Shown piece after piece: positions 1 through 64,000 of a DNA stretch of 64,000 nt. The stretch covers positions 2,446,501 through 2,510,500 of the forward strand of contig NZ_CP017415.1 in assembly GCF_001753245.1 (NCBI RefSeq), written 5' to 3'. Under the pieces are notes generated by a model that saw only the letters and a list, made by a program, of their open reading frames with translations, had not been told where the DNA came from and searched no databases. The translations under genes and the position numbers were made by a program. This DNA is from Acidihalobacter yilgarnensis. Its GTDB lineage: Bacteria; Pseudomonadota; Gammaproteobacteria; DSM-5130; Acidihalobacteraceae. Within the stretch, counting starts at the first letter, position 1. Every line of letters starts with the position of its first letter.

Positions 1-707
1 AAAATATTGATTCGACGAGGTATACCCTGGGACCAATCATGTATTAACGGAAATATGGCTTCATCAAGACTAGGATCATTCGTCCATCCAGCCGTATGCA
101 GTCGGTGATTAATGTATTTAATCGTCTCATCCAAACTCAATGGCTCAAGTTGATGCCAGGCAATGATACGCTGGAACAATTGCTCCATATTTTTTCCGTT
201 CAGAACAGCCCTCAGGTCTGATTGACCAACCAATGCAATCTGAATTAATGCTTTTGCATTAACGCTCAGATTTGTAAGTAATCTGAGCTCTTCCAATGCA
301 GCCGCTGAAAATGTTTGTGCCTCATCTACGATCAGCAGAACACCTTCCGGATAATCCTCACCAAGCGTACGGCTGAGCGCATCTAAATATTCGGCTTTAC
401 TAAGATTTTTAGCCGTTAGGCCAAGCGCCGTCGAAACCAAAGGCAGCACATCATCAGCCTCTACATTTGCCGCCGCGATTTTTGCACCATATATCTTATG
501 TTTTGACAGATAATCCAGTATCGTTTGTATGGTGAGTGTTTTTCCGGTGCCAACATCTCCTGTAATGACAATAAACCCCTCACGCTGACCCAATCCGTAT
601 ATTAAATACGAAAGCGCTCTACGATGCGTCGCGCTCGGAAACAGGAAGCTACTATCGGGCGTCAGCGCAAAAGGGCGCCTTTCCAGTCCAAAATATTCTT
701 CGTACAT
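1..707 (-). CDS. XrtA/PEP-CTERM-associated secretion ATPase (partial, 3' end beyond window)
   Basis: Only the N-terminal 235 residues lie in the window; the gene runs off the left edge. Reading from ATG at 707, the protein starts MYEEYFGLERRPFALTPD, the usual opening of ExeA/GspA-like AAA ATPases. A Walker A motif GDVGTGKT sits at residues 50-57 and a Walker B VLLIVDEAQ at about 123-131. By family knowledge this matches the putative secretion ATPase found in exosortase (PEP-CTERM) exopolysaccharide loci. It follows the outer-membrane barrel gene by 20 bp, in the canonical order. An exact role in polysaccharide assembly is not established for the family. An ordinary ExeA-type ATPase is the alternative, made less likely by the neighbours. 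Confidence 0.85.
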   Translation of the reverse strand, partial: MYEEYFGLERRPFALTPDSSFLFPSATHRRALSYLIYGLGQREGFIVITGDVGTGKTLTIQTILDYLSKHKIYGAKIAAANVEADDVLPLVSTALGLTAKNLSKAEYLDALSRTLGEDYPEGVLLIVDEAQTFSAAALEELRLLTNLSVNAKALIQIALVGQSDLRAVLNGKNMEQLFQRIIAWHQLEPLSLDETIKYINHRLHTAGWTNDPSLDEAIFPLIHDWSQGIPRRINI

Positions 708-727
708 ATCGACGTCACTTCATCCGA

Positions 728-2401
728 TTAGAAGGTCGCGTTGATGACGGCCGAAACTGAGTTCGCCACATACCCGCTGACCGGCACATTTGAAGTTCGA
801 TTTTGTCGACTCACATCAAACGAAAAAGTTGCGGTAGGCAGCAGATAGTAAGTCCAGCCGATATTGGTGATGTTCAGATAGTCTGCTGGTTGAGCAGATG
901 ACGAAAATCGCATTCGATCGAAATCTGCATGCACTTGACTACGTTGTGTCACTGCCCACTGGAGGCCGATATTCCCACCGGTTGTGCGGTATTCGCTAAT
1001 CGGCCCACTCTGATAAATCTGGCGCTCGTCATACAACTCCAAATTGATCGCACTCCTCGACATCGGATATGTGAATTCCACCTGCGCTCTCTTACTCAGA
1101 TATACCTGCGTATTCTGTAGTTGGCCATAATTAGCAATCGTCGATATCGCGGGTGCAACAAATGAATTTCCCGTGCCATTCATTCCCATAAGGGATGTCA
1201 CTGTTGGTATTTCAGAATAGCTTGCTGACAGTTTATAACTTTGTGGTGTATACGCCGCGTCGACCGAATAAGACCTGCCAAAAAACCTATGCCCCACCAT
1301 TACCTTTAATGAGGCATATTGCTGTTCCCATTTAAATCCGGCGCTCCAATATGGACTTGCATATCTCTTGATGACCCCATTAGCCAAATAATTGTCTTCA
1401 ATCCCGAACTTGGTTAACACGCGAAACGATTTCAGAAGCTGGTAACCCAATTCAAGCGAAGCATTATCAAAATACTGAAGCGTGCTTAGCCCCGCGTAAC
1501 TGACTTGTGTGCTACTCCAGTTCGCTACCCATGACCAGTCAGTATTCAGCGTCGGGTTACGCAAATTAAAACTAGCACCCTCACTGGTCGAGTTATGTAA
1601 CGACGGCACGCTATACACGACATGGCCATATGTATACCGAAGTGTCGCCAGGCCAAGTGATCCAAGGCTTTGTTGCCAGTACGGACTGACATATGAGTCC
1701 CATATATTGGTGCGGTTTGCTGTCGTCGAAAAAACATTATTTGTGGAATAAGTCTGCAATGGATTGATTACGGCCTGCCCATATTGTGTATTAGCATCAA
1801 TATAAAGATGGCCCGGATATAATTCTCCTAATACACGGCCATTAAATTGGCTGTAGATTTTGTTATCGGGCGGATTTTCCCAATATTTGATCGCTTGGGC
1901 TGTGTAATCAAAATTCGCAAACACACGACTCCCCGTCGTACAACCAGAAAGTTTCGGCGTCAATATTGTGGCATTATCGGATTTGGCAAACCCATTTGGT
2001 GCGAGATTGATATTGTCCGAATAAACTTGTGATAGTGCCATTGAAGGCTGTAGGTACCCTGATAACGCCGGTGGCGAAACGTTACCACTTAGCAGGTCTT
2101 GCGTTGCCGCCAAACTATTCTGCTGATAGCTTGGCACACAACTCCCCATCCCCCCACCGATACCTGGTGAATTGCCGCCATATGCTTGTGTATAGCGACC
2201 CAATCCGTCACCGCCAAAACCCGCAACTCCAGCCGCCATCGCATGATTTATCAGTAACATCTGAGTCAACAATACAAACAACGCGACCGATATCTGATGG
2301 GCGATGCATTGAGGTGATTGATAAAAAAAACGAACATTCCCAAGAATGCTATCGCGAGCCCCGCATATAACATTCGCTGATGCTTCGCGACTATGCATCA
2401 T
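728..2401 (-). CDS. PEP-CTERM-system-associated outer-membrane beta-barrel protein (TIGR03016-like)
   Basis: This is a protein of about 557 residues. A hydrophobic signal stretch (VALFVLLTQMLLINHAMA) is followed by a Gly-rich region and then many alternating aromatic/polar strands. It ends in ...VINATF; a terminal Phe is typical of outer-membrane barrels. Family knowledge: exosortase-linked EPS loci carry such an uncharacterised barrel between the tyrosine autokinase and the ATPase, as here. It is probably part of the envelope machinery for polysaccharide export. The start is uncertain: ATG at 2440 overlaps the kinase gene by 50 bp with no ribosome site, while the tandem ATGs at 2401/2398 overlap its end by only 8-11 bp and suit translational coupling. 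Confidence 0.78.
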   Translation of the reverse strand: MMHSREASANVICGARDSILGNVRFFYQSPQCIAHQISVALFVLLTQMLLINHAMAAGVAGFGGDGLGRYTQAYGGNSPGIGGGMGSCVPSYQQNSLAATQDLLSGNVSPPALSGYLQPSMALSQVYSDNINLAPNGFAKSDNATILTPKLSGCTTGSRVFANFDYTAQAIKYWENPPDNKIYSQFNGRVLGELYPGHLYIDANTQYGQAVINPLQTYSTNNVFSTTANRTNIWDSYVSPYWQQSLGSLGLATLRYTYGHVVYSVPSLHNSTSEGASFNLRNPTLNTDWSWVANWSSTQVSYAGLSTLQYFDNASLELGYQLLKSFRVLTKFGIEDNYLANGVIKRYASPYWSAGFKWEQQYASLKVMVGHRFFGRSYSVDAAYTPQSYKLSASYSEIPTVTSLMGMNGTGNSFVAPAISTIANYGQLQNTQVYLSKRAQVEFTYPMSRSAINLELYDERQIYQSGPISEYRTTGGNIGLQWAVTQRSQVHADFDRMRFSSSAQPADYLNITNIGWTYYLLPTATFSFDVSRQNRTSNVPVSGYVANSVSAVINATF

Positions 2402-3323
2402 ATTTGTATCCATATTGGTATTTATTGTATGGATCTCCATGTGATTTTTGTATTTGATTTAAGATAAAACTGATGGATTTTTTCCGATCCAACGGGTGCA
2501 ACGCAGCCGTGATGGCATTGCGCTGCGTGACGCCACTTTTTACAACAATCAATATTTGGCCTACTGCCTCAGAAAGAATCACCGCTTCTGGTGTGCCGAG
2601 CAAGGGGGTTGTGTCAAATATCAGTATCCGAGGACGGCTCGCCGTCAGCTTAGTCAGCAACTGTTCCATTCTGTTGCCTGACAGCAATTCAGGACCCGTT
2701 GGCGTTCTGGTTCCATTCGGCACAAAAAACAGCCTTTCAATATCCGTGCGGACGACGATTTCGCTAGCCGACGGGCCTTTAGGGGCCAAAGCATCAAGAA
2801 GGCCTAGCCGCTCTGAAAGTCCGAGTAATTTAGTCAATGTCTGACGTACATTATCGGCATCGATAAGGATGACCTCAGAATCTTGCTCTTGCGCCAAACT
2901 TCTTGCCAGATTGAATGCGGTAAATGTTTTTCCTTCGCCTTCCAATGAACTAGTGATCATGATTCTTTCGCCCTGGCTGACTTTCATCGCGCCACGACCT
3001 GTGATGTTTGATAATAAAGGACGCTTTATTCGCCTATATTCCTGCTCAAGCATATCTCGCATCCCGTCTGGCGGTATCAAACCATTTTGCGCAAGCGACT
3101 GCAGATTCAATTTAAATATGAGTTCAGGTTGGCCAATTGCATCTGATTTATCTTGATAGCTCTGGATTTTTTCGCCTGCCAACGCAGGCGTCGATTTTAG
3201 ATTTTCATGACCCGCATCTTTATTGTTTTCTGGCGTCACCATGGATGCCGCCGATACCTCACTGGTTTTCTTTTCCTGTTCTGATCGCTTGATTTTCTCA
3301 GCCGCCCTTTCAATGATGCTCAC
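2391..3323 (-). CDS. Polysaccharide biosynthesis tyrosine autokinase (XrtA-associated, BY-kinase)
   Basis: A 310-residue BY-kinase. Walker A SSLEGEGKT is at residues 125-133, Walker A' VILIDAD at about 151-157, and Walker B ILIFDTTPL near 232. The last 12 residues contain five tyrosines (YNKYQYGYKYDA), the autophosphorylation cluster of these kinases. The variable N-terminal 60 residues are charged and probably disordered. Family knowledge: the kinase works with the separate chain-length protein encoded just upstream to control polymer length and export. Its ATG overlaps the end of that gene by 4 bp, so the two are probably translationally coupled. Confidence 0.93.
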   Translation of the reverse strand: MSIIERAAEKIKRSEQEKKTSEVSAASMVTPENNKDAGHENLKSTPALAGEKIQSYQDKSDAIGQPELIFKLNLQSLAQNGLIPPDGMRDMLEQEYRRIKRPLLSNITGRGAMKVSQGERIMITSSLEGEGKTFTAFNLARSLAQEQDSEVILIDADNVRQTLTKLLGLSERLGLLDALAPKGPSASEIVVRTDIERLFFVPNGTRTPTGPELLSGNRMEQLLTKLTASRPRILIFDTTPLLGTPEAVILSEAVGQILIVVKSGVTQRNAITAALHPLDRKKSISFILNQIQKSHGDPYNKYQYGYKYDA

Positions 3324-4885
3324 AGCGCGCCCCCCAATAGATGAACTCTAACGAGAATCGCGCCCTCATGTGCAAACAAAACCGCGACAACCGCCGTCAT
3401 CAGAAATACAACTACGCTTCCGATAAACATCACTGCTTTTTTCTGGTTTCTGCGCGTTATCGAGGGTGTCTCCGCAAGTGGAATCACACCAATAACTGGC
3501 ATTTCAAAAACTGCTGTCAAGTCTGCCCGCGTCATGAATACAGGTTTTATTTGCGACAATAAGTAGGCGAAGGATAGGCCTCCCGCAAGACCAGCAAACA
3601 ATGCCAGGAGTGCCATCAGGTGCCGCTTAGGGCCGCTAGGCAATAATGGCTTAGTGGGCGAGTCAATCACCTGAAATTTAAGTGGGTTACCACTGTCTTG
3701 CGCGCTTTGGGAAAGTTTTGCCGAGTACAGCCGTGACAGTAGTGAGTCGTACTGTTTTTTCGTGATGTTGTAATTTCTCGTCATTGATTCGAGTTCGGCC
3801 TGAACATTGGCCATCTGACCAGCCTTAAGCTTAAATTTTCCTATCAATGCATCAACGAGTTTAATCCTGGTTTTTAACCCATCAATCTCAACTGTGGTCT
3901 TGTTATACTGCATGGAAACCTTCTGATACACGGGATCATTGGGATCAAACGAATCTGTTTTCTGATTTTTGAGTTCCTCAACCAATTTATCTCTTTGAAT
4001 TTTTTCCAGGCGAATTTGGTCCTTTAATGCAATCACGCCAGGATAGGCGCTAGTATACTGGGTCAGCAGATTGCTCAATTTTTGCTGGTCACTCTGTATT
4101 TGCGCATCAGAAGATTGAACTCTAGGATCCAATTGCGGGTGCACATGGCTTTTCCCTGTCTTGATGCGATTTATTTGCTGCGCGAGCGTTACTTGTTCTG
4201 AAAGCGCCACATCGAGCTTGTTTTCAAGGTTTTCCTTTTCTTGATTTGCCGTTTGTAGTTGACTGATGTAATCGCCACCAGTAGAGGGCATAAGACCGAT
4301 ATTGTGTCTTTTGAAGTCTGCTAGCTTCTGTTCTGCCTGATTCAATTCATTACCGTATGCCGCAAGCTGCTGCTTGAGAAATTTTTGGGCTGTTACCGAA
4401 TCATCATGCGTAGATCCCAACGCATCTGACATCATGATATTCAAGACCTGCTGCACCACTGCCTGTGCGATTACTGGGTTCGGATTGTCGTACCCAATTG
4501 TGTACAAATCGTTTCCGACGCTCCGAATCTCAATACTGTGCATTAGTCTTTCAAGCAATTGATCCTTATCTACCGGCGTCAAACCACCCAGGTCTAAATT
4601 CGAGTTTAAGGCAATTTTCTCAAGGTTCTGCCTGCTCAACACCGTTCTTGTTAGTAGCTGCACCTCCTGATTCAAATCTGGCTCAACAACCATGCCGCGG
4701 AGCAACGGCCTTAGCATATAGGTCGTATCCACATGGACTTTTGCCTTGGAGTGATATTGATTGGGAAGTGAATACACCACCGCCCATCCAATCAGGGACA
4801 CGCCCCAGACGATTACCAATCCCTGCCAACGGAAGCGCCAAGCGTTGCGCATTTCTCCCATTAACTTCTCAAAAAGATCTTGCAT
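3320..4885 (-). CDS. XrtA-associated polysaccharide chain length determinant protein (Wzz/PCP family)
   Basis: About 521 residues from ATG 4885 (MQDLFEKLMGEMRNAWRFRW). A longer reading begins with TTG at 4933 and is less likely. There is a membrane segment near residues 20-40 (LVIVWGVSLIGWAVVY), a long periplasmic coiled-coil-rich region, a second membrane segment (HLMALLALFAGLAGGLSFAY), then a further C-terminal hydrophobic segment. This is the layout of exopolysaccharide co-polymerases of the GumC/TIGR03007 type. It acts in the inner membrane with the tyrosine autokinase. The gene lies 167 bp downstream of the export lipoprotein gene, and that gap contains a 13-bp inverted repeat. Confidence 0.9.
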   Translation of the reverse strand: MQDLFEKLMGEMRNAWRFRWQGLVIVWGVSLIGWAVVYSLPNQYHSKAKVHVDTTYMLRPLLRGMVVEPDLNQEVQLLTRTVLSRQNLEKIALNSNLDLGGLTPVDKDQLLERLMHSIEIRSVGNDLYTIGYDNPNPVIAQAVVQQVLNIMMSDALGSTHDDSVTAQKFLKQQLAAYGNELNQAEQKLADFKRHNIGLMPSTGGDYISQLQTANQEKENLENKLDVALSEQVTLAQQINRIKTGKSHVHPQLDPRVQSSDAQIQSDQQKLSNLLTQYTSAYPGVIALKDQIRLEKIQRDKLVEELKNQKTDSFDPNDPVYQKVSMQYNKTTVEIDGLKTRIKLVDALIGKFKLKAGQMANVQAELESMTRNYNITKKQYDSLLSRLYSAKLSQSAQDSGNPLKFQVIDSPTKPLLPSGPKRHLMALLALFAGLAGGLSFAYLLSQIKPVFMTRADLTAVFEMPVIGVIPLAETPSITRRNQKKAVMFIGSVVVFLMTAVVAVLFAHEGAILVRVHLLGGAL

Positions 4886-4926
4886 CGCAATTATCCGATA
4901 CGTACTTGCAGAAAATGAGTTACACC

Positions 4927-4978
4927 GGGTCAATCAGCGGCGAACCACCCTTTCAAACCCGGCGGCGCTGATTGACCC
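4927..4978. repeat. 13-bp perfect inverted repeat in EPS operon leader
   Basis: GGGTCAATCAGCG at 4927-4939 is repeated in inverse as CGCTGATTGACCC at 4966-4978, with 26 bases between. It lies in the gap between the export lipoprotein gene and the chain-length gene. No U-run follows on the minus strand, so it is not a standard intrinsic terminator. It could be an mRNA-processing or attenuation hairpin, or the remnant of a small mobile element. Confidence 0.6.
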
Positions 4979-5052
4979 ACCCCATGGACAGCCGATTTCT
5001 TTTGTGAAGTCGGTGCGCCACAAATGACGCCTCCGATTTCGACCAACCGACC

Positions 5053-5667
5053 TTAGAAAAGTTTTTCCGGAATGATGATCGTATCGCCAGGCTGAAGCGC
5101 GGCATTGTCGCGTATGTTTCCGTTAAGCAGATCACCTAACTTGAGTCGATAGACATGCTCCTTCCCATCCACCCGCCGAACCAGTTCGGCACGATTACCC
5201 GACGCATAGGGCGTCAAACCGCCCACTGCCGTCAGCGCGTCGAGTAACGTCATACCCGCCCGATAAGGAAGCGCCTGTGGCTTGACTGCCTGCCCCACAA
5301 TGCGGATATCCGAGTTGTAGGTGCTGTTGAAGCTTCTGACAATGACGGTCACTTCAGGATTGCGCACATATCGACTTAGCACTTTTGCAATCTCAGCACC
5401 CAGTTGGGCAGGCGTTTTGCCTTCAGCTGCGATATCTTGGACCAGCGGAATCGATATACGTCCATCTGGGCGAACCGGCACCGTCTCGGAAAGATTCGGT
5501 TTACCTGCGACGTAGATCTGCAACTGATCGCCCGTACCGATCCTATATACCGGCACGCTGCTCGCTTCGGGAGCCGATGAGATGGGTGGCAGATTTGAGC
5601 ACCCGCTGATGAAAAGGATGACGCACATAGAAAATACAACGCCGAACAAACCAAATCTGTTCTTCAT
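5053..5667 (-). CDS. Polysaccharide export lipoprotein (Wza/GumB-like, XrtA-associated)
   Basis: A 204-residue lipoprotein with lipobox ISGC (Cys 23) after a clear signal peptide. A polysaccharide-export domain follows (YRIGTGDQLQIYVAGKPNLS, then VRPDGRISIPLVQDI). An SLBB-type beta-grasp segment with VGGLTPYASG and a final PGDTIIIPE come last. It is shorter than E. coli Wza (379 residues), as in GumB-like members. It should form or gate the outer-membrane polysaccharide channel. It is the first gene of the minus-strand EPS operon, so the promoter should lie in 5668-5927, shared divergently with tamA. Confidence 0.93.
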   Translation of the reverse strand: MKNRFGLFGVVFSMCVILFISGCSNLPPISSAPEASSVPVYRIGTGDQLQIYVAGKPNLSETVPVRPDGRISIPLVQDIAAEGKTPAQLGAEIAKVLSRYVRNPEVTVIVRSFNSTYNSDIRIVGQAVKPQALPYRAGMTLLDALTAVGGLTPYASGNRAELVRRVDGKEHVYRLKLGDLLNGNIRDNAALQPGDTIIIPEKLF

Positions 5668-5809
5668 TCAGTAGCCCTTGTCTCCGATACACCGCGGTCA
5701 AGCTATACGGCTAACCCTGAATAGGGGGTAGCGTCTGCACAATCAGAATTGCTGGAGAATGCCGCCCTAAATCAAGCCCATTCCTCGCCTCAATAGTGGC
5801 AGACTCCCA

Positions 5810-5831
5810 ATTCTGGCGCAATCGCCAGAAT
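5810..5831. promoter_or_regulatory. 9-bp perfect palindrome between EPS operon and tamA
   Basis: ATTCTGGCG (5810-5818) and CGCCAGAAT (5823-5831) form a perfect inverted repeat with a 4-base spacer. It sits in the 260-bp divergent region between the export lipoprotein gene (minus) and tamA (plus). It could be a regulator-binding site or a short hairpin. I see no convincing sigma-54 or sigma-70 promoter immediately around it. Confidence 0.45.
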
Positions 5832-5927
5832 GACTTCAGGTCTCGCGTCCCGCGGTATCATCATAGTGCATAATTTTTTCTTTGCACTTGCGTGCTATTG
5901 CCGCGCTTCACAAACAGATGATTTGCC

Positions 5928-7736
5928 ATGCCAGCAGAGCTGCCAAACATACCCATCCAACGACGAAATCGGGCCACTGTCGTGTCGATCCGGACCAAAG
6001 CACGCGGCTTCACCACCGCACTTTTACTCATATTGCTACTTTTTTATGTACAGACCGTGTGGTCGGCGGGTGCTAATAATGTTGAAATCATCGGTCTTTC
6101 AGACCCATTGCTTGCCAATGCACAGGCGCATCTGACGAATATCGACCTGGGTTGTAATGCGCCACGGTGGCAGGCAGAAACGACGTTGACACAGGCACAT
6201 CGCGCGGTACGCACAGCGCTTGAGGCCATGGGTTACTATCAGCCGACCATCGCCTCGACGCTTGAGCGCGTCGGTGCATGCTGGCAGATCCATTTAGACG
6301 TGAAGCCCGGCACACCGATCCAAATCACGGCGATTTCACTTATCCTCGCCGGCTCAGGCAAACAAGACAAGGGCCTGCAGGCGTTGATCGCCGACAGTGG
6401 GCTACACATTGGACAGGTACTCAACCAAGGTGATTACACCGCGCTCAAGCAACGTCTTGAAGGCTATACGCATGAGCATGGCTACTTCGATGCGCGTTTC
6501 ACCGAACACCGCATTCTCGTCGACCCGGCAACACACAGTGCTCAAATCAGACTCAGCCTAAACACGGGATCGCGCTACGTTTTTGGCCAGACGATGCTTG
6601 ACATCCATTCGCTGAACCCCAGCTTGGTCAAAGGCTTTCTGGCCTACCACCCCGGCGAGCCCTATAACGCCAACGCCGTCATTGAAAGTCAAAGTGCCTT
6701 GGTGGCCAGTGGTTATTTCGACAGTGTGCGGCTGCAAACACAATCACGGGAACGCGCGCACGGCGAAGTGCCGATGCGCCTGAGCACCACCCCTGCAAGA
6801 CGCTATCAACTACTTGCAGGCGCTGGCTATTCAACCGACACCGGTCCCGCCCTGAGGCTCGACTTTCGCAACCACCGGGTAAACCGAGCCGGGCATCGCT
6901 ATGCACTCAATCTGCAATTGGCGCGCATCCAGTCGCAGGCCACCGCACGCTACGAGATTCCGCTGGCCAACCCACGCACGGATTGGCTCACTCTGGAAAC
7001 TGGCTACCAATACCAGAACACCCTCGCCGCCCAGACGCGGACATGGAAGTTCGGTGCGACCCGCACGCACCTGTTGGCCGACAACTGGCTACGCCGAATT
7101 TCGCTTGAATATCTCAACGAAAATTCCACGGTTGCAGGCACGACACTTTCGGGGCACTTCCTGATACCCGGTATCGGTTACAGCCGTACGCTGGCCGACG
7201 CACCGATCTACCCACAACGGGGCTGGTCAATCGACGCGCGCCTCCGTGGCGCCGCGCGCAGCGTGATTTCCACCGAGAGCTTCGTACAGGCCAGACTCGA
7301 TATCCACGCCATTGCACCATTGTTCGGCGGACGCATTCTCACGCGTGCGGCGTTGGGCGCTACCGCCGTGGACAACGTGAGTAGCCTGCCCGCGACGCTA
7401 CGCTTCTTCGCCGGTGGCGCACGCAGCGTACGCGGCTACGCCTACCAAAGCCTGGGGCCCACCGATGCCCAGGGTGTCATCGTCGGCGGACGCTACCTTG
7501 CCGTCGGCAGTCTCGAATACGATCACCACCTGACCGGTCAGTTTTACTGGGCCACGTTCTACGACGTGGGTAATGCCTTCGACACCTGGCCATTCACCCT
7601 ACGCCGCGGCGTAGGCATCGGGCTGCGCTGGCACTCACCACTGGGGCCGATACGCCTCGACCTCGCGACGCCCCTCAATCCGCTGCCCGGCGCCAGTCGC
7701 TTCGTCATTCAAGTCAGCATGGGGCCGGAGCTGTGA
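5928..7736 (+). CDS. tamA: Translocation and assembly module protein TamA
   Basis: A 602-residue Omp85-family protein. A long basic N-region and hydrophobic segment (GFTTALLLILLLFYVQTVWSAG) form the signal peptide. POTRA-like repeats fill about residues 50-290. The C-terminal half is a surface-antigen/BamA-type barrel with the signature FFAGGARSVRGYAYQSLGP and a terminal strand FVIQVSMGPEL. TamA is the outer-membrane half of the TAM complex with TamB. Its stop overlaps the tamB GTG start by 4 bp. The partner gene is broken here, so the complex is probably impaired or altered. Confidence 0.94.
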   Translation: MPAELPNIPIQRRNRATVVSIRTKARGFTTALLLILLLFYVQTVWSAGANNVEIIGLSDPLLANAQAHLTNIDLGCNAPRWQAETTLTQAHRAVRTALEAMGYYQPTIASTLERVGACWQIHLDVKPGTPIQITAISLILAGSGKQDKGLQALIADSGLHIGQVLNQGDYTALKQRLEGYTHEHGYFDARFTEHRILVDPATHSAQIRLSLNTGSRYVFGQTMLDIHSLNPSLVKGFLAYHPGEPYNANAVIESQSALVASGYFDSVRLQTQSRERAHGEVPMRLSTTPARRYQLLAGAGYSTDTGPALRLDFRNHRVNRAGHRYALNLQLARIQSQATARYEIPLANPRTDWLTLETGYQYQNTLAAQTRTWKFGATRTHLLADNWLRRISLEYLNENSTVAGTTLSGHFLIPGIGYSRTLADAPIYPQRGWSIDARLRGAARSVISTESFVQARLDIHAIAPLFGGRILTRAALGATAVDNVSSLPATLRFFAGGARSVRGYAYQSLGPTDAQGVIVGGRYLAVGSLEYDHHLTGQFYWATFYDVGNAFDTWPFTLRRGVGIGLRWHSPLGPIRLDLATPLNPLPGASRFVIQVSMGPEL

Positions 7737-8161
7737 AACGCTGGTTATCCAAATTGATTTACGGCGGGCTGCTGAGCTTTGTCATCCTCAGTGCGCTTGT
7801 GTACATGCTCATCGGCACCCCTACGGGTACGCGGTGGCTGCTGGATACTGCCGCCCACTTCAGCCATGGCCGCCTCACGATTACCGCGAGTCAAGGCAGT
7901 CTGATCGCCGGCCTGCGCATCGACGATTTGCGTTGGCATTCACCCGATCTCGACATCAATGTCGCCCACGCCATCCTGCGTTGGCGACCGTTGGATCTGT
8001 TAGCGGGTCGCCTGCACATCGATACCATAGCCGTCACGCACGTTCTCGTCATTCACCGACCGGGACTCGCCCCAGCCCAATCCAGCCCATCGACACTGCC
8101 ATTGCTGCCGCTTCCGGTGCGTATTGCAAACCTACGCATCCATGATCTCATCGTCGTCAAC
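7733..8161 (+). pseudogene. tamB: tamB, 5' fragment (interrupted by IS3-family element)
   Basis: Starts with GTG inside tamA's stop and encodes a signal-anchor helix (LIYGGLLSFVILSALVYMLI) plus the start of the TamB repeat region, 143 codons in all. The reading frame enters the insertion sequence at 8162, gains five foreign codons and stops at TGA 8177-8179. Removing the element and one AAC target copy rejoins this frame exactly to the fragment beginning at 9422 (IVVN then DGHAFRLSRVD), giving a 1148-residue protein. E. coli TamB has 1259, so the pre-insertion gene was full length. Confidence 0.92.
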
Positions 8162-8245
8162 AGAACTGGACCCACCTGATTGGACAGTGATTGAACGCTG
8201 ATAAGTGCTTCCTTCATCATGAGCGAGACGCTCTGGAGAGAAGCG

Positions 8246-8551
8246 ATGAGACGGAAAAGACGAAACCATTCGCCTGAGTTCAAGGCCAAGGTAGCGCTTG
8301 CAGCGCTACAGGGTGACCTGACGATGGCTGAGTTGGTCAAGAAGTTCGATGTACATGCCAATCAGATCGCGGACTGGAAGAAGCAGCTGCTGAGCAACGC
8401 CTCGGATGTGTTCGGCAAGGGCGCACAGAAGGCTGAACAGTCGGCCGAAACCATTGAGCAGTTGCACGCCAAGATCGGCCAGCTGACGATGGAGAATGAT
8501 TTTTTAGAACGCGGGCTCGAACGGATTCACGGGCCCAGAGGAAAGCAATGA
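8246..8551 (+). CDS. IS3-family transposase OrfA (HTH_Tnp_1)
   Basis: A 101-residue DNA-binding subunit starting MRRKRRNHSPEFKAKVALAA. The ATG at 8246 is chosen over an upstream in-frame ATG at 8219 because GGAGAG precedes it by a normal distance. An N-terminal helix-turn-helix (LTMAELVKKFDVHANQIADW) is followed by a leucine-zipper-like coiled coil (AETIEQLHAKIGQLTMENDF). A T_TTT_TTA heptamer at 8500-8506 lies in frame near the end. A -1 shift there leads without stops into OrfB, which is how IS3 elements make the OrfAB transposase. Confidence 0.92.
   Translation: MRRKRRNHSPEFKAKVALAALQGDLTMAELVKKFDVHANQIADWKKQLLSNASDVFGKGAQKAEQSAETIEQLHAKIGQLTMENDFLERGLERIHGPRGKQ
8500..8536 (+). promoter_or_regulatory. 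Predicted -1 programmed ribosomal frameshift signal in the IS
   Basis: The slippery heptamer T_TTT_TTA occupies 8500-8506 in the X_XXY_YYZ phase of OrfA. Six bases later GGGCTCG (8513-8519) can pair with CGGGCCC (8530-8536), allowing one G-U pair, to form a stimulatory stem. The -1 frame is open from here to the OrfB ATG at 8548 and on through OrfB. Confidence 0.75.
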
Positions 8552-9420
8552 TAGATCGTCAGGATCCGCTGCCGGTAAGGCGGCAATGCGCGTTGCTGGA
8601 CCTGCCGCGCTCGACGTTCTACCGCGTGGCCAAGCCGGTTACAGACGAGGAACTGGAACTCATGGCGCTGATTGATCGCTGCCACCTGAAGTATCCTTTC
8701 TATGGCAGCCGACGCATCCACGACTGGTTGGAAGACCAGGGTCACCGCGTAAACCGCAAGCGGGTTCAGCGCCTGATGCGCACGATGGACCTGAGGGCAC
8801 AGTACCCGAAGCGCAACCTCAGCTTGGCCAATCAGGCGCACAAGGTCTATCCGTACCTGCTGCGGGATCGGGTTATCGACCGCCCGAACCAGGTCTGGGC
8901 GACCGACGTGACCTACATCCCGATGGCGCGGGGCTTTGTGTATCTGGTGGCCATCATGGACTGGCACTCGCGCAAGGTGCTCTCCTGGCGCGTATCGAAC
9001 ACGCTCGATGTGAGCTTCTGCGTCGATGCGCTTGAGGAGGCGATCGAGGCCTACGGCGCCCCGGAGATCTTCAATACCGACCAGGGGAGTCAGTTCACGA
9101 GCGAGGCGTTCACCGGCGTTCTCAAGCACCATGGCATCCGCATCAGCATGGATGGCAAGGGTCGGTGGGTCGATAACGTGTTCGTCGAGCGCCTGTGGCG
9201 CAGCGTGAAATATGAGGAGGTGTATCTGAAGGCCTACGACAATATCGCCGATGCACGAAGGTCACTGGGGCGATACCTGGCCTTCTACAACGCTGAGAGG
9301 CGGCACCAGTCACTGGACCGGCGCACCCCGACAGCGTGTACTACGAATCCGCCGCCAGACTGGCGGCATAACCCGAGAGAGCACTTAGCGGGCTGTCCAA
9401 TTTCCCGGGTCCACTTCTAA
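8548..9420 (+). CDS. IS3-family transposase OrfB (DDE integrase core)
   Basis: A 290-residue catalytic subunit. An HTH_21-type N-terminal region (HLKYPFYGSRRIHDWLEDQG) precedes an rve integrase core with DDE residues in WATDVTYIP, FNTDQGSQFTS and DNVFVERLWRSVKYEE. Its ATG overlaps the OrfA stop (ATGA). The TAA stop is 9418-9420: only its T belongs to the element, and the two A bases come from the AAC target duplication, so the C-terminus depends on the insertion site. Confidence 0.95.
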   Translation: MIDRQDPLPVRRQCALLDLPRSTFYRVAKPVTDEELELMALIDRCHLKYPFYGSRRIHDWLEDQGHRVNRKRVQRLMRTMDLRAQYPKRNLSLANQAHKVYPYLLRDRVIDRPNQVWATDVTYIPMARGFVYLVAIMDWHSRKVLSWRVSNTLDVSFCVDALEEAIEAYGAPEIFNTDQGSQFTSEAFTGVLKHHGIRISMDGKGRWVDNVFVERLWRSVKYEEVYLKAYDNIADARRSLGRYLAFYNAERRHQSLDRRTPTACTTNPPPDWRHNPREHLAGCPISRVHF

Positions 9421-9421
9421 C

Positions 9422-12400
9422 GACGGTCATGCCTTCAGACTTTCGCGTGTAGATGCCGGGCTTAGTCTGGCGGGAAGTCGCTTGAATCTTTCACGGCTGA
9501 ATCTCGAAACCCCACAAGGGGCGCTCTCCTTGGTCGGGGATATCCGTCTGAATCCACCCTACACGCTCGACCTGCGCACTGTCTGGCACTGGCGCCTCGA
9601 CCACCGCACGCGCATCTTGGGCCAGGGGTTATTACAAGGGCCTTTGCAACGCCTGAATATCAGTCAGCAACTCACCGCACCCTTCCCGGCCACGCTTGAC
9701 GCCGAAGTGGACGTACTGCGGCAAACAGGGAAACTCAAGCTTTCCTGGCGAAACGCCCGCTGGCCGCTGGCCGGGGTAACAGTCGACGCACAAAGCGCCG
9801 CCGGACAATTACATGCGGAAGGCAGTCTTTCAGGCTATCGCCTGCACATCGAAACTGCACTGCAAACCTCGCAACTCGATATCCCGCGACTCGAGACCGA
9901 AATCGATGGCAACTCGAAGGGATTGAAGGTGGATCACCTGACCGCTTCCCTGCTCGATGGCACCTTCAAGGCACATGGCGCGGTCACCTGGAAACCGACC
10001 CTGAATTGGCAATTCATCATCAACGCACAAAATCTCGATCCTGGCGTTCTCCGGACCGACTGGCCCGGCAAGCTCGCTGTGGACGGCCATCTGACAGGCG
10101 ACAATCGACGGATGCAATTTGCCCTCACACGTCTCGAGGGTCGCTTGCGCGGGCTGCCTATATCCACTCAGATGCAAGGAGCCATCGTATTTGCCGACAG
10201 GCAACTGACGCTTACGCGCGCGCACCTCGCTGCGCTCGGCGCCCGCATCGATCTGAACGGATGGGCCACCCCCCACAAGGGCAATCTGCAATTCACGCTT
10301 GATGCCCCTAAATTGCAAGCCTTCAGCACACAGGCCGGTGGCAGTCTCCACGCAAGCGGCCATATCAGCGGCCCCTGGCAATGGCCGCGCGTCAACGCAC
10401 GGCTCGACGGTAAAAACCTGCGTCTACGCGCCTTATCCATTGCACACTTATCTGCCTCCATCGAACCAGGCCGTAGCGACACGCTCAAGACTCGACTCGA
10501 CATACGCGACCTCCACCGCGCCGGGATTGACCTCAAGCAAGTGATTTTCAGTGCCGACGGGCAGCCCGCGCGCATGCAACTGACACTAAGCGCCGTCGCA
10601 TCGGCTGGTCGACTCGACGCGCGCCTGTCCGGCGGCATCAAACCCGGAAGTGCTCGTTGGGACGGACGCCTGCTGCAGTTCGATTTGCAACCGCGCAAGG
10701 GTAGCGGCTGGCGCCTGCGTGCGCCGGCGGCTCTGCGGCTCACGCGCCACGAGATCGACATAAGCCCGACCTGCCTCGAACCCGACGGCAATCCATCCGC
10801 GCATCTGTGCCTGAACCTGAAATTCGCACCGAGCGGCATCAACCTGCACTCAGACTGGCAACAGCTGCCCCTGGCGATGCTCGATCCCTGGTTGCCCGCT
10901 GCAGTACGGATAAGTGGCAACCTGAGCGGCCACGCAGATTTGAAGGGGCCGTTGAACGCGCTGAAGGGCCAACTCAGCGCGAGCGCCCCTGATGGGCATC
11001 TCGAGCTGACGCGGAGCACCGGCACAAGGCGCTATGCGCTCGTGCTATCAAGGCTGGCACTCGATCTACACGCCCAGCAGCTCGCGTTGATGCTTAATGC
11101 CGGCTTGCCTGACGGTGGAAAACTCGATGTCCGGCTCGATACCGGCCTATCACCCCAAGCACCGCTCAATGGACGCATCGGACTGAATCTACCAAAGCTC
11201 ACATTCCTTGATGGCCTGATACCGGACACACAGGCAATCGAAGGCACATTACAAGGAAATATCCAGCTGGCTGGCACCCGGGCATCGCCATTGATCGACA
11301 CTCAGGTGACGCTCAACAAAGGGGCATTGATACTGGCTCGCGCGGGCATACGCCTTCAGGATATCCAGGCGACCTTACTTGGCAAAGGTACCCAGCCGCT
11401 CCAGGTGGCGGTACAAGCACGCTCCGGCCCAGGACAGATCGAGGCGCGGGGTGAAATTAGCGAATGGTACACGCCCCATCCCGAAATCCGGCTCAACGTA
11501 AAAGGCCATCAGTTCGAGGCCGTACACCTACCGCAGATCAGCGCGCAGATCAGTCCCACACTCACCATTGAGGCCAATCCCAAACGCATTCAAGTACGCG
11601 GACGTATCGATGTGCCCAAAGCGGACATTGTCATCAAACGCGTGGCGCCCGGCGCCGTGGACGTCTCTCCGGACACTCAAATTGTAGGCGTGACCGCGTC
11701 GACAAAGTCCCACGGCCCAACGTTCGATGCCGCCATCGAGCTTGCCCTCGGCCAGGCAATCAAGCTCGATGCCTTCGGCCTGGCCGGGCAATTGACCGGG
11801 GACCTGTTGTTGACCCAGCGATCCGGCACGCCGACCGTAGCCGATGGTAGCCTACGCATCGTTAATGGTACCTATTCGGCCTATGGGCTGAACCTTGCGC
11901 TCAGCAAAGGGGTACTGAATTTCGCAGGCCCCGTGGATAACCCGGGCCTCGACGTGGTGGCGCAACGCCAAACGGGCAACGTCACCGCACAATTGACGGT
12001 CACCGGCACCCTGAAATCGCCTCGCTCGCAGGTCAGCGCAACGCCGCCGATGTCTGAATCCGAGGCGCTGTCCTGGCTGATCACCGGACATGGATTGGCA
12101 GGTGCTTCGAAGAGCGATGCCGCCTTGCTGCTCAAGGCGCTGGCCAGCATGCACATGGGCAACAGCGAGGCGGGCGGTGGTGTACTCGGGTCAATCAAGG
12201 CACGCACAGGATTGAGTGATATTGGTGTGCAAGGTGGAGACAGCTGGCAGCAAAGCTCGCTCTTGCTCGGCAAATACCTTACGCCTGACCTCTATGTACG
12301 TTACGCAGCCGGATTGTTCGATCACAGCAATACCCTCGCACTCAATTACCGGCTGTCGCAACACTTCAGCGTGGAGGCCAAGTCCGGCAGCGCACAGGGC

Positions 12401-12439
12401 ATCGACCTGCTCTATCAGATCGTGTTCGGTCCTCGCTGA
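9422..12439 (+). pseudogene. tamB: tamB, 3' fragment (translocation and assembly module, C-terminal domain)
   Basis: This is the remaining 1005 codons of tamB after the insertion. The first in-frame candidate start is TTG 9482 with no clear ribosome site. The protein is built of repeated amphipathic beta strands, as in the hydrophobic-groove repeats of TamB/AsmA-like lipid-transport proteins. It ends with the conserved TamB_C (DUF490) domain, including SESEALSWLITG, a following glycine-rich stretch and YLTPDLYVRYAAGLFDHSNT. No other disruption is visible, which supports a recent insertion. Any translation would lack the inner-membrane anchor, unless transcription and translation from the IS supply a new start. 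Confidence 0.9.
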
Positions 12440-12444
12440 GGGCG

Positions 12445-13512
12445 TCAAGCTTGTCGAATCAGCTCGACGATTTCCGGGAAACCACCGACGCGGTCGGCCG
12501 CATCAAGTTTGATGGCTTCCTTGGGCATGCCGAAGACGACGCAGCTCGCCTCATCCTGTGCCATTGTGGTCGCACCGGCATCACGCATCAGCTTCAACCC
12601 CCGCGCGCCATCCCCTCCCATACCGGTCATGATGATGCCTATTCCGTTCCGACCGACCACCTGCGAGGCCGAACGGAACAATACATCAACGGAGGGCCTG
12701 TGCCGATTGACCAGTGGACCGTCGAATACCTCGGCATAGTACTGCGCCCCCTGGCGCACCAATTTGAGATGTTTCCCGCCCGGCGCAATCAGCGCCAGAC
12801 CCGGCAACAACCGGTCTCCATCCTTCGCCTCGCGCACCTCGATCTGGCATAAGCCGTTCAACCGCTCGGCAAAGGCGGCCGTGAACATCGCCGGCATGTG
12901 CTGGACGATGGCGATGGGTGCACACACCCTGGGTAGCGCGGTCAACACGGTTTCAAGCGCTTGCGTTCCCCCGGTCGAAGTACCCATGGCGACAATGCGT
13001 TCGGTAGTACGCAACATCGCCTCGGCCGACGCAGGTACGGCAGCGGCCTGCACCTGATGTACGGGAGGAGAAGACCGCCGTAAATTGCTCATATTGGCGC
13101 GTGCCGCCGTCTTCACGGCTGCGATCAAGTCATTTGCGCTATCAAGCAGGAAGTCGCGAATACCAACCGTCGGCTTGGTGATGACATGGACCGCGCCGGC
13201 CGCCAATGCTTGCAAGGTGGTCGCCGCGCCCTTTTCGGTCAGCGTTGAACAAATGATCACGGGCGTCGGATGCTCTCGCATCAGTTGGCCGAGAAAGGTG
13301 ATGCCGTCCATCCTGGGCATCTCGACATCGAGCACAATCACGTCGGGCCACTGCCGCTTCATACGCTCCATGGCAAAAAGCGGATCTGCCGCGGCGCCGA
13401 TCACCTCCAACGCGGGATCCTGGGACAAGGCGGCCTGCAGTACCTGCCGCACCACAGCGGAATCGTCTACGACCAACACCTTTATTTTGTCGCTCTTCCC
13501 TGATTGGATCAC
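12445..13512 (-). CDS. cheB: Chemotaxis response regulator protein-glutamate methylesterase CheB
   Basis: A receiver domain ([15 protein letters not shown], phospho-Asp in [13 protein letters not shown]) is joined to a C-terminal methylesterase domain. The esterase has catalytic Ser in [11 protein letters not shown], His in IVQHMP and Asp in [11 protein letters not shown]. It removes methyl groups from receptor glutamates and opposes CheR. The GTG at 13512 is preferred over GTG 13524 because AGGTGAGG lies 6 bases upstream of it. It is the last gene of the chemotaxis operon and ends 5 bp from the convergent end of tamB. Confidence 0.95.
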
Positions 13513-13531
13513 CGCTCGCCTCACCTTTCAA

Positions 13532-14038
13532 TCATGATTTCATGGCCTTGTACCAGAGATAGACTAAGCCGTCGTTAAGATCAAACACCAGACTCCGATG
13601 CCCATCTCCACCGAGGTGTTCGGCAGCAACGTCAAATCCATAGGCCGCCATCAGTACACGCGCAGCTTGCACGTTGCGCGAGGAAACACCCTCCCGCGAC
13701 GCGCGCGTCGTCAGCGCCGGAAACATGTTGCCCCCACCAAAAAGTTTGACCTCGTAATCGCGCGGATGGGTGTGTGAACTGCGGATCGCCGCCATGAACA
13801 AATGCATCAATTCATCCGCATATTTCCCATCCCACTGCCCCTCCGTTTGAGATGTCCGCCGCAGACCTCGACAGGGCAACATGAAATGGCCCATGCCACC
13901 GCAACGACGCTCGGGATGCCAGAGCGTCACCGCCACGCAAGAACCGAGTATGGTCTTGATCCGTGTGCCATCACCTCCGAAGTAGAAGCCGCCCGGCGTC
14001 AGATACACGTCGTATCGCCGCCAGTCTTCGCGGTTCAC
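13532..14038 (-). CDS. cheD: Chemoreceptor glutamine deamidase CheD
   Basis: CheD deamidates glutamines on chemoreceptors and often modulates CheC/CheB-type adaptation. The catalytic Cys lies in TILGSCVAV and His in GMGHFMLP; LFGGGNMFP and VQAARVLMAAYGF are also family signatures. A longer reading to 14158 would overlap cheR by 124 bp. The GTG at 14038 forms a GTGA overlap with the cheR stop and gives 168 residues, close to the size of B. subtilis CheD. No cheC is visible in the operon. Confidence 0.92.
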   Translation of the reverse strand: MNREDWRRYDVYLTPGGFYFGGDGTRIKTILGSCVAVTLWHPERRCGGMGHFMLPCRGLRRTSQTEGQWDGKYADELMHLFMAAIRSSHTHPRDYEVKLFGGGNMFPALTTRASREGVSSRNVQAARVLMAAYGFDVAAEHLGGDGHRSLVFDLNDGLVYLWYKAMKS

Positions 14039-14874
14039 GGACAGCGGTAGATCGATGGCGCCTCGACAATTAAATCCGACGTCACGCCATTGAGGCTTTC
14101 GGAATGCCCAACAAAGAGATACCCCCCAGGGCGCAAATGGGGTATCAGACGTCGGCACAACGCCTGCTTCGTGGGCAGGTCGAAATAAATCATCACGTTG
14201 CGCAGGAAGATAACGTCGAACAGGCCATGTGTCTCGGCCAGGGGCGCGTTCAAATTGAGCGCGCGGAATTCCACACGCTCTCTCAGCTTACGCGCGACCG
14301 CGAAAGACCCCGCCCTGGAGCCAACACCCTTGAGACAGTAGGCGCGCAAATAATGCAACGGAATCCGTTCCGCCCGTTCGATCGGATAAATACCCGCCTG
14401 CGCACGATCGAGTACCCGTTGACTCAGATCCGTGGCGAGCAGCGACCAAGGCCTTCCACCTCGATGCTCGGCCAGTGTCATGGCGATACTGTAGGGCTCT
14501 TCGCCGCTCGAACAGGCCGCACTCCAGATACGTACGCCCTGGGACGTTTGTGCCAACGCAGGCAACACACGTTCCGCAAGAAAATCAAAATGCTTCTGTT
14601 CGCGGAAAAAATAGGTCTCGTTGGTGGTCAACAGATCGATCGCCCGCTGTGCCTCGGAGCCAGGACGTAATTCGCCGCCGAGCAATTCAAGATACGCTCG
14701 GTAACCTGGGCAACCGATCTCACGCAGGCGCTTTTCAAGACGCCCTGCAACCAGCGCGCGCTTGGCCGTGCTCAAGTGGATACCGGCCCGCCGGTAGATG
14801 AATTCCCGAATAGCCTGAAATTCCGGCTCTGCGAGGGGGATGTTGCGCCCAGCGCCCGCTGTCACTTTGGCCAT
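14035..14874 (-). CDS. cheR: Chemotaxis protein-glutamate O-methyltransferase CheR
   Basis: About 279 residues from ATG 14874, which lies 7 bp after cheW; an upstream start at 14913 would overlap cheW. The N-terminal CheR helical domain (EFQAIREFIYRRAGIHL) is followed by the SAM-binding domain with RIWSAACSSGEEPYSIAM and FDVIFLRNVMIYF. It methylates receptor glutamates for adaptation. The last bases overlap the cheD start. Confidence 0.95.
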   Translation of the reverse strand: MAKVTAGAGRNIPLAEPEFQAIREFIYRRAGIHLSTAKRALVAGRLEKRLREIGCPGYRAYLELLGGELRPGSEAQRAIDLLTTNETYFFREQKHFDFLAERVLPALAQTSQGVRIWSAACSSGEEPYSIAMTLAEHRGGRPWSLLATDLSQRVLDRAQAGIYPIERAERIPLHYLRAYCLKGVGSRAGSFAVARKLRERVEFRALNLNAPLAETHGLFDVIFLRNVMIYFDLPTKQALCRRLIPHLRPGGYLFVGHSESLNGVTSDLIVEAPSIYRCP

Positions 14875-14881
14875 GCCTGCA

Positions 14882-15451
14882 TCAGGATGTCCGATGTGTC
14901 GCTGACACCGCATCAGCGGATCGATTTGCCGACTCGGCCAACGCGGACATTTCCGCTACCGACAAGGCTTGATCAATATCGAGTACCACGATAAAACGGC
15001 CATCGACCTTGCCGATACCTTCGATGAAGTCATTACGCAGCCCCGCACCGAACGCTGGTGGGCGCTCCTGGCTCCGTGCGGCGATCTCGACCACCTCGTT
15101 GACCGAGTCGACCAGAATGCCGAGGTCCTGGTGCGTCTGCGCCCCGCTGATTTCGATGATGACGATACAGGTACGCCGTTGAATTTCGGTAGAAGCGCGG
15201 CCGAAACGAACCGCCAGATCGATGACCGGCACCACACGCCCACGCAGATTAATCACACCGCGTAAAAAAGCCGGCATCATGGGCACTGTGGTCACATCCT
15301 CATACTCGATAATTTCGCGGATGTGTTTGATATTGACCGCGAATGTTTCATCGCCCAGGGTAAAACTCAAATACTGTTCCGCCTGATCGGGCACGTCACC
15401 CTCGGCGAGCGCTACTTGCCGCCCGTTTGCGAGCTCTAATGGGTTGGCCAT
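14882..15451 (-). CDS. cheW: Chemotaxis coupling protein CheW
   Basis: About 189 residues. It has a single CheW SH3-like domain starting QYLSFTLGDETFAVNIKHIR, with LRGVINLRGRVVPVIDL. It links receptors to the CheA kinase. The ATG at 15451 is preceded by GGAGGTAGCG; a GTG immediately after the MCP stop is the only longer alternative. The 30 or so C-terminal residues are extra, rich in Ala/Ser. Confidence 0.95.
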   Translation of the reverse strand: MANPLELANGRQVALAEGDVPDQAEQYLSFTLGDETFAVNIKHIREIIEYEDVTTVPMMPAFLRGVINLRGRVVPVIDLAVRFGRASTEIQRRTCIVIIEISGAQTHQDLGILVDSVNEVVEIAARSQERPPAFGAGLRNDFIEGIGKVDGRFIVVLDIDQALSVAEMSALAESANRSADAVSATHRTS

Positions 15452-15463
15452 CGCTACCTCCAC

Positions 15464-17113
15464 TTAAAAGCGCACAAACTCGCCTTCTTCCGGCAGATCA
15501 CCATCGTCTTTGATGCTAGACGCAGCTCGTCTCGATTCCTGCGGTGACTTTTCGAGTTTGAGCCGCTGCTTCGCCTGTGTAGCGGAGTTCGTCCGTTCGG
15601 CGATACGCTGGGCGCGCAGCTTGAAAACGGACATGATCTGCTGGAGTTGCTCAGCCTGACCGTTGAGCTCTTCCGCAGTAGCCGCCAGCTCCTCGGAGGC
15701 AGATGCGTTCTGCTGCGTTGCCTGGCTGAGCTGATTCATCGCCACGTTGATCTGCCCGACGCCACTGCTCTGTTCGTCGGATGCAGCGGCAATTTCCTGT
15801 ACCAGATCGGAGGTCTTGCGCACGCCTGGTACGATTTCGCCCAGCAGATGACCTGCCCGTTCAGCCAACCCCACACTGCTCGTCGCGAGCTGGCCAATCT
15901 CCTGAGCCGCTACTTGACTGCGTTCGGCCAACTTGCGCACCTCGGCCGCTACGACGGCAAAGCCTTTGCCATGCTCGCCCGCACGTGCAGCCTCGATGGC
16001 GGCATTGAGCGCCAGCAGGTTCGTTTGGTAGGCAATATCGTCGACGATACCGATTTTTTCAGCGATGTCCTTCATCGCACGCACCGTCTGTTCGACGGCC
16101 TGTCCACCTTCGGTCGCTTTGAGCGCTGCCTCGCCGGCCATGCCATCGGTAATTTTCGCATTCTCGGCATTCTGGGTGACCGAGGCGCCCATTTCCTCCA
16201 TGGAGGCGGTAGTTTCTTCCACACTCGCAGCCTGTTCGGTGGATGCCTGCGAGACTGCCTGCGCGGTCGCGCTCACTTCTTCGGAAGCACTGGAGAGCGA
16301 ATCCGCGGCACTACGCACCTCGGCGATCACGCCTGCAAGATTCTCCGCCATGGTGCGCATGGCAGCCAGCAGATGCCCGGTCTCGTCACTCGATGCCACT
16401 TCGATGGAGATACTCAGGTCGTTATCCGCCAGGTGGTTGGCGACGTTCACCGCTTCCCTAATCGGTCGCGTGATGCTACGTGTCGTGACCCATGCGAAGC
16501 CGACTCCGAGCAACAATCCGATCAGAATGACGCTGATCGCCATGATCCGGGACTCGTGATAAACCGCGTTCGCCTGCTGATACGAGTGATCGAGGTGCTG
16601 CTGTTGCAGGACCGTCAGCTGGTTGAGACTCGTACGCAAGGTGTCGACGAGCGGTAGGCCTTGGCTGGAAAAATGGCTCGCCGCTTGTGCGACTTCACCC
16701 GTCTTCATCAATCGGAGGGCTTCTGCCTTGATAACGCCGAGCCTATCGAGATGCTGACGTATCAAGGCCAGCATCTCCCGCCCCGGAGGCGATTTCAAAA
16801 GTTCATCGAGCTGGCCTAGACGCTTTCCTATTTGCGTTTCGTGAACTCCCAAGCGCGCCGTTAATTGCTCCTGCTGTGTCGCGTCAGTCGACAGCAGCAC
16901 GCCCTGAAAATCGGCTTCGTCCTCCAGGATTTCGTCCTTAACCTGCATCACGAGTTTGGCCTTGACCCAGTCGTGCTGGGCAATCCGATCCGTCCCCTGC
17001 TTGATCATGGACATCTCGCGCACCCCCATGCCCGCAACGATCACGAGCAAGGCCAGCAGCACCCCGAAACCGATGCCCAATCGGACACCTATTTTCAAAT
17101 TCCTGAATGACAT
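15464..17113 (-). CDS. Methyl-accepting chemotaxis protein (4HB-type sensor, HAMP, MA domain)
   Basis: A 549-residue receptor. TM1 lies near residues 8-30 ([21 protein letters not shown]). A helical periplasmic domain of about 160 residues resembling four-helix-bundle sensors follows, then TM2 ([20 protein letters not shown]) and HAMP. The cytoplasmic hairpin has the signature [16 protein letters not shown]. Glu/Gln-rich methylation segments flank it. The ATG at 17113 is chosen because GCGAGGGGA lies just upstream. The C-terminus EEGEFVRF is not the classic CheR-binding pentapeptide. The ligand cannot be told from sequence. Confidence 0.93.
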
Positions 17114-17179
17114 AGTCCCCTCGCTTGCATGTCGCAATATTGGATTATTACCCCGTCCTGGCTGGGTTCTCCGACTACC

Positions 17180-19444
17180 TTAGCCACGTACCATTTCCCC
17201 ACCGGGTGTCGATTCACGCCGCAACCCAGGTCCCTCGTCTCTCTGCGTCGCCAGTTGGCTCAAGCCCGCCACATCGAAAATCAAAGCGAGTTCCCCACTC
17301 CCCAGAATCGTCGAGCCACTGATGCCCTTGAGGTGTTCGAACAAATCCCCCAGTGGCTTGATCACCGTCTGCAATTCACCCAGCAGGTCATCGACCACCA
17401 ATCCGAACCGCCGACCACCGGCCTGGACCACAACCAGGCTTTCACGACCATGATCGCGAGAAGTCAGGCCGAAGAAATCCGCGATACGAAGATAAGGAAT
17501 TACCTCGTCGCGTACTCGTACATAGGCGCCATGGGCCGAGCGCTGTTCGACCCGTTCGAGGTCGATACACTCGACCACGATGTCCAGCGGCAAGACAAAT
17601 TTCGAATCGCCCACACCAAGCAAGAAACCATCAATGATCGCGAGCGTGAGCGGTAGTCTCAAACGAACGGAAGTGCCGCCATCGAGTGCACTGTCGATAT
17701 CGATGCTACCGCGCAAGCCTTCGACTGTTTTTTTGACGACATCCATGCCAACTCCCCGTCCGGATAGATTGCTCACCTGTTCAGCGGTGGAAAATCCGGG
17801 CTCGAAAATCAGCTGATACAACGCATGCGTCGACAATATCTCGTCTTCCGTAATCAACCCACGCGCGAGTGCCTTATTCCGGATACGTGCTGGATCCAGA
17901 CCTGCCCCGTCGTCGCTCACCTCGATCACCACGCTACCTGAATCGTGAAATGCGGCCAGCCGGATCGTGCCCTTCTCGGGCTTGCTCCGCGCCAGTCTGA
18001 CATCGGGCATTTCGATTCCATGGTCAATGGCATTGCGCACCATATGCGTCAGGGGATCGGCGATTTTTTCCACCATGGTGCGATCAAGTTCGGTATCGCC
18101 ACCCTCGATCTGCAGCGCAACCTCTTTACCCAACTCATGAGCTGTATCGCGCACAATGCGATGAAACCGCGCGAACGTTTCACCGATTTCGACCATGCGC
18201 AGACGCAACGTACCTTCGCGAATCAGCTCGACGAGACGCCCAACCTCCACCGATGCTTGTTGTTGAGGCGAGTCGGGATTGACCGCGCTGAGGGAGCGTA
18301 CCGCAGAACTTGCGATCACCAGTTCGCCCACCAGATCGATGAGGGCGTCCAGCTTGTCGGCCTGGACTCTGACCGAACGCGTCTCGCGAGCCTTGACCTC
18401 CTTAATTTTGTGTTGCTTGGCCAATGCCGCCTCAACGATGGGCGATTGCACGGCACCCTGTTCGACCAAAATATACCCTAATGGCTCTGGGTCTTCGGCC
18501 GTCGCTTGGGCGGATAGGGCCTCGGTCAACTCGCGCTCGGTCACGGTGCCGACTTTGACCAAAATCTCGCCGAGCCGAAGATCGTCCTCCGGCAGCGACT
18601 GGAGTAACGCTAGAAACTCGTCAGCCTTGCTCGCCGTAGGCAGAATGCGAAGTTCGCAATCCTCCCTGACGAACTCGAAGACATCCTCCAGTGTCTGCTT
18701 ACTGACTTCCCCCCGAAAATGAATCTCAAAACCCAGATAACAACACTCCGGATCATAATCGCCTTCCGGAATTCGGTCGGGCAGCACCTCGACGCCCACC
18801 AGCTGGCCCAGCGATTTCAGATAGCGGATGAAGGACAGCGGATCCATGCCATTACGGAAGGTTTCATCGCCAAATCGCAGTGACAGATGCCAACCCTCGG
18901 GATCCGGCGCGCGGGTCCAGGATTGAATCGCCGATTCGACCGCATCGCCGGCAGCAATCAACTCATGCCGTCCGGCCTGGGTTTGAGGTGCGGCCTCGGG
19001 TGACTCTGCGCGCTGTACGGACACGACATCTTCTGGTGTCGCGACCGACTCACCACCATGCAAAGCCGTCACCAGCTCGCGTCCTTGTGCTTGCCGTGCC
19101 TCGTCCAAGGCACGGGATTCCGCTGCACAGTCCACAAGTATGCCGAGATGGTCCGTACACCTGATCAGTAAGCTGATCCAGGGGGGAGAAAGTGCAAGGG
19201 TGCCGTCGCGGGCCCGGTCCAACACGCTTTCCATCTCATGTCCGAAGGCGACCACTTCGTCGAGACCGAACAGCCCGGCTGAGCCTTTAACCGTGTGCGC
19301 CGCACGGAACAGCGCATTGACGTCCTCGGGATCGGCTTCCGCCTCCTCAAGCCGAAGCAGAATGGCCTCCATCTGGATCAGCAGATCGCGTGCTTCCTCC
19401 AGAAAGGTTGCAAGCGCCCCGCCCCAATCGAAGCCATCGTTCAT
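17180..19444 (-). CDS. cheA: Chemotaxis histidine kinase CheA with MshEN-like insert
   Basis: A 754-residue kinase. The Hpt domain comes first, with phospho-His 50 in RAAHTVKGSAG. A central region (about 185-280) is unlike the standard CheY-binding P2. Residues 289-345 hold tandem RLGEILVKVGTV / PLGYILVEQGAV motifs with Q313, resembling the c-di-GMP-binding MshEN domain of type II secretion ATPases. Then come the dimerisation helices, an HATPase domain (MVRNAIDHG, SDDGAGLDP, GRGVGMDVV) and a CheW-like domain to 730. The kinase phosphorylates CheY and CheB. Its start overlaps the STAS gene by 4 bp. Confidence 0.95.
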   Translation of the reverse strand: MNDGFDWGGALATFLEEARDLLIQMEAILLRLEEAEADPEDVNALFRAAHTVKGSAGLFGLDEVVAFGHEMESVLDRARDGTLALSPPWISLLIRCTDHLGILVDCAAESRALDEARQAQGRELVTALHGGESVATPEDVVSVQRAESPEAAPQTQAGRHELIAAGDAVESAIQSWTRAPDPEGWHLSLRFGDETFRNGMDPLSFIRYLKSLGQLVGVEVLPDRIPEGDYDPECCYLGFEIHFRGEVSKQTLEDVFEFVREDCELRILPTASKADEFLALLQSLPEDDLRLGEILVKVGTVTERELTEALSAQATAEDPEPLGYILVEQGAVQSPIVEAALAKQHKIKEVKARETRSVRVQADKLDALIDLVGELVIASSAVRSLSAVNPDSPQQQASVEVGRLVELIREGTLRLRMVEIGETFARFHRIVRDTAHELGKEVALQIEGGDTELDRTMVEKIADPLTHMVRNAIDHGIEMPDVRLARSKPEKGTIRLAAFHDSGSVVIEVSDDGAGLDPARIRNKALARGLITEDEILSTHALYQLIFEPGFSTAEQVSNLSGRGVGMDVVKKTVEGLRGSIDIDSALDGGTSVRLRLPLTLAIIDGFLLGVGDSKFVLPLDIVVECIDLERVEQRSAHGAYVRVRDEVIPYLRIADFFGLTSRDHGRESLVVVQAGGRRFGLVVDDLLGELQTVIKPLGDLFEHLKGISGSTILGSGELALIFDVAGLSQLATQRDEGPGLRRESTPGGEMVRG

Positions 19445-19770
19445 CGCCTGCCTCCGACTGGCCGGAGGACCAGCGGATCACCGAAAAAACGCTCCAGCTG
19501 GCACAACTCGATCGCCTCAATAACGCATGGGCTGTGCTGTGATAACTGAAGCGATTTGCCGCCGCGTTCCGCCTCGCGCTTGCCGGCCATCAGCAGCTGC
19601 AGGCCGGCACCGTCGATATTGTCCACGGCAGATAGATCCAGGACGAGGCCATCGGCCTCATCGAGACCTTGCGACACCCGCGCATAAACCTCGGCGACGC
19701 CGTAAATATCGAGATCGCCGGTCAATGACAACTGAACGGTGTTTCCCGTGCGCGTCTCGATAATTTCCAT
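19441..19770 (-). CDS. STAS-domain protein of the chemotaxis operon
   Basis: A 109-residue protein that is a single STAS domain (GDLDIYGVAEVYARV, LDLSAVDNIDGAGLQLLM). The position of the phosphorylatable Ser/Thr in anti-anti-sigma factors (D-S/T-x-G) reads D53-G54-A55-G56, so SpoIIAA-type phosphorylation is not possible at this site. Stand-alone STAS proteins next to cheA occur in many proteobacterial chemotaxis operons; their role is poorly defined. GGGGGGATGC precedes the ATG. It is coupled to cheA by an ATGA overlap. Confidence 0.88.
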   Translation of the reverse strand: MEIIETRTGNTVQLSLTGDLDIYGVAEVYARVSQGLDEADGLVLDLSAVDNIDGAGLQLLMAGKREAERGGKSLQLSQHSPCVIEAIELCQLERFFGDPLVLRPVGGRR

Positions 19771-19800
19771 GCATCCCCCCAGGTATATATGCGCCGTTGC

Positions 19801-20169
19801 TCAGGGCCCGACCAGCTTGGATACGGCTGCCAGCATCTGTGCCGGCTGGAATGGTTTAACCATCCAGGCCTTGGCGCCGGCTGCACGCCCCTCCTCCTTT
19901 TTCGCATCCTGCCCTTCCGTGGTCAGCATAATGACCGGCACGAAGCGATATTCGGGGCGCTGCTTGAGCTGCTTGACGAAGGTAATACCGTCCATGCGTG
20001 GCATATTCACGTCGCTGATAACCAGCTGGACCTTTTTACCCTCAAGCTTGGTCAGTGCCTCCTGGCCATCACCTGCTTCCATGACCTCGTATCCCGCTCC
20101 CGTCAGTGCCATTTTCACGACCTGACGCAGCGAAGCGGAGTCATCCACAATCATCACCGTCTTAGGCAT
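19801..20169 (-). CDS. cheY: Chemotaxis response regulator CheY
   Basis: A 122-residue single receiver domain. The acidic pocket is D9-D10 (IVDDSAS), the phospho-acceptor is D53 (VISDVNMPRMDG), the Thr is in MLTTEG and the Lys in MVKPF. There is no output domain. It should carry the CheA signal to the flagellar switch or to another target. It is transcribed with the STAS and cheA genes. Confidence 0.95.
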   Translation of the reverse strand: MPKTVMIVDDSASLRQVVKMALTGAGYEVMEAGDGQEALTKLEGKKVQLVISDVNMPRMDGITFVKQLKQRPEYRFVPVIMLTTEGQDAKKEEGRAAGAKAWMVKPFQPAQMLAAVSKLVGP

Positions 20170-20231
20170 TCCATCGCTCCCGACCCGTCATTAATTAATC
20201 ATCAATTATTAAATTCGTCCGCCACACTCAC

Positions 20232-21428
20232 TCAGAAGAAAGTGACGTCACCTGTATCGACATGCGCGCCCTGATCGCCTCGATGATTGCGGCGCTGTTC
20301 GTCAGTGGTATAGCTACGCTCCACCTCAGCCAGCCATTGCTCAATCACGACACGCACATCCGCAGTCCCTGGTGCGTACTGGTCGAGCAAGCCGCCCAAG
20401 CTATTCAAGCTCGATTCCGCGTGCTCAAGAATTTGGCTCACGCGGTCCTGAAACTGCAATGAAACCAGCATCTGTGCGACATCCATGCGAATGCCATCGT
20501 TTTCCCGATGCACCACCTCAGCCGAGGTCCGCGTTTGTTCTGCGAATTGACGGAAACGCGTGAGCACTGCATTAACTGCCGTATCGGCGGCCGTCATCGC
20601 TTCCTGATCAGCCTCGCCCGATGCCGCAGCCGAGCTGCCGATACCTGCCAACGAGTCGGTAATACTCTGAATCTTCTCTGCCATACGGCGCACCGTGTTG
20701 GTCGACAACCCCGACAATTTGCGCACTTCCTCCGCAACCACGGCGAATCCACGGCCCTGTTCACCCGCCCGCGCCGCTTCGATTGCCGCATTCAATGCCA
20801 GCAGATTGGTGCGCGAGGCAATAACCTCGACTTCACCAGTCATGCCGCGCAAGGCCTCTGCGTAAGCGTCCAGTCCCTCCAGCGCCTGTGCCAGCGAACG
20901 CCTGCGCTCTCCGGTCGCCTCCAAGGTACTCAATACGGATTTGAGATCGGACTCGTTACGCTCGAAGTCGCTGTGCGCGCCCGCGGGCGCGCCAACCGGT
21001 TCCGCGCTCACGATCGATGCCGCGGTCTGTACCGCCTGATCCAGACGCCCCTGCAGGCTGTCGAATTGACCGACCAGGGCGTTAATCCCCTCTTCAGTCT
21101 GGGCTTTGGCTGTATCGATCTGGCGGGCCACAATCTGTAATGCTTGAGCGATGGCCAAGGCATCGGATTCTCGGTTGGTAACCAAGTGATCCCCCCCCTC
21201 CTCGGACTTCGGTTTTGAGGGCCGCACTTCGGGCGCCAATGGTGCAGCGGGCATTCCGCGCGCACGCCAGATCCAGATCAACGTCATCAATACGGCGACA
21301 CCGAGGGTAAGCGAACGGGGCTCTCCCCATACCAGCAATGCCACAATCGCCCCTCCCCATGGGAGGACCGTGCCTCCGGCCCAAATTCCATTACCCATCG
21401 ATTCGCTCGTCATGTGGGTATCGCCCAT
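20232..21428 (-). CDS. Membrane-anchored MCP-like signalling protein without periplasmic sensor
   Basis: A 398-residue protein. Two adjacent hydrophobic segments near the N-terminus ([15 protein letters not shown] and [15 protein letters not shown]) have almost no loop between them, and there is no HAMP domain. The cytoplasmic part carries the receptor signature [16 protein letters not shown] and [11 protein letters not shown]. It is the first gene of the chemotaxis operon, so it may sense a membrane or cytoplasmic cue. ATG at 21428 or 21413 are both possible; GGAAGGATGGG sits between or just before them. Confidence 0.88.
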
Positions 21429-21816
21429 CCTTCCGTATACCGCCGGCGATTAGCCGGGGCTGGTTATCAGTATTGTGGTAAGCCTGGCGCTACGGGTATA
21501 TCAAACGCTATCGCGGCCCATACAACGCTTTTATCCTTATATCGTCACCTGCCAGGAATAGTTGAACACCATCCGAACAGATTGAGCTTAGTCAATCCTT
21601 GACCAAAACCCAGCAACAGCCTTCAACTCAGGCGCTTACAACTATCCGGTCACGGCTTCTTCGACAAGAAATTCTTATGAATGTTTCCGCCTTCACATTT
21701 TTGTCACAATTCGACACGCATGGCGTGGACATCGCGGGTGGAACGATGAGGCACATCAAGTCACCCGACGGCGGCGCCCACCGGGTAGTGGCTACACAGG
21801 GGTGTAACTAACTGAG
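21429..21816. other. Intergenic region with no supported gene
   Basis: 388 bp between the first chemotaxis gene and the end of panC, both on minus. I see no convincing coding frame: a 70-codon plus-strand frame at 21599-21811 has no ribosome site or recognisable motif. The half next to the chemotaxis operon contains a weak promoter candidate. The panC side holds only a weak hairpin (TACAC/GTGTA near 21800). Confidence 0.6.
21508..21533 (-). promoter_or_regulatory. Possible sigma-28-like promoter for the chemotaxis operon
   Basis: On the minus strand TAAA (21530-21533) is followed after 14 bases by CGCGATAG (21508-21515). The flagellar sigma-28 consensus is TAAA-N15-GCCGATAA, so the -10 matches at five of eight positions and the spacing is one short. 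It lies 80 bp upstream of the first operon gene. This is suggestive only. Confidence 0.3.
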
Positions 21817-22659
21817 CTAGACGACTGGGAGACAGTCAATCAGGCGCACACCGCCCAGCCAGGCAGCGGCAAGAATGACCAAGGGCGCAGCACCGGCACT
21901 GCCAGAAGACAGGTCTTCTGCGTGGCGAATGGCCACGTATTCGACCTTGAAACCCGCTCGGTTTAAGGCATCGGTGGCGGCACGCTCGATGGTTTCGATT
22001 GCGCCGCCACGCCGCAATAGCGTCTCGGCACGGCCCAAGCTCTGATACAGTATCGCCCCGCGCCGCCGAGCTTCTTCGTCAAGGCGCGCATTGCGCGAAC
22101 TCAGTGCCAGGCCATCCTCCGCCCTAACGACGGGCACACCGTGAATACGGACCGGGATGTCTAGATCGGCAGCCATCCGACGCACCAGTAACAACTGCTG
22201 GTAGTCCTTCTCTCCGAATACAGCCTCGTCCGGTTGCACTAGGTTGAAGAGCTTGCACACGATGGTAGCCACGCCAGTAAAGTGTCCTGGTCTGCGCTCC
22301 CCCTCCAGGATATCACCCAAGCCTGGCACGCTGACGCGGGTAGCAAGCGCCAGCCCACCCGGGTATAGCGTTTCCGCATCTGGCGAGAACAGCAAATCGA
22401 CACCATCGCGTACCAGAATGGCCCGATCCGCCTCTAGCGTGCGCGGGTAACTATTCAGATCCTCGGGGCGGTCGAATTGCAGCGGATTGACAAAGATGCT
22501 CACGACCACGCGATCTGCCCGTTGTCGAGCCTCGCGGATCAATGCACGATGACCGTCGTGCAAATTGCCCATCGTCGGTACTAGCGCAACGCGCTCGCCC
22601 TGCAGACGCCACCCACGCACGATGCTGCGGAGTTCCAGAGGTCTTCCCGTCTCGCGCAT
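21817..22659 (-). CDS. panC: Pantoate--beta-alanine ligase
   Basis: Joins pantoate and beta-alanine with ATP to make pantothenate. About 280 residues from ATG 22659, which lies 4 bp after panB. The HxGH-type nucleotide-binding motif is PTMGNLHDGH, followed by VSIFVNPLQF, FTGVATIVCKLFN and FGEKDYQQLLLVRR; LSSRNARL is near the KMSKS-like loop. A longer frame upstream is just panB read in another phase. It is the last gene of a tightly packed minus-strand operon. Confidence 0.96.
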   Translation of the reverse strand: MRETGRPLELRSIVRGWRLQGERVALVPTMGNLHDGHRALIREARQRADRVVVSIFVNPLQFDRPEDLNSYPRTLEADRAILVRDGVDLLFSPDAETLYPGGLALATRVSVPGLGDILEGERRPGHFTGVATIVCKLFNLVQPDEAVFGEKDYQQLLLVRRMAADLDIPVRIHGVPVVRAEDGLALSSRNARLDEEARRRGAILYQSLGRAETLLRRGGAIETIERAATDALNRAGFKVEYVAIRHAEDLSSGSAGAAPLVILAAAWLGGVRLIDCLPVV

Positions 22660-22663
22660 GGGC

Positions 22664-23476
22664 TCAGAAACCGTGTTCGGGAGCCGGGAAGCGCCCCTCA
22701 CGCACCGCCTCAACGTAAGCGCGCAAGGCATCCCCCACTCCCTCGTGACCCGGCATAAAATTCCGGCTGAAGCGCGGGGGCGTTCCGGGCGTGATGCCCA
22801 AAACATCGTGCAGAACCAATATCTGGCCATCACAGGCCGAGCCAGCACCGATACCGATCACCGGGATATCTACCATTTCAGTGATTTCGGCCGCCAGACT
22901 CGCTGGCACACATTCGAGCAACAATAACTCAGCTCCCGCAGCCGCCAATGTACGGGCATCTCGACGCAGGGCCTCTGCCGTTGCGGCATCGCGCCCCTGC
23001 ACCCGATATCCTCCGAGCTTGTGCACAAACTGAGGGCGTAGTCCCAGATGAGCGCAGACTGGCACACCGTGTCCGCTCAACTGTTCGACGACGGCCACTT
23101 GGTCGGCACCACCCTCAAGCTTGACCATCTCCGCGCCCCCCTCTTGCATCAATCGAGCGGCGTTGCGCAAGGCACTGGCGGGATCGGTGAAGCTCATGAA
23201 TGGCATATCGGCCATCAACAAGGCATGCCGCCGACCCACCGCGGCCATTCGCGTGTGGTACACCATGTCATCCATGGTTACGGAAACCGTGCTTTCGCGG
23301 CCTTGCACCACCATCCCAAGAGAATCGCCGACCAAAATCACATCGACACCCGCATCATCAACCAGGCGGGCAAAGCCGGCATCGTACGCCGTCAGACAGG
23401 CAATTTTGCGGCCTTCACGCCGGGCACGCCGGAGGTCGGTGACCGTCACGCGCTTTTGTTCGTTCTGTACACTCAT
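22664..23476 (-). CDS. panB: 3-methyl-2-oxobutanoate hydroxymethyltransferase
   Basis: First step of pantothenate synthesis: transfers a hydroxymethyl group from methylene-THF to ketoisovalerate. 270 residues from ATG 23476, 4 bp after the kinase gene. TIM-barrel metal and substrate motifs are visible: ILVGDSLGMVVQG, MVKLEGG, PVCAHLGLRPQ, IGIGAGSACDGQILVLHD. It is paired with panC, as is usual. Confidence 0.96.
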   Translation of the reverse strand: MSVQNEQKRVTVTDLRRARREGRKIACLTAYDAGFARLVDDAGVDVILVGDSLGMVVQGRESTVSVTMDDMVYHTRMAAVGRRHALLMADMPFMSFTDPASALRNAARLMQEGGAEMVKLEGGADQVAVVEQLSGHGVPVCAHLGLRPQFVHKLGGYRVQGRDAATAEALRRDARTLAAAGAELLLLECVPASLAAEITEMVDIPVIGIGAGSACDGQILVLHDVLGITPGTPPRFSRNFMPGHEGVGDALRAYVEAVREGRFPAPEHGF

Positions 23477-23480
23477 GGCA

Positions 23481-24128
23481 TCACATCGTAAAAGGCAAGG
23501 GGTTGAAGAAACGGCGCCCGCTGGGTGGTGTGCGAATTTCATCGACCAAGGCCTGATAATCGCGCTCGTTGCGCACGATATCGATCTCGCTGGCATTGAC
23601 AATCAATAGCGGTGCGCCATTGTAATGGTAGAAAAAATCGGCATAACGTGCGCATAAGCGCGTCAAATAGGCCGGGTCGATCAGGCGTTCGTAACTGCGG
23701 TCACGCTGCTCGATCCGGCGCAACAGTACGTCTACAGGCGCTTGCAGATACACCACCAAATCTGGACGCGGGGCATCCAATACCAGCTGGGTATAGACCT
23801 CCTCGTACAGCGCCAGCTCATCCTCATCGAGCGTTACCTCGGCAAACAGACGATCCTTATCAAGCAAGAAGTCCGCAATCCGTGTCGAGCTAAAGAGGTC
23901 GTTCTGGCGCATGGCTCGCATCTGGCGTACCCGTGTCAGCAAAAAACTGAGCTGCGCCGGCAGTGCTGCCCGCCGCGGATCCTCGTAAAAACGCTCCAGG
24001 AAAGGGTTTTCTTCTGGCTGCTCCAGCAACAACGAGGCCTCGAAGTCCTCGGACAGCCGTCGCGCAAGTGTCGTTTTACCCACTCCGATCGGGCCTTCGA
24101 TGGCGATGAAACCCGGCAGTTCAACCAT
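23481..24128 (-). CDS. Deoxynucleoside kinase (deoxyadenosine/deoxyguanosine kinase family)
   Basis: A 215-residue P-loop kinase with Walker A GPIGVGKT near residue 13. LEQPEENPFLERFYEDPRR follows, and the DRS-type region is RDRSYERLID. Family knowledge: phosphorylates deoxynucleosides for dNTP salvage. In many gammaproteobacteria such a gene sits between folK and panB, as here. The start overlaps the end of folK by 8 bp. Which base it prefers cannot be read from sequence. Confidence 0.9.
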   Translation of the reverse strand: MVELPGFIAIEGPIGVGKTTLARRLSEDFEASLLLEQPEENPFLERFYEDPRRAALPAQLSFLLTRVRQMRAMRQNDLFSSTRIADFLLDKDRLFAEVTLDEDELALYEEVYTQLVLDAPRPDLVVYLQAPVDVLLRRIEQRDRSYERLIDPAYLTRLCARYADFFYHYNGAPLLIVNASEIDIVRNERDYQALVDEIRTPPSGRRFFNPLPFTM

Positions 24129-24624
24129 CAGAACGATCCAAAGGCAAGAGCCCCCTAGAAGGACAGCACGCGATCAACGCATCCAGCGATCCGAGACCCG
24201 GAATCACCAGCCACGGTGCAATTTCGGCGAGAGGATACAGGACAAAGTCCCGTTCATGCATGCCCGGATGCGGCAGTGTCAGACGCGGTATGGCCAGCGT
24301 TCGGTCGCCATGAAGCAGGAGATCGAGATCCAAGGTGCGTGGCCCCCAATGCTCGCCGGACCTTACCCGCCCCTGATCGGCCTCAATGGCTTGAAGCGCA
24401 TCCAGCAGATCGAGAGGCGCCAAAGCCGTGTCCAATCGGGCTACCGCATTGATAAAATCGGGCTGGTCCTGCGGTCCTATCGGCGGATTGATGTAGAGGC
24501 ACGAACGCTGCAGCAATCGCGTCTGTGGTATGGCATCAAGCGCCATGATCGCACGTTCGATCTGGGACTTCGGGTCATCCAGGTTACTGCCCAGGGCCAC
24601 GTAGGCCGGACAGCACTCAGGCAT
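24121..24624 (-). CDS. folK: 2-amino-4-hydroxy-6-hydroxymethyldihydropteridine pyrophosphokinase
   Basis: Transfers pyrophosphate from ATP to hydroxymethyldihydropterin in folate synthesis. 167 residues from ATG 24624, whose first codons overlap the pcnB stop by 8 bp. Family motifs: AYVALGSNLDDP near the start, GPRTLDLDLLL with the metal-binding Asp pair, and LPHPGMHERDFVLYPLAEI. E. coli FolK has 159 residues, so the length fits. pcnB-folK adjacency is conserved in gammaproteobacteria. Confidence 0.95.
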   Translation of the reverse strand: MPECCPAYVALGSNLDDPKSQIERAIMALDAIPQTRLLQRSCLYINPPIGPQDQPDFINAVARLDTALAPLDLLDALQAIEADQGRVRSGEHWGPRTLDLDLLLHGDRTLAIPRLTLPHPGMHERDFVLYPLAEIAPWLVIPGLGSLDALIACCPSRGLLPLDRSDG

Positions 24625-25954
24625 CGGTAGGCTTGGCCTTACGCACGCGGCGATTACGACGCCGACGGCGCCCCGCCTCGGGACGCGCTGTCGCAGCGGC
24701 GACCTCGAGTAACTGCTGCTGACCTTCCGCGTCGCTTTCCTGCAGGCGCGTCCACCAATCACTCAGTTCCACATCGATTTCGCCGACCCTCGCCCGCAGA
24801 CACAGGAAATCGTAGGCCGCCCGGAACCGAGGATGAGCCATCAGGCGCATCGGGCGTTTGCCCTGTCTTTGTGCGAACCGAGGTTGCTGCGTCCAAATCT
24901 CACGCATCGGCAGACTAAAGCGCTTGGGCAGGCTGATACGGCGCGTCTGCTCAGCGCTAATCTCCGCTGCCGCGATCTGCAGGGCCGGTATCTCGCCCAA
25001 CTCATCACTGTTCAAGTCCCGTACACGCTGGCGTACCGGCTCCCACAATAGGGCCGCAAATAGGAAGGCCGGCGTCACCGGCTTGCCTTCGGCCACTCTA
25101 CGGTCCGTATTTTCCAAGGCCTGACGCAAAAAAGTCAGCGGAAAACCGTCGATTTCGGTCGCCAAGGCCGCCTCGGTTGCCGGGAAAAGCACCCCGAACA
25201 AGCCATAGTGCCGCATCAGTTCGAAGGACTGCACGGCCGCCCCACCCTGAAACAACTTGAGGACTTCATCGAACAACCTCGCGGGCGCAACATCCGCCAG
25301 CAAGGGCGCCAGTTCAAACAACGGCGCCTCGCTTTCTGCCTCGATCCGAAACCCCAGCTTCGCGGCGAAACGTACCGCGCGAAGCATGCGCACGGGGTCC
25401 TCGCGGTAGCGCACCTGCGGGTCGCCTATCAGACGCAACAGACCCTCGCGGATATCGCCCATCCCCCCCGCATGATCCACCACGGAAAAATCGCGAATAT
25501 CGTAATACAGGGCGTTAATGGTGAAATCGCGGCGCCAGGCATCCTGCTCGAACGTCCCGTATACATTGTCGCGCAAGATCCGCCCTTCCTCGCTCAGCTC
25601 CGCATCACCGTCGCTCTCCGCGATCTCGTGCGGTGCCCGAAAGGTGGCAACCTCGATGATTTCACGTCCGTAGCGAACATGTGCCAACCGAAAACGACGG
25701 CCAATCAGTCGACAGTTACGAAACAACGACTGCAACTCCTCCGGCCGCGCGTTGGTCGCAATATCAAAATCCTTCGGCTCCCGGCCGAGCAACAGATCGC
25801 GCACCCCACCGCCCACGAGGTAGGCTTCATAACCGGCATCCTTGAGACGATAAAGAACCTTCAGCGCGTTTGGGCTAATCCGGGCGCGGGAGATGATGTG
25901 CTCGGCGCGAGGAATGATGGCGGGGATGGATGCGGGGATGGATGGTGAATTCAA
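24617..25954 (-). CDS. pcnB: Poly(A) polymerase I
   Basis: Adds 3' poly(A) tails that promote RNA decay. The nucleotidyltransferase core has LVGGGVRDLLLG and the catalytic DFD in PKDFDIATNA, then RRDFTINALYYD and YREDPVRMLRAVRFAAKLG. A basic C-terminal tail (RRRRRNRRVRKAK) is typical and separates PcnB from CCA-adding enzymes. The start is unclear: the only upstream ATG (26062) lies inside tRNA-Glu on the other strand, so TTG 25954 (445 residues) is preferred. The encoded SIPASIPAII follows a short GGGGATGGAT tandem repeat in the DNA. Confidence 0.9.
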   Translation of the reverse strand: MNSPSIPASIPAIIPRAEHIISRARISPNALKVLYRLKDAGYEAYLVGGGVRDLLLGREPKDFDIATNARPEELQSLFRNCRLIGRRFRLAHVRYGREIIEVATFRAPHEIAESDGDAELSEEGRILRDNVYGTFEQDAWRRDFTINALYYDIRDFSVVDHAGGMGDIREGLLRLIGDPQVRYREDPVRMLRAVRFAAKLGFRIEAESEAPLFELAPLLADVAPARLFDEVLKLFQGGAAVQSFELMRHYGLFGVLFPATEAALATEIDGFPLTFLRQALENTDRRVAEGKPVTPAFLFAALLWEPVRQRVRDLNSDELGEIPALQIAAAEISAEQTRRISLPKRFSLPMREIWTQQPRFAQRQGKRPMRLMAHPRFRAAYDFLCLRARVGEIDVELSDWWTRLQESDAEGQQQLLEVAAATARPEAGRRRRRNRRVRKAKPTDA

Positions 25955-25995
25955 GCTGGATGCAGGCTCACGATGTGGGTGGGGAAGAATGCTTC

Positions 25996-26023
25996 TTGAG
26001 AAAATCCAATTCGCCAGTATAAT
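25996..26023 (+). promoter_or_regulatory. Sigma-70 promoter of tRNA-Glu
   Basis: TTGAGA (25996-26001) and a perfect TATAAT (26018-26023) are separated by 16 bases. About 30 bases downstream the mature tRNA begins. The segment after the -10 is GC-rich (CCGCGC), as in stringently controlled stable RNA promoters. Confidence 0.8.
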
Positions 26024-26054
26024 ACCAGCCTTTCCGCGCAGCTGCAGTCTTCCA

Positions 26055-26130
26055 GCTCCCATCGTCTAGCGGTCTAGGACGTCGCCCTCTCACGGCGAAA
26101 ACCGGGGTTCGAGTCCCCGTGGGAGCACCA
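26055..26130 (+). tRNA. tRNA-Glu (anticodon CTC)
   Basis: 76 bases with a full cloverleaf. The acceptor GCTCCCA pairs with TGGGAGC and is followed by A and an encoded CCA. The anticodon stem TCGCC/GGCGA encloses loop CTCTCAC with CTC at 26089-26091, and the T-arm is CCGGGGTTCGAGTCCCCG. It closely follows the pattern of E. coli tRNA-Glu. Its 5' end overlaps, antisense, the longest possible start of pcnB. Confidence 0.97.
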
Positions 26131-26223
26131 TCCCCGCAACAAACCCGTATTTGGATAGACCCGCACTCTGAAGCGGGAATCCGGGTGACTGCCCGCCTAT
26201 AGCAAAATCCAATACTCGACACA

Positions 26224-26256
26224 CGAATCCCATGCCGGGAACCAGCATGGGATTCG
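26224..26256. terminator. Hairpin between convergent tRNA-Glu and cytochrome c genes
   Basis: CGAATCCCATGC (26224-26235) and GCATGGGATTCG (26245-26256) form a 12-bp perfect stem with a 9-base loop, placed just after the cytochrome c stop codon on minus. There is no long U-run on either side, so its efficiency as a terminator is uncertain. Confidence 0.55.
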
Positions 26257-26270
26257 TTGATTCGCTGCGT

Positions 26271-26732
26271 TTATTTCGGTTTGCCGCCCATGTCGATGGG
26301 TTTGCCCTGTGACAGCGAGGTCAGATAGGCAACTAAAGAGCGCATGGTCTTGCTGCCATACGCGGGCGGTTTGCCACCGAGGCCGCCGGCCACACAGCCG
26401 CGGATCTGGTCCTCGATCGTAATCACCTTGCCAGCACGCGGGCTGTAGCGGGGGAAAATAGCTGCGGCATTGGAAAGACTCGGGAATTTATGACCGTTTG
26501 GCGTCACCGTCGGCCCCATGCCGGCAGCCTTATGACAGGATTCACAGGTCGTACCACGCCCGCCGAAGGTGTCGTGAATGAAGATATGCTTGCCATCGGC
26601 GATAGCTTGAGCCAATGGGCTTGGGGCGGCATGCGCGCCGACCATTGCACCGAAACCAAGCATTGCAACTGTCAGTGCGACGACTTTTATGCGCTTACCG
26701 GCTCCATTTGCTGCTGTAGACACTCGGGACAT
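26271..26732 (-). CDS. Monoheme c-type cytochrome
   Basis: A 153-residue exported protein. The signal peptide (VVALTVAMLGFGAMVGAHA) is followed by GGRGTTCESCHKAAGMGP, giving one CXXCH heme site. C-terminal SKTMRSLVAYLTSLSQGKPI supplies the likely Met ligand. AAGGAG lies at a good distance before the ATG. It is a small periplasmic electron carrier. The partner oxidase or enzyme is not in the neighbourhood. It has some resemblance to SoxX-like single-heme cytochromes, but no sox genes are present, so no more precise name is justified. Confidence 0.88.
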   Translation of the reverse strand: MSRVSTAANGAGKRIKVVALTVAMLGFGAMVGAHAAPSPLAQAIADGKHIFIHDTFGGRGTTCESCHKAAGMGPTVTPNGHKFPSLSNAAAIFPRYSPRAGKVITIEDQIRGCVAGGLGGKPPAYGSKTMRSLVAYLTSLSQGKPIDMGGKPK

Positions 26733-26851
26733 GCCGCTTTCTCCTTATGGTGGGTTTGCTTCGAATGCAGGGTCCGCTTACAGATCACCTCGAACCAATG
26801 GAATGTGACCGCAATCACCCGCAATCGTTCCACTCCGACAAAGCGGAATAA

Positions 26852-27247
26852 TCAATCCAACCCGCGCAGCTCGCGAATACGCCTGCGCGCTCGCTTATCC
26901 GGGCGTTGTGCCGGGGCGAGCGCCCCGGCATGTTCCAATCGCCGCATCTCCGCATAGCGCTCACGCGCCTGTCGCTCCCCCTCGCCCTCGGCGTAAAGCC
27001 CTTGCGCCTGCGAAGCTGGCCCCCGCCGTTCGCTGAGCAGCAGCACCTCGACGACATAGCGTTCCTCACCACGCACGATCTCGAGTTTATCGCCGAGCCG
27101 CACCCCGCGAGATGGCTTTACGCGCGCGCCGTTGAGATGTACCTTGCCACCGTTGACTGCGGATGCGGCAAGGCTGCGTGTCTTGAAAAAACGCGCAGCC
27201 CACAACCACTTGTCGATCCGCAACGCCTCTCCCTGAGACGACTGCAT
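26852..27247 (-). CDS. hslR: S4-domain RNA-binding heat-shock protein Hsp15
   Basis: 131 residues from ATG 27247. An N-terminal S4 domain (LRIDKWLWAARFFKTRSLA, GGKVHLNGARVKPSRGVRLG) is followed by a basic C-terminal tail ending DKRARRRIRELRG. This is the Hsp15/HslR layout. In E. coli it recycles blocked 50S subunits that carry peptidyl-tRNA. It is divergent from the GST gene with 45 bp between starts. Confidence 0.92.
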   Translation of the reverse strand: MQSSQGEALRIDKWLWAARFFKTRSLAASAVNGGKVHLNGARVKPSRGVRLGDKLEIVRGEERYVVEVLLLSERRGPASQAQGLYAEGEGERQARERYAEMRRLEHAGALAPAQRPDKRARRRIRELRGLD

Positions 27248-27292
27248 CAGCTGCAGTCCTCCGAAATGCCACACACCACCGCGGAGATGCTC

Positions 27293-27967
27293 ATGCCTCT
27301 GGAATTGATCAGTTTCAAACTATGCCCCTTCGTGCAACGCAGCGTGGTCACACTCCTGTACAAACAGGTACCCTTCGAGATTACCTACATCGACCTGGCC
27401 GCGCCACCGGACTGGTTTCTCGAAATATCGCCCCTCGGCAAGGTGCCGGCCCTGCGCCTTGACGATGGCAACGCATTGTTCGAATCGGCGATCATCAACG
27501 AATATATTGACGACATTACGCCACCCGCACTGCATCCGTCTGACCCGCTGGTCAGGGCTCGAAACCGCAGCTGGATCCAATTTGGCGAACAGTGCATCGT
27601 CGATCAATATCAGCTGACCGTCGCCAAAAACGAGGACGATTTCGAAGCGGTGCGCACCCGAGCACAGAGCAACCTGGCCAAGGTCGAGGCGATATTGGGT
27701 AACGGCCCCTGGTTCAACGGCACCGTTTTTTCGCTGGTCGACGCAGCCTACGCACCGATATTCATGCGTTATGCACTGATCAAGCCGATGGACGATGTCA
27801 TGCCAGAAGCCGACTACCCACGACTGAATGCCTGGGCCGAAGCATTGCTCGCACTACCCGCCGTACGGCAATCGGTAGTCGGGGATTTCGACACCTTGCT
27901 CGCCGCCTACATCCGCAAAAACAGTCCTTATGCCGCTGAACGCCTGATTGCCGCCGTGGCTGCCTGA
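27293..27967 (+). CDS. Glutathione S-transferase family protein
   Basis: 224 residues from ATG 27293, chosen because GGAG lies 6 bases upstream; earlier in-frame ATGs at 27266 and 27287 have no such site. The N-terminal thioredoxin-like domain has the CPF motif (LISFKLCPFVQRS), with Cys as the likely catalytic residue as in omega/DHAR-type GSTs. LFESAIINEYIDD marks the glutathione site. The C-terminal helical domain is ordinary. The substrate is unknown. Confidence 0.9.
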   Translation: MPLELISFKLCPFVQRSVVTLLYKQVPFEITYIDLAAPPDWFLEISPLGKVPALRLDDGNALFESAIINEYIDDITPPALHPSDPLVRARNRSWIQFGEQCIVDQYQLTVAKNEDDFEAVRTRAQSNLAKVEAILGNGPWFNGTVFSLVDAAYAPIFMRYALIKPMDDVMPEADYPRLNAWAEALLALPAVRQSVVGDFDTLLAAYIRKNSPYAAERLIAAVAA

Positions 27968-27973
27968 ACGCCC

Positions 27974-28011
27974 CGATATCCATGCGTACTGTACTGCACG
28001 CATGGATATCG
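27974..28011. terminator. Bidirectional hairpin between GST and YcgN-type genes
   Basis: CGATATCCATGCGT (27974-27987) and ACGCATGGATATCG (27998-28011) make a perfect 14-bp stem with a 10-base loop, exactly between two convergent genes. No U-tract follows on either strand, so it may act as a 3'-end stabiliser or a weak terminator. Confidence 0.6.
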
Positions 28012-28012
28012 A

Positions 28013-28453
28013 TCAGCGTAACCATTCCACGATGTGCTCCTCCAGGTCATCCACGTAGCGCTCGCTGACGCAACGTCCGCGCACTGAAACGCCGGCACGA
28101 TGTACAGCCTCGTGATCGCCGCAAACCAAGTGATGCCATTCAGGCAGATCCTGCCCTGACGCCAGCCGTCGATAACCGCAGGTCGACGGCAACCATTCGA
28201 AGCTCTCGATGTCTTTGGTGGTCAACTGGATGCAATCCGGCACTTGGCTGCGCCGACGCGGGTAGTCTTTGCACTGGCACGATTGGAGATTGAGGAGATG
28301 GCAGGCCACGTCGGTAAAAAAAAGCTCGCCACTATCCTCGTCCTGCAGCTTGTGCAGACAGCATCGGCCACACCCGTCACAAACGGCTTCCCATTCCTCC
28401 TGATCCATTTCCGCCAAGGACGTATCGCGCCAAAAACCGGGTCGTAAAGCCAT
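28013..28453 (-). CDS. YcgN-family cysteine cluster protein (UPF0260)
   Basis: 146 residues from ATG 28453, preceded by GAGGCGAAAC. It starts with FWRDTSLAEM and has the cysteine cluster CDGCGRCC plus later CQCKDYPRRR, PSTCGYRRL and HHLVCGD, all typical of the YcgN family. A bound Zn or Fe-S site is likely by family but its role is unknown. It starts after the overlapping end of the upstream membrane-anchored protein, so the two are probably co-transcribed. Confidence 0.9.
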   Translation of the reverse strand: MALRPGFWRDTSLAEMDQEEWEAVCDGCGRCCLHKLQDEDSGELFFTDVACHLLNLQSCQCKDYPRRRSQVPDCIQLTTKDIESFEWLPSTCGYRRLASGQDLPEWHHLVCGDHEAVHRAGVSVRGRCVSERYVDDLEEHIVEWLR

Positions 28454-28461
28454 GTTTCGCC

Positions 28462-29139
28462 TCAATTCCCCTGAACCATGCCCATACCATCGATACGCGT
28501 GCGCACACCCGCAAACGCCGACGGCGCCACGTAGTACAACACCGCGTGACCATCACGCCCTCTCAATAGCGCGAGGCCACGCTGGGGATATAACCAATAC
28601 ACCTGCCCGTCACTCACGGCGACTCGCTCGACCGGAGACCCGAAGGATTTGAGGACCAAGTCTTCGTCATAGCGTACTCGCGGTACATAGGTGATCCCCG
28701 TGATCGGCAAGCCATAGGCCCGGAGGGTATCCGTCTCGGTCAGAGCCAAACGCCAGGCTCCGGTTGCCGTCGGTTGACGACCTACGGCACGGGCCGCCAT
28801 GGCGATCAAGGCCACCCTGGATGCGCCGAGCGTCACGTCGAGCCGGGCCTCAAACATGCCCAACGAAATAGTGCCGTAATAGGCCTCCAGACTCATGCGG
28901 CCGTCAGGCGCAACGAATAGCGCCACGCGCGGAATATTGCGCAGACGTGCATTGAGCTCGCGGGCCGTCGTCCTGCCCAGCGTCACGCCAAAAATGCGCG
29001 AGGCCCCATCCGGCAGGATCACGACCTGCCAAGGCAGATCGCCCGTCTCCCTCGCCCCGCCACCACGTCCGAACCAGCTCGCGACACCCAGCGCAAGCGC
29101 AAGCAGCAAAAACACAATCAATAAGCTGTTGCGCAGCAT
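28462..29139 (-). CDS. Membrane-anchored protein of unknown function
   Basis: I do not recognise a family. From ATG 29139 it is about 225 residues with one N-terminal membrane segment (LLIVFLLLALALGVASWFG). The rest is soluble, with ILPDGASRIFGVTLGRTTARE, a central mixed alpha/beta region and YWLYPQRGLALLRGRDG near the end. The topology suggests a periplasmic domain tethered to the inner membrane. GGGGGGGAT lies close before the ATG. ATG 29163 is an alternative start. It is upstream of the YcgN-type gene with a few bases between. Confidence 0.75.
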   Translation of the reverse strand: MLRNSLLIVFLLLALALGVASWFGRGGGARETGDLPWQVVILPDGASRIFGVTLGRTTARELNARLRNIPRVALFVAPDGRMSLEAYYGTISLGMFEARLDVTLGASRVALIAMAARAVGRQPTATGAWRLALTETDTLRAYGLPITGITYVPRVRYDEDLVLKSFGSPVERVAVSDGQVYWLYPQRGLALLRGRDGHAVLYYVAPSAFAGVRTRIDGMGMVQGN

Positions 29140-29231
29140 ATCCCCCCCAACTATATGTCGCATTGTAGCACCCGCCCTCGGCGTGACCGGCTGATATACT
29201 GCGCTCATCCATGTCTGTGGAGACCTCGAAA

Positions 29232-29839
29232 ATGCTGCCTGATTATCAGCCCGACACCTCTCTGTGCGAGCGTTTCGCGGACTTCCGCGAACGCCGCTAC
29301 TGGGTGTTCTATGCCCCCAATACCAGTGAAGGCGAGGAAGCCAGGGCATATGGTGTCCTGTTCGACATTCTGCGCAAGCAGACGGCAATCATGATGATCT
29401 CGCCCGCTGATCCAGCCCGGTACGAGCCGGTCTACTATGACGCGCTGAAATACAGCCTGCCGACGATCCGTCACAGCCGACTGTTCACCTCGAAGGTACC
29501 CAAGAACAGCCGTGTCTACTTTATCGAGGAACCCGAACCGGTCGCCGATTTCTATGCCTGCGCCGATGTCGTGCTGCTCGGGGTACGCTGACTACCGAGG
29601 CGACTGCCACGCCTGACCTGATCACCCCGATCCTTGCCGGAAAGCCGGTGATCGCGGGCCCTGGTTCGAACCATCCTGAGGTGCGTGCGGCCATCGCCGC
29701 CGGCGCGATCCGCAGCGCGGCGTCGGTCGAGGAAATGGCCGAAACGATACGCGAACTCCAAGCGGCCCCCGAGTCCACCCACACGTTGACCGAGCACGCC
29801 CTCACCTGGCTCACCACGCGCACGAGTGCCGCATCGTGA
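29232..29839 (+). pseudogene. WaaA-like glycosyltransferase domain protein, frameshifted
   Basis: The upstream frame ends at TGA 29589-29591 after ADVVLLGVR. The other frame continues with TLTTEATATPDLITPILAGK and PVIAGPGSNHPEV to TGA 29837-29839. Adding one G to the GGGG run at 29580-29583 gives VVLLGGTLTTEA and a single product of about 200 residues. It resembles only the C-terminal nucleotide-sugar domain of Kdo transferase-type GT-B enzymes; no acceptor-binding N-domain precedes it. GGAG lies 9 bases before ATG 29232. The 3' end overlaps the next gene (GTGA), which supports the reconstructed frame. Confidence 0.78.
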
Positions 29840-30339
29840 GCGAAAAGGGAGATGATCCACAAGCGACATTGATGGCGTTACATGAAGACTGCCAGTCGCT
29901 GATTTTGGCCACGCTTGACGAAGCCGGCACGCCGCACGCCAGTCCCGCGCCCTATATACGCGACGCGCGTGGCGATTATCACGTCTTCGTCAGCGGTCTA
30001 TCCGCGCATACTCGCCACCTCGCCTCGGGGCGCCCCGCCTCGGTACTGCTCATCGAGGATGAAGCCGCCACGGCGCAGATCTTCGCCCGCACACGCCTCA
30101 GTCAGACCTGCCGTGTGGATGAGATTCAGCCGGACACGGCCGAATGGACCTCGCTGCTGGAGCTCTTCGAGCTCCGCTTCGGACAGATAATCCGGCTCCT
30201 GCGCTCGCTCCCAGACTTCCGTCTGTTTCGACTACAACCCCACAACGGCGGTCGCTTGATAACCGGATTTGGCCGCGCCTTCGATCTGAAGGATGGGGCC
30301 TTGCACCCCGTCGGCCCGCCAAACACGCCGGAAGGCTGA
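29836..30339 (+). CDS. HugZ/HutZ-like pyridoxamine 5'-phosphate oxidase-fold protein
   Basis: A 167-residue split-barrel protein (SLILATLDEAGTPHASPAPY near the start, then SGLSAHTRHLASGRPASVLL). The C-terminal FRLQPHNGGRLITGFGRAFD resembles the heme-utilisation HugZ/HutZ branch, which binds and degrades heme. Heme ligation cannot be confirmed from sequence. Its GTG start overlaps the stop of the glycosyltransferase-like gene by 4 bp. Confidence 0.85.
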   Translation: MSEKGDDPQATLMALHEDCQSLILATLDEAGTPHASPAPYIRDARGDYHVFVSGLSAHTRHLASGRPASVLLIEDEAATAQIFARTRLSQTCRVDEIQPDTAEWTSLLELFELRFGQIIRLLRSLPDFRLFRLQPHNGGRLITGFGRAFDLKDGALHPVGPPNTPEG

Positions 30340-30346
30340 GTACGAC

Positions 30347-30988
30347 TCAGCCGCGTCTGACGCGAAATTCTCGTAACCAGTCGATCGCAATCTCGCCGGC
30401 ACGCAGCCGCTCTGCCGGCGACAGTTCGCGCGCCACCCGCTCCCGATACCGCGCCGCGTTGGCAACCCCCAGCTCGGCGGCAATATTGAACCACTTATAG
30501 GCATCGACATCACTGCGTGGTACGCCCTCGCCCATGGCAAAACACCGCCCAAGATTATTCGCGGCATGTGGCTCACCCACCTCCGCCGCGCGGTAATACC
30601 ACTGCGCCGCCTGCTCGGCATCTCGTGGAAGGCCTTCACCCGTATCGTATTTGAGCCCCAGTCGGAACTGCGCTTGCGGATTACCCGCTTCGGCAGCCAC
30701 CCAGAACCAGTGGGCGGCTTGGTTCGCATCGATCGCGATGCCATCGCCTATATCCAGCATCAGCGCAAGGTTGAAGGCGGCCTCGGTGAAGCCTTGCTCG
30801 GCCGCCGCCCGATAATAGGCCGCAGCTAGCGGTTTGTCCGCCGCAACCCCATCGCCCTGGTCGTAGATCACCCCGAGGTTGAACTGCGAGCGCACATCAC
30901 CTTGATCGGCCAGCAGGCGCCACAAATGCAGCGCGCCGGCGCGCTCACCCTGCAGGTAGAGGTCGAGCGCCGTGTTGAAATCCGTCAT
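30347..30988 (-). CDS. Sel1-like repeat (TPR-type) protein
   Basis: 213 residues from ATG 30988 (MTDFNTALDLYLQGERAGAL). Four to five Sel1 repeats of about 36 residues are visible, with spaced motifs such as AQFRLGLKYDTGEGLPRDAE and AANNLGRCFAMGEGVPRSD. No signal peptide is apparent, so it is probably cytoplasmic. Sel1 repeats mediate protein-protein contacts; the partner is unknown. It converges on the HugZ-like gene and diverges from the glycosyltransferase operon. Confidence 0.9.
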   Translation of the reverse strand: MTDFNTALDLYLQGERAGALHLWRLLADQGDVRSQFNLGVIYDQGDGVAADKPLAAAYYRAAAEQGFTEAAFNLALMLDIGDGIAIDANQAAHWFWVAAEAGNPQAQFRLGLKYDTGEGLPRDAEQAAQWYYRAAEVGEPHAANNLGRCFAMGEGVPRSDVDAYKWFNIAAELGVANAARYRERVARELSPAERLRAGEIAIDWLREFRVRRG

Positions 30989-31054
30989 ACTGTCGTTTCG
31001 ATTGCCGTGATTGATAGGTCGTGAGTGAGTAGAAGCCAAACCCGGACGCCTGCC

Positions 31055-32185
31055 ATGCATCTGTCCGACATCACCATGTTTTACGCGCCGGAAAGCGGTG
31101 GCGTACGTCGCTATCTAGACGCGAAGCGGCAATGGCTTGCGCATAATACCTTGTGCCGCCACAGCCTGCTGGCGCCCGGCACCCGCAATACCCAGGACTC
31201 GCCTGGCGTGTTCACGCTGGCGGCGCCGCCGCTACCTTTTTCCAATGGCTACCGCTTTCCGATACGTCGCGGTCCCTGGATACGCAAGCTGGTCGAACTC
31301 GCCCCCGACCTCATCGAAGCCGGCGATCCCTATCGCCTGGCCGGCGCCGCGCTCGCTGCGGGGCGGCAACTGAACGTTCCGGTGGTCGGATTCTATCATT
31401 CCGACCTGCCGAGACTACTGGCCAAACGTCTCGGCGAACGCGCCCTGCCCGCAACCCAAGCCTATGTCCGCCGCCTCTATCGCTCATTTGACCAAGTACT
31501 GACGCCAAGCCGGACCATGCACGACCACCTCATTGAGATGGGCGTTGAGCGCGTCGCCGTGCAGCCTCTCGGAGTCGATGCGGAGGGGTTCCATCCGCGC
31601 AACCGTGACCCACATCTGCGCCGACAACTGGGCCTCTCCGCACACACGCATCTGCTGATCTTCGCCGGACGCTATGCACGTGAAAAAAACCTGGAGCAGT
31701 TGGTTCATGCCTTCAAAAGTCTGGGACCACGCTACCATTTGCTCTTGGTCGGCCCCGACATGCCCTTTGCCTCAACCGGTAACATCAGTTGCTTCTCCCA
31801 TTTTTTCTCCGCCCCCGAGCTAGCCCGCCTGCTCGCCTCTGCGGATGCGCTGGCACACGCCGGCGATAACGAAACTTTCGGGTTGATCGTGCTGGAGGCT
31901 ATGGCCAGCGGTATCCCGGTGGTCGGGGTCGAGGCTGGCGCCATCCCCGAACTGGTCAACCCGGCGGTGGGCGCCCTTGCGCGATCCAGCGCCCCCGGCC
32001 ATCTGGCCGAGGCCATCGAAGCGCTGTTCACGCGCGACGTGGCCGGCATGGGCCGGGAGGCCCGCCGGCAGATCGAGGCGCACTGGACGTGGGATCGCGC
32101 CTTCAGCCAGCTGTTCCAGACCTATTGCCGATTGATCGATCCGACCGGCCTCAGCCACGAGAATTCGCAACGTGCCAGCGCCTGA
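31055..32185 (+). CDS. Glycosyltransferase family 4 protein
   Basis: A 376-residue GT-B enzyme from ATG 31055. The N-domain starts MHLSDITMFYAPESGGVRRY (glycine-rich acceptor loop). The C-domain has LLIFAGRYAREKNLEQL and the E-x7-E nucleotide-sugar motif ETFGLIVLEAMASGIPVV. It is the first of three overlapping genes with a polysaccharide-deacetylase-like protein and a flippase-like membrane protein, which suggests synthesis of a glycolipid or a surface sugar. Sugar and acceptor cannot be inferred. Confidence 0.93.
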   Translation: MHLSDITMFYAPESGGVRRYLDAKRQWLAHNTLCRHSLLAPGTRNTQDSPGVFTLAAPPLPFSNGYRFPIRRGPWIRKLVELAPDLIEAGDPYRLAGAALAAGRQLNVPVVGFYHSDLPRLLAKRLGERALPATQAYVRRLYRSFDQVLTPSRTMHDHLIEMGVERVAVQPLGVDAEGFHPRNRDPHLRRQLGLSAHTHLLIFAGRYAREKNLEQLVHAFKSLGPRYHLLLVGPDMPFASTGNISCFSHFFSAPELARLLASADALAHAGDNETFGLIVLEAMASGIPVVGVEAGAIPELVNPAVGALARSSAPGHLAEAIEALFTRDVAGMGREARRQIEAHWTWDRAFSQLFQTYCRLIDPTGLSHENSQRASA

Positions 32186-32936
32186 TATTTTTCCACCCCG
32201 TGCCGTCAGCGTCGTGCTGCATGACGTCGCTCCCGCCACGTGGCCCGCCTGCGAAGCCCTACTGCGAATGATCGACGGTTGCGGCCAGGTGCCCGTTACC
32301 TTGCTAGTGGTACCCGACTATCACCATCGCGGCACCATCGACACGGATATCGGCTTCCGCCGCGCGATCGAGGCCCGTTTGCAACGCGGCGACGAATTGG
32401 CGCTTCATGGGTTTCATCACATCGACGATACCGCCGCAGCGCCACGCAACCCACTGCAATGGCTGACGCGACGCGTCTACACGGCCTCCGAAGGCGAGTT
32501 CGCTGCATTGAACGAATCCGCCGCGACCGAACTGCTGGCGCGTGGCCTAGCATGCTTTGACGCCCTCGATTGGCCTGTCGAAGGCTTCGTAGCCCCAGCC
32601 TGGCTGATGAGCGATGGCACACGTGCCGCACTCGCGCACTCTCGCCTGAAGTACACATCGACCCGCACCACGCTCTACCGCCTACCGGACTGGCGAGCAA
32701 CCGGACACCCCAGTCTGGTGTGGAGCGTGCGCGCTGCATGGCGTCGCGCTGCCTCGCGCGTGGTCAACGAGGTACAACAAAGACGTCTGAGTCGCGCACC
32801 GCTGCTGCGTCTCGGGCTACACCCGGCCGACGCCCAGCATCCGCAAGCGGTGAACTACTGGCAACGCACGCTACGCCAGGCCCTCCGCGACCGACAGCCC
32901 ATGACCAAAGCCGCCTGGTTGGCGGCAGGCGCATGA
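32172..32936 (+). CDS. DUF2334 polysaccharide-deacetylase-fold protein
   Basis: 254 residues. It opens with AVSVVLHDVAPATW, the metal-site Asp of the NodB-like fold, then GDELALHGFHHIDD with the His cluster, and a long helical C-terminus. No signal peptide is present, so it acts in the cytoplasm. The GTG start lies 14 bp inside the glycosyltransferase gene. Family members are thought to deacetylate N-acetylated sugars; this protein's substrate is probably the product of the preceding enzyme. Confidence 0.88.
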   Translation: MPAPDIFPPRAVSVVLHDVAPATWPACEALLRMIDGCGQVPVTLLVVPDYHHRGTIDTDIGFRRAIEARLQRGDELALHGFHHIDDTAAAPRNPLQWLTRRVYTASEGEFAALNESAATELLARGLACFDALDWPVEGFVAPAWLMSDGTRAALAHSRLKYTSTRTTLYRLPDWRATGHPSLVWSVRAAWRRAASRVVNEVQQRRLSRAPLLRLGLHPADAQHPQAVNYWQRTLRQALRDRQPMTKAAWLAAGA

Positions 32937-33943
32937 AGCGCGCGCTACTGATCGGACTGGTTACACTCCTGCTGAGCCTTGCCATCCCGCTGAGTTACGG
33001 TGGCTTCGGCGTGCTGGCGCAACTGCCCGAAGTGGCGCACTGGTTGATACCCACAACGCTCGGCATGGTCATGCTGGGCTGGATATTCAATGCAGCACGC
33101 TTACGTCTGCTGGTCAGCGGCGTAGAAAGCAGCCTGCGCCGCCGACAGGCACTCGCGACCGTCATCTCGACTGAATTTGCCGGCGCGGCCTCCCCCGCCG
33201 GCGTCGGCGGCCCACTGACCTATGTCTACCTCCTGCGTCAGCACCACGTGAAAACCGGTCACGCAGCGGCCCTGTACGCGGTTGACCACATCATGGATCT
33301 GGCTTTTTTCGCGACAGCATTGCCGCTGGCCCTCGCGGTATTCACCTTTGACCGTCAACTTGACCACCCGGCTTGGCTGCTCGGTCTACTGCTTGGCTTG
33401 CTCGCCGCCGGACTCGGCTTCATGTGGTTGTTGCTACGCCGCTATCGTACGGTGCTACGACTATTCGGGCGGTTGCTGCGGCGCCTACATGTCAGTATTG
33501 CCAGGCGTCGCAGGCTGGCGCGCTGGGTCATTCAGTTCCGACATGCGGTCAAACTGCTGCTCGGCATGCCCTGGCATCGATTGGTATTGCTATACGTCTA
33601 CTGCATGAGCCACTGGTTGTTGCGCTACAGCATCCTGCCCGTCGTACTTTACGGCCTGCACCACCCGGTACCCTGGTCCTATCTCTTCGTAGTGCAGGGG
33701 ATGCTCCTGTTTGTCGGTCAGCTTAGTTTCCTACCGGGCGGCACCGGCAGTGTTGAACTCGGCTTCTCGGCCCTGCTCGCCGCCTGGCTGTCGACCGACA
33801 CGCTGGCGCTGGCACTGATTCTCTGGCGCTTCGCAACCTTCTACTGGTATTTACTCGCGGGCGCGCCTGTTTTCGCCGCCACCGCTGGTGCGGCCACCGG
33901 ACGGCTGCTGATCGCACGACGCGAATGCGAATCCGCTGGCTGA
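32933..33943 (+). CDS. Lysylphosphatidylglycerol synthase TM-domain/flippase-like protein (YbhN family)
   Basis: 336 residues with about eight membrane helices. It starts MKRALLIGLVTLLLSLAIPL and contains STEFAGAASPAGVGGPLTYV and FLPGGTGSVELGFSALLAAW, the two conserved signatures of the UPF0104/LPG_synthase_TM family. There is no C-terminal aminoacyltransferase domain, so lysyl-PG synthesis is not expected; a flippase-like role is often proposed. The ATGA overlap couples it to the DUF2334 gene. Confidence 0.9.
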   Translation: MKRALLIGLVTLLLSLAIPLSYGGFGVLAQLPEVAHWLIPTTLGMVMLGWIFNAARLRLLVSGVESSLRRRQALATVISTEFAGAASPAGVGGPLTYVYLLRQHHVKTGHAAALYAVDHIMDLAFFATALPLALAVFTFDRQLDHPAWLLGLLLGLLAAGLGFMWLLLRRYRTVLRLFGRLLRRLHVSIARRRRLARWVIQFRHAVKLLLGMPWHRLVLLYVYCMSHWLLRYSILPVVLYGLHHPVPWSYLFVVQGMLLFVGQLSFLPGGTGSVELGFSALLAAWLSTDTLALALILWRFATFYWYLLAGAPVFAATAGAATGRLLIARRECESAG

Positions 33944-33958
33944 AGGAGCCGGCCCACG

Positions 33959-34522
33959 CTAGAGGCGATCGACCCATGCCTCCAATCGCCCGACCTCCCG
34001 CTCCAGGAATATCGGGTCGGCATAGACGCTGCCCAACAGCGTCACACCCTGACAAACGGCAAGCAAATGCATCGCCATGCCTGCGGGATCCTGCAATTTG
34101 AGCCGGCTCATCTGATCCTCCAGCCACACCCTGATCACCTCGAACAAGGCAACGGCCTCAACCTGCAGCTTACGCTGAGTCTTGCTCAGCTCCTGAGTCA
34201 ACGAACCCACCGGGCAACCATAGCGCAACAACTCGCTGCGATTGTCTAGCATCATGCGAACAAAGCAGCGCAGACAGGCATGCGGTTCGGCAAAATCTCG
34301 TGACCAGGATTCAAGCCGCGCGCATAACTGATCGCGGCGGCGGGCGATAACCGCCGAAAGGATTTCGTCCTTGCTCTTGAAGTAATAATAGAAATTGCCA
34401 CGCGACAGCTCTGCCGCTTGGGCAATATCGCTGAACGAGGTCTGATTGTAGCCACGGTGATAGAACAGCTGATCGGCCGCCTCCACGATACGCTGGCGAT
34501 TGTGATCGCCTTTGTTACCCAT
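33959..34522 (-). CDS. TetR/AcrR family transcriptional regulator
   Basis: 187 residues from ATG 34522, with GAGGAGG 8-14 bases upstream. The N-terminal HTH is typical (RIVEAADQLFYHRGYNQTSF, IAQAAELSRGNFYYYFKSKD). The C-terminal ligand domain is unique to the protein and has Cys pairs (CLRCF, YGCPVG) that could make it redox- or metal-sensitive. It converges on the flippase-like gene and diverges from pncB. I see no clear palindromic operator in 34523-34690. Confidence 0.92.
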   Translation of the reverse strand: MGNKGDHNRQRIVEAADQLFYHRGYNQTSFSDIAQAAELSRGNFYYYFKSKDEILSAVIARRRDQLCARLESWSRDFAEPHACLRCFVRMMLDNRSELLRYGCPVGSLTQELSKTQRKLQVEAVALFEVIRVWLEDQMSRLKLQDPAGMAMHLLAVCQGVTLLGSVYADPIFLEREVGRLEAWVDRL

Positions 34523-34690
34523 TGCGCCGCCTCCTCGTCGTTTACATGAACCCAGTATACGACCATCAAACAACGGCTCCGCCACCCTTGCCAGCCTCGC
34601 CAGACTCCAGCAATACTCTCAAACGTAAGCGCAAGCTGTGCCGTCGCGGGCGGCTTCGAGCCACCACCTTTAGCCAGGAGACCCCATATT

Positions 34691-36034
34691 GTGACCGATG
34701 GCGTACCCGTCAATCCGTTGCTGACCGACTACTACCAGCTCACCATGATGGACGCCTACCTCCAACGCGGCATGATGGATACGGCGGTCTTCGAATTTTT
34801 CGTGCGCAAGCTCCCAGAGTCGCGCAATTTCCTGATCGCGGCCGGCCTTGCTCAGGTGCTCGAATTCCTGGAGCAGCTCCGCTTCTCGGAAGATGCCCTG
34901 CAATGGCTGAATCGCCATCATCATGCCAGCCCCGTACTCACCGAATACCTCTCGCAGCTACGCTTCGAGGGCGACGTCGACGCGCTCCCCGAGGGCACGG
35001 TCTTCTTCTCCGATGAACCGGTGCTGCGCATCAGTGCGCCGCTCCCCGTGGCTCAATTGGTCGAAAGCCGGGTCATGAACCTACTCCATTTCCAGTGCAT
35101 GATCGCCTCCAAGGCAGCCCGCATGGTGCTCGCTGCCCCAGGCAAGCGTCTGGTCGATTTCGGTCTGCGCCGCGCCCATGGTGCAGAGGCCGGCCTACTC
35201 GCGGCGCGCGCATCCTACTTGGCCGGTTTCGATGGCACCGCCACGGTACTCGCGGGGCACGATTTCGGCATACCGCTCTATGGCACCATGGCACATTCAT
35301 TCGTACTCGCCCATGACGACGAACGGATGGCCTTCGAGAACTTCGCCAAAATCCATCCTGACAATACCGTTCTGCTGATCGATACCTACGATACCCAACG
35401 TGGGGCTCGACATGTGATCGAAGTCGCCGAGCGCCTCCACGCGCACGGCATCCGTATCCGCGGCGTACGCATCGACAGCGGCGACCTGGATACCGCTTCC
35501 CGCGAGGTGCGCGCCATTCTGGACGCCGCCGGCTTGCAATCGGTCACAATCTTCGCCAGCGGCAATCTCGACGAATCACGCCTTGCTGCCCTGCAACAGG
35601 CCGGCGCCCCGATCGACGGCTATGGTGTCGGCACGCGCATGGACGTCTCCGATGATGCTCCCTATCTAGAGTGTGCATACAAGCTACAGGCCTACGCCGG
35701 ACAACCCCGTCGCAAACGCTCCGAAGGCAAGGCCACCTGGCCCGGCAGCAAGCAGATTTATCGACGATACCGAGCAGATGGGCAAATGATCGGCGACTGC
35801 ATTACGCTGAGTACGGAGGAAGCCGACGGTGAGCCACTGCTACGCCCGGTCATGCGCGGTGGTCGGCGTATCAAGCCGCAACCGAACTTGGCCGAGGCAA
35901 GGGAACATGCCCGGCACGAGTTGGCCAGACTACCGGCCGCGTTGCGTGAATCGACACCCGCGACGGCACCCTATCCAGTGACCCTCTCATCCGAACTGCG
36001 CGCGCTCGCTCGACGACTCGACGCCGCCGATTGA
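34691..36034 (+). CDS. pncB: Nicotinate phosphoribosyltransferase
   Basis: 447 residues starting with GTG, with CAGGAGA upstream. Makes nicotinate mononucleotide from nicotinate and PRPP in NAD salvage. Motifs: LLTDYYQLTMMDAYLQRGM at the start, VDFGLRRAHGAEAGL in the phosphoribosyl site, GTMAHSFVLA with the conserved His, RGVRIDSGDL and IFASGNLDE. The C-terminus is longer than in short PncB types but normal for the COG1488 class. Confidence 0.93.
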   Translation: MTDGVPVNPLLTDYYQLTMMDAYLQRGMMDTAVFEFFVRKLPESRNFLIAAGLAQVLEFLEQLRFSEDALQWLNRHHHASPVLTEYLSQLRFEGDVDALPEGTVFFSDEPVLRISAPLPVAQLVESRVMNLLHFQCMIASKAARMVLAAPGKRLVDFGLRRAHGAEAGLLAARASYLAGFDGTATVLAGHDFGIPLYGTMAHSFVLAHDDERMAFENFAKIHPDNTVLLIDTYDTQRGARHVIEVAERLHAHGIRIRGVRIDSGDLDTASREVRAILDAAGLQSVTIFASGNLDESRLAALQQAGAPIDGYGVGTRMDVSDDAPYLECAYKLQAYAGQPRRKRSEGKATWPGSKQIYRRYRADGQMIGDCITLSTEEADGEPLLRPVMRGGRRIKPQPNLAEAREHARHELARLPAALRESTPATAPYPVTLSSELRALARRLDAAD

Positions 36035-36052
36035 GCACACAGGTCCACCACG

Positions 36053-37948
36053 CTAACCGGCCAGCGCCAACATCAGCTGGTTAAGCCGTGCAACAAAGCC
36101 CGCCGGATCCTCCAACTGACCACCCTCGGCCAGGACAGCTTGATCGAGTAACAGCATGGACCACTCCTTGAAGCGTGTGTCGTCTGACTCCGAATCCAGA
36201 CGCGCGACCATCGGGTGCCCCGGATTGATTTCTAACACCGGCTTGCTACCCGGCATCTCATGCCCGGCCTGCTTGAGCAACTGCTGCATATAGAGCGCCA
36301 TGTCGTGCTCGCCCAGGACGATACACGCCGGCGAACTGGTCAGGCGATGCGACACACGCACCGATTCCACCCGCTCGCCCAGCGCCTCGCGTACGCGCTC
36401 GACCAGCCCCTTGGACTCGTTTTCAACGGCCTCCTGGGCCTTGCGCTCGTCTTCCGATTCGGTGCCGCCAAGATCGAGATCACCCTTGGCGACCGACTGG
36501 AACGACTTGCCTTCGAACTCGGTAAGGTGCCCCATCAACCACTCATCGACACGGTCGGACATCAGCAACACCTCGATACCCTTCTTGCGCAGCAACTCCA
36601 GATGCGGGCTGTGCTTGGCGGCCATGAAGGTATCGGCGGTAATGTAATAAATCTTGTCCTGACCCTCGCGCATGCGCGACACGTAATCCTTCAGCGAAAC
36701 CGTCTGCGCCTCCGTATCCGCATGCGTGCTCGCGAAGCGCAACAACCCGGAAATTGTTTCTCGATTGGCGAAGTCCTCTGCAGGGCCCTCTTTAAGGACC
36801 CGCCCGAACTCATCCCAGAATTTTTGATAATCCTCCGGGCGTTTCTCCGCCAAGTCGTCCAGCATGCCCAGCAGTTTCTTGACCGACCCAGCCCGGATCT
36901 GCTCGATGATCCGGTTGCCTTGCAGTATCTCGCGCGAGACGTTAAGCGGCAGGTCGTTAGAATCGATTACACCGCGCACGAAGCGCAGGTAGCGCGGCAT
37001 CAGCTGTTCGGCGTCGTCCATGATGAACACGCGCTGTACGTACAGCTTGAGTCCATGAACATGATCGCGATCCCAAAGATCTAAAGGTGCCTTCGCCGGC
37101 ACATACAGCAGCGAGGTGTATTCAAGGCGACCTTCGACACGATTATGCGTCCACGCCAACGGCTCACCGAAATCATGCGCCACGTGTTTGTAGAAGGTCT
37201 TGTATTCCTCGTCGTCGATCTCCGACTTGGGACGCTGCCACAGCGCGGACGCCTTGTTGACCGTCTCCCACTCGTCGATGGGCTTGCCGTCCTCTTCCGT
37301 GGACTTGCGCATACGGATCGGCAGCGGCACATGATCGGAATATTTGGTGACGATACTGCGCAAGCGCCAGTCGTTCAGTAAATCCTCACGTTCGTCTTCA
37401 CGCAAGTGCAGCACGATTTCGGTGCCACGGGGCGTGGCTTCGACCGTTTCCAAGGTATAACCGCTCGTGCCATCCGACTCCCAACGCACGCCGTGCTCCG
37501 GGCCCATGCCTGCGCGGCGGGTCGTCAGGACCACACGGTCGGCCACGATGAACGCGGAATAAAAACCCACGCCGAATTGCCCAATCAAGCGAGTGTCTTT
37601 GGCCTGATCACCCGTCAATCGCTCGAAAAACTCGCGAGTCCCCGACTTGGCGATGGTCCCGATATTGCCGATCACCTCCTCGCGACTCATGCCGATACCA
37701 TTATCGCGTACCGTCAGCGTCCCTGCCTCTGCGTCGAATTCGACATCAACCGCAAGTGCATTATCACCCTCGTACAGGGCATCATCGCCCAGCGCCTCGA
37801 AACGCAGCTTGTCGCAAGCATCAGAGGCATTCGAGATCAACTCACGCAGGAAAATTTCCTTGTTCGAATACAACGAATGGATCATCAGCTTCAAAAGCTG
37901 ATTGACCTCCGTCTGGAACGCCAGCGTTTCCTTGGTTGAGCTGTTCAT
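36053..37948 (-). CDS. htpG: Molecular chaperone HtpG (Hsp90)
   Basis: 631 residues from ATG 37948, with GGGAGAAGGC before it. N-terminal GHKL ATPase motifs: [41 protein letters not shown] and [16 protein letters not shown]. Middle-domain [20 protein letters not shown] and the C-terminal dimer domain are intact. Length matches E. coli HtpG (624). A sigma-32-type promoter lies upstream. Confidence 0.97.
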
Positions 37949-38021
37949 GCCTTCTCCCGTCCTAATGTTGAAGAGTCCACCATCCGGAGCGCCCAAGCGC
38001 CCCGCTCGTCATCAGTGCGTT

Positions 38022-38049
38022 TTATGGGGCCAGCCCCCCACTTTTCAAG
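38022..38049 (-). promoter_or_regulatory. Sigma-32 heat-shock promoter of htpG
   Basis: On the minus strand CTTGAAA (38043-38049) and CCCCATAA (38022-38029) are separated by 13 bases. This matches the RpoH consensus CTTGAAA-N11-16-CCCCATNT at every -35 base and seven of eight -10 bases. It lies about 75 bp before the htpG start codon and indicates heat-shock control. Confidence 0.85.
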
Positions 38050-38067
38050 CACAAGACGATGCACAGA

Positions 38068-38092
38068 CACGGAAAATGTGACATATTCCGTG
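38068..38092. promoter_or_regulatory. 25-bp near-perfect palindrome upstream of the diguanylate cyclase
   Basis: CACGGAAAATGT-G-ACATATTCCGTG: two 12-base arms with one mismatched pair around a central G. It lies 38 bp before the cyclase ATG and just upstream of the divergent htpG promoter. The symmetry and length fit an operator for a dimeric regulator. I do not recognise the regulator. Confidence 0.65.
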
Positions 38093-38130
38093 CAATCGCG
38101 GAAACAATCACACCAAATTTGGAGATCCGC

Positions 38131-39300
38131 ATGGCAGACGGGGGCAGCCCGCTTGCTGGTCGAAATCATCGCGCTGAAACGCTCCCCGACGACTTCGACC
38201 GTATCAAGCGCAGGATGGCCCTGCTGGCCATGTCAAGCGGCGCCGTCGCCTGCCTGATCGCATCAAGCCTCGCACACCGAGTGGGTCTACCAAACCCGGT
38301 GGATGCACATGTATTGCCCATCCTGGGCATTGGCCTGCTGGTATTGGCGCTCTCGCTGTGGCGCAATCCGCCCCTGCTCCCCTGGATCGAACGCATCGGC
38401 TGGGGACTGCTCACCGCCTACCTGCTCGCCGCATTGGGTTACAAAACCCTCCATTATCCATATACGCACACTCCGCTCGGGGCGCGCACCTACTGGTTTT
38501 TCTTCACGTACCTGCTCGCCTTCCTGGTCTGGCCGCCTCGCGGAGCCTTGGTAGCCAGCCTAGGTGTGATCAGCACAATCGGCGGCCTTACCCTCTGGCT
38601 TGGCCTCAAGACGCGGGGCGCCAATATCGAACTGCTGTCCTCGCTGATACAACTGATCGCCGCCAGTATTGCCTATGTATTCGTACACTACAGCTTCGCG
38701 CAATTGCGCCCGCAATACGCCCGCATGCGCACCCTGGCATTTTCAGACCCACTCACCGGCTGCGCCAATCGCCGCCGTGCGGAAGAACTCCTCGCCCTGG
38801 AAGTTGCCCGAGCCGGGCGCTACGGGCGACCACTCTCCCTGATTTTGTTCGACCTCGATCACTTCAAGCAGATCAACGATCTGCATGGACACGCCATCGG
38901 CGACGCCGTGCTGCGAGCAGTGACCAATGCCGTGCGATGCGATCTGCGCGGATTGGATCACCTAGCCCGCTGGGGAGGAGAAGAGTTTCTGATCATTGCA
39001 CCCGAGCTGTCTCAGTCCCGAGCCTCCCAATTCGGCGAACGCCTGCGCAAGCGCATTGCATCTTTGCGTATTAGCGGCGGCATTCAGCCGACTGCAAGCT
39101 TCGGTATCGCCAGTTTTCGCTTGGGGGAAACGGCCGACATGATGGTGCAACGAGCAGATCGCGCAATGTATCGCGCGAAGGCTCAAGGACGAAATCGTGT
39201 CGAAATGGAGCGTCCGCGCACGGCCACTCCAGAGGCCACCGATGTTGCAACGGTCACGACCGAAGAAACGGATGAGCCCTCTACCGCACTTGGGGACTAG
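38131..39300 (+). CDS. Membrane-bound diguanylate cyclase (GGDEF)
   Basis: 389 residues from ATG 38131, with GGAGATCCGC before it. Five or six N-terminal membrane helices (about residues 25-195) resemble a MASE-type sensor. A GGDEF domain follows, with the A-site GGEEF at 282-286 and an inhibitory I-site RGLD at 273-276, five residues upstream as expected. It should make c-di-GMP and be feedback-inhibited. There is no EAL domain. The C-terminal 25 residues are Thr/Glu rich. The stop overlaps the convergent ogt gene. Confidence 0.94.
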   Translation: MADGGSPLAGRNHRAETLPDDFDRIKRRMALLAMSSGAVACLIASSLAHRVGLPNPVDAHVLPILGIGLLVLALSLWRNPPLLPWIERIGWGLLTAYLLAALGYKTLHYPYTHTPLGARTYWFFFTYLLAFLVWPPRGALVASLGVISTIGGLTLWLGLKTRGANIELLSSLIQLIAASIAYVFVHYSFAQLRPQYARMRTLAFSDPLTGCANRRRAEELLALEVARAGRYGRPLSLILFDLDHFKQINDLHGHAIGDAVLRAVTNAVRCDLRGLDHLARWGGEEFLIIAPELSQSRASQFGERLRKRIASLRISGGIQPTASFGIASFRLGETADMMVQRADRAMYRAKAQGRNRVEMERPRTATPEATDVATVTTEETDEPSTALGD

Positions 39301-39806
39301 ATCAGTGCCGCAACGCCCTCGTGAGCGAGCAAACCGCGCTTAATTTCCAGCAGGCGGCCATCAACTGCCCCTGCATAGCCGCCCCAACCATTTGCGGCCA
39401 CCACGCGGTGGCAAGGTACGATGAGCGTCCACGGATTCGCGCGGCAAGCTTGGGCGACCGCACGCGGGCCACTGCCCAGTTCATGGGCTAGTGCGCCATA
39501 TGTCCGCACCTCACCCGCGGGTATGTCACGCAACGCGTGCCAGACGCGCCGCTGGAAGGCCGACCCCGTCTCCGGTAACGGCAACCCGAATCGATGCGCG
39601 GGCGCGCGCAGATAGACGTGCATCTCCTCACGGCAGACCGCAAGCAGCTCATCCTCAGCACCTTCGGCGGGCAGAGCATCATCACCGAGCCAGTCGCAGC
39701 CCCACAAATCTCCGCCCCGCGCATAAATACCCAACCGCCCCCACGGCAAGGTTAATGCGCCGACCAGATTAGAGGTCTTTCGTTCACTTTTTTTGCGAGC
39801 ACTCAT
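39297..39806 (-). CDS. ogt: Methylated-DNA--protein-cysteine methyltransferase
   Basis: 169 residues. The C-terminal domain carries FQRRVWHALRDIPAGEVRTY and the active-site PCHRVVAANG, with GGYAGAVDGRLLEIKRGLL after it. Transfers methyl from O6-methylguanine to its own Cys. A short poly-Lys/Arg N-terminus precedes a typical Ada/Ogt N-domain. Its last 4 bases overlap the end of the diguanylate cyclase. Confidence 0.95.
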   Translation of the reverse strand: MSARKKSERKTSNLVGALTLPWGRLGIYARGGDLWGCDWLGDDALPAEGAEDELLAVCREEMHVYLRAPAHRFGLPLPETGSAFQRRVWHALRDIPAGEVRTYGALAHELGSGPRAVAQACRANPWTLIVPCHRVVAANGWGGYAGAVDGRLLEIKRGLLAHEGVAALI

Positions 39807-39875
39807 CTGCTTGGATAGAATACGCCCCCTTCGGGCTCTATATAACTAAGGTCGCATAATGAATAAGGGGATGCC

Positions 39876-40436
39876 ATGCACGGCTGGCTGAAGTTCGCGA
39901 ATATCGTCGATGCACTGAACGAGCAAGTCGGCCGCTTAATGTATTGGCTGGCCTTCGCCATGATACTACTCGGCGCCTACAATGCCACCGTTCGCTACCT
40001 CGGCCAATACATCGGTGCCAACCTGTCTTCGAACGCATACCTCGAGGCTCAATGGTACCTGTTCGGCACCATGTTCATGCTCGGTGCCGCCTACACTCTC
40101 AAGCACAATGCCCATGTACGCGTGGACATCATGTATGGACGCCTCTCGCCCAAAGGACAGGCCTGGATAGAGCTCGCCGGGACGTTGGTATTTCTCCTGC
40201 CATTCAGCATCCTGATCCTGTGGCTATCCCTTTCCTGGGTGGGCTTTTCATGGAAATTTCATGAAATGTCGCCCAATCCAGGCGGGCTACCCCGATATCC
40301 GATCAAGACCATCGTACCCATCGCCTTCGTACTGCTGATCCTCCAAGGCTTATCACAAGCCATCAAGGCCATCGCGGTTATCCGCGGTCATCGCGCGTCG
40401 GTTTACGAATCCAAACAGGAAGATGTGGTGCTATGA
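39876..40436 (+). CDS. TRAP transporter small permease subunit (DctQ family)
   Basis: 186 residues with four membrane helices, including MYWLAFAMILLGAYNATVRY and LAGTLVFLLPFSILILWLSL. SNAYLEAQWYLFGTMFMLG and TLKHNAHVRVDIMY are the conserved DctQ segments. AAGGGGATGCC precedes the ATG. It forms the membrane part of a sodium-driven tripartite transporter with the next gene, which overlaps it by 4 bp. Confidence 0.94.
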   Translation: MHGWLKFANIVDALNEQVGRLMYWLAFAMILLGAYNATVRYLGQYIGANLSSNAYLEAQWYLFGTMFMLGAAYTLKHNAHVRVDIMYGRLSPKGQAWIELAGTLVFLLPFSILILWLSLSWVGFSWKFHEMSPNPGGLPRYPIKTIVPIAFVLLILQGLSQAIKAIAVIRGHRASVYESKQEDVVL

Positions 40437-41758
40437 GCATGGACTGGATGGGCGGGGTCATGCTGCTGACCCTGCTATTTATGATTTTTTCGGGATACCC
40501 CGTCGCCTTCGCACTTGGCGGTACGGCCATGCTGTTCGTGCCACTGGGCATTGGCCTCGGTTTTTTCGACCTCAACCTCATGCAGGCACTGCCGCAACGC
40601 GTCTTCGGGGTGATGGACAACTACACCCTGCTGGCGGTCCCTTTCTTCATCTTCATGGGCACCATGCTGGAAAAATCGGGCTTGGCGGAAGATCTGCTCA
40701 AGACCATGGGGCAGCTGTTCGGCCCACTGCGTGGGGGTCTCGCCCTCTCGGTTGTTTTCGTCGGCACCCTGCTGGCCGCAGCGACCGGCGTGGTCGGTGC
40801 CACGGTCGTATCGATGGGGATGATCGCCCTACCCGTTATGTTGCGCTACGGATATTCCGGATCGCTATCGACGGGCATCATCGCCGCTTCCGGCACGCTC
40901 GGGCAGATCATCCCGCCCAGTGTGGTACTCATTATCCTAGGCGCCCAGCTTGGCGTACCGGTCGGTAGTCTGTTCGTCGGCGCGCTCGTCCCTGGACTGA
41001 TGTTGGCCGGTATGTATGCGCTGTACGCCGCGGGTGTCGCCGTATTCAGGCCAAATGCCGCGCCGGCGCTCCCCCCCGAAGATCGCCCCAAGAATTTTGG
41101 GCGCCTCATGGTCCGGGTCTGTTTGGTGATGATTCCTCCATTGGCCCTGATCTTCGTGGTACTTGGCAGCATCTTCACCGGCGTCGCCACGCCCACCGAG
41201 GCCGGCGCCTTCGGCTCGATCGGTGCCATTCTGCTCGCCGTATTCAGCGGGCGCTTCAAATTCCCGCAAATCACCCACAGCCTAGAGGTTACCGTCAAGC
41301 TAAGTTCGATGGTGCTATTCATCCTCGTCGGCTCGCGCTTCTTCAGCCTGGTATTCCGAGGTTTTGACGGTGATTTGTGGGTGGACAGCTTCCTCACCAG
41401 CCTACCCGGCGGTCAACTTGGTTTCCTGCTGGCAGCCAATCTGGTCATTTTCATATTGGGATTTTTCATCGATTTCTTCGAAATCGCCTTCATCGTATTG
41501 CCCCTGCTGGCACCCGCGGCGATGCATCTCGGCGTCGATATGGTCTGGTTCGGCATCATGATCGGTATGAACCTGCAAACCTCCTTCCTAACACCGCCAT
41601 TCGGCTTTTCCTTGTTCTACCTGCGCGGCGTCGCACCGGCTAGTGTGACCACGATGCAGATTTACAAAGGTGTCATTCCCTTCATCATCATCCAGCTGAT
41701 CGGGTTGACGATTCTGATCACCTATCCCGATATTGTGCACCTCCTGCCGGGCAGTTAG
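40433..41758 (+). CDS. TRAP transporter large permease subunit (DctM family)
   Basis: 441 residues with about 12 membrane helices. Family segments include FGVMDNYTLLAVPFFIFMG, GVVGATVVSMGMIALPVML and GIIAASGTLGQIIPPSVVLI. It is the transport channel. It starts in an ATGA overlap with the small permease gene. A 10-bp hairpin follows its stop, before the binding-protein gene. Confidence 0.96.
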   Translation: MSMDWMGGVMLLTLLFMIFSGYPVAFALGGTAMLFVPLGIGLGFFDLNLMQALPQRVFGVMDNYTLLAVPFFIFMGTMLEKSGLAEDLLKTMGQLFGPLRGGLALSVVFVGTLLAAATGVVGATVVSMGMIALPVMLRYGYSGSLSTGIIAASGTLGQIIPPSVVLIILGAQLGVPVGSLFVGALVPGLMLAGMYALYAAGVAVFRPNAAPALPPEDRPKNFGRLMVRVCLVMIPPLALIFVVLGSIFTGVATPTEAGAFGSIGAILLAVFSGRFKFPQITHSLEVTVKLSSMVLFILVGSRFFSLVFRGFDGDLWVDSFLTSLPGGQLGFLLAANLVIFILGFFIDFFEIAFIVLPLLAPAAMHLGVDMVWFGIMIGMNLQTSFLTPPFGFSLFYLRGVAPASVTTMQIYKGVIPFIIIQLIGLTILITYPDIVHLLPGS

Positions 41759-41765
41759 GCGGGGC

Positions 41766-41795
41766 CCGATCATCCTGGTCATGATGGGTGATCGG
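41766..41795 (+). promoter_or_regulatory. Hairpin between dctM-type and dctP-type genes
   Basis: CCGATCATCC (41766-41775) pairs with GGGTGATCGG (41786-41795), a 10-bp stem with one G-U and a 10-base loop. There is no U-run after it. It probably blocks mRNA decay or marks a processing site that allows the binding protein to be made in excess. Confidence 0.5.
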
Positions 41796-41838
41796 TACTA
41801 CAGTCAAACGATTAAACAAACAAAAAAGGGAGAAGACC

Positions 41839-42948
41839 ATGAAACGTCGCGACTTTATTAAAGGTGGCACCGTGGGACTGGCAGCCGGGGCGGCTGCACT
41901 CGCGGCACCTGCCGCCTTCGCCGAGAAGACATCGCCGCGACTGCGCTGGCGATTGGCGGCAAGCTGGCCGATAAGCCTTGATACCGTGTACGGCGGCGCC
42001 GAGTTCTTCGCCAAGCGCGTCGGCGAGCTGACCGGAGGCCGCTTCAACATCCGCGTCTACGCCGGCGGCGAGATCGTCGGAGGTCTACAGGTGCTCGACG
42101 CCGTCCAGCAGGGTACCGTGGAGATGGGGCATACCGCCTCCTACTACTACATCGGCAAGATGCCCTCGCTGGCATTCGATACCACGCTCCCCTTCGGCAT
42201 GAACTATCGCCAGCAGAATTCCTGGCAAAACTTCGGCGGCGGCAACGACCTCCTCAACAAGGAAGTCTTCTCCCAGTTCAACATCGTCTCTCTACCCGCC
42301 GGCAACACCGGCACACAGATGGGCGGATGGTTCCGCAAGCCACTGGAGGGACTGGGCTCTCTGAAGGGTCTCAAGATGCGCATCCCCGGCTTTGGCGGCA
42401 AAGTCATGGCCCGCCTGGGCGTCAACGTGCAGACATTGGCCGGTGCAGAGATCTACCCCGCACTCGAGCGTGGCGTCATCGACGCAACCGAATGGGTCGG
42501 CCCCTACGACGACCAGAAGCTCGGCTTCTATCGCGTCGCCAAGAACTACTACTACCCGAGCTGGTGGGAACCGTCCACACAGTTCTCGCTATATGTGAAC
42601 AAGACCGCCTGGGACAAGCTCCCCAAGGAATACCAAGCCGCCGTGCACGCAGCTGCGGCCGAGGTCAATGTCCGCGTCATGGCGCACTATGACGCAGTCA
42701 ACCCACCCGCGCTCAAACAACTGATCGACAAGGGTGTCACGCTGCGTCCATTCAGTAAGGACATCATGGAAGCCGCGCAGAAGAACGCCTTCGAACTCTA
42801 CGAAGAGCTGGCCGCCAAGGATCCGACCTGGCGCAAGATCTATGGCGAATGGAAGAAATACCGCGGCATGGAATACGCGTGGTTCAACGTTGCCGAGCAG
42901 GGCTTCGCCGACTTCGCGTTCCCGCAGGTTCCGCGTAGCGAACTCTGA
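41839..42948 (+). CDS. TRAP transporter substrate-binding protein (DctP family, Tat-exported)
   Basis: 369 residues from ATG 41839, with AGGGAGAAGACC upstream. The N-terminus MKRRDFIKGGTVGLAAGAAA is a twin-arginine signal. The mature part follows the TAXI-free DctP fold with LRWRLAASWPISLDTVYGGA, then VLDAVQQGTVEMGHTASYYY and GVIDATEWVGPYDDQKLGFY. Such Tat-exported DctP proteins of the mannitol/chloroaromatic (FcbT-like) subgroup bind 2-oxo or aromatic acids in described cases; the ligand here is unknown. It follows the permeases, the reverse of the common order. Confidence 0.95.
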   Translation: MKRRDFIKGGTVGLAAGAAALAAPAAFAEKTSPRLRWRLAASWPISLDTVYGGAEFFAKRVGELTGGRFNIRVYAGGEIVGGLQVLDAVQQGTVEMGHTASYYYIGKMPSLAFDTTLPFGMNYRQQNSWQNFGGGNDLLNKEVFSQFNIVSLPAGNTGTQMGGWFRKPLEGLGSLKGLKMRIPGFGGKVMARLGVNVQTLAGAEIYPALERGVIDATEWVGPYDDQKLGFYRVAKNYYYPSWWEPSTQFSLYVNKTAWDKLPKEYQAAVHAAAAEVNVRVMAHYDAVNPPALKQLIDKGVTLRPFSKDIMEAAQKNAFELYEELAAKDPTWRKIYGEWKKYRGMEYAWFNVAEQGFADFAFPQVPRSEL

Positions 42949-42955
42949 TCAATTC

Positions 42956-42990
42956 CGAGGGGGCCGCCGAGGGCGGCCCCCTCGTTTTCT
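42956..42990 (+). terminator. Rho-independent terminator of the TRAP operon
   Basis: A 13-bp perfect stem, CGAGGGGGCCGCC (42956-42968) with GGCGGCCCCCTCG (42972-42984), a 3-base loop and then TTTTCT. It ends right at the stop codon of the convergent TPR gene. Confidence 0.92.
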
Positions 42991-44869
42991 AGCCGGCCCC
43001 AAGCGCCGCAATGCTGGAAGGACCCAGTTCCGCAAGCTTCTGCTTCAGGAAAGTCACGCGGGCCGGGGCCTTTGTTCTGGCCAGCAAATCACTCAGGATC
43101 CTACGCGCATCGCCCTTCATGCCCGCCTTCACAAGCATCTGCGCAGCATTGTAACGCGCCGTTTGCCCCCATTGATCATAGGCCTGAGCCTGATCCAGCA
43201 AGGCCGACGCAAGATACTTCCGCGCTGATTCGCGATAATGCCCCATGGCCTGGTAGGAATCCCCCTCCCAGAACAAAACTTCACGCCGCAGCTGGATGTC
43301 CGTCAAATGCGGCAGCAGAGCCTTGAACAGGTCGATCGCCTGCTGATTGAGCTTAAGCGACTGCAGGTTGAACAATACCTGCATCAATCGATCCGCCTGT
43401 GCCTTGTCGAGCATCGGGCTACGTTCGATAAGATCGTGTAATTGCGCAACACCCGCCTTTGGCTTACCGCCCAGGATGAGCACCCGTGCCACGCGCAAGG
43501 TCCAGTCATACGGACTTTCACCCGCCGGCGCCTGATCAACGCCGACCATCAGTCGCGCCGCCAGGTTGAGATCGTGTCGATCCACCGCGTCATTGGCGAG
43601 TACCAAGCGTACGGGCACAGGCAATTCCGAGAGGTGCGCAAAGGTCTTCGGCGCGCTCAGAAACAAGCGGTCTACCAGCGTGGTGCCACCCGGCTCCGCC
43701 AATAGCGCGGTCAGTAGCCAGCGATAACCCGTCATACGCCCAGCCGGCGTCTGTCCGGTCAGGGCAAGCAGTGCGTTATAAGCGCGTACCTGAGTGGGAT
43801 GATTAGATTTCCCTGCACGCTTGGCCGCTGCCTCCCATGCAGCGTCGTCTCCCAAGAGGATACGGTCCCGGTTGCCGAGCATTTCGCCGAAATGCCGGTA
43901 TGTATTCCAGAGCGTGTCGCCATCGTAGGGCAGCAATGGGTTCAGCGGTAGATTCGGCGCCAGCGCGAGAAACCGCTCGAGTGCGACCACCGCGCCGGCC
44001 CAATTCCGGCGCTGCAATGCCGCTGCGGCCGCCACGCCCCACAGGCGCGCCGCATCCTCTGGCGCCACGTGCTTGCCTTGCGCCGCGTGTATTGCATCCC
44101 GTTCAAGTGTTGCCGCCGGACGTGCCCCCGCGCGCAGGCTGGCGAGCAGATAAAGCCAGTTCGTGTCATGAGCATCTGGCTTGAGCAGATCAAGCGCGTA
44201 GCGAGGCTCACCTACGCGCAGCCATACCCGCGCCAGTACGTCTCGCTCGCGCCGACCATCGATCCTGTAATCCGCTTGATACTGAAGCAACGCGAGGCGC
44301 GCATCGTCGGTAAGATTGTCTTCAAGATAGGCTTCTATCAGCAGCCTGCGCCACAAGCGCACCGATTTTTCGTCTGGTGTAGACGCACCAGACCACAACA
44401 ACTGTCGCAGTAACTTACGCGCATCAAGGCCGTGGTGTAGCTGCAGCCAAGCCTTGGCGCCATCGGTCTCGAATATCGTCCGATCCGTTTGGGGCAAGGT
44501 CTTGGGTAGGTTTGCCGCCGCATTGGCAACGCCCTGCCAACGCTCTGCCTTCTGCAACAATTGAAATTTCGCGCGTTCCCAGTCCAACCAAGTCTGAGGA
44601 TTTTTCGAATATGCTGGTTGATTCGTGTCGAGCGAATCGAGCGCGAGTTCTAGCGCCCCCGCTTTGGCATAGGCCAAGACTTGAGGCAGGGAGATACCGC
44701 CGGCGTCCACGACAGCAGCAGATGATACTGGCACATGAACTGGCCGTCGATCAGCATTAGCCGTCGACGACAAACTCATTGCGAGCAACAGCGTTACGAA
44801 CGAGAAACGTCCGCAACGCCGAAGACCTCGACGAAACGACACATCCCTGACAACGGGACGTGCACGCAT
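42989..44869 (-). CDS. Exported tetratricopeptide-repeat protein of unknown function
   Basis: 626 residues from ATG 44869, 4 bp after rplS. The signal peptide has a basic N-region and the core FSFVTLLLAMSLSSTANA. The rest is almost entirely helical TPR-like pairs, such as AGALELALDSLDTNQPAYSK and YDQWGQTARYNAAQMLVKAG. It is probably a periplasmic scaffold, perhaps for envelope or cell-division work. I do not know the family by name. Its placement as the tail of the rpsP-rimM-trmD-rplS operon is unusual. Confidence 0.82.
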   Translation of the reverse strand: MRARPVVRDVSFRRGLRRCGRFSFVTLLLAMSLSSTANADRRPVHVPVSSAAVVDAGGISLPQVLAYAKAGALELALDSLDTNQPAYSKNPQTWLDWERAKFQLLQKAERWQGVANAAANLPKTLPQTDRTIFETDGAKAWLQLHHGLDARKLLRQLLWSGASTPDEKSVRLWRRLLIEAYLEDNLTDDARLALLQYQADYRIDGRRERDVLARVWLRVGEPRYALDLLKPDAHDTNWLYLLASLRAGARPAATLERDAIHAAQGKHVAPEDAARLWGVAAAAALQRRNWAGAVVALERFLALAPNLPLNPLLPYDGDTLWNTYRHFGEMLGNRDRILLGDDAAWEAAAKRAGKSNHPTQVRAYNALLALTGQTPAGRMTGYRWLLTALLAEPGGTTLVDRLFLSAPKTFAHLSELPVPVRLVLANDAVDRHDLNLAARLMVGVDQAPAGESPYDWTLRVARVLILGGKPKAGVAQLHDLIERSPMLDKAQADRLMQVLFNLQSLKLNQQAIDLFKALLPHLTDIQLRREVLFWEGDSYQAMGHYRESARKYLASALLDQAQAYDQWGQTARYNAAQMLVKAGMKGDARRILSDLLARTKAPARVTFLKQKLAELGPSSIAALGAG

Positions 44870-44873
44870 TGCG

Positions 44874-45218
44874 TCAGAGCTTTTCCTTGATGCGTGCAGC
44901 CTTGCCGGTACGTCCACGCAGATAGTACAGCTTGGCACGCCGGATATCGCCACGGCGCTTGACGCTGATTTCAGCGACGCTCGGGCTATGGGTCTGGAAC
45001 ACACGCTCAACACCCTCTCCATGCGAGATCTTGCGCACGGTAAAGGCCGAATTCAGCCCGCGATTCCGCCTGGCGATCACCACACCCTCAAAAGCCTGCA
45101 GACGTTCGCGATTGCCTTCCTTAACCTTGACCTGTACGACAACGGTGTCGCCGGGGCCAAAGCTCGGAATCACCGGCTTCAACTGCTCAGCTTCGAGCGC
45201 CCTGATAATCTCGTTCAT
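44874..45218 (-). CDS. rplS: 50S ribosomal protein L19
   Basis: 114 residues from ATG 45218 ([20 protein letters not shown]). The family core has [40 protein letters not shown] and [21 protein letters not shown]. coli L19 has 115 residues. It is the last ribosomal gene in the usual rpsP-rimM-trmD-rplS cluster, here followed directly by a TPR gene. Confidence 0.98.
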
Positions 45219-45241
45219 CCTATCAACCCTCAACAATTGAC

Positions 45242-45991
45242 CTAAAGCGTGGCTTGCTCGGCCTTGCGCTCGGCCAGATATTCATCCAGTAAAACGCTGT
45301 CTGTACCCGAAATCGTCATCGCCGATAGCAAATCGGGCCGGCGCTCCCAGGTACGTCCCAGCGACTGCTTGCGTCGCCATCGTGCAATCTGCGCGTGGTT
45401 ACCTTCCAACAGCACGGCAGGAACCTTCAAACCATCCACATGCTCCGGTCGTGTGTAATGCGGGCAATCCAGCAAGCCGTCCTGAAACGAATCCTGCTCC
45501 GCCGATTCCGCATCACCCAAGACTCCCGGCAACATTCGGGTAATCGCATCAATCATGACCATCGCCGGCAATTCGCCACCACTGAGGACATAATCGCCAA
45601 TCGACCACTCCTCATCGACCTCAAGCTCGATTAGACGCTCGTCGATACCCTCGTAGCGTCCCGCCAGCAACATCAAGTCGCTACCAGAAGCAAAGCGCCT
45701 GACTGCCGACTGATCCAGGCGTCGTCCCTGAGGACTTAGATAAATCACACGCCCGCCACCCGCCTCGCGCGCCGCCGACAGGGCTTGCCTGACCGGATCC
45801 ACCTTCAGGATCATGCCCGGCCCGCCTCCATAGGGACGATCATCCACCGTACGGTGCCGATCCGCCGTGTAGTCGCGCGGGTTCCAGGTGCGCAACTGCA
45901 GCAACCCTCGATCCACTGCTCGACCGACAACACCATGGCGCGACACTTCGGCCACGAAGTCGGGAAACAGACTGATGACGTCTATACGCAT
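45242..45991 (-). CDS. trmD: tRNA (guanine-N1)-methyltransferase
   Basis: Makes m1G37 in tRNAs that read CNN codons, preventing frameshifting. 249 residues. The SPOUT trefoil-knot core is [20 protein letters not shown], with [20 protein letters not shown] early and RYEGIDERL before the knot. Length and order match the family. Confidence 0.98.
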
Positions 45992-46000
45992 GCGAGGACC

Positions 46001-46513
46001 CTAGAAATCGGCGTCCCAATCCACCCGCAGTTCGCCAGCCGCCAAGTCAACGGCACGCACCACATCGGGCCTCACATACGGGATCAGTCGCTCCCGCTCA
46101 CCCCGCACCACCAGCACATCATTCGCACCGGTCTCCATCAGCCGCTCAACCACGCCGAGTCGCATGCCATCCGCATTCAATACAGCCAAACCGATGAGAT
46201 CGGCCCAGTAATATTGGCCATCCGGCAAAGCGGCAAGTGCCTCGCGATCAACTGCTACTTTGAAGCCACGAAGCTCAGCGGCCTGCTCGCGTTCATCGAT
46301 CCCTTCAAACCGGACCGCCAGAACCGGGCTGCCATGCACTCGCGCTTCAACCACGCGGCGCTCATGCCAGACATCCTCACGCCCCAGTTGCCATACCGGA
46401 AAATCCAGCAAGCCCTCGGGTGGCTCGGCGTAGGAATAAACCTTCACCCAACCTTTGACCCCGAAAGGTGCGGCAATCTGCGCCATGATCACCCGGCTCG
46501 GCATACCCGACAC
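46001..46513 (-). CDS. rimM: Ribosome maturation factor RimM
   Basis: 170 residues. The N-domain starts RVIMAQIAAPFGVKGWVKVY and the PRC-barrel C-domain includes YYWADLIGLAVLNADGMRLG and LIPYVRPDVVRAVDLAAGEL. It acts in 30S maturation with S19. GTG 46513 and ATG 46504 are both plausible starts. It lies 4 bp after rpsP. Confidence 0.95.
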   Translation of the reverse strand: MSGMPSRVIMAQIAAPFGVKGWVKVYSYAEPPEGLLDFPVWQLGREDVWHERRVVEARVHGSPVLAVRFEGIDEREQAAELRGFKVAVDREALAALPDGQYYWADLIGLAVLNADGMRLGVVERLMETGANDVLVVRGERERLIPYVRPDVVRAVDLAAGELRVDWDADF

Positions 46514-46517
46514 GAGC

Positions 46518-46769
46518 TCAAGCAGCCGACTTGTGTGCTTCCTTGATCAGCTGTGCAACACGCTCGCTGGGCGCGGCACCCTGAGTCAGCCAATGCTCGA
46601 CCCGAGGCGCATCCATCTGCAGGCGCTGTTCCTGACCGCGCGCAACCGGGTTGAAGAAACCCAGGCGCTCAATGTAGCCGGAGTCGCGACGACTACGGGA
46701 GTCAGTCACAACGATGTGATAAAAGGGACGCTTCTTGGCGCCGCCTCTGGCCAGTCGAATCGTTACCAT
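46518..46769 (-). CDS. rpsP: 30S ribosomal protein S16
   Basis: 83 residues: [20 protein letters not shown], then [20 protein letters not shown] and the C-terminal helix [20 protein letters not shown], all S16 signatures. It heads the rimM-trmD-rplS group. The 121 bp up to ffh is its likely leader; no hairpin stands out there. Confidence 0.98.
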
Positions 46770-46890
46770 GTAGTCCTAGTCCTGACGCTAATGCATGGGG
46801 TATACGCAACGGCACCGAGTGCCTCCGCATACCGGGCCGGCAATTTTACGCGATTTGACGCAAAAGTGAAGTATCGTCGCGCGTCGCACC

Positions 46891-48255
46891 TCAAAATGGC
46901 ATTCCGCCGCCGGGAATTCGGCCCTTCATCGCCCGCATCATCTTCACCATACCGCCTCCCTTGGAAAATTTCTTCATGGCCTTGCGCATCTGCAAATGCT
47001 GCTTGAGGAGACGATTCACGTCTTGCACCTCGGTACCCGAGCCTCCGGCGATGCGACGTTTGCGCGAACCTTTGATGATATCCGGGAAGCGACGCTCCTC
47101 CAGGGTCATCGAGTCGATAATGGCCATCATGCGCTTTACTTGAATGTCATTAGCTTGATTTTTCACTGCCGTCGGCAGCTGCCCAGCACCTGGCAGCTTG
47201 TCCAACAAACCGGCAATCCCCCCCATTTTGAGCATCTGATCAAGCTGGTCGCGTAGATCGCCGAGGTCGAAACCTTGTCCTTTTTGCACCTTGCGCGCGA
47301 GTTTGGCGGCCTTATCCTGATCGAAGTTGCGCTGCGCTTCTTCAACGAGGGTGACCACATCACCCATGCCGAGGATGCGTGACGCGATTCGCTCAGGATA
47401 GAAGGGCTCCAACGCGCGCGTCTTCTCTCCGACACCGAGAAACTTGATCGGTTTGCCGGTGATAGCGCGCACCGACAATGCCGCGCCGCCGCGCGCATCA
47501 CCATCCGCCTTAGTCAACACCACGCCGGTTAGCGGGAGCGCTTCGTCAAAGGCCTTGGCGGTATTGGCCGCATCCTGGCCGGTCATCGCATCGACCACGA
47601 ACAGGGTTTCGATCGGGTTGAGCGCCTCATGCAGCCGACGGATCTCGTCCATCATCTCCGCATCGATATGCAAACGCCCGGCGGTGTCGACCAACAGAAC
47701 ATCCTTGTGCTGCCGGCGGGCGTGATCTACTGCTGACCGCGCGATCTCAACGGGATCTTGATCAGCCTGGCTGGGGAAGAAATCGACCTCGACCTCGCGC
47801 GCCAGTGTTTCCAGCTGCTGAATGGCGGCCGGGCGGTAGACATCGCAACTGACCACCATTACCGACTTGCCCTGTTCCTGCCTCAACCAACGCGCGAGTT
47901 TACCCACCGTGGTGGTCTTACCTGCACCCTGCAAACCCGCCATGAGCACGATCGCGGGCGGCTGAGCACTGAGGTCGAGGGTCTCATTGGCAGTACCCAT
48001 TGCGACCACCAACTCGTCGTTCACCACCTTGATGAGGGCTTGCCCTGGCGTTACGCTGCGGATCACCTCTTGTCCGATTGCGCGACCCCGTACCGCCTCG
48101 ATGAAGGACTTGACAACCGGCAGGGCCACGTCGGCTTCCAGCAGCGCCATACGCACCTCACGCAAGGCGTCCTGTATATTGTCCTCGGTCAGTCGCGCCT
48201 GTCCCTTCAGCCGCTGGATCGTACCTGCTAGGCGTTCGCTCAGACTCTCAAACAT
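46891..48255 (-). CDS. ffh: Signal recognition particle protein Ffh
   Basis: 454 residues. The NG GTPase domain has GLQGAGKTTTVGKLARWL, LVDTAGRLHIDAEM and TKADGDARGGAALS. The M domain is methionine-rich and ends MVKMMRAMKGRIPGGGMPF; it binds 4.5S RNA and signal sequences. Together with the RNA it targets membrane proteins to SecYEG. Adjacent to rpsP on the same strand, the standard order. Confidence 0.98.
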   Translation of the reverse strand: MFESLSERLAGTIQRLKGQARLTEDNIQDALREVRMALLEADVALPVVKSFIEAVRGRAIGQEVIRSVTPGQALIKVVNDELVVAMGTANETLDLSAQPPAIVLMAGLQGAGKTTTVGKLARWLRQEQGKSVMVVSCDVYRPAAIQQLETLAREVEVDFFPSQADQDPVEIARSAVDHARRQHKDVLLVDTAGRLHIDAEMMDEIRRLHEALNPIETLFVVDAMTGQDAANTAKAFDEALPLTGVVLTKADGDARGGAALSVRAITGKPIKFLGVGEKTRALEPFYPERIASRILGMGDVVTLVEEAQRNFDQDKAAKLARKVQKGQGFDLGDLRDQLDQMLKMGGIAGLLDKLPGAGQLPTAVKNQANDIQVKRMMAIIDSMTLEERRFPDIIKGSRKRRIAGGSGTEVQDVNRLLKQHLQMRKAMKKFSKGGGMVKMMRAMKGRIPGGGMPF

Positions 48256-48393
48256 GTCACATTCTCGGATTCAGTAAGCCGCACATTATACGGGCTGATC
48301 GCATACAGGGCACGAACGACCGCCCCCCGCTTCACCTCATGACCGAAGATATGTAACTATGCTGGCTATTTAAGCATTGACTGACATCCACAT

Positions 48394-49206
48394 ATGCAAC
48401 TCGCACTCGCACTGCCGGCCATCCTGCTTTACCTGATCTGTACACAGCAGATATGGAGACGCCTGCGTAGCCGCGCAGCCGGCGTGAACATCCCCTGCGG
48501 ACGTGACATCGCCATGCTATGGATCGGCGCACTGATCCTGCATGGCCTCGCCATTTACACCGGTATTGTCAGCCCCGAAGGGCTCACCCTCGGCATTACT
48601 CACGCGCTCTCGCTGGTCGGTTGGCTCGTGGCGCTGCTGGTCCTGATCGCATTGCATTCGCGCCCAGTCGAGAACCTCGGGTTGGTCCTGCTGCCCTTCG
48701 CTGCCCTCACGCTGGCGGCAGAAACCATCTTTCCCGGAGCGCGCGTACTCGATCGCGCTGGCGACCTGTTATTGGCAACCCACATCTTCATTTCGCTGCT
48801 CGCCTACAGCCTATTCGTCATCGCGGCACTGCAATCCGGCGTACTCTGGCTTCAGGATCGCCAGCTGCGTACCCACCGGCCCGGCGCCCTGCTGAGAGCG
48901 CTCCCGCCCTTGGAACACACTGAAACCGTCCTGTTTCAGATCATTGGCCTCGGCTTTCTGCTGCTGACCGTGGCGATCGCCAGTGGGTTCGTTTACGTCA
49001 GCGAGTTTCCAGCCTCGATATACCCGCAGCAGATCATTCTGTTCGCGATCTTCATCAGCTCATGGGTAATATTCGCCACGTTGCTGGTCGGACGCTGGCG
49101 CTTCGGCTGGCGCGGGCGTATCGCCATCCGCTGGACGTTGAGTGGATTTCTCATCCTGCTGGTCGCCTACTTCGGCACGGAACTGGCCGTAACCTTACTG
49201 GCCTGA
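48394..49206 (+). CDS. CcsA/HemX-like inner-membrane protein (YpjD type)
   Basis: 270 residues with about eight membrane helices (LALALPAILLYLICTQQIW at the start, then LLATHIFISLLAYSLFVIAA). It belongs to the cytochrome c assembly-protein superfamily, but the WGxWWxWD heme-handling motif of CcmC/CcsA is not visible. In gammaproteobacteria this gene is regularly divergent from ffh, as here. The function is unproven. Confidence 0.87.
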   Translation: MQLALALPAILLYLICTQQIWRRLRSRAAGVNIPCGRDIAMLWIGALILHGLAIYTGIVSPEGLTLGITHALSLVGWLVALLVLIALHSRPVENLGLVLLPFAALTLAAETIFPGARVLDRAGDLLLATHIFISLLAYSLFVIAALQSGVLWLQDRQLRTHRPGALLRALPPLEHTETVLFQIIGLGFLLLTVAIASGFVYVSEFPASIYPQQIILFAIFISSWVIFATLLVGRWRFGWRGRIAIRWTLSGFLILLVAYFGTELAVTLLA

Positions 49207-49298
49207 GCCGACGGGCATCACGCTGGATTGCGCAACTGCTTGACAGCCCCGCGTAGCAGCCCGTGTAATGCCCCCATATCAACACATTAGCAAATCGC

Positions 49299-50585
49299 TT
49301 GAACCATACCGACCTAGGCCTGTTGGGTCTGCTATTGTTTGTCCTGGTGCTACTCTCCGCCTTCTTCTCCGGCTCGGAGACCGCGCTGATGTCGCTCAAC
49401 CGCTATCGGCTGCGCCATCTTGCCGAAAGCGGTCATCCTGGCGCCATGCGAGCGCAGAAACTCCTCTCCAAACCAGACCGGCTGATCGGCCTGATTCTGC
49501 TCGGCAACAACTTCACCAACATCGTGATCACGCAGCTGGCCACCTACATCGGCTACGCCCTGTTCAACGAGGCTGGTATTGCCATCGCCACCGGAATTCT
49601 CACACTGGCGCTGCTGATCTTCGCCGAGGTCGCGCCCAAGACGCTGGCTGTGCTGCATTCCGAGCGTATCGCGTTCCCTGCCGCCTTCCTGTACGTGCCG
49701 CTGCTGACCCTGACCTACCCCTTGGTCTGGCTGGTCAATTTGCTGGCCAACTCGATTCTCAAGCTAATCGGCGTATCAGCCGACGATGCCGATACGCAGC
49801 CCATGAGTAGAGAAGAACTACGCAGCGTGGTGAACCAAGCTAGCGGCCTGATCCCCCGCCGCCACCAGAAAATGCTGCTCAGTCTGCTCGACCTCGACAA
49901 GGCTACCGTGGAGGACATCATGGTGCCACGCAACGAGGTGATCGGACTCGATCTCGATGAGGACTGGGACAAAATAGTCGACCAACTCAGCCACACGCCG
50001 TATACCCGCCTGCCGGTATTCCATGGCGACATCGACCGCGTCGCGGGCATCATCCATATCCGCCGGGTGTTCCAGCTGCAGCAACAGGGGAGCCTCGACC
50101 GCGAACATCTGATATCCAATCTGCGCGAGCCGTACTTCATCCCCGAAGGCACCACATTGAATCAGCAGCTGCTGCGTTTCCAGACCGAGCAACGGCGCAT
50201 CGGCCTGGTCGTGGACGAGTATGGCGACATTCAGGGACTGGTTACGCTCGAAGACCTCCTTGAGGAGGTCGTGGGCGAGTTTACGACCGACCCGACCGCC
50301 CATAGCCGCGACATTCTCCCGCAACCCGACGGCAGCTTCATCATCGATGGTACAACCCATATCCGCGAGGTCAACCGCACGCTAGGTTGGCGCCTACCGA
50401 CACGCGGTCCCCGCACCCTCAACGGCTTACTGCTCGAGCACCTGGAAATGATCCCAGAACCGGGCACGACCGTACTCATCGAAGGCCATCCCATCGAGGT
50501 CATTCAGCTCAAGAACAACGCCATCCGCACCGTACGCGCGCGGCCGAAGCTCGCACACCTCCATCCTCGCAGACAAGACCACTAG
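49299..50585 (+). CDS. CNNM/CorB-type transporter-like protein (HlyC/CorC family)
   Basis: 428 residues. An N-terminal DUF21 membrane domain (VLVLLSAFFSGSETALMSLN, LLGNNFTNIVITQLATYIGY) is followed by two CBS domains (about 200-320, VEDIMVPRNEVIGLDLDEDW) and a CorC_HlyC C-domain (RTLGWRLPTRGPRTLNGLLL). Proposed to move or sense Mg2+. The start is a TTG without a good ribosome site. It lies between the ypjD-like gene and radA. Confidence 0.92.
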   Translation: MNHTDLGLLGLLLFVLVLLSAFFSGSETALMSLNRYRLRHLAESGHPGAMRAQKLLSKPDRLIGLILLGNNFTNIVITQLATYIGYALFNEAGIAIATGILTLALLIFAEVAPKTLAVLHSERIAFPAAFLYVPLLTLTYPLVWLVNLLANSILKLIGVSADDADTQPMSREELRSVVNQASGLIPRRHQKMLLSLLDLDKATVEDIMVPRNEVIGLDLDEDWDKIVDQLSHTPYTRLPVFHGDIDRVAGIIHIRRVFQLQQQGSLDREHLISNLREPYFIPEGTTLNQQLLRFQTEQRRIGLVVDEYGDIQGLVTLEDLLEEVVGEFTTDPTAHSRDILPQPDGSFIIDGTTHIREVNRTLGWRLPTRGPRTLNGLLLEHLEMIPEPGTTVLIEGHPIEVIQLKNNAIRTVRARPKLAHLHPRRQDH

Positions 50586-50592
50586 GCGCGCT

Positions 50593-51950
50593 ATGGCCAA
50601 ACCGCGCATCGTCTATCAATGCAGTGCCTGCGGCGGGCAATCGCCCAAATGGGGTGGACAATGTCCGGATTGCGGCGCTTGGAACACCCTCGCGGAGACA
50701 CGTCTTAGCGCAGCGCCGCCAGCTGACGCTCCCCGAGATACGCCGGCTACGCAGGCACACCAACCGTACAGTCGATGGATGATGTAGAACTGCGCGCGGA
50801 CCCGCGCACCGCAACCGGGCTTAACGAACTCGACCGCGTACTCGGCGGTGGTCTGGTGCAGGGTTCCGTCGTACTCATTGGCGGTGACCCAGGCATCGGC
50901 AAATCGACCCTGCTACTACAGACGCTAGCGCTGTTGCCCGCCCTACCTTCGCTCTACGTTACCGGCGAAGAATCGCTACAGCAGGTGAGCCTGCGCGCGC
51001 ATCGCCTCGGCTTGCCGACCGCCGGACTACGCCTACTGACGGAGACCTGCGTCGAGCGCCTGCTGAACACCGCGGCCATCGAACGCCCCAGTGTCCTGGT
51101 CGTGGATTCCATCCAAACGCTCTACTCCGAATCTCTGCAGTCAGCTCCCGGCTCCGTTGGACAGGTCAGGGAAAGCGCTGCGCAGCTGGTGCGCTACGCC
51201 AAACAGACCGACACCGCCGTCTTCATCATCGGACACGTCACCAAGGAGGGCGCGCTCGCGGGCCCACGCGTCCTCGAGCACATGGTCGACACCGTTCTTT
51301 ATTTCGAGGGCGATCCGGGTAGTCGCTACCGCGTCATGCGTGCAGTCAAAAATCGCTTTGGCGCGGTCAACGAACTCGGCGTCTTCGCAATGACCGAATC
51401 CGGCCTCAAGCCCGTTGCCAACCCCTCGGCCATTTTTCTGTCGAGACATCCGGAGCCAGTCCCCGGCAGCGTGGTGATGGTCACCCGCGAGGGCACCCGG
51501 CCACTGCTGGTCGAGGTGCAGGCACTCGTTGATGAAAGTCGCCAGGCCAGTCCGCGGCGTGTAGCGGTGGGCTTGGAGCAGAATCGCCTGGCCATGCTCC
51601 TGGCGGTCATGCACCGCCATGGCGGACTCGCGCTGTTCGATCAGGATGTCTTCATCAACGTGGTCGGCGGCATCCGCGTCAATGAAACCGCAGCGGATCT
51701 AGCCGTGCTCAGCGCCGCGCTATCGAGTTACCGGGACCACCCACTGGCCAGCGACCTCGTGATCTTCGGCGAGGTCGGGCTGGCCGGAGAAATCCGGCCC
51801 GTGCCCAATGGCGATGAGCGCCTGCGTGAAGCCGCAAAACATGGCTATGCCCAGGCCATCGTCCCCAAGGCCAATGCTCCCCGTCGCGCGATAGACGGGA
51901 TGCAAGTCCATGCGGTACATCGCCTGGCCGAGGCGATCGAACTACTCTGA
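50593..51950 (+). pseudogene. radA: DNA repair protein RadA, frameshifted
   Basis: The Zn-finger N-terminus (QCSACGGQSPKWGGQCPDCG) is read in one frame that stops at TAG 50784. The rest is read in the -1 frame: VQSMDDVELRADPRTATGLN, Walker A GGDPGIGKST, VKNRFGAVNELGVF and a Lon-like C-domain. Adding one C to CCCC at 50730-50733 joins them and restores the family linker (RYAGYAGTPTVQSM). The reconstructed length of about 452 residues matches RadA (460 in E. coli). RadA processes recombination branches. Sequencing error is at least as likely as a true mutation. Confidence 0.92.
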
Positions 51951-52100
51951 GCACGATCAGACGGGTCAGACGACAGCGCAATGACCCTCAAATCGCGCCT
52001 TTTGGATCGTTCCGTTCCACCGCCTGAAGCAAGGCTTACCCGATCCAGCACATGCCCTAGCAATATCGGCTTTCGGGACGATGATCGAAAGAACGCGGCT

Positions 52101-52685
52101 TCAATCCAGATCGGCGAGTAGCGCTCGTGTGGTTTCGCCCGGCAACGGATCGAGCTGTTGCTCGAAGCCCGGCAGATCGATTCCGGCGGCGAGTGCGGCT
52201 CCGCCCTTGACGGCTGCGATCATTTCCGGCGCCAGCTCGAAGCGCATAAAATGCACGGCCGAGGTTTTCTCCGCCGTCTCCCGTTCCAGATCCTCATCGG
52301 CCACCGCATAAATCTTGTCGTGCCCCTGAACCCGCATCCAGACATGATCCTCAACATTGATCAATCGTTTGAGTGCCTCGTCGCGCTCGTTTTCGTCTGA
52401 ATATTCAATCATGAAGGTGGCCTTCCAGTTTCCGCCGTCAGGGATCAACGGATTGTAGGCCTCCAACTCTTCCTCAATCCCAGCAGCCTCGAAAATACGC
52501 TCCACGCGCAGTACTTCCTGGATCTGGTACTGCATGGTCAGGCGATCCTCGAAGTACAAGGCAGCATGCTCGCCTATGGCCACGCGACGCACACGCTTAT
52601 GCTGCATAACGCGAACGCGGAACTCTGATCGCACTTCCGCATAACGCTCCAGCGAGTACAAATCCGAGCGAGTAAGTTTTTGCAT
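52101..52685 (-). CDS. DUF3501 family protein
   Basis: 194 residues with the family's start (MQKLTRSDLYSLERYAEVRS) and KRVRRVAIGEHAALYFEDRL, TMQYQIQEVLRVERIF. The function is unknown. Genes of this family are repeatedly found next to rubrerythrin and Hdr-like Fe-S genes, exactly the set seen here, which suggests a shared role in oxidative or redox defence. AGGAGT precedes the ATG. Confidence 0.9.
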   Translation of the reverse strand: MQKLTRSDLYSLERYAEVRSEFRVRVMQHKRVRRVAIGEHAALYFEDRLTMQYQIQEVLRVERIFEAAGIEEELEAYNPLIPDGGNWKATFMIEYSDENERDEALKRLINVEDHVWMRVQGHDKIYAVADEDLERETAEKTSAVHFMRFELAPEMIAAVKGGAALAAGIDLPGFEQQLDPLPGETTRALLADLD

Positions 52686-52793
52686 GGCTAAAGACTCCTA
52701 AAAAAGGGTGAACGGCGTTTCTGCAGCCTACTAATATTCAGGCAATACTCCCCGACGTCCGTGCAAAGCGCGGATCGGGTTGTAACGTGAAAG

Positions 52794-52822
52794 GCCGGCC
52801 CGATGACATATTTCGGACCGGC
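52794..52822 (-). terminator. Probable terminator after the Hdr-like gene
   Basis: On minus, GCCGGTCCGA and TCGGGCCGGC pair over 10 bp with one G-U and a 9-base loop, followed by CTTTC. It lies 13 bp after the stop of the Hdr-like gene, before DUF3501, so the latter may depend on read-through or its own promoter. Confidence 0.6.
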
Positions 52823-52835
52823 ATGGCGTTGAACC

Positions 52836-54182
52836 CTACAAGCCGTAGGCTTGTCGCAACAAGGTCAGCGGGTGCTCAGGCGGGCGCTCGTCGTCCAGAC
52901 CATTTTCGATCTGGTGTCCGGCCATCGGACAATCGCTCGAGTAATGATCCGCCTCAGCCTTTTGCACACGACTGACCACCGGGCGACAGATCTTCATCGA
53001 TATCTCGTGGAATTCGCACTTGACCGCGTAGGTACCGTCATGGCCGGAACAACGCTCGATCAGATCTATCTGAGTATCCGGCACCATCTCCAACAGCTCG
53101 CGCGTCTTCATGCCGATATTCTGCACACGCAGGTGACAGGCCGCGTGGTAGGCGATCTTACCCAGGGATTTGGCGAATTCGGTCTTCAGCTTGCCATCCT
53201 TGTGCCGCATCATGAGATATTCGAAGGGGTCGAATATATGATCACGCACCTTCGCCACCTCGGCGTCATCCGGGAACATCAGCGGCAGCTCCTGCTTGAA
53301 CATGAGTACGCAGGATGGTATCGGCGCCACGACATCCCAACCAGCATCGATCATGCGGGCCAGCACCGGGATATTGGCTTCCTTGGCGCGCTTGACGGCT
53401 TCCAGATCGCCTAGTTCCAGCTTGGGCATGCCGCAGCATTGCTCTTTTTCCGCCAGCGTCAGCTCAATTTCATTGTGGGCGAAGACCTTGTAGAGATCCT
53501 CTGCCAGATGGGGTTCGTTGTAATTACCGTAGCAGGTCGCGAACAGGGCTACACGCCCGGTCGTCCGGCCCGCCGGTTCCGGCTTGGCAACCGTATTGAC
53601 GAAGGATTCGACCCGCTTGCGTCCGGTCTTACTGTGATATTCGGGGAGCGCGGCATGCGGATGGATGCCCATCGATTTATCCAGCATCTGCCGGAAGACC
53701 GGATTGCGATTGGCGCTATTGACCATATCCGCGACCACCGGGATGCCCGCCAGCTTGCCGACCGCATCGGTCGAGCTGATCAACTTGTCACGCGACTTAG
53801 TCTTGCCTTCGCTGTATTTGACCGCCTTCGCGCGCAGCATGAGATGAGGAAAATCCACATTCCATTCGTGCGGCGGCACATAGGGGCACTTCGTCATGTA
53901 GCACAGATCGCACAAATAGCAGTGATCCACTACTTGCCAATAATCGGCCTTGTCAACACCATCGACTTCCATGGTCGGCGACTCATCGACCAGGTCGAAT
54001 AGCGTGGGAAAGGAATGACAGAGACTGACGCAACGCCGGCACCCGTGACAGATGTCAAATACCCGCTCAAGCTCCCCGAACAGCGCCTCCTGATCGTAAA
54101 AAGACGGCGACTGCCAGTCCACAGGATGACGGGTCGGCGCCTCCAGATTGCCTTCCTTACGCCCTTCCGCAGGTGTCGACAT
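52836..54182 (-). CDS. Heterodisulfide reductase-related iron-sulfur protein (GlpC/CCG-domain type)
   Basis: 448 residues from ATG 54182, with AAGGAGACC before it. N-terminal [4Fe-4S] motifs [11 protein letters not shown] and [13 protein letters not shown] are followed by two CCG-type domains: CYGNYNEPH and [10 protein letters not shown], then [16 protein letters not shown] and [11 protein letters not shown]. It resembles GlpC/HdrD-like Fe-S subunits without a flavoprotein. It is soluble by composition. Its redox partner is unclear; rubrerythrin upstream and DUF3501 downstream form a recurring trio. Confidence 0.92.
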
Positions 54183-54240
54183 CGATGGTCTCCTTGATAT
54201 GCTTCGATCCGCCACGCGAACAGACGCGTGGCCCTGTCAA

Positions 54241-54271
54241 AAATCGGGGCCGCCAGAATACGGCGGCCCCG
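54241..54271 (-). terminator. Terminator of the rubrerythrin gene
   Basis: On minus, CGGGGCCGCC (54262-54271) pairs with GGCGGCCCCG (54245-54254) around a 7-base loop and is followed by ATTTTTG. A 10-bp GC-rich stem and U-tract make this a good intrinsic terminator, 7 bp after the rubrerythrin stop. Confidence 0.85.
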
Positions 54272-54278
54272 TACGGCA

Positions 54279-54695
54279 TTACGCCATTTCGTCCAGCGCC
54301 TTCTGGAAGCGGTTGGCGTGCGAGCGCTCCGCTTTGGCCAGGGTCTCGAACCAGTCCGCGACTTCGTCGAAACCTTCTTCACGCGCGGTCTTGCCCATAC
54401 CCGGGTACATATCCGTGTACTCGTGGGTCTCGCCGGCAATCGCGGTCTTCAGGTTCAGATCCGTGGGGCCGAACGGGAGGCCCGTAGCGGGATCGCCGCA
54501 CTGCTCGAGGTATTCCAGATGACCGTGTGCATGACCGGTCTCGCCCTCAGCGGTCGAACGAAAAACGGCGGCTACGTCGTTCTGGCCTTCGACATCAGCC
54601 TTGGCTGCGAAGTACAGGTAACGACGGTTCGCCATCGACTCGCCTGCGAAGGCGTCCTTGAGGCTCTGCTCGGTCTTGCTGCCTTTCAGTTCCAT
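54279..54695 (-). CDS. Rubrerythrin-type diiron protein (without rubredoxin domain)
   Basis: 138 residues from ATG 54695; GGAGG lies just upstream and a TTG/ATG pair at 54704/54701 is the alternative. A four-helix ferritin-like fold carries diiron ligands in [33 protein letters not shown] and [11 protein letters not shown]. The usual C-terminal rubredoxin domain (CxxC pairs) is absent. Family members reduce peroxide. A 7-1-7 palindrome overlaps its likely promoter. Confidence 0.93.
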
Positions 54696-54769
54696 ATGCA
54701 TCAACCTCCAGTTAGGATTGATAAGGGCTCACGCACCGGAGAAGCCCTCCGGTGGACGCAGGGAGAAAC

Positions 54770-54804
54770 TTAGACTAAGTCTAAAACTGAGTCAAGTCCA
54801 TCGG
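54770..54804 (-). promoter_or_regulatory. Rubrerythrin promoter with 7-1-7 operator
   Basis: TTAGACT-A-AGTCTAA (54770-54784) is a perfect 15-bp palindrome of the Fur/PerR 7-1-7 form. On minus, TTGACT just upstream could be the -35, with TAAGTT 17 bases further as a poor -10, so the palindrome would cover the spacer and -10. That suits a peroxide- or iron-responsive repressor. The match is structural, not to the PerR sequence TTATAAT. Confidence 0.6.
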
Positions 54805-54889
54805 TTGGATTATGAACCTGATTGCCCTCCGCAGCGCACTCGGGTAGTTTACCTCGTTTGATTTGGCGCACGAAAAACCATCCGTCACG

Positions 54890-55138
54890 ATGAGCCCCAA
54901 GCCCAAGAAGATCGATTTTGAAAAAACCCTGGCCGAGCTGGAGTCCGTGGTCGCTCGAATGGAGCAGGGTGAGTTGTCCTTGGAAGACTCCCTCAAAGAG
55001 TTCGAGCGAGGCATCTCGCTGACGCGCGCCTGTCAGCAAGCACTCGCAGATGCCGAGCAGCGCGTCAGTCAGCTCACCGCAGATGGACGCGAGTCGGCAT
55101 TGTCGCCACCGCGCGAGGAGTCTGATGATGCCAACTGA
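54890..55138 (+). CDS. xseB: Exodeoxyribonuclease VII small subunit
   Basis: 82 residues from ATG 54890 (MSPKPKKIDFEKTLAELESV), with MEQGELSLEDSLKEFERGI and CQQALADAEQRVSQL. Two helices form the XseB hairpin that coats XseA. A TTG at 54863 is an alternative start. It overlaps ispA, the usual order. xseA is not in the window. Confidence 0.95.
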   Translation: MSPKPKKIDFEKTLAELESVVARMEQGELSLEDSLKEFERGISLTRACQQALADAEQRVSQLTADGRESALSPPREESDDAN

Positions 55139-56024
55139 ATGCGAGCAGCTGATGGCGCTGTGGCGTACGCGCATCGAAACCGCGCTCGGGCGCTGGCTAC
55201 CCTCTCAGGCCGTGCTCCCGGTCAGGCTACACGAAGCCATGCGCTATGCAGCGCTCGATGGCGGCAAACGAATCCGACCCTTGCTGGTGTATGCCGCGGG
55301 GCATGCCCTGGACGTAAGCGCCGAACGGCTGGACGGCGCGGCCACCGCCGTCGAATTGATCCATGTTTACTCCCTGATTCACGACGACCTGCCGGCGATG
55401 GACGACGACGACCTGCGCCGCGGCAAAGCCACCTGCCACTGCGCCTTCGACGAGGCCACTGCCATCCTGGCCGGCGACGCAATGCAAGCCCTCGCCTTTC
55501 ACATCCTCGCGGCCGACCCCGATCTCACCGGCGACGCCAGCGCCCGACTGAGCATGATCGACATGCTTGCGCAGGCCGCCGGCTCACGCGGCATGGCAGG
55601 AGGACAGGCCATCGACCTAGACGCCGTCGGGCGGGAACTCAGCCTCGCCGAACTCGAAAACATGCATATACACAAGACAGGCGCATTGATACGAGCCAGC
55701 GTGCGCCTGGGCGCGCTCGGCACCAACACCGCGGCAGCGGATACGCTTGATCGACTCGACCACTACGCCAAGTGCGTCGGGCTCGCCTTCCAGATCCGCG
55801 ACGACATCCTCGATGTCGAGGGTGAAACCGAAACCCTCGGCAAGACCCAGGGTGCCGACATTGCCCGCGGCAAGCCGACCTTTCCAAGCCTCCTGGGCAT
55901 GTCGGAGGCCAAGGCGCGTACGCACGCACTTTGTCAGGACGCGCTCGACGCACTTACGCCCCTCCCTGCCTCCGCCGAACCGTTGCGCTGGATCGCAAGA
56001 TTCATCGTCAACCGTATCCACTAG
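55128..56024 (+). CDS. ispA: Farnesyl diphosphate synthase / polyprenyl synthase
   Basis: 298 residues from ATG 55128 (ATG 55125 is equally possible); GAGGAG precedes. The first Asp-rich motif is DDLPAMDDDDLRRG and the second QIRDDILDVEG, with GGKRIRPLLVYAAG near the N-terminus. It condenses isopentenyl units to FPP (C15). It is placed between xseB and dxs, as in most gammaproteobacteria, giving both supply and use of isoprenoid units. It overlaps the end of xseB. Confidence 0.95.
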   Translation: MPTECEQLMALWRTRIETALGRWLPSQAVLPVRLHEAMRYAALDGGKRIRPLLVYAAGHALDVSAERLDGAATAVELIHVYSLIHDDLPAMDDDDLRRGKATCHCAFDEATAILAGDAMQALAFHILAADPDLTGDASARLSMIDMLAQAAGSRGMAGGQAIDLDAVGRELSLAELENMHIHKTGALIRASVRLGALGTNTAAADTLDRLDHYAKCVGLAFQIRDDILDVEGETETLGKTQGADIARGKPTFPSLLGMSEAKARTHALCQDALDALTPLPASAEPLRWIARFIVNRIH

Positions 56025-56073
56025 ACAGGCGATGGGTGCAAACTAGGCCCACCGTACCTGTTCGAACGCCCAC

Positions 56074-57965
56074 ATGCCGCACACCTTACTCGACCGAATC
56101 ACCGGCCCCGCCGACCTCCGCGCACTCGACCCGGGTCAGCTCGAACGGTTAGCCGATGAACTCAGAGATTTTTTGCTGCAAAGCATCTCGACCACCGGCG
56201 GACACTTGGCCGCCAACCTTGGCACAGTCGAACTGACCGTCGCACTGCACCGGGTGTTCAACACTCCGAGGATCGCCTGGTCTGGGACGTGGGCCACCAA
56301 GCCTATACACACAAAATCCTCACCGGCCGACGAGAAGCGATGTCCGGTCTACGGCGCAAACACGGAATCGCCGGCTTCCCGCGCCGCAGTGAAAGCCCCT
56401 ACGACACCTTCGGTGCCGGGCACTCAAGCACCTCGATCAGCGCCGCGTTGGGTATGGCACTCGCTGCCCAACGTCAGCAATCCGATCGTAAGGCCGTGGC
56501 CATCATCGGCGACGGCGCCCTAACCGCCGGCATGGCCTATGAAGCACTCAACCACGCGGGTGGTCTCGACGCCGATTTACTCGTCATTCTCAACGACAAC
56601 GAGATGTCGATCTCGCCCAACGTCGGCGCCATGTCAAACTACCTGACGCGACTCCTATCCTCGCCGCTATACTCGACCCTGCGCCAGGGCGGTAAAGATA
56701 TCCTCAGGCACCTCCCACCGGTTTGGGAAATGGCGCAACGCACACGTGAACACCTGCGCGGCATGATCATGCCCGGCACGCTCTTCGAGGAGATGGGCTT
56801 TCGCTACTTTGGCCCGGTGGACGGACACGATCTCGGCACCCTGATCAAGACGCTAGAAAACCTGCGCCAGATCAAAGGGCCGCGACTGCTGCACGTCGTC
56901 ACCCGCAAAGGCCAGGGTTATCGTCCCGCGGAAGAAGACCCCGTCGCCTACCACGGCGTTGGCCGTTTCGATCCCGCCGAGGGCCTACGCAAATCGTCTA
57001 CCACGAAGGCTGCACCCACCTACACGCAGATCTTTGGGCAGTGGCTATGCGACATGGCTGCACGCGACGAACGCTTGGTGGCCATTACACCGGCGATGCG
57101 CGAAGGCTCCGGGCTGGTGGCATTCTCGGAACGCTATCCTGAACGTTATTACGACGTCGCCATCGCCGAACAGCATGCGTTAACCCTGGCGGCAGGCATG
57201 GCCTGCGACGGGCTCAAACCGGTGGTCGCGATTTACTCCACGTTCATGCAGCGCGCTTACGACCAGCTCATTCACGACATCGCCCTGCAAAACCTACCCG
57301 TGCTGTTCGCCATCGATCGTGCCGGACTCGTCGGCCCTGACGGGCCCACACACGCCGGCAGCTTCGACCTCAGTTACCTGCGTTGCATTCCCAATCTCCT
57401 CATCATGGCACCCGCCAACGAGAATGAGTGCCGCCAGATGCTCTATACCGGGTTTTGCCATGACGGACCGGCCGCCGTGCGCTACCCGCGTGGACAGGGC
57501 CCGGGGGCCGTAGTCGTCAACGACATGACCGTGTTACCCATCGGTCGTGCCGAGATTGTGCGTGAAGGACAGAACGTCGTATTCCTGTGTTTCGGCAGCC
57601 CACTGGACGCCGCCTGCGAAGCCGCCGAACGTCTTGATGCGGGTGTCGTCAACATGCGCTTCGTTAAACCCTTGGACGAGGCGCTGATCAACGACCTTGC
57701 CTCACGCTACACATTACTGGTTACCGTCGAAGACAATGCCATTGCCGGTGGCGCTGGCAGCGCCGTCAACGAATACCTCATCGCGAACGACCTGCGAGTC
57801 GCCTGCCTCAATCTCGGACATCCAGATCACTTCCTGGAGCATGCAACGCGTGAGGAATTGCTCACTGAAAGCGGCCTCGACGCCGCCGGCATTGAGGCCC
57901 AGGTCAGAACCAGGCTCAACCGCAGGCACCCCACCGCGGTTGCCCGGCACGGGGTCATCCGGTAA
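56074..57965 (+). pseudogene. dxs: 1-deoxy-D-xylulose-5-phosphate synthase, frameshifted
   Basis: The first frame gives [40 protein letters not shown] and FNTP, then goes out of phase. The -1 frame continues [17 protein letters not shown], the TPP-site [35 protein letters not shown] and the C-terminal transketolase domain. Inserting one G at 56266-56271 (CCGAGG to CCGGAGG) restores [15 protein letters not shown], the family's expected sequence. Dxs makes DXP from pyruvate and G3P, the first MEP step. Since this is normally essential, a sequencing error is likely. The restored protein has about 630 residues, the normal length. Confidence 0.93.
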
Positions 57966-57993
57966 TATCCTACTAATTTGATCAGGTAAGATC

Positions 57994-58377
57994 ATGCCCG
58001 CCAAGTACACGCTCACCGTGTTGACCGACTTCGCCGCCGCGCACACCCTGCGCGACTATCCAGGCGACTGTAGCCGGCTCCACGGACATAACTGGAAACT
58101 CGAGGCCGAAGTACAAGCCACCGCCCTCGACAAGGTCGGCATGGCGGTTGACTTCAAGGTCATCAAGCGGGCTGCCCGTGAAATCGCTGGCGAGCTCGAT
58201 CATCGCTATCTCAACGAACTCGAACCCTTCGTGCAGATCAACCCGACGGCCGAGCACATCGCGGCCTATTTGTTCTCGCGCTTAGCGGAACGGATCAATA
58301 CCGATTGTGTACGCGTCAGCGCCATCACCCTTTGGGAGACCGAGCGCGCCTGCGTACGCTACAGCGAGGAAGCATGA
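57994..58377 (+). CDS. queD: 6-carboxytetrahydropterin synthase
   Basis: 127 residues of the QueD/PTPS fold. The catalytic CxxxHGH appears as CSRLHGHNW, with FAAAHTLRD contributing another zinc His and [13 protein letters not shown] and LDHRYLNEL nearby. QueD converts dihydroneopterin triphosphate to CPH4 in queuosine synthesis. It overlaps folE2 by 4 bp; FolE2 makes its substrate, so the pair is functionally coherent. Confidence 0.94.
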
Positions 58378-59204
58378 ATCACATGAGTCAGCCTACGGCA
58401 CGAGATGCCCGGAGTATGCCGGACGTCCAAAGCGCCCAGGACGACCGTCGCATCCGCATCGACCAGGTCGGCATCAAGGGCCTGCGTCACCCTGTACTGA
58501 TCGTCGGGGGTAGCGACGAGTCGCCTCAAGCCACTGTCGCCAGCGTAGACATGCTGGTCGACTTGCCAGCCGAGCGCAAAGGGACCCACATGTCGCGCTT
58601 CGTGGCACTGCTCAACGAGCACGATAGCGCCTTCGACCTACCCGGCTTCGAACTACTGCTCGGCGAGATGAGTGAACGGTTGGAGGCGCAAAACGGACGT
58701 ATCGAAATGCGCTTCCCCTACTTCGTGCGCAAAATCGCCCCGGTCTCGGGCGTAGCAAGCCTGATGGATTACGACGTCACCCTGATCGGCGAAATCGACC
58801 AAGACAAAAAGACCAAGGTGACCCTGCGCGTCGTCGTGCCCGTCACCAGCCTGTGCCCGTGTTCACGCGACATCTCCGAATACGGTGCTCACAACCAGCG
58901 CTCCCACATCACCCTCACCGCGCACCTATCGGGCCCGCTATCGATCCGAACCCTGATCGAGATCGCCGAGGAAGAGGCATCCTGTGAGCTATTCGGACTG
59001 CTCAAGCGGCCCGACGAGAAATTCGTCACCGAGCGAGCCTACGACAATCCAAAATTCGTCGAAGATGCGGTACGCGATGTGGCTGCGCGTCTCGATGCGG
59101 AATCAAGTATCTCGGGCTATATCGCCGAATGCGAGAACTTTGAATCGATCCACAATCATTCCGCCTACGCCAGTATCAGCCGCGACAAACAACCGCTCGA
59201 ATAA
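58374..59204 (+). CDS. folE2: GTP cyclohydrolase I, type IB (FolE2)
   Basis: 276 residues from ATG 58374, with GCGAGGAAGC before it and an ATGA overlap with queD. Motifs: [46 protein letters not shown] with the catalytic Cys, and [11 protein letters not shown]. Converts GTP to dihydroneopterin triphosphate for folate and queuosine. FolE2 works with metals other than zinc, so it often replaces FolE when zinc is low; no Zur site is obvious here. Confidence 0.95.
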
Positions 59205-59272
59205 AACACTACCCATCGGCAGCTTAGCGAACGAAAGGCTGGGGGAAAATACGGCACCTGAACAAGCGGCTC

Positions 59273-59304
59273 CGCCTGGACCACCACTCCGCGTGATCCA
59301 GGCG
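59273..59304. terminator. Hairpin between convergent folE2 and bamC
   Basis: CGCCTGGA (59273-59280) and TCCAGGCG (59297-59304) form an 8-bp stem with a 16-base loop in the 161-bp gap between the two convergent genes. No U-run follows, so termination is uncertain. Confidence 0.4.
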
Positions 59305-59365
59305 TTGCCCTCCGACCGAATCCCGCGGTAATGATGGTGGCCCGATCGGACGAGCCTTAGCAGGA

Positions 59366-61021
59366 TTAGCCGAGTTTCGGCTCAATGGACTGGAGTACCG
59401 CGCGGGCACCGTGAGCCGGCATCGGCAGCCCCATCGGGTTCTGTGCATGCACCCAAATATCGTGCTTGTTCACCTGCTGCACGTATATCCGGAAGCGCAC
59501 GCCCTTAATCAGTACTGGCCCGCCGTCGAACAAGTTGCTCGCGAAGCTGCCGCCGCCACTCTGGCTCTTGCCGTTATAGACGACCTGATAGGTCCCCTTT
59601 GCACGGTCCTGCGCTTCGATCACAAAATCGCTGTGCAGCAATGCCAAGCCCACCTGAGGCCAGACCACGGCAAAGGCACCGTCCGTTTTGAGTATCGGTT
59701 CGCCGCTCTCTTCTACCAAGCTGTATTTGGCGCGCTGACCGCCCACCTGAGCCTCGGCCTTTTGCAGATCGCCGGTCGTCTGCACCACCTCCGTTTGCTG
59801 CTTTGCGGTGAGCGCTGCGGCTGCAACTTCGCGCCGATGTGGGCCGACCATTCCCGCACGAATCATCTCCAAGATACCCTGTGCACCACCGCTTTCCACG
59901 GGCAACATCATCGGATTGTCGACCTCGACCTGCACACCTCCGGCATGGTGCTGCACCGCGATGACGAATTTCGTTCCCATGCTCATCACGGCGTCGGAAC
60001 CCAGCATATTGCCAAGCGCACTCCCCTGATTCTGGCCATGGTAAGTCACGTGGTACAAACCCTTGGCTGCGTCCGCCTTGTGCACGATGAAATCTGCACG
60101 ACCCAGCGCAATGCCAATCTGCGGCCATGCGGTGGCAAAGGGCAGCGCGCTGCGCATCACCGGTTGCTGATTCACATTCATAATCCGATAGTCGCTTGGC
60201 TCAGTACGCCCGGCAGCGGTATCGGTGGTGGGTACGCTCACCTGTGCCGGGCCGCTCTGGGTACCCGACCGCGCGATAGGTGCAGGCGATAACTGGCTGG
60301 CGGGCAGGTGGGCGGCGAGATAGTTCATCAGCGATTGCAGGGCCGTCGCCTCTTTGCCCGGATCCGGTTTGGCCCACTGCCAGTGCATTGCACCCGAACC
60401 AATATTCTCCTCGATGGCGCCCTGATAGCTCAGATACAGCAAGCTACTCGCGCCATCCTGATGGCTCACCAGACGAACCACAAACCGCTCCCGCTTACCG
60501 GAGTCATACAACCCCTTGAACAGACGCGAGGTCAGTCCCTTGGGGAGGCCTGCCTGGGTTCCTTTCCAGTCCGTGCGAATCACACCCGTTTTAGCATCGG
60601 CCTCGACCGCCTTGAAGCCCTGCGCCTTGAAATAAGCCAACACATGCGGCCAGACCGCACCTGGACTGGCCTGAATGCTCAACCAATGAAAGCCTCCTTG
60701 GTTCACCAGCTGCATGCCTGCTGCGCTCGGCAGCACACCTGGCTGTGGCGCGACCGACTGCAACTGTGCCTGCGCGGGTGCAGCGGACGGAGGCGATGGC
60801 TGGGAGGGTGTCGTCTGCGCGGGGCCAAGCCCCTTCGCGGATGGCACGGCATAGGTCGAAGCGGTCTTCGGCGCCATCATGTCTGGCGGCACGGCCAGCG
60901 CCTGTGTCGCGCTATTTTCCGGGTAGGCGGGGCCGGGGTGCGCGCCCATCCAAGTACAACCACCCAGAGTCAGGGCGAGGATGGGAATCGCGGCGGTGCG
61001 CAATGCCTTAGACATGGACAA
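59366..61021 (-). CDS. bamC: Outer-membrane assembly lipoprotein BamC, extended form
   Basis: 551 residues; E. coli BamC has 344. Lipobox LGGC gives Cys 22, then a Pro/Ala/Gln-rich linker to about 105. Three helix-grip-like units follow: 111-238 (FHWLSIQASPGAVWPHVLAY), 287-388 (VMRSALPFATAWPQIGIALG) and 442-547 (ILKTDGAFAVVWPQVGLALL). The second and third are clearly alike, so one has been duplicated. An N-terminal start choice of M1 or M3 is open. It starts within the last 14 bp of dapA, the usual neighbour. Confidence 0.88.
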   Translation of the reverse strand: MSMSKALRTAAIPILALTLGGCTWMGAHPGPAYPENSATQALAVPPDMMAPKTASTYAVPSAKGLGPAQTTPSQPSPPSAAPAQAQLQSVAPQPGVLPSAAGMQLVNQGGFHWLSIQASPGAVWPHVLAYFKAQGFKAVEADAKTGVIRTDWKGTQAGLPKGLTSRLFKGLYDSGKRERFVVRLVSHQDGASSLLYLSYQGAIEENIGSGAMHWQWAKPDPGKEATALQSLMNYLAAHLPASQLSPAPIARSGTQSGPAQVSVPTTDTAAGRTEPSDYRIMNVNQQPVMRSALPFATAWPQIGIALGRADFIVHKADAAKGLYHVTYHGQNQGSALGNMLGSDAVMSMGTKFVIAVQHHAGGVQVEVDNPMMLPVESGGAQGILEMIRAGMVGPHRREVAAAALTAKQQTEVVQTTGDLQKAEAQVGGQRAKYSLVEESGEPILKTDGAFAVVWPQVGLALLHSDFVIEAQDRAKGTYQVVYNGKSQSGGGSFASNLFDGGPVLIKGVRFRIYVQQVNKHDIWVHAQNPMGLPMPAHGARAVLQSIEPKLG

Positions 61022-61907
61022 TTTCTCCCGCCAGCGCGATGCCGGCTTGTTTGAGTGCCGCGCGAACGGGTTCGTGATACTGCTCGGACAACTCGACCAA
61101 TGGCAAGCGAATACCCTCCTGAATCAGACCCATTGCGAACAAAGCCCATTTGACCGGGATTGGATTGGACTCGAGGAACAGTGATCGATGCAGCGCCTCG
61201 AGTGGTGCATTCAAGGCGGCAGCGGTGACCTCGTCTCCACGGCACGCCGCCAAGCTCATTTCGTGCATTGCACGTGGTGCGACGTTGGCAGTCACCGAAA
61301 TGACGCCACGCCCACCGGCCAGCATCAGGGCCATGGCGGTTGCATCGTCGCCACCATAAACACTCATCCGCTCACCGCAGCGGGCGATGATTTCCTGCCC
61401 CCGCTCCACACTACCGGTTGCATCCTTGATACCCACGATATTGGCGATGTCGGCCAACCGTGCAACGGTCTCCGGCAGCATATCGACGGCGGTACGCCCC
61501 GGCACGTTGTAGAGAATTTGTGGGATCGGCACCGCCTCGGCAATTGCACGGTAGTGGCGGTAAAGCCCTTCCTGCGTTGGTTTGTTGTAGTACGGCGTCA
61601 CCAGCAAACAGGCATCGGCCCCGCCGTGCAACGCACAGCGTGTCAGCTCGATGGCCTCCGAGGTGGAATTCGCGCCGGTGCCTGCGATGACGGGAATACG
61701 GGCGTCGACGAGCTTTACGATGCGGGCAATGACCTCGCAGTGCTCGTCCATATCGAGGGTGGCGGATTCGCCGGTAGTGCCGACTGCCACGATGGCATCG
61801 GTACCTTCGGTGATATGAAATTCGATCAATCTTGCAAGGGCTTCGTCATCAACGGACCCATCCATCGTCATCGGCGTGACGAGCGCCACCATACTGCCGT
61901 GAAACAT
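61008..61907 (-). CDS. dapA: 4-hydroxy-tetrahydrodipicolinate synthase
   Basis: 299 residues. TIM-barrel class I aldolase: GTTGESATLDMDEHCEVIAR at the pyruvate site, PQILYNVPGRTAVD with the catalytic Tyr, and IVGIKDATGSVERG with the Schiff-base Lys. Condenses pyruvate and aspartate semialdehyde in lysine and DAP synthesis. GGGGTAAGGC precedes the ATG. It overlaps bamC by 14 bp, an arrangement common in gammaproteobacteria. Confidence 0.97.
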   Translation of the reverse strand: MFHGSMVALVTPMTMDGSVDDEALARLIEFHITEGTDAIVAVGTTGESATLDMDEHCEVIARIVKLVDARIPVIAGTGANSTSEAIELTRCALHGGADACLLVTPYYNKPTQEGLYRHYRAIAEAVPIPQILYNVPGRTAVDMLPETVARLADIANIVGIKDATGSVERGQEIIARCGERMSVYGGDDATAMALMLAGGRGVISVTANVAPRAMHEMSLAACRGDEVTAAALNAPLEALHRSLFLESNPIPVKWALFAMGLIQEGIRLPLVELSEQYHEPVRAALKQAGIALAGEIVHV

Positions 61908-62080
61908 GCCTTACCCCTGCCAGGGAACAAACAGCCATAGTACGTTCGCCCGCAGAGGGTGACAAGCATGCAACCCGGTGGTCCCGCGCATTTCGTGCGC
62001 CGTGCGGAACTGTTAATCTTGACGGCTCGAATGACGCCACCCGCGTCAGATTCAACCGCCTACAACATCAAGAGGCCGCC

Positions 62081-62638
62081 ATGAGGCCCCAGCTCGCTGA
62101 GGATACATTGAATACACACCTGGTAATCTCGGCCATCGGCGAGGACCGACCCGGTATCGTCGAAGCGGTGGCCGGCGCCATCCACGACGCCGGATGCAAT
62201 CTGGAAGACAGCCGCATGACGGTGCTCGGGGGTACTTTTGCCATAGTGTTGCTGGCCAGCGGCAACTGGAACACTACCACCAAGCTCGAAAAGGCATTGG
62301 ACCGCCTGGGCCAGGCCACGGGACTGACCGTGACGACCCAGCGCACCGAACGCAAACCGCCGCGCAGCGACCGGCTGCCCTATGCTATCGACGTCATCGC
62401 CCTTGACCAGCCCGGCATCGTCCACGAGCTCGCGAGCTTTTTCGCCGAACGTGGCGTCAATATCCAGAACATGACCACCGCCACCTACGCCGCGCCGCAC
62501 ACAGGCTCGCCGATGTTCTCACTGCACATGACCATCGAGATCCCGGGCCAAGCCCATCTCGCCGGTCTGCGCGACGAATTCCTCGACCTGTGCGACAGCT
62601 TCAATCTTGACGGTATCATGGAGCCGGTCAAGCATTGA
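62081..62638 (+). CDS. gcvR: Glycine cleavage system transcriptional repressor-like protein GcvR
   Basis: 185 residues made of two ACT domains: LVISAIGEDRPGIVEAVAGA and YAIDVIALDQPGIVHELASF, both with the glycine-rich ligand loop. It has no DNA-binding domain, as is normal for GcvR, which acts by binding GcvA. No gcv genes are in the window. It is divergent from dapA over 173 bp and lies just before the peroxiredoxin gene, a frequent pairing. Confidence 0.9.
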   Translation: MRPQLAEDTLNTHLVISAIGEDRPGIVEAVAGAIHDAGCNLEDSRMTVLGGTFAIVLLASGNWNTTTKLEKALDRLGQATGLTVTTQRTERKPPRSDRLPYAIDVIALDQPGIVHELASFFAERGVNIQNMTTATYAAPHTGSPMFSLHMTIEIPGQAHLAGLRDEFLDLCDSFNLDGIMEPVKH

Positions 62639-62672
62639 ATTACGCACCATGTCAAAGACAGGAGATCCATCC

Positions 62673-63146
62673 ATGAGCACGGCGCCGGACATCGGCCAGC
62701 CCATCCCCGCATTCGAATGCCCGTCTACCGCCGGCGAAATATTCCGTTACGACGCGCTGCTCGGCACGAGCATTCTAGTCATCTACTTCTACCCGCGGGA
62801 CAGCACGCCTGGCTGTACGCGCGAAGGTGAAGACTTCCGCAACCGATACGACGATTTCCGTCAGGCGGGCGCCGAAATTCTCGGTGTTTCGCGCGATAGC
62901 CTGGCATCTCACGAGCGCTTTCGGGCAAAACTCAAGCTGCCCTTCCACCTGCTGTCCGACAGCGACGAACAGTTGTGTAAGCTATTCGATGTGATCAAGA
63001 CCAAAAACATGTACGGTCGACAGGTTCTCGGTATCGAACGCAGCACCTTCCTGATCGATCATGAGGGTCTGCTCAGAGCCGAGTGGCGCAAGGTCAAGGT
63101 GCCTGGCCATGCGGATGCGGTATTGGAGGCACTCCAACAGCTATAA
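62673..63146 (+). CDS. bcp: Thioredoxin-dependent peroxiredoxin (Bcp/PrxQ)
   Basis: 157 residues from ATG 62673, with GGAGATCCATCC upstream. The peroxidatic site is FYPRDSTPGCTREGEDFRN. The resolving Cys found five residues on in many Bcp/PrxQ proteins is Glu here, while a Cys in DEQLCKLFDVI lies further along. It is therefore probably a 1-Cys or atypical enzyme. It removes peroxides using thioredoxin or another donor. Confidence 0.93.
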   Translation: MSTAPDIGQPIPAFECPSTAGEIFRYDALLGTSILVIYFYPRDSTPGCTREGEDFRNRYDDFRQAGAEILGVSRDSLASHERFRAKLKLPFHLLSDSDEQLCKLFDVIKTKNMYGRQVLGIERSTFLIDHEGLLRAEWRKVKVPGHADAVLEALQQL

Positions 63147-63166
63147 GTCACTTCCCCGGAGGATAC

Positions 63167-64000
63167 ATGGCCCCGGCCCGTCCCAAAAAACGCCTATTCG
63201 TACTCGATACCAACGTGCTGATGCATGATCCCAGTGCGCTGTTCCGCTTTCAGGAACACGACATCTACTTGCCCATGGTGGTACTGGAGGAGCTTGACCG
63301 GGCCAAAAAAGGCGTCTCCGAGGTCGCGCGCAACGTACGTCAGGTCAGCCGATTCCTGGATGAAATTATGGGCCAGGGCGGCGTCAGCTCCATCAGCGAC
63401 GGCCTCCGTCTCAATACCGCGCTGACGGAACACAGCAGCGAGCTGGCCGCCAGTGGACGATTGTTCTTCCAGACCCATACCCTCCCCGCCTCACTGCCGG
63501 AAACGTTACCTGGCAACAGCCCGGACAACACCATCCTCGCCACTGCCCTGGCGCTGCAAAATGGCGGAGACCATAGCCGCGTCACCCTAGTATCCAAGGA
63601 CATCAACCTACGCATCAAAGCCAGCGTGGTCGGCGTCCATGCAGAGGACTATCACAACGACCAGGTCCTAGACGACGTCAACTTGCTGTATAGCGGCATG
63701 ACCGAGTTGCCGGAGGATTTCTGGGAACACCACAGCAAAGACATGGAATCCTGGCAGGAAAACGGCCGCACCTTCTACCGCATGCGCGGGCCCCTGATCC
63801 AGGGTTGGCAACCCAACGAATGCCTGAGGCAACCCGGTGAAGCCGGCTTTTCCGCCCTCGTGCGTGAAGTCGCAGCGGATCACGCCCTAATCGAGACCGT
63901 GACGGATTACACCTCGCCTCGACACGGCGTTTGGGGTATCCATGCACGCAATCCTGAGCAAAACTTCGCGCTCAATCTCCTGCTCGACCCAGAGGTGGAT
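63167..64000 (+). CDS. PhoH-family protein with N-terminal PIN domain (partial at right edge)
   Basis: 278 codons are visible from ATG 63167 (GGAGG 6 bases before); the gene continues beyond 64000. The PIN nuclease domain is complete: acidic residues in FVLDTNVLMHDP, VVLEELDRAKKG, SPDNTILATAL and TLVSKDINLRIKA. A linker follows and the PhoH ATPase domain should begin just after HARNPEQNFALNLLLDP. PIN-PhoH proteins are RNA helicase/nucleases in described cases. The 3' end cannot be checked here. Confidence 0.92.
   Translation, partial: MAPARPKKRLFVLDTNVLMHDPSALFRFQEHDIYLPMVVLEELDRAKKGVSEVARNVRQVSRFLDEIMGQGGVSSISDGLRLNTALTEHSSELAASGRLFFQTHTLPASLPETLPGNSPDNTILATALALQNGGDHSRVTLVSKDINLRIKASVVGVHAEDYHNDQVLDDVNLLYSGMTELPEDFWEHHSKDMESWQENGRTFYRMRGPLIQGWQPNECLRQPGEAGFSALVREVAADHALIETVTDYTSPRHGVWGIHARNPEQNFALNLLLDPEVD

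Follow-up and report, generated by a model that had tools for sequence, protein, structure and literature searches.

The window analysed here, a stretch of 64,000 nucleotides from the Acidihalobacter yilgarnensis genome, contains a chemotaxis (che) cluster, in which the genes are ordered as sMCP, CheY, STAS, CheA, MCP, CheW, CheR, CheD and CheB (Table 1; gene names were taken from the translations and matched to annotated relatives). The cluster order is much alike in Aeromonas, Pseudomonas and Andreprevotia. Besides the CheA of the window, the genome contains two further CheAs, one of which sits in a standard flagellar cluster (flhB, flhA, flhF, fleN, fliA, cheB and mot genes, with FliG nearby; names again from the translations). 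Since the flagellar cluster has a separate CheA of its own, the CheA of the window is unlikely to be the principal flagellar kinase.

Table 1. Features of the che cluster, of its CheA and of other parts of the window (positions in the window)
Feature	Position	Strand	Remarks
MCP-like protein (sMCP)	20232-21428	minus	head of the cluster
CheY-like response regulator	19801-20169	minus	
STAS-domain protein	19441-19770	minus	upstream of cheA; adjoins CheA in most relatives
CheA kinase	17180-19444	minus	754 aa, translated ORF
Conserved region of about 90 aa	18629-18895	minus	CheA residues 184-272, between Hpt and MshEN; from alignment of relatives
MshEN_N-type domain	18410-18580	minus	CheA residues 289-345; from sequence homology and predicted fold
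Motif I, RLGEILVKVGTVTERELTEALSAQ	18506-18577	minus	CheA residues 290-313; R290, L291, G292, L306, L310, Q313
Motif II, PLGYILVEQGAVQSPIVEAALAKQ	18413-18484	minus	CheA residues 321-344; P321 (replacing Arg), L322, G323, V337, L341, Q344
Methyl-accepting chemotaxis protein (MCP)	15464-17137	minus	
CheW	14882-15463	minus	
CheR	14035-14913	minus	
CheD	13532-14158	minus	
CheB	12445-13524	minus	
Membrane GGDEF protein	38059-39300		GGEEF motif
tamA-like gene	5928-7736		just upstream of the tamB-like gene
tamB-like gene	7733-8179 and about 9419-12439		interrupted by the IS3-like element
IS3-like element	8162-9418		orfA 8219-8551, orfB 8548-9420

Other parts of the window were also recorded. The IS3-like element that interrupts the tamB-like gene has end repeats matching at 19 of 25 positions and a target repeat of 3 bases (AAC). 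The genome has 51 GGDEF matches, and the membrane GGDEF protein accounts for one of these. A preliminary description of this DNA had linked the kinase to this cyclase and to an EPS locus in the window; this link was dropped, because chance alone would put about 0.9 GGDEF matches into 64 kb and the genes lie outside the che cluster.

The CheA protein contains the Pfam domains Hpt (residues 11-98), H-kinase_dim (356-390), HATPase_c (463-600) and CheW (606-729), each above its cut-off, which makes it a member of the CheA histidine kinases, and the phosphorylation-site motif AAHTVKGSA begins at residue 48. In the interval between Hpt and dimerisation domain there are two additional conserved segments. 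The first one (residues 184-272) has neither a Pfam match nor a meaningful sequence match in the PDB, and judging from its sequence it is possibly a divergent P2 (CheY-binding) domain. The second one carries a pair of MshEN motifs, which is flanked by this P2-like region and by the P3 dimerisation domain; the latter begins at residue 356, only 12 residues past motif II.

The MshEN consensus is RLGxx(LVI)(LVI)xxG(LVI)(LVI)xxxxLxxxLxxQ, which occurs twice with 5 residues in between (PMC5013675). Two tandem 24-residue motifs of this kind are found in CheA, separated by a spacer of 7 residues. The preliminary description had placed tandem MshEN-like motifs within residues 289-345, and this was borne out; its residue numbers R290, Q313 and Q344 were also correct on retranslation. 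The departures from the consensus are T300 and A331, which stand where a hydrophobic residue is called for, V337 instead of Leu at position 17 of motif II, and P321 instead of Arg, which means that position 1 is Arg in motif I and Pro in motif II.

To compare this segment with known structures, a 66-aa query was searched against all PDB chains by phmmer, and the matches included Thermus PilF, with an E of 6e-11, and several chains of PilB, with E values near 1e-6. With a profile of 16 CheA relatives the values were 9e-21 for PilF, 1e-9 for PilB and 7.5e-6 for MshE, and all of the proteins below E 0.5 were of the MshEN type. The similarity to known MshEN members is far beyond chance at the sequence level. 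A Pfam scan of the full CheA and of each CheA MshEN segment gave no PF05157 match, only weak DUF4388 and scattered noise, and a complete GSPII (MshEN_N plus MshEN_C) is not present, as CheA is without the C-terminal alpha/beta subdomain. The profile search proposed earlier would have come out negative with Pfam alone, whose MshEN model stays silent on the segment; the profile built from CheA relatives did find MshEN proteins. The Pfam silence is also what could be said for a chance repetition in a Leu/Gly-rich linker, a reading that is hardly credible, since it is refuted by the profile and by the fold described below. Moreover, the segment is kept in a CheA clade spanning many families, and within the genus it is 74-86% identical, versus 61-63% for the Hpt-P2 linker. 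The dN/dS of the segment within the genus is about 0.1 where dS could be estimated, several dS values being saturated.

The structure prediction suggested in the preliminary description also came out in favour of an MshEN-like fold. The AlphaFold model of a 79-residue segment around the motifs (two rows from plasmid records were left out of the input) has a mean pLDDT of 92.9 and a pTM of 0.80, and consists of a four-helix bundle with a helix preceding the domain. In Foldseek the top rank was MshE with c-di-GMP (probability 1.00; E 0.08, for a very short chain). By VIA-align, the model matched MshE with c-di-GMP (PDB 5htl) at Z 10.1 and 1.9 A over 59 residues, and PilF GSPII-B at Z 9.8 and 1.3 A over 57 residues; MshEN domains filled the top ten rows, and the next row, an unrelated one, reached only Z 4.4. 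That the segment is an MshEN_N domain is thus well supported by its sequence and predicted fold.

MshE holds c-di-GMP through the backbone amides of Gly3, the side chains of Gln24, clusters of leucines and the Arg at position 1 (PMC5013675). The hydrogen-bonding Gly3 and Gln24 are present in both motifs of CheA (G292, Q313, G323 and Q344). For their conservation, we used CheA relatives gathered by genome scans, from which 46 distinct sequences of the window type were chosen by profile score, so that motif conservation is somewhat inflated. In motif I, all 46 sequences of this set have Gly3 and 44 have Gln24; in motif II, each of the two residues is found in 44. All four positions are among the 8 most conserved of the 48 motif positions, for which the chance is about 4e-4 if the profile-based selection is ignored. 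The neighbouring positions 22-23 of motif I, which lie on the surface, are in contrast among those that vary most.

The arginines are a different matter, being kept in 26 of 46 sequences at position 1 of motif I, while motif II most often has Pro there (25 of 46). This lack of conserved Arg fits a reading in which the MshEN fold is kept and c-di-GMP binding is lost, the domain serving as a docking module or as a structured spacer from P2 to P3. Such non-binders have precedents in XpsE (PMC5013675) and in the near-consensus domain PilF GSPII-A. Restoring the consensus residues does not make GSPII-A bind; for this, helix capping and the contacts between its subdomains have to be removed as well (PMC12002112). 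In the CheA model, too, the domain is preceded by a helix. Degeneration of the segment in three related CheAs (L036, L037 and L138) points the same way, and so does the CheA of Formivibrio citricus (L041), which has cleanly lost it although the genome still has 47 GGDEF matches. However, a bare spacer does not explain why the four ligand positions rank so high in conservation, and the XpsE-type non-binders have lost several of the ligand-contact residues (PMC5013675); we regard the loss of binding as rather unlikely.

In Thermus PilF, replacing the Arg by Lys or Leu made binding even tighter, i.e. the Arg is not required (PMC11731258), and the original consensus, with Arg at position 1 of both motifs, was later widened to R/K/L. 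The closest relative of known structure, PilF GSPII-C, which is also the best PDB sequence match of the CheA segment, has the Pro of motif II (P335) as its sole deviation; its binding of c-di-GMP was measured at 324-460 nM (PMC11731258), with the caution that it carries a third motif and that the measured binding perhaps does not come from the pair matching CheA alone. Besides, the isolated MshEN_N half binds c-di-GMP with a KD of 0.35 uM (PMC5013675), and for this reason the missing C-terminal subdomain of CheA is no obstacle to binding. Taken from sequence and model, binding of c-di-GMP by the CheA domain is plausible, and so is control of the kinase through it. Another cyclic dinucleotide or some other ligand might occupy the site instead, as MshEN binds cGAMP weakly (PMC5013675); this is very improbable, given that the Gly3 and Gln24 contacts, which fit guanine and ribose-phosphate, are kept in CheA and that GGDEF domains abound in the genome. 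The segment is accordingly best read as a genuine MshEN_N domain that most likely binds c-di-GMP and would thereby set the kinase output, to which we give a probability of roughly 0.62. Of the preliminary interpretation as a whole, domain identity, fold and conservation of the ligand residues stand, and the connection with the neighbouring cyclase and EPS locus does not.

For the distribution of such kinases, a match had to cover the full span with an E of at most 1e-20; on this count, CheAs of the window type are present in 31 of 369 gammaproteobacterial genomes from an even draw. The window-type CheAs form a clade (28 rows; support 96/87) in a kinase-core tree, and this clade is nested in a group with 100/100 support together with Campylobacterota CheAs that are without the domain. 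The CheAs of E. coli and Vibrio are placed elsewhere, and a position of the window CheA in their lineage was rejected. Within the window-type clade the domain is missing or degenerate in L037 and L041; counting also L042, L084 and L095 together with L036 and L138, seven such CheAs offer natural comparisons. The presence of GGDEF was rejected as a separator of CheAs with and without the domain, as at least 9 matches occur in 14 of 14 genomes. Several MshEN-CheA paralogues exist in three genomes, G252 (L116), G235 (L115) and G305 (L124), each with at least two full or near-full matches.

There is also a second form of CheA (L046, L047, L048, L049, L051, L052-L056 and others), in which the MshEN motifs are separated by a spacer of one residue in 40 of 51 sequences. 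No sequence of this form deviates at Gly3 of either motif or at Gln24 of motif II, and 33 of 51 have the Gln24 of motif I. These short-spacer relatives occur in Desulfobacterota and Spirochaetota; Geobacter, Desulfoluna, Treponema, Nitrospirota and Fibrobacter are among the named ones. At E 1e-15 or better, the short-spacer profile matched 48 of 118 genomes in the phylum of a Geobacter MAG and 21 of 60 in the phylum of a Treponema MAG. Named genomes were recruited with six peptide seeds, one of which lies inside the MshEN segment, so that the frequencies obtained there are subject to some bias. The AlphaFold model of this form has four helices; among the 13 chains compared no PDB match reached Z 2, and Foldseek returned few candidates. 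Judging from this model, the half-sites of the short-spacer form may be arranged differently from those of MshEN.

In the preferred reading, an accessory CheA outside the flagellar cluster carries, between the P2-like region and P3, a four-helix bundle with two 24-residue half-sites, which would bind one monomeric c-di-GMP per chain with an affinity of roughly micromolar or better. The ligand would be hydrogen-bonded by the backbones of Gly292 and Gly323 and the side chains of Gln313 and Gln344, while leucine clusters together with R290 and P321 would pack on its guanines. The domain sits in the linker by which the kinase core is joined to the phosphodonor part and the CheY-docking part, and because of this location its binding of c-di-GMP could stiffen or re-orient the tether, change the ease with which P1 reaches P4 or CheY, and alter phosphotransfer. 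In this way the cellular c-di-GMP level would act on kinase output, with no direction (rise or fall) predicted.

Some of these elements are known from other systems. With Thermus thermophilus PilF GSPII-C, CheA shares the tandem motifs, the 7-residue spacer (by phmmer alignment) and the Pro of motif II, but PilF is a type IV pilus ATPase with the third motif and a C-terminal subdomain, whereas CheA has the N-terminal half only. The N-terminal domain of Vibrio cholerae MshE has the same fold, the same Gly3 and Gln24 in both motifs and the Arg of motif I; it differs by its 5-residue spacer, the Arg of motif II and the MshEN_C and ATPase parts that follow. The second messenger also acts on chemotaxis through the PilZ adaptor MapZ, which acts on a CheR and is a separate protein, not a domain inside the kinase. 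As for the pairing itself, Wang et al. 2016 note in a single phrase that MshEN occurs with CheA and CheX, and their main text gives no protein, position, conservation or function (PMC5013675). A 2023 survey of CheA architectures likewise describes extra domains on the CheA core, the auxiliary ones being P2, REC and CheC/CheX, and lists neither MshEN nor a c-di-GMP-sensing domain (PMC10782961). In a literature search that covered few of the subscription journals, no work on the binding of c-di-GMP to a CheA came up. The CheA of the window thus adds to a pairing of MshEN and CheA that is known but so far uncharacterised.

In conclusion, it is possible, and we put it forward tentatively, that a lineage of CheAs in Pseudomonadota, Desulfobacterota, Spirochaetota, Nitrospirota and other groups has a built-in c-di-GMP receptor, with a rearranged and perhaps dimer-swapped site in the short-spacer form. 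If this is true, the arrays of the lineage would merge chemoreceptor input and the second messenger of biofilm formation inside the kinase, beside its dimerisation domain. A CheA sensing c-di-GMP would place a switch between swimming and settling within the chemosensory kinase and not in separate adaptor proteins, and would give a hint at the role of a widespread accessory chemosensory system.
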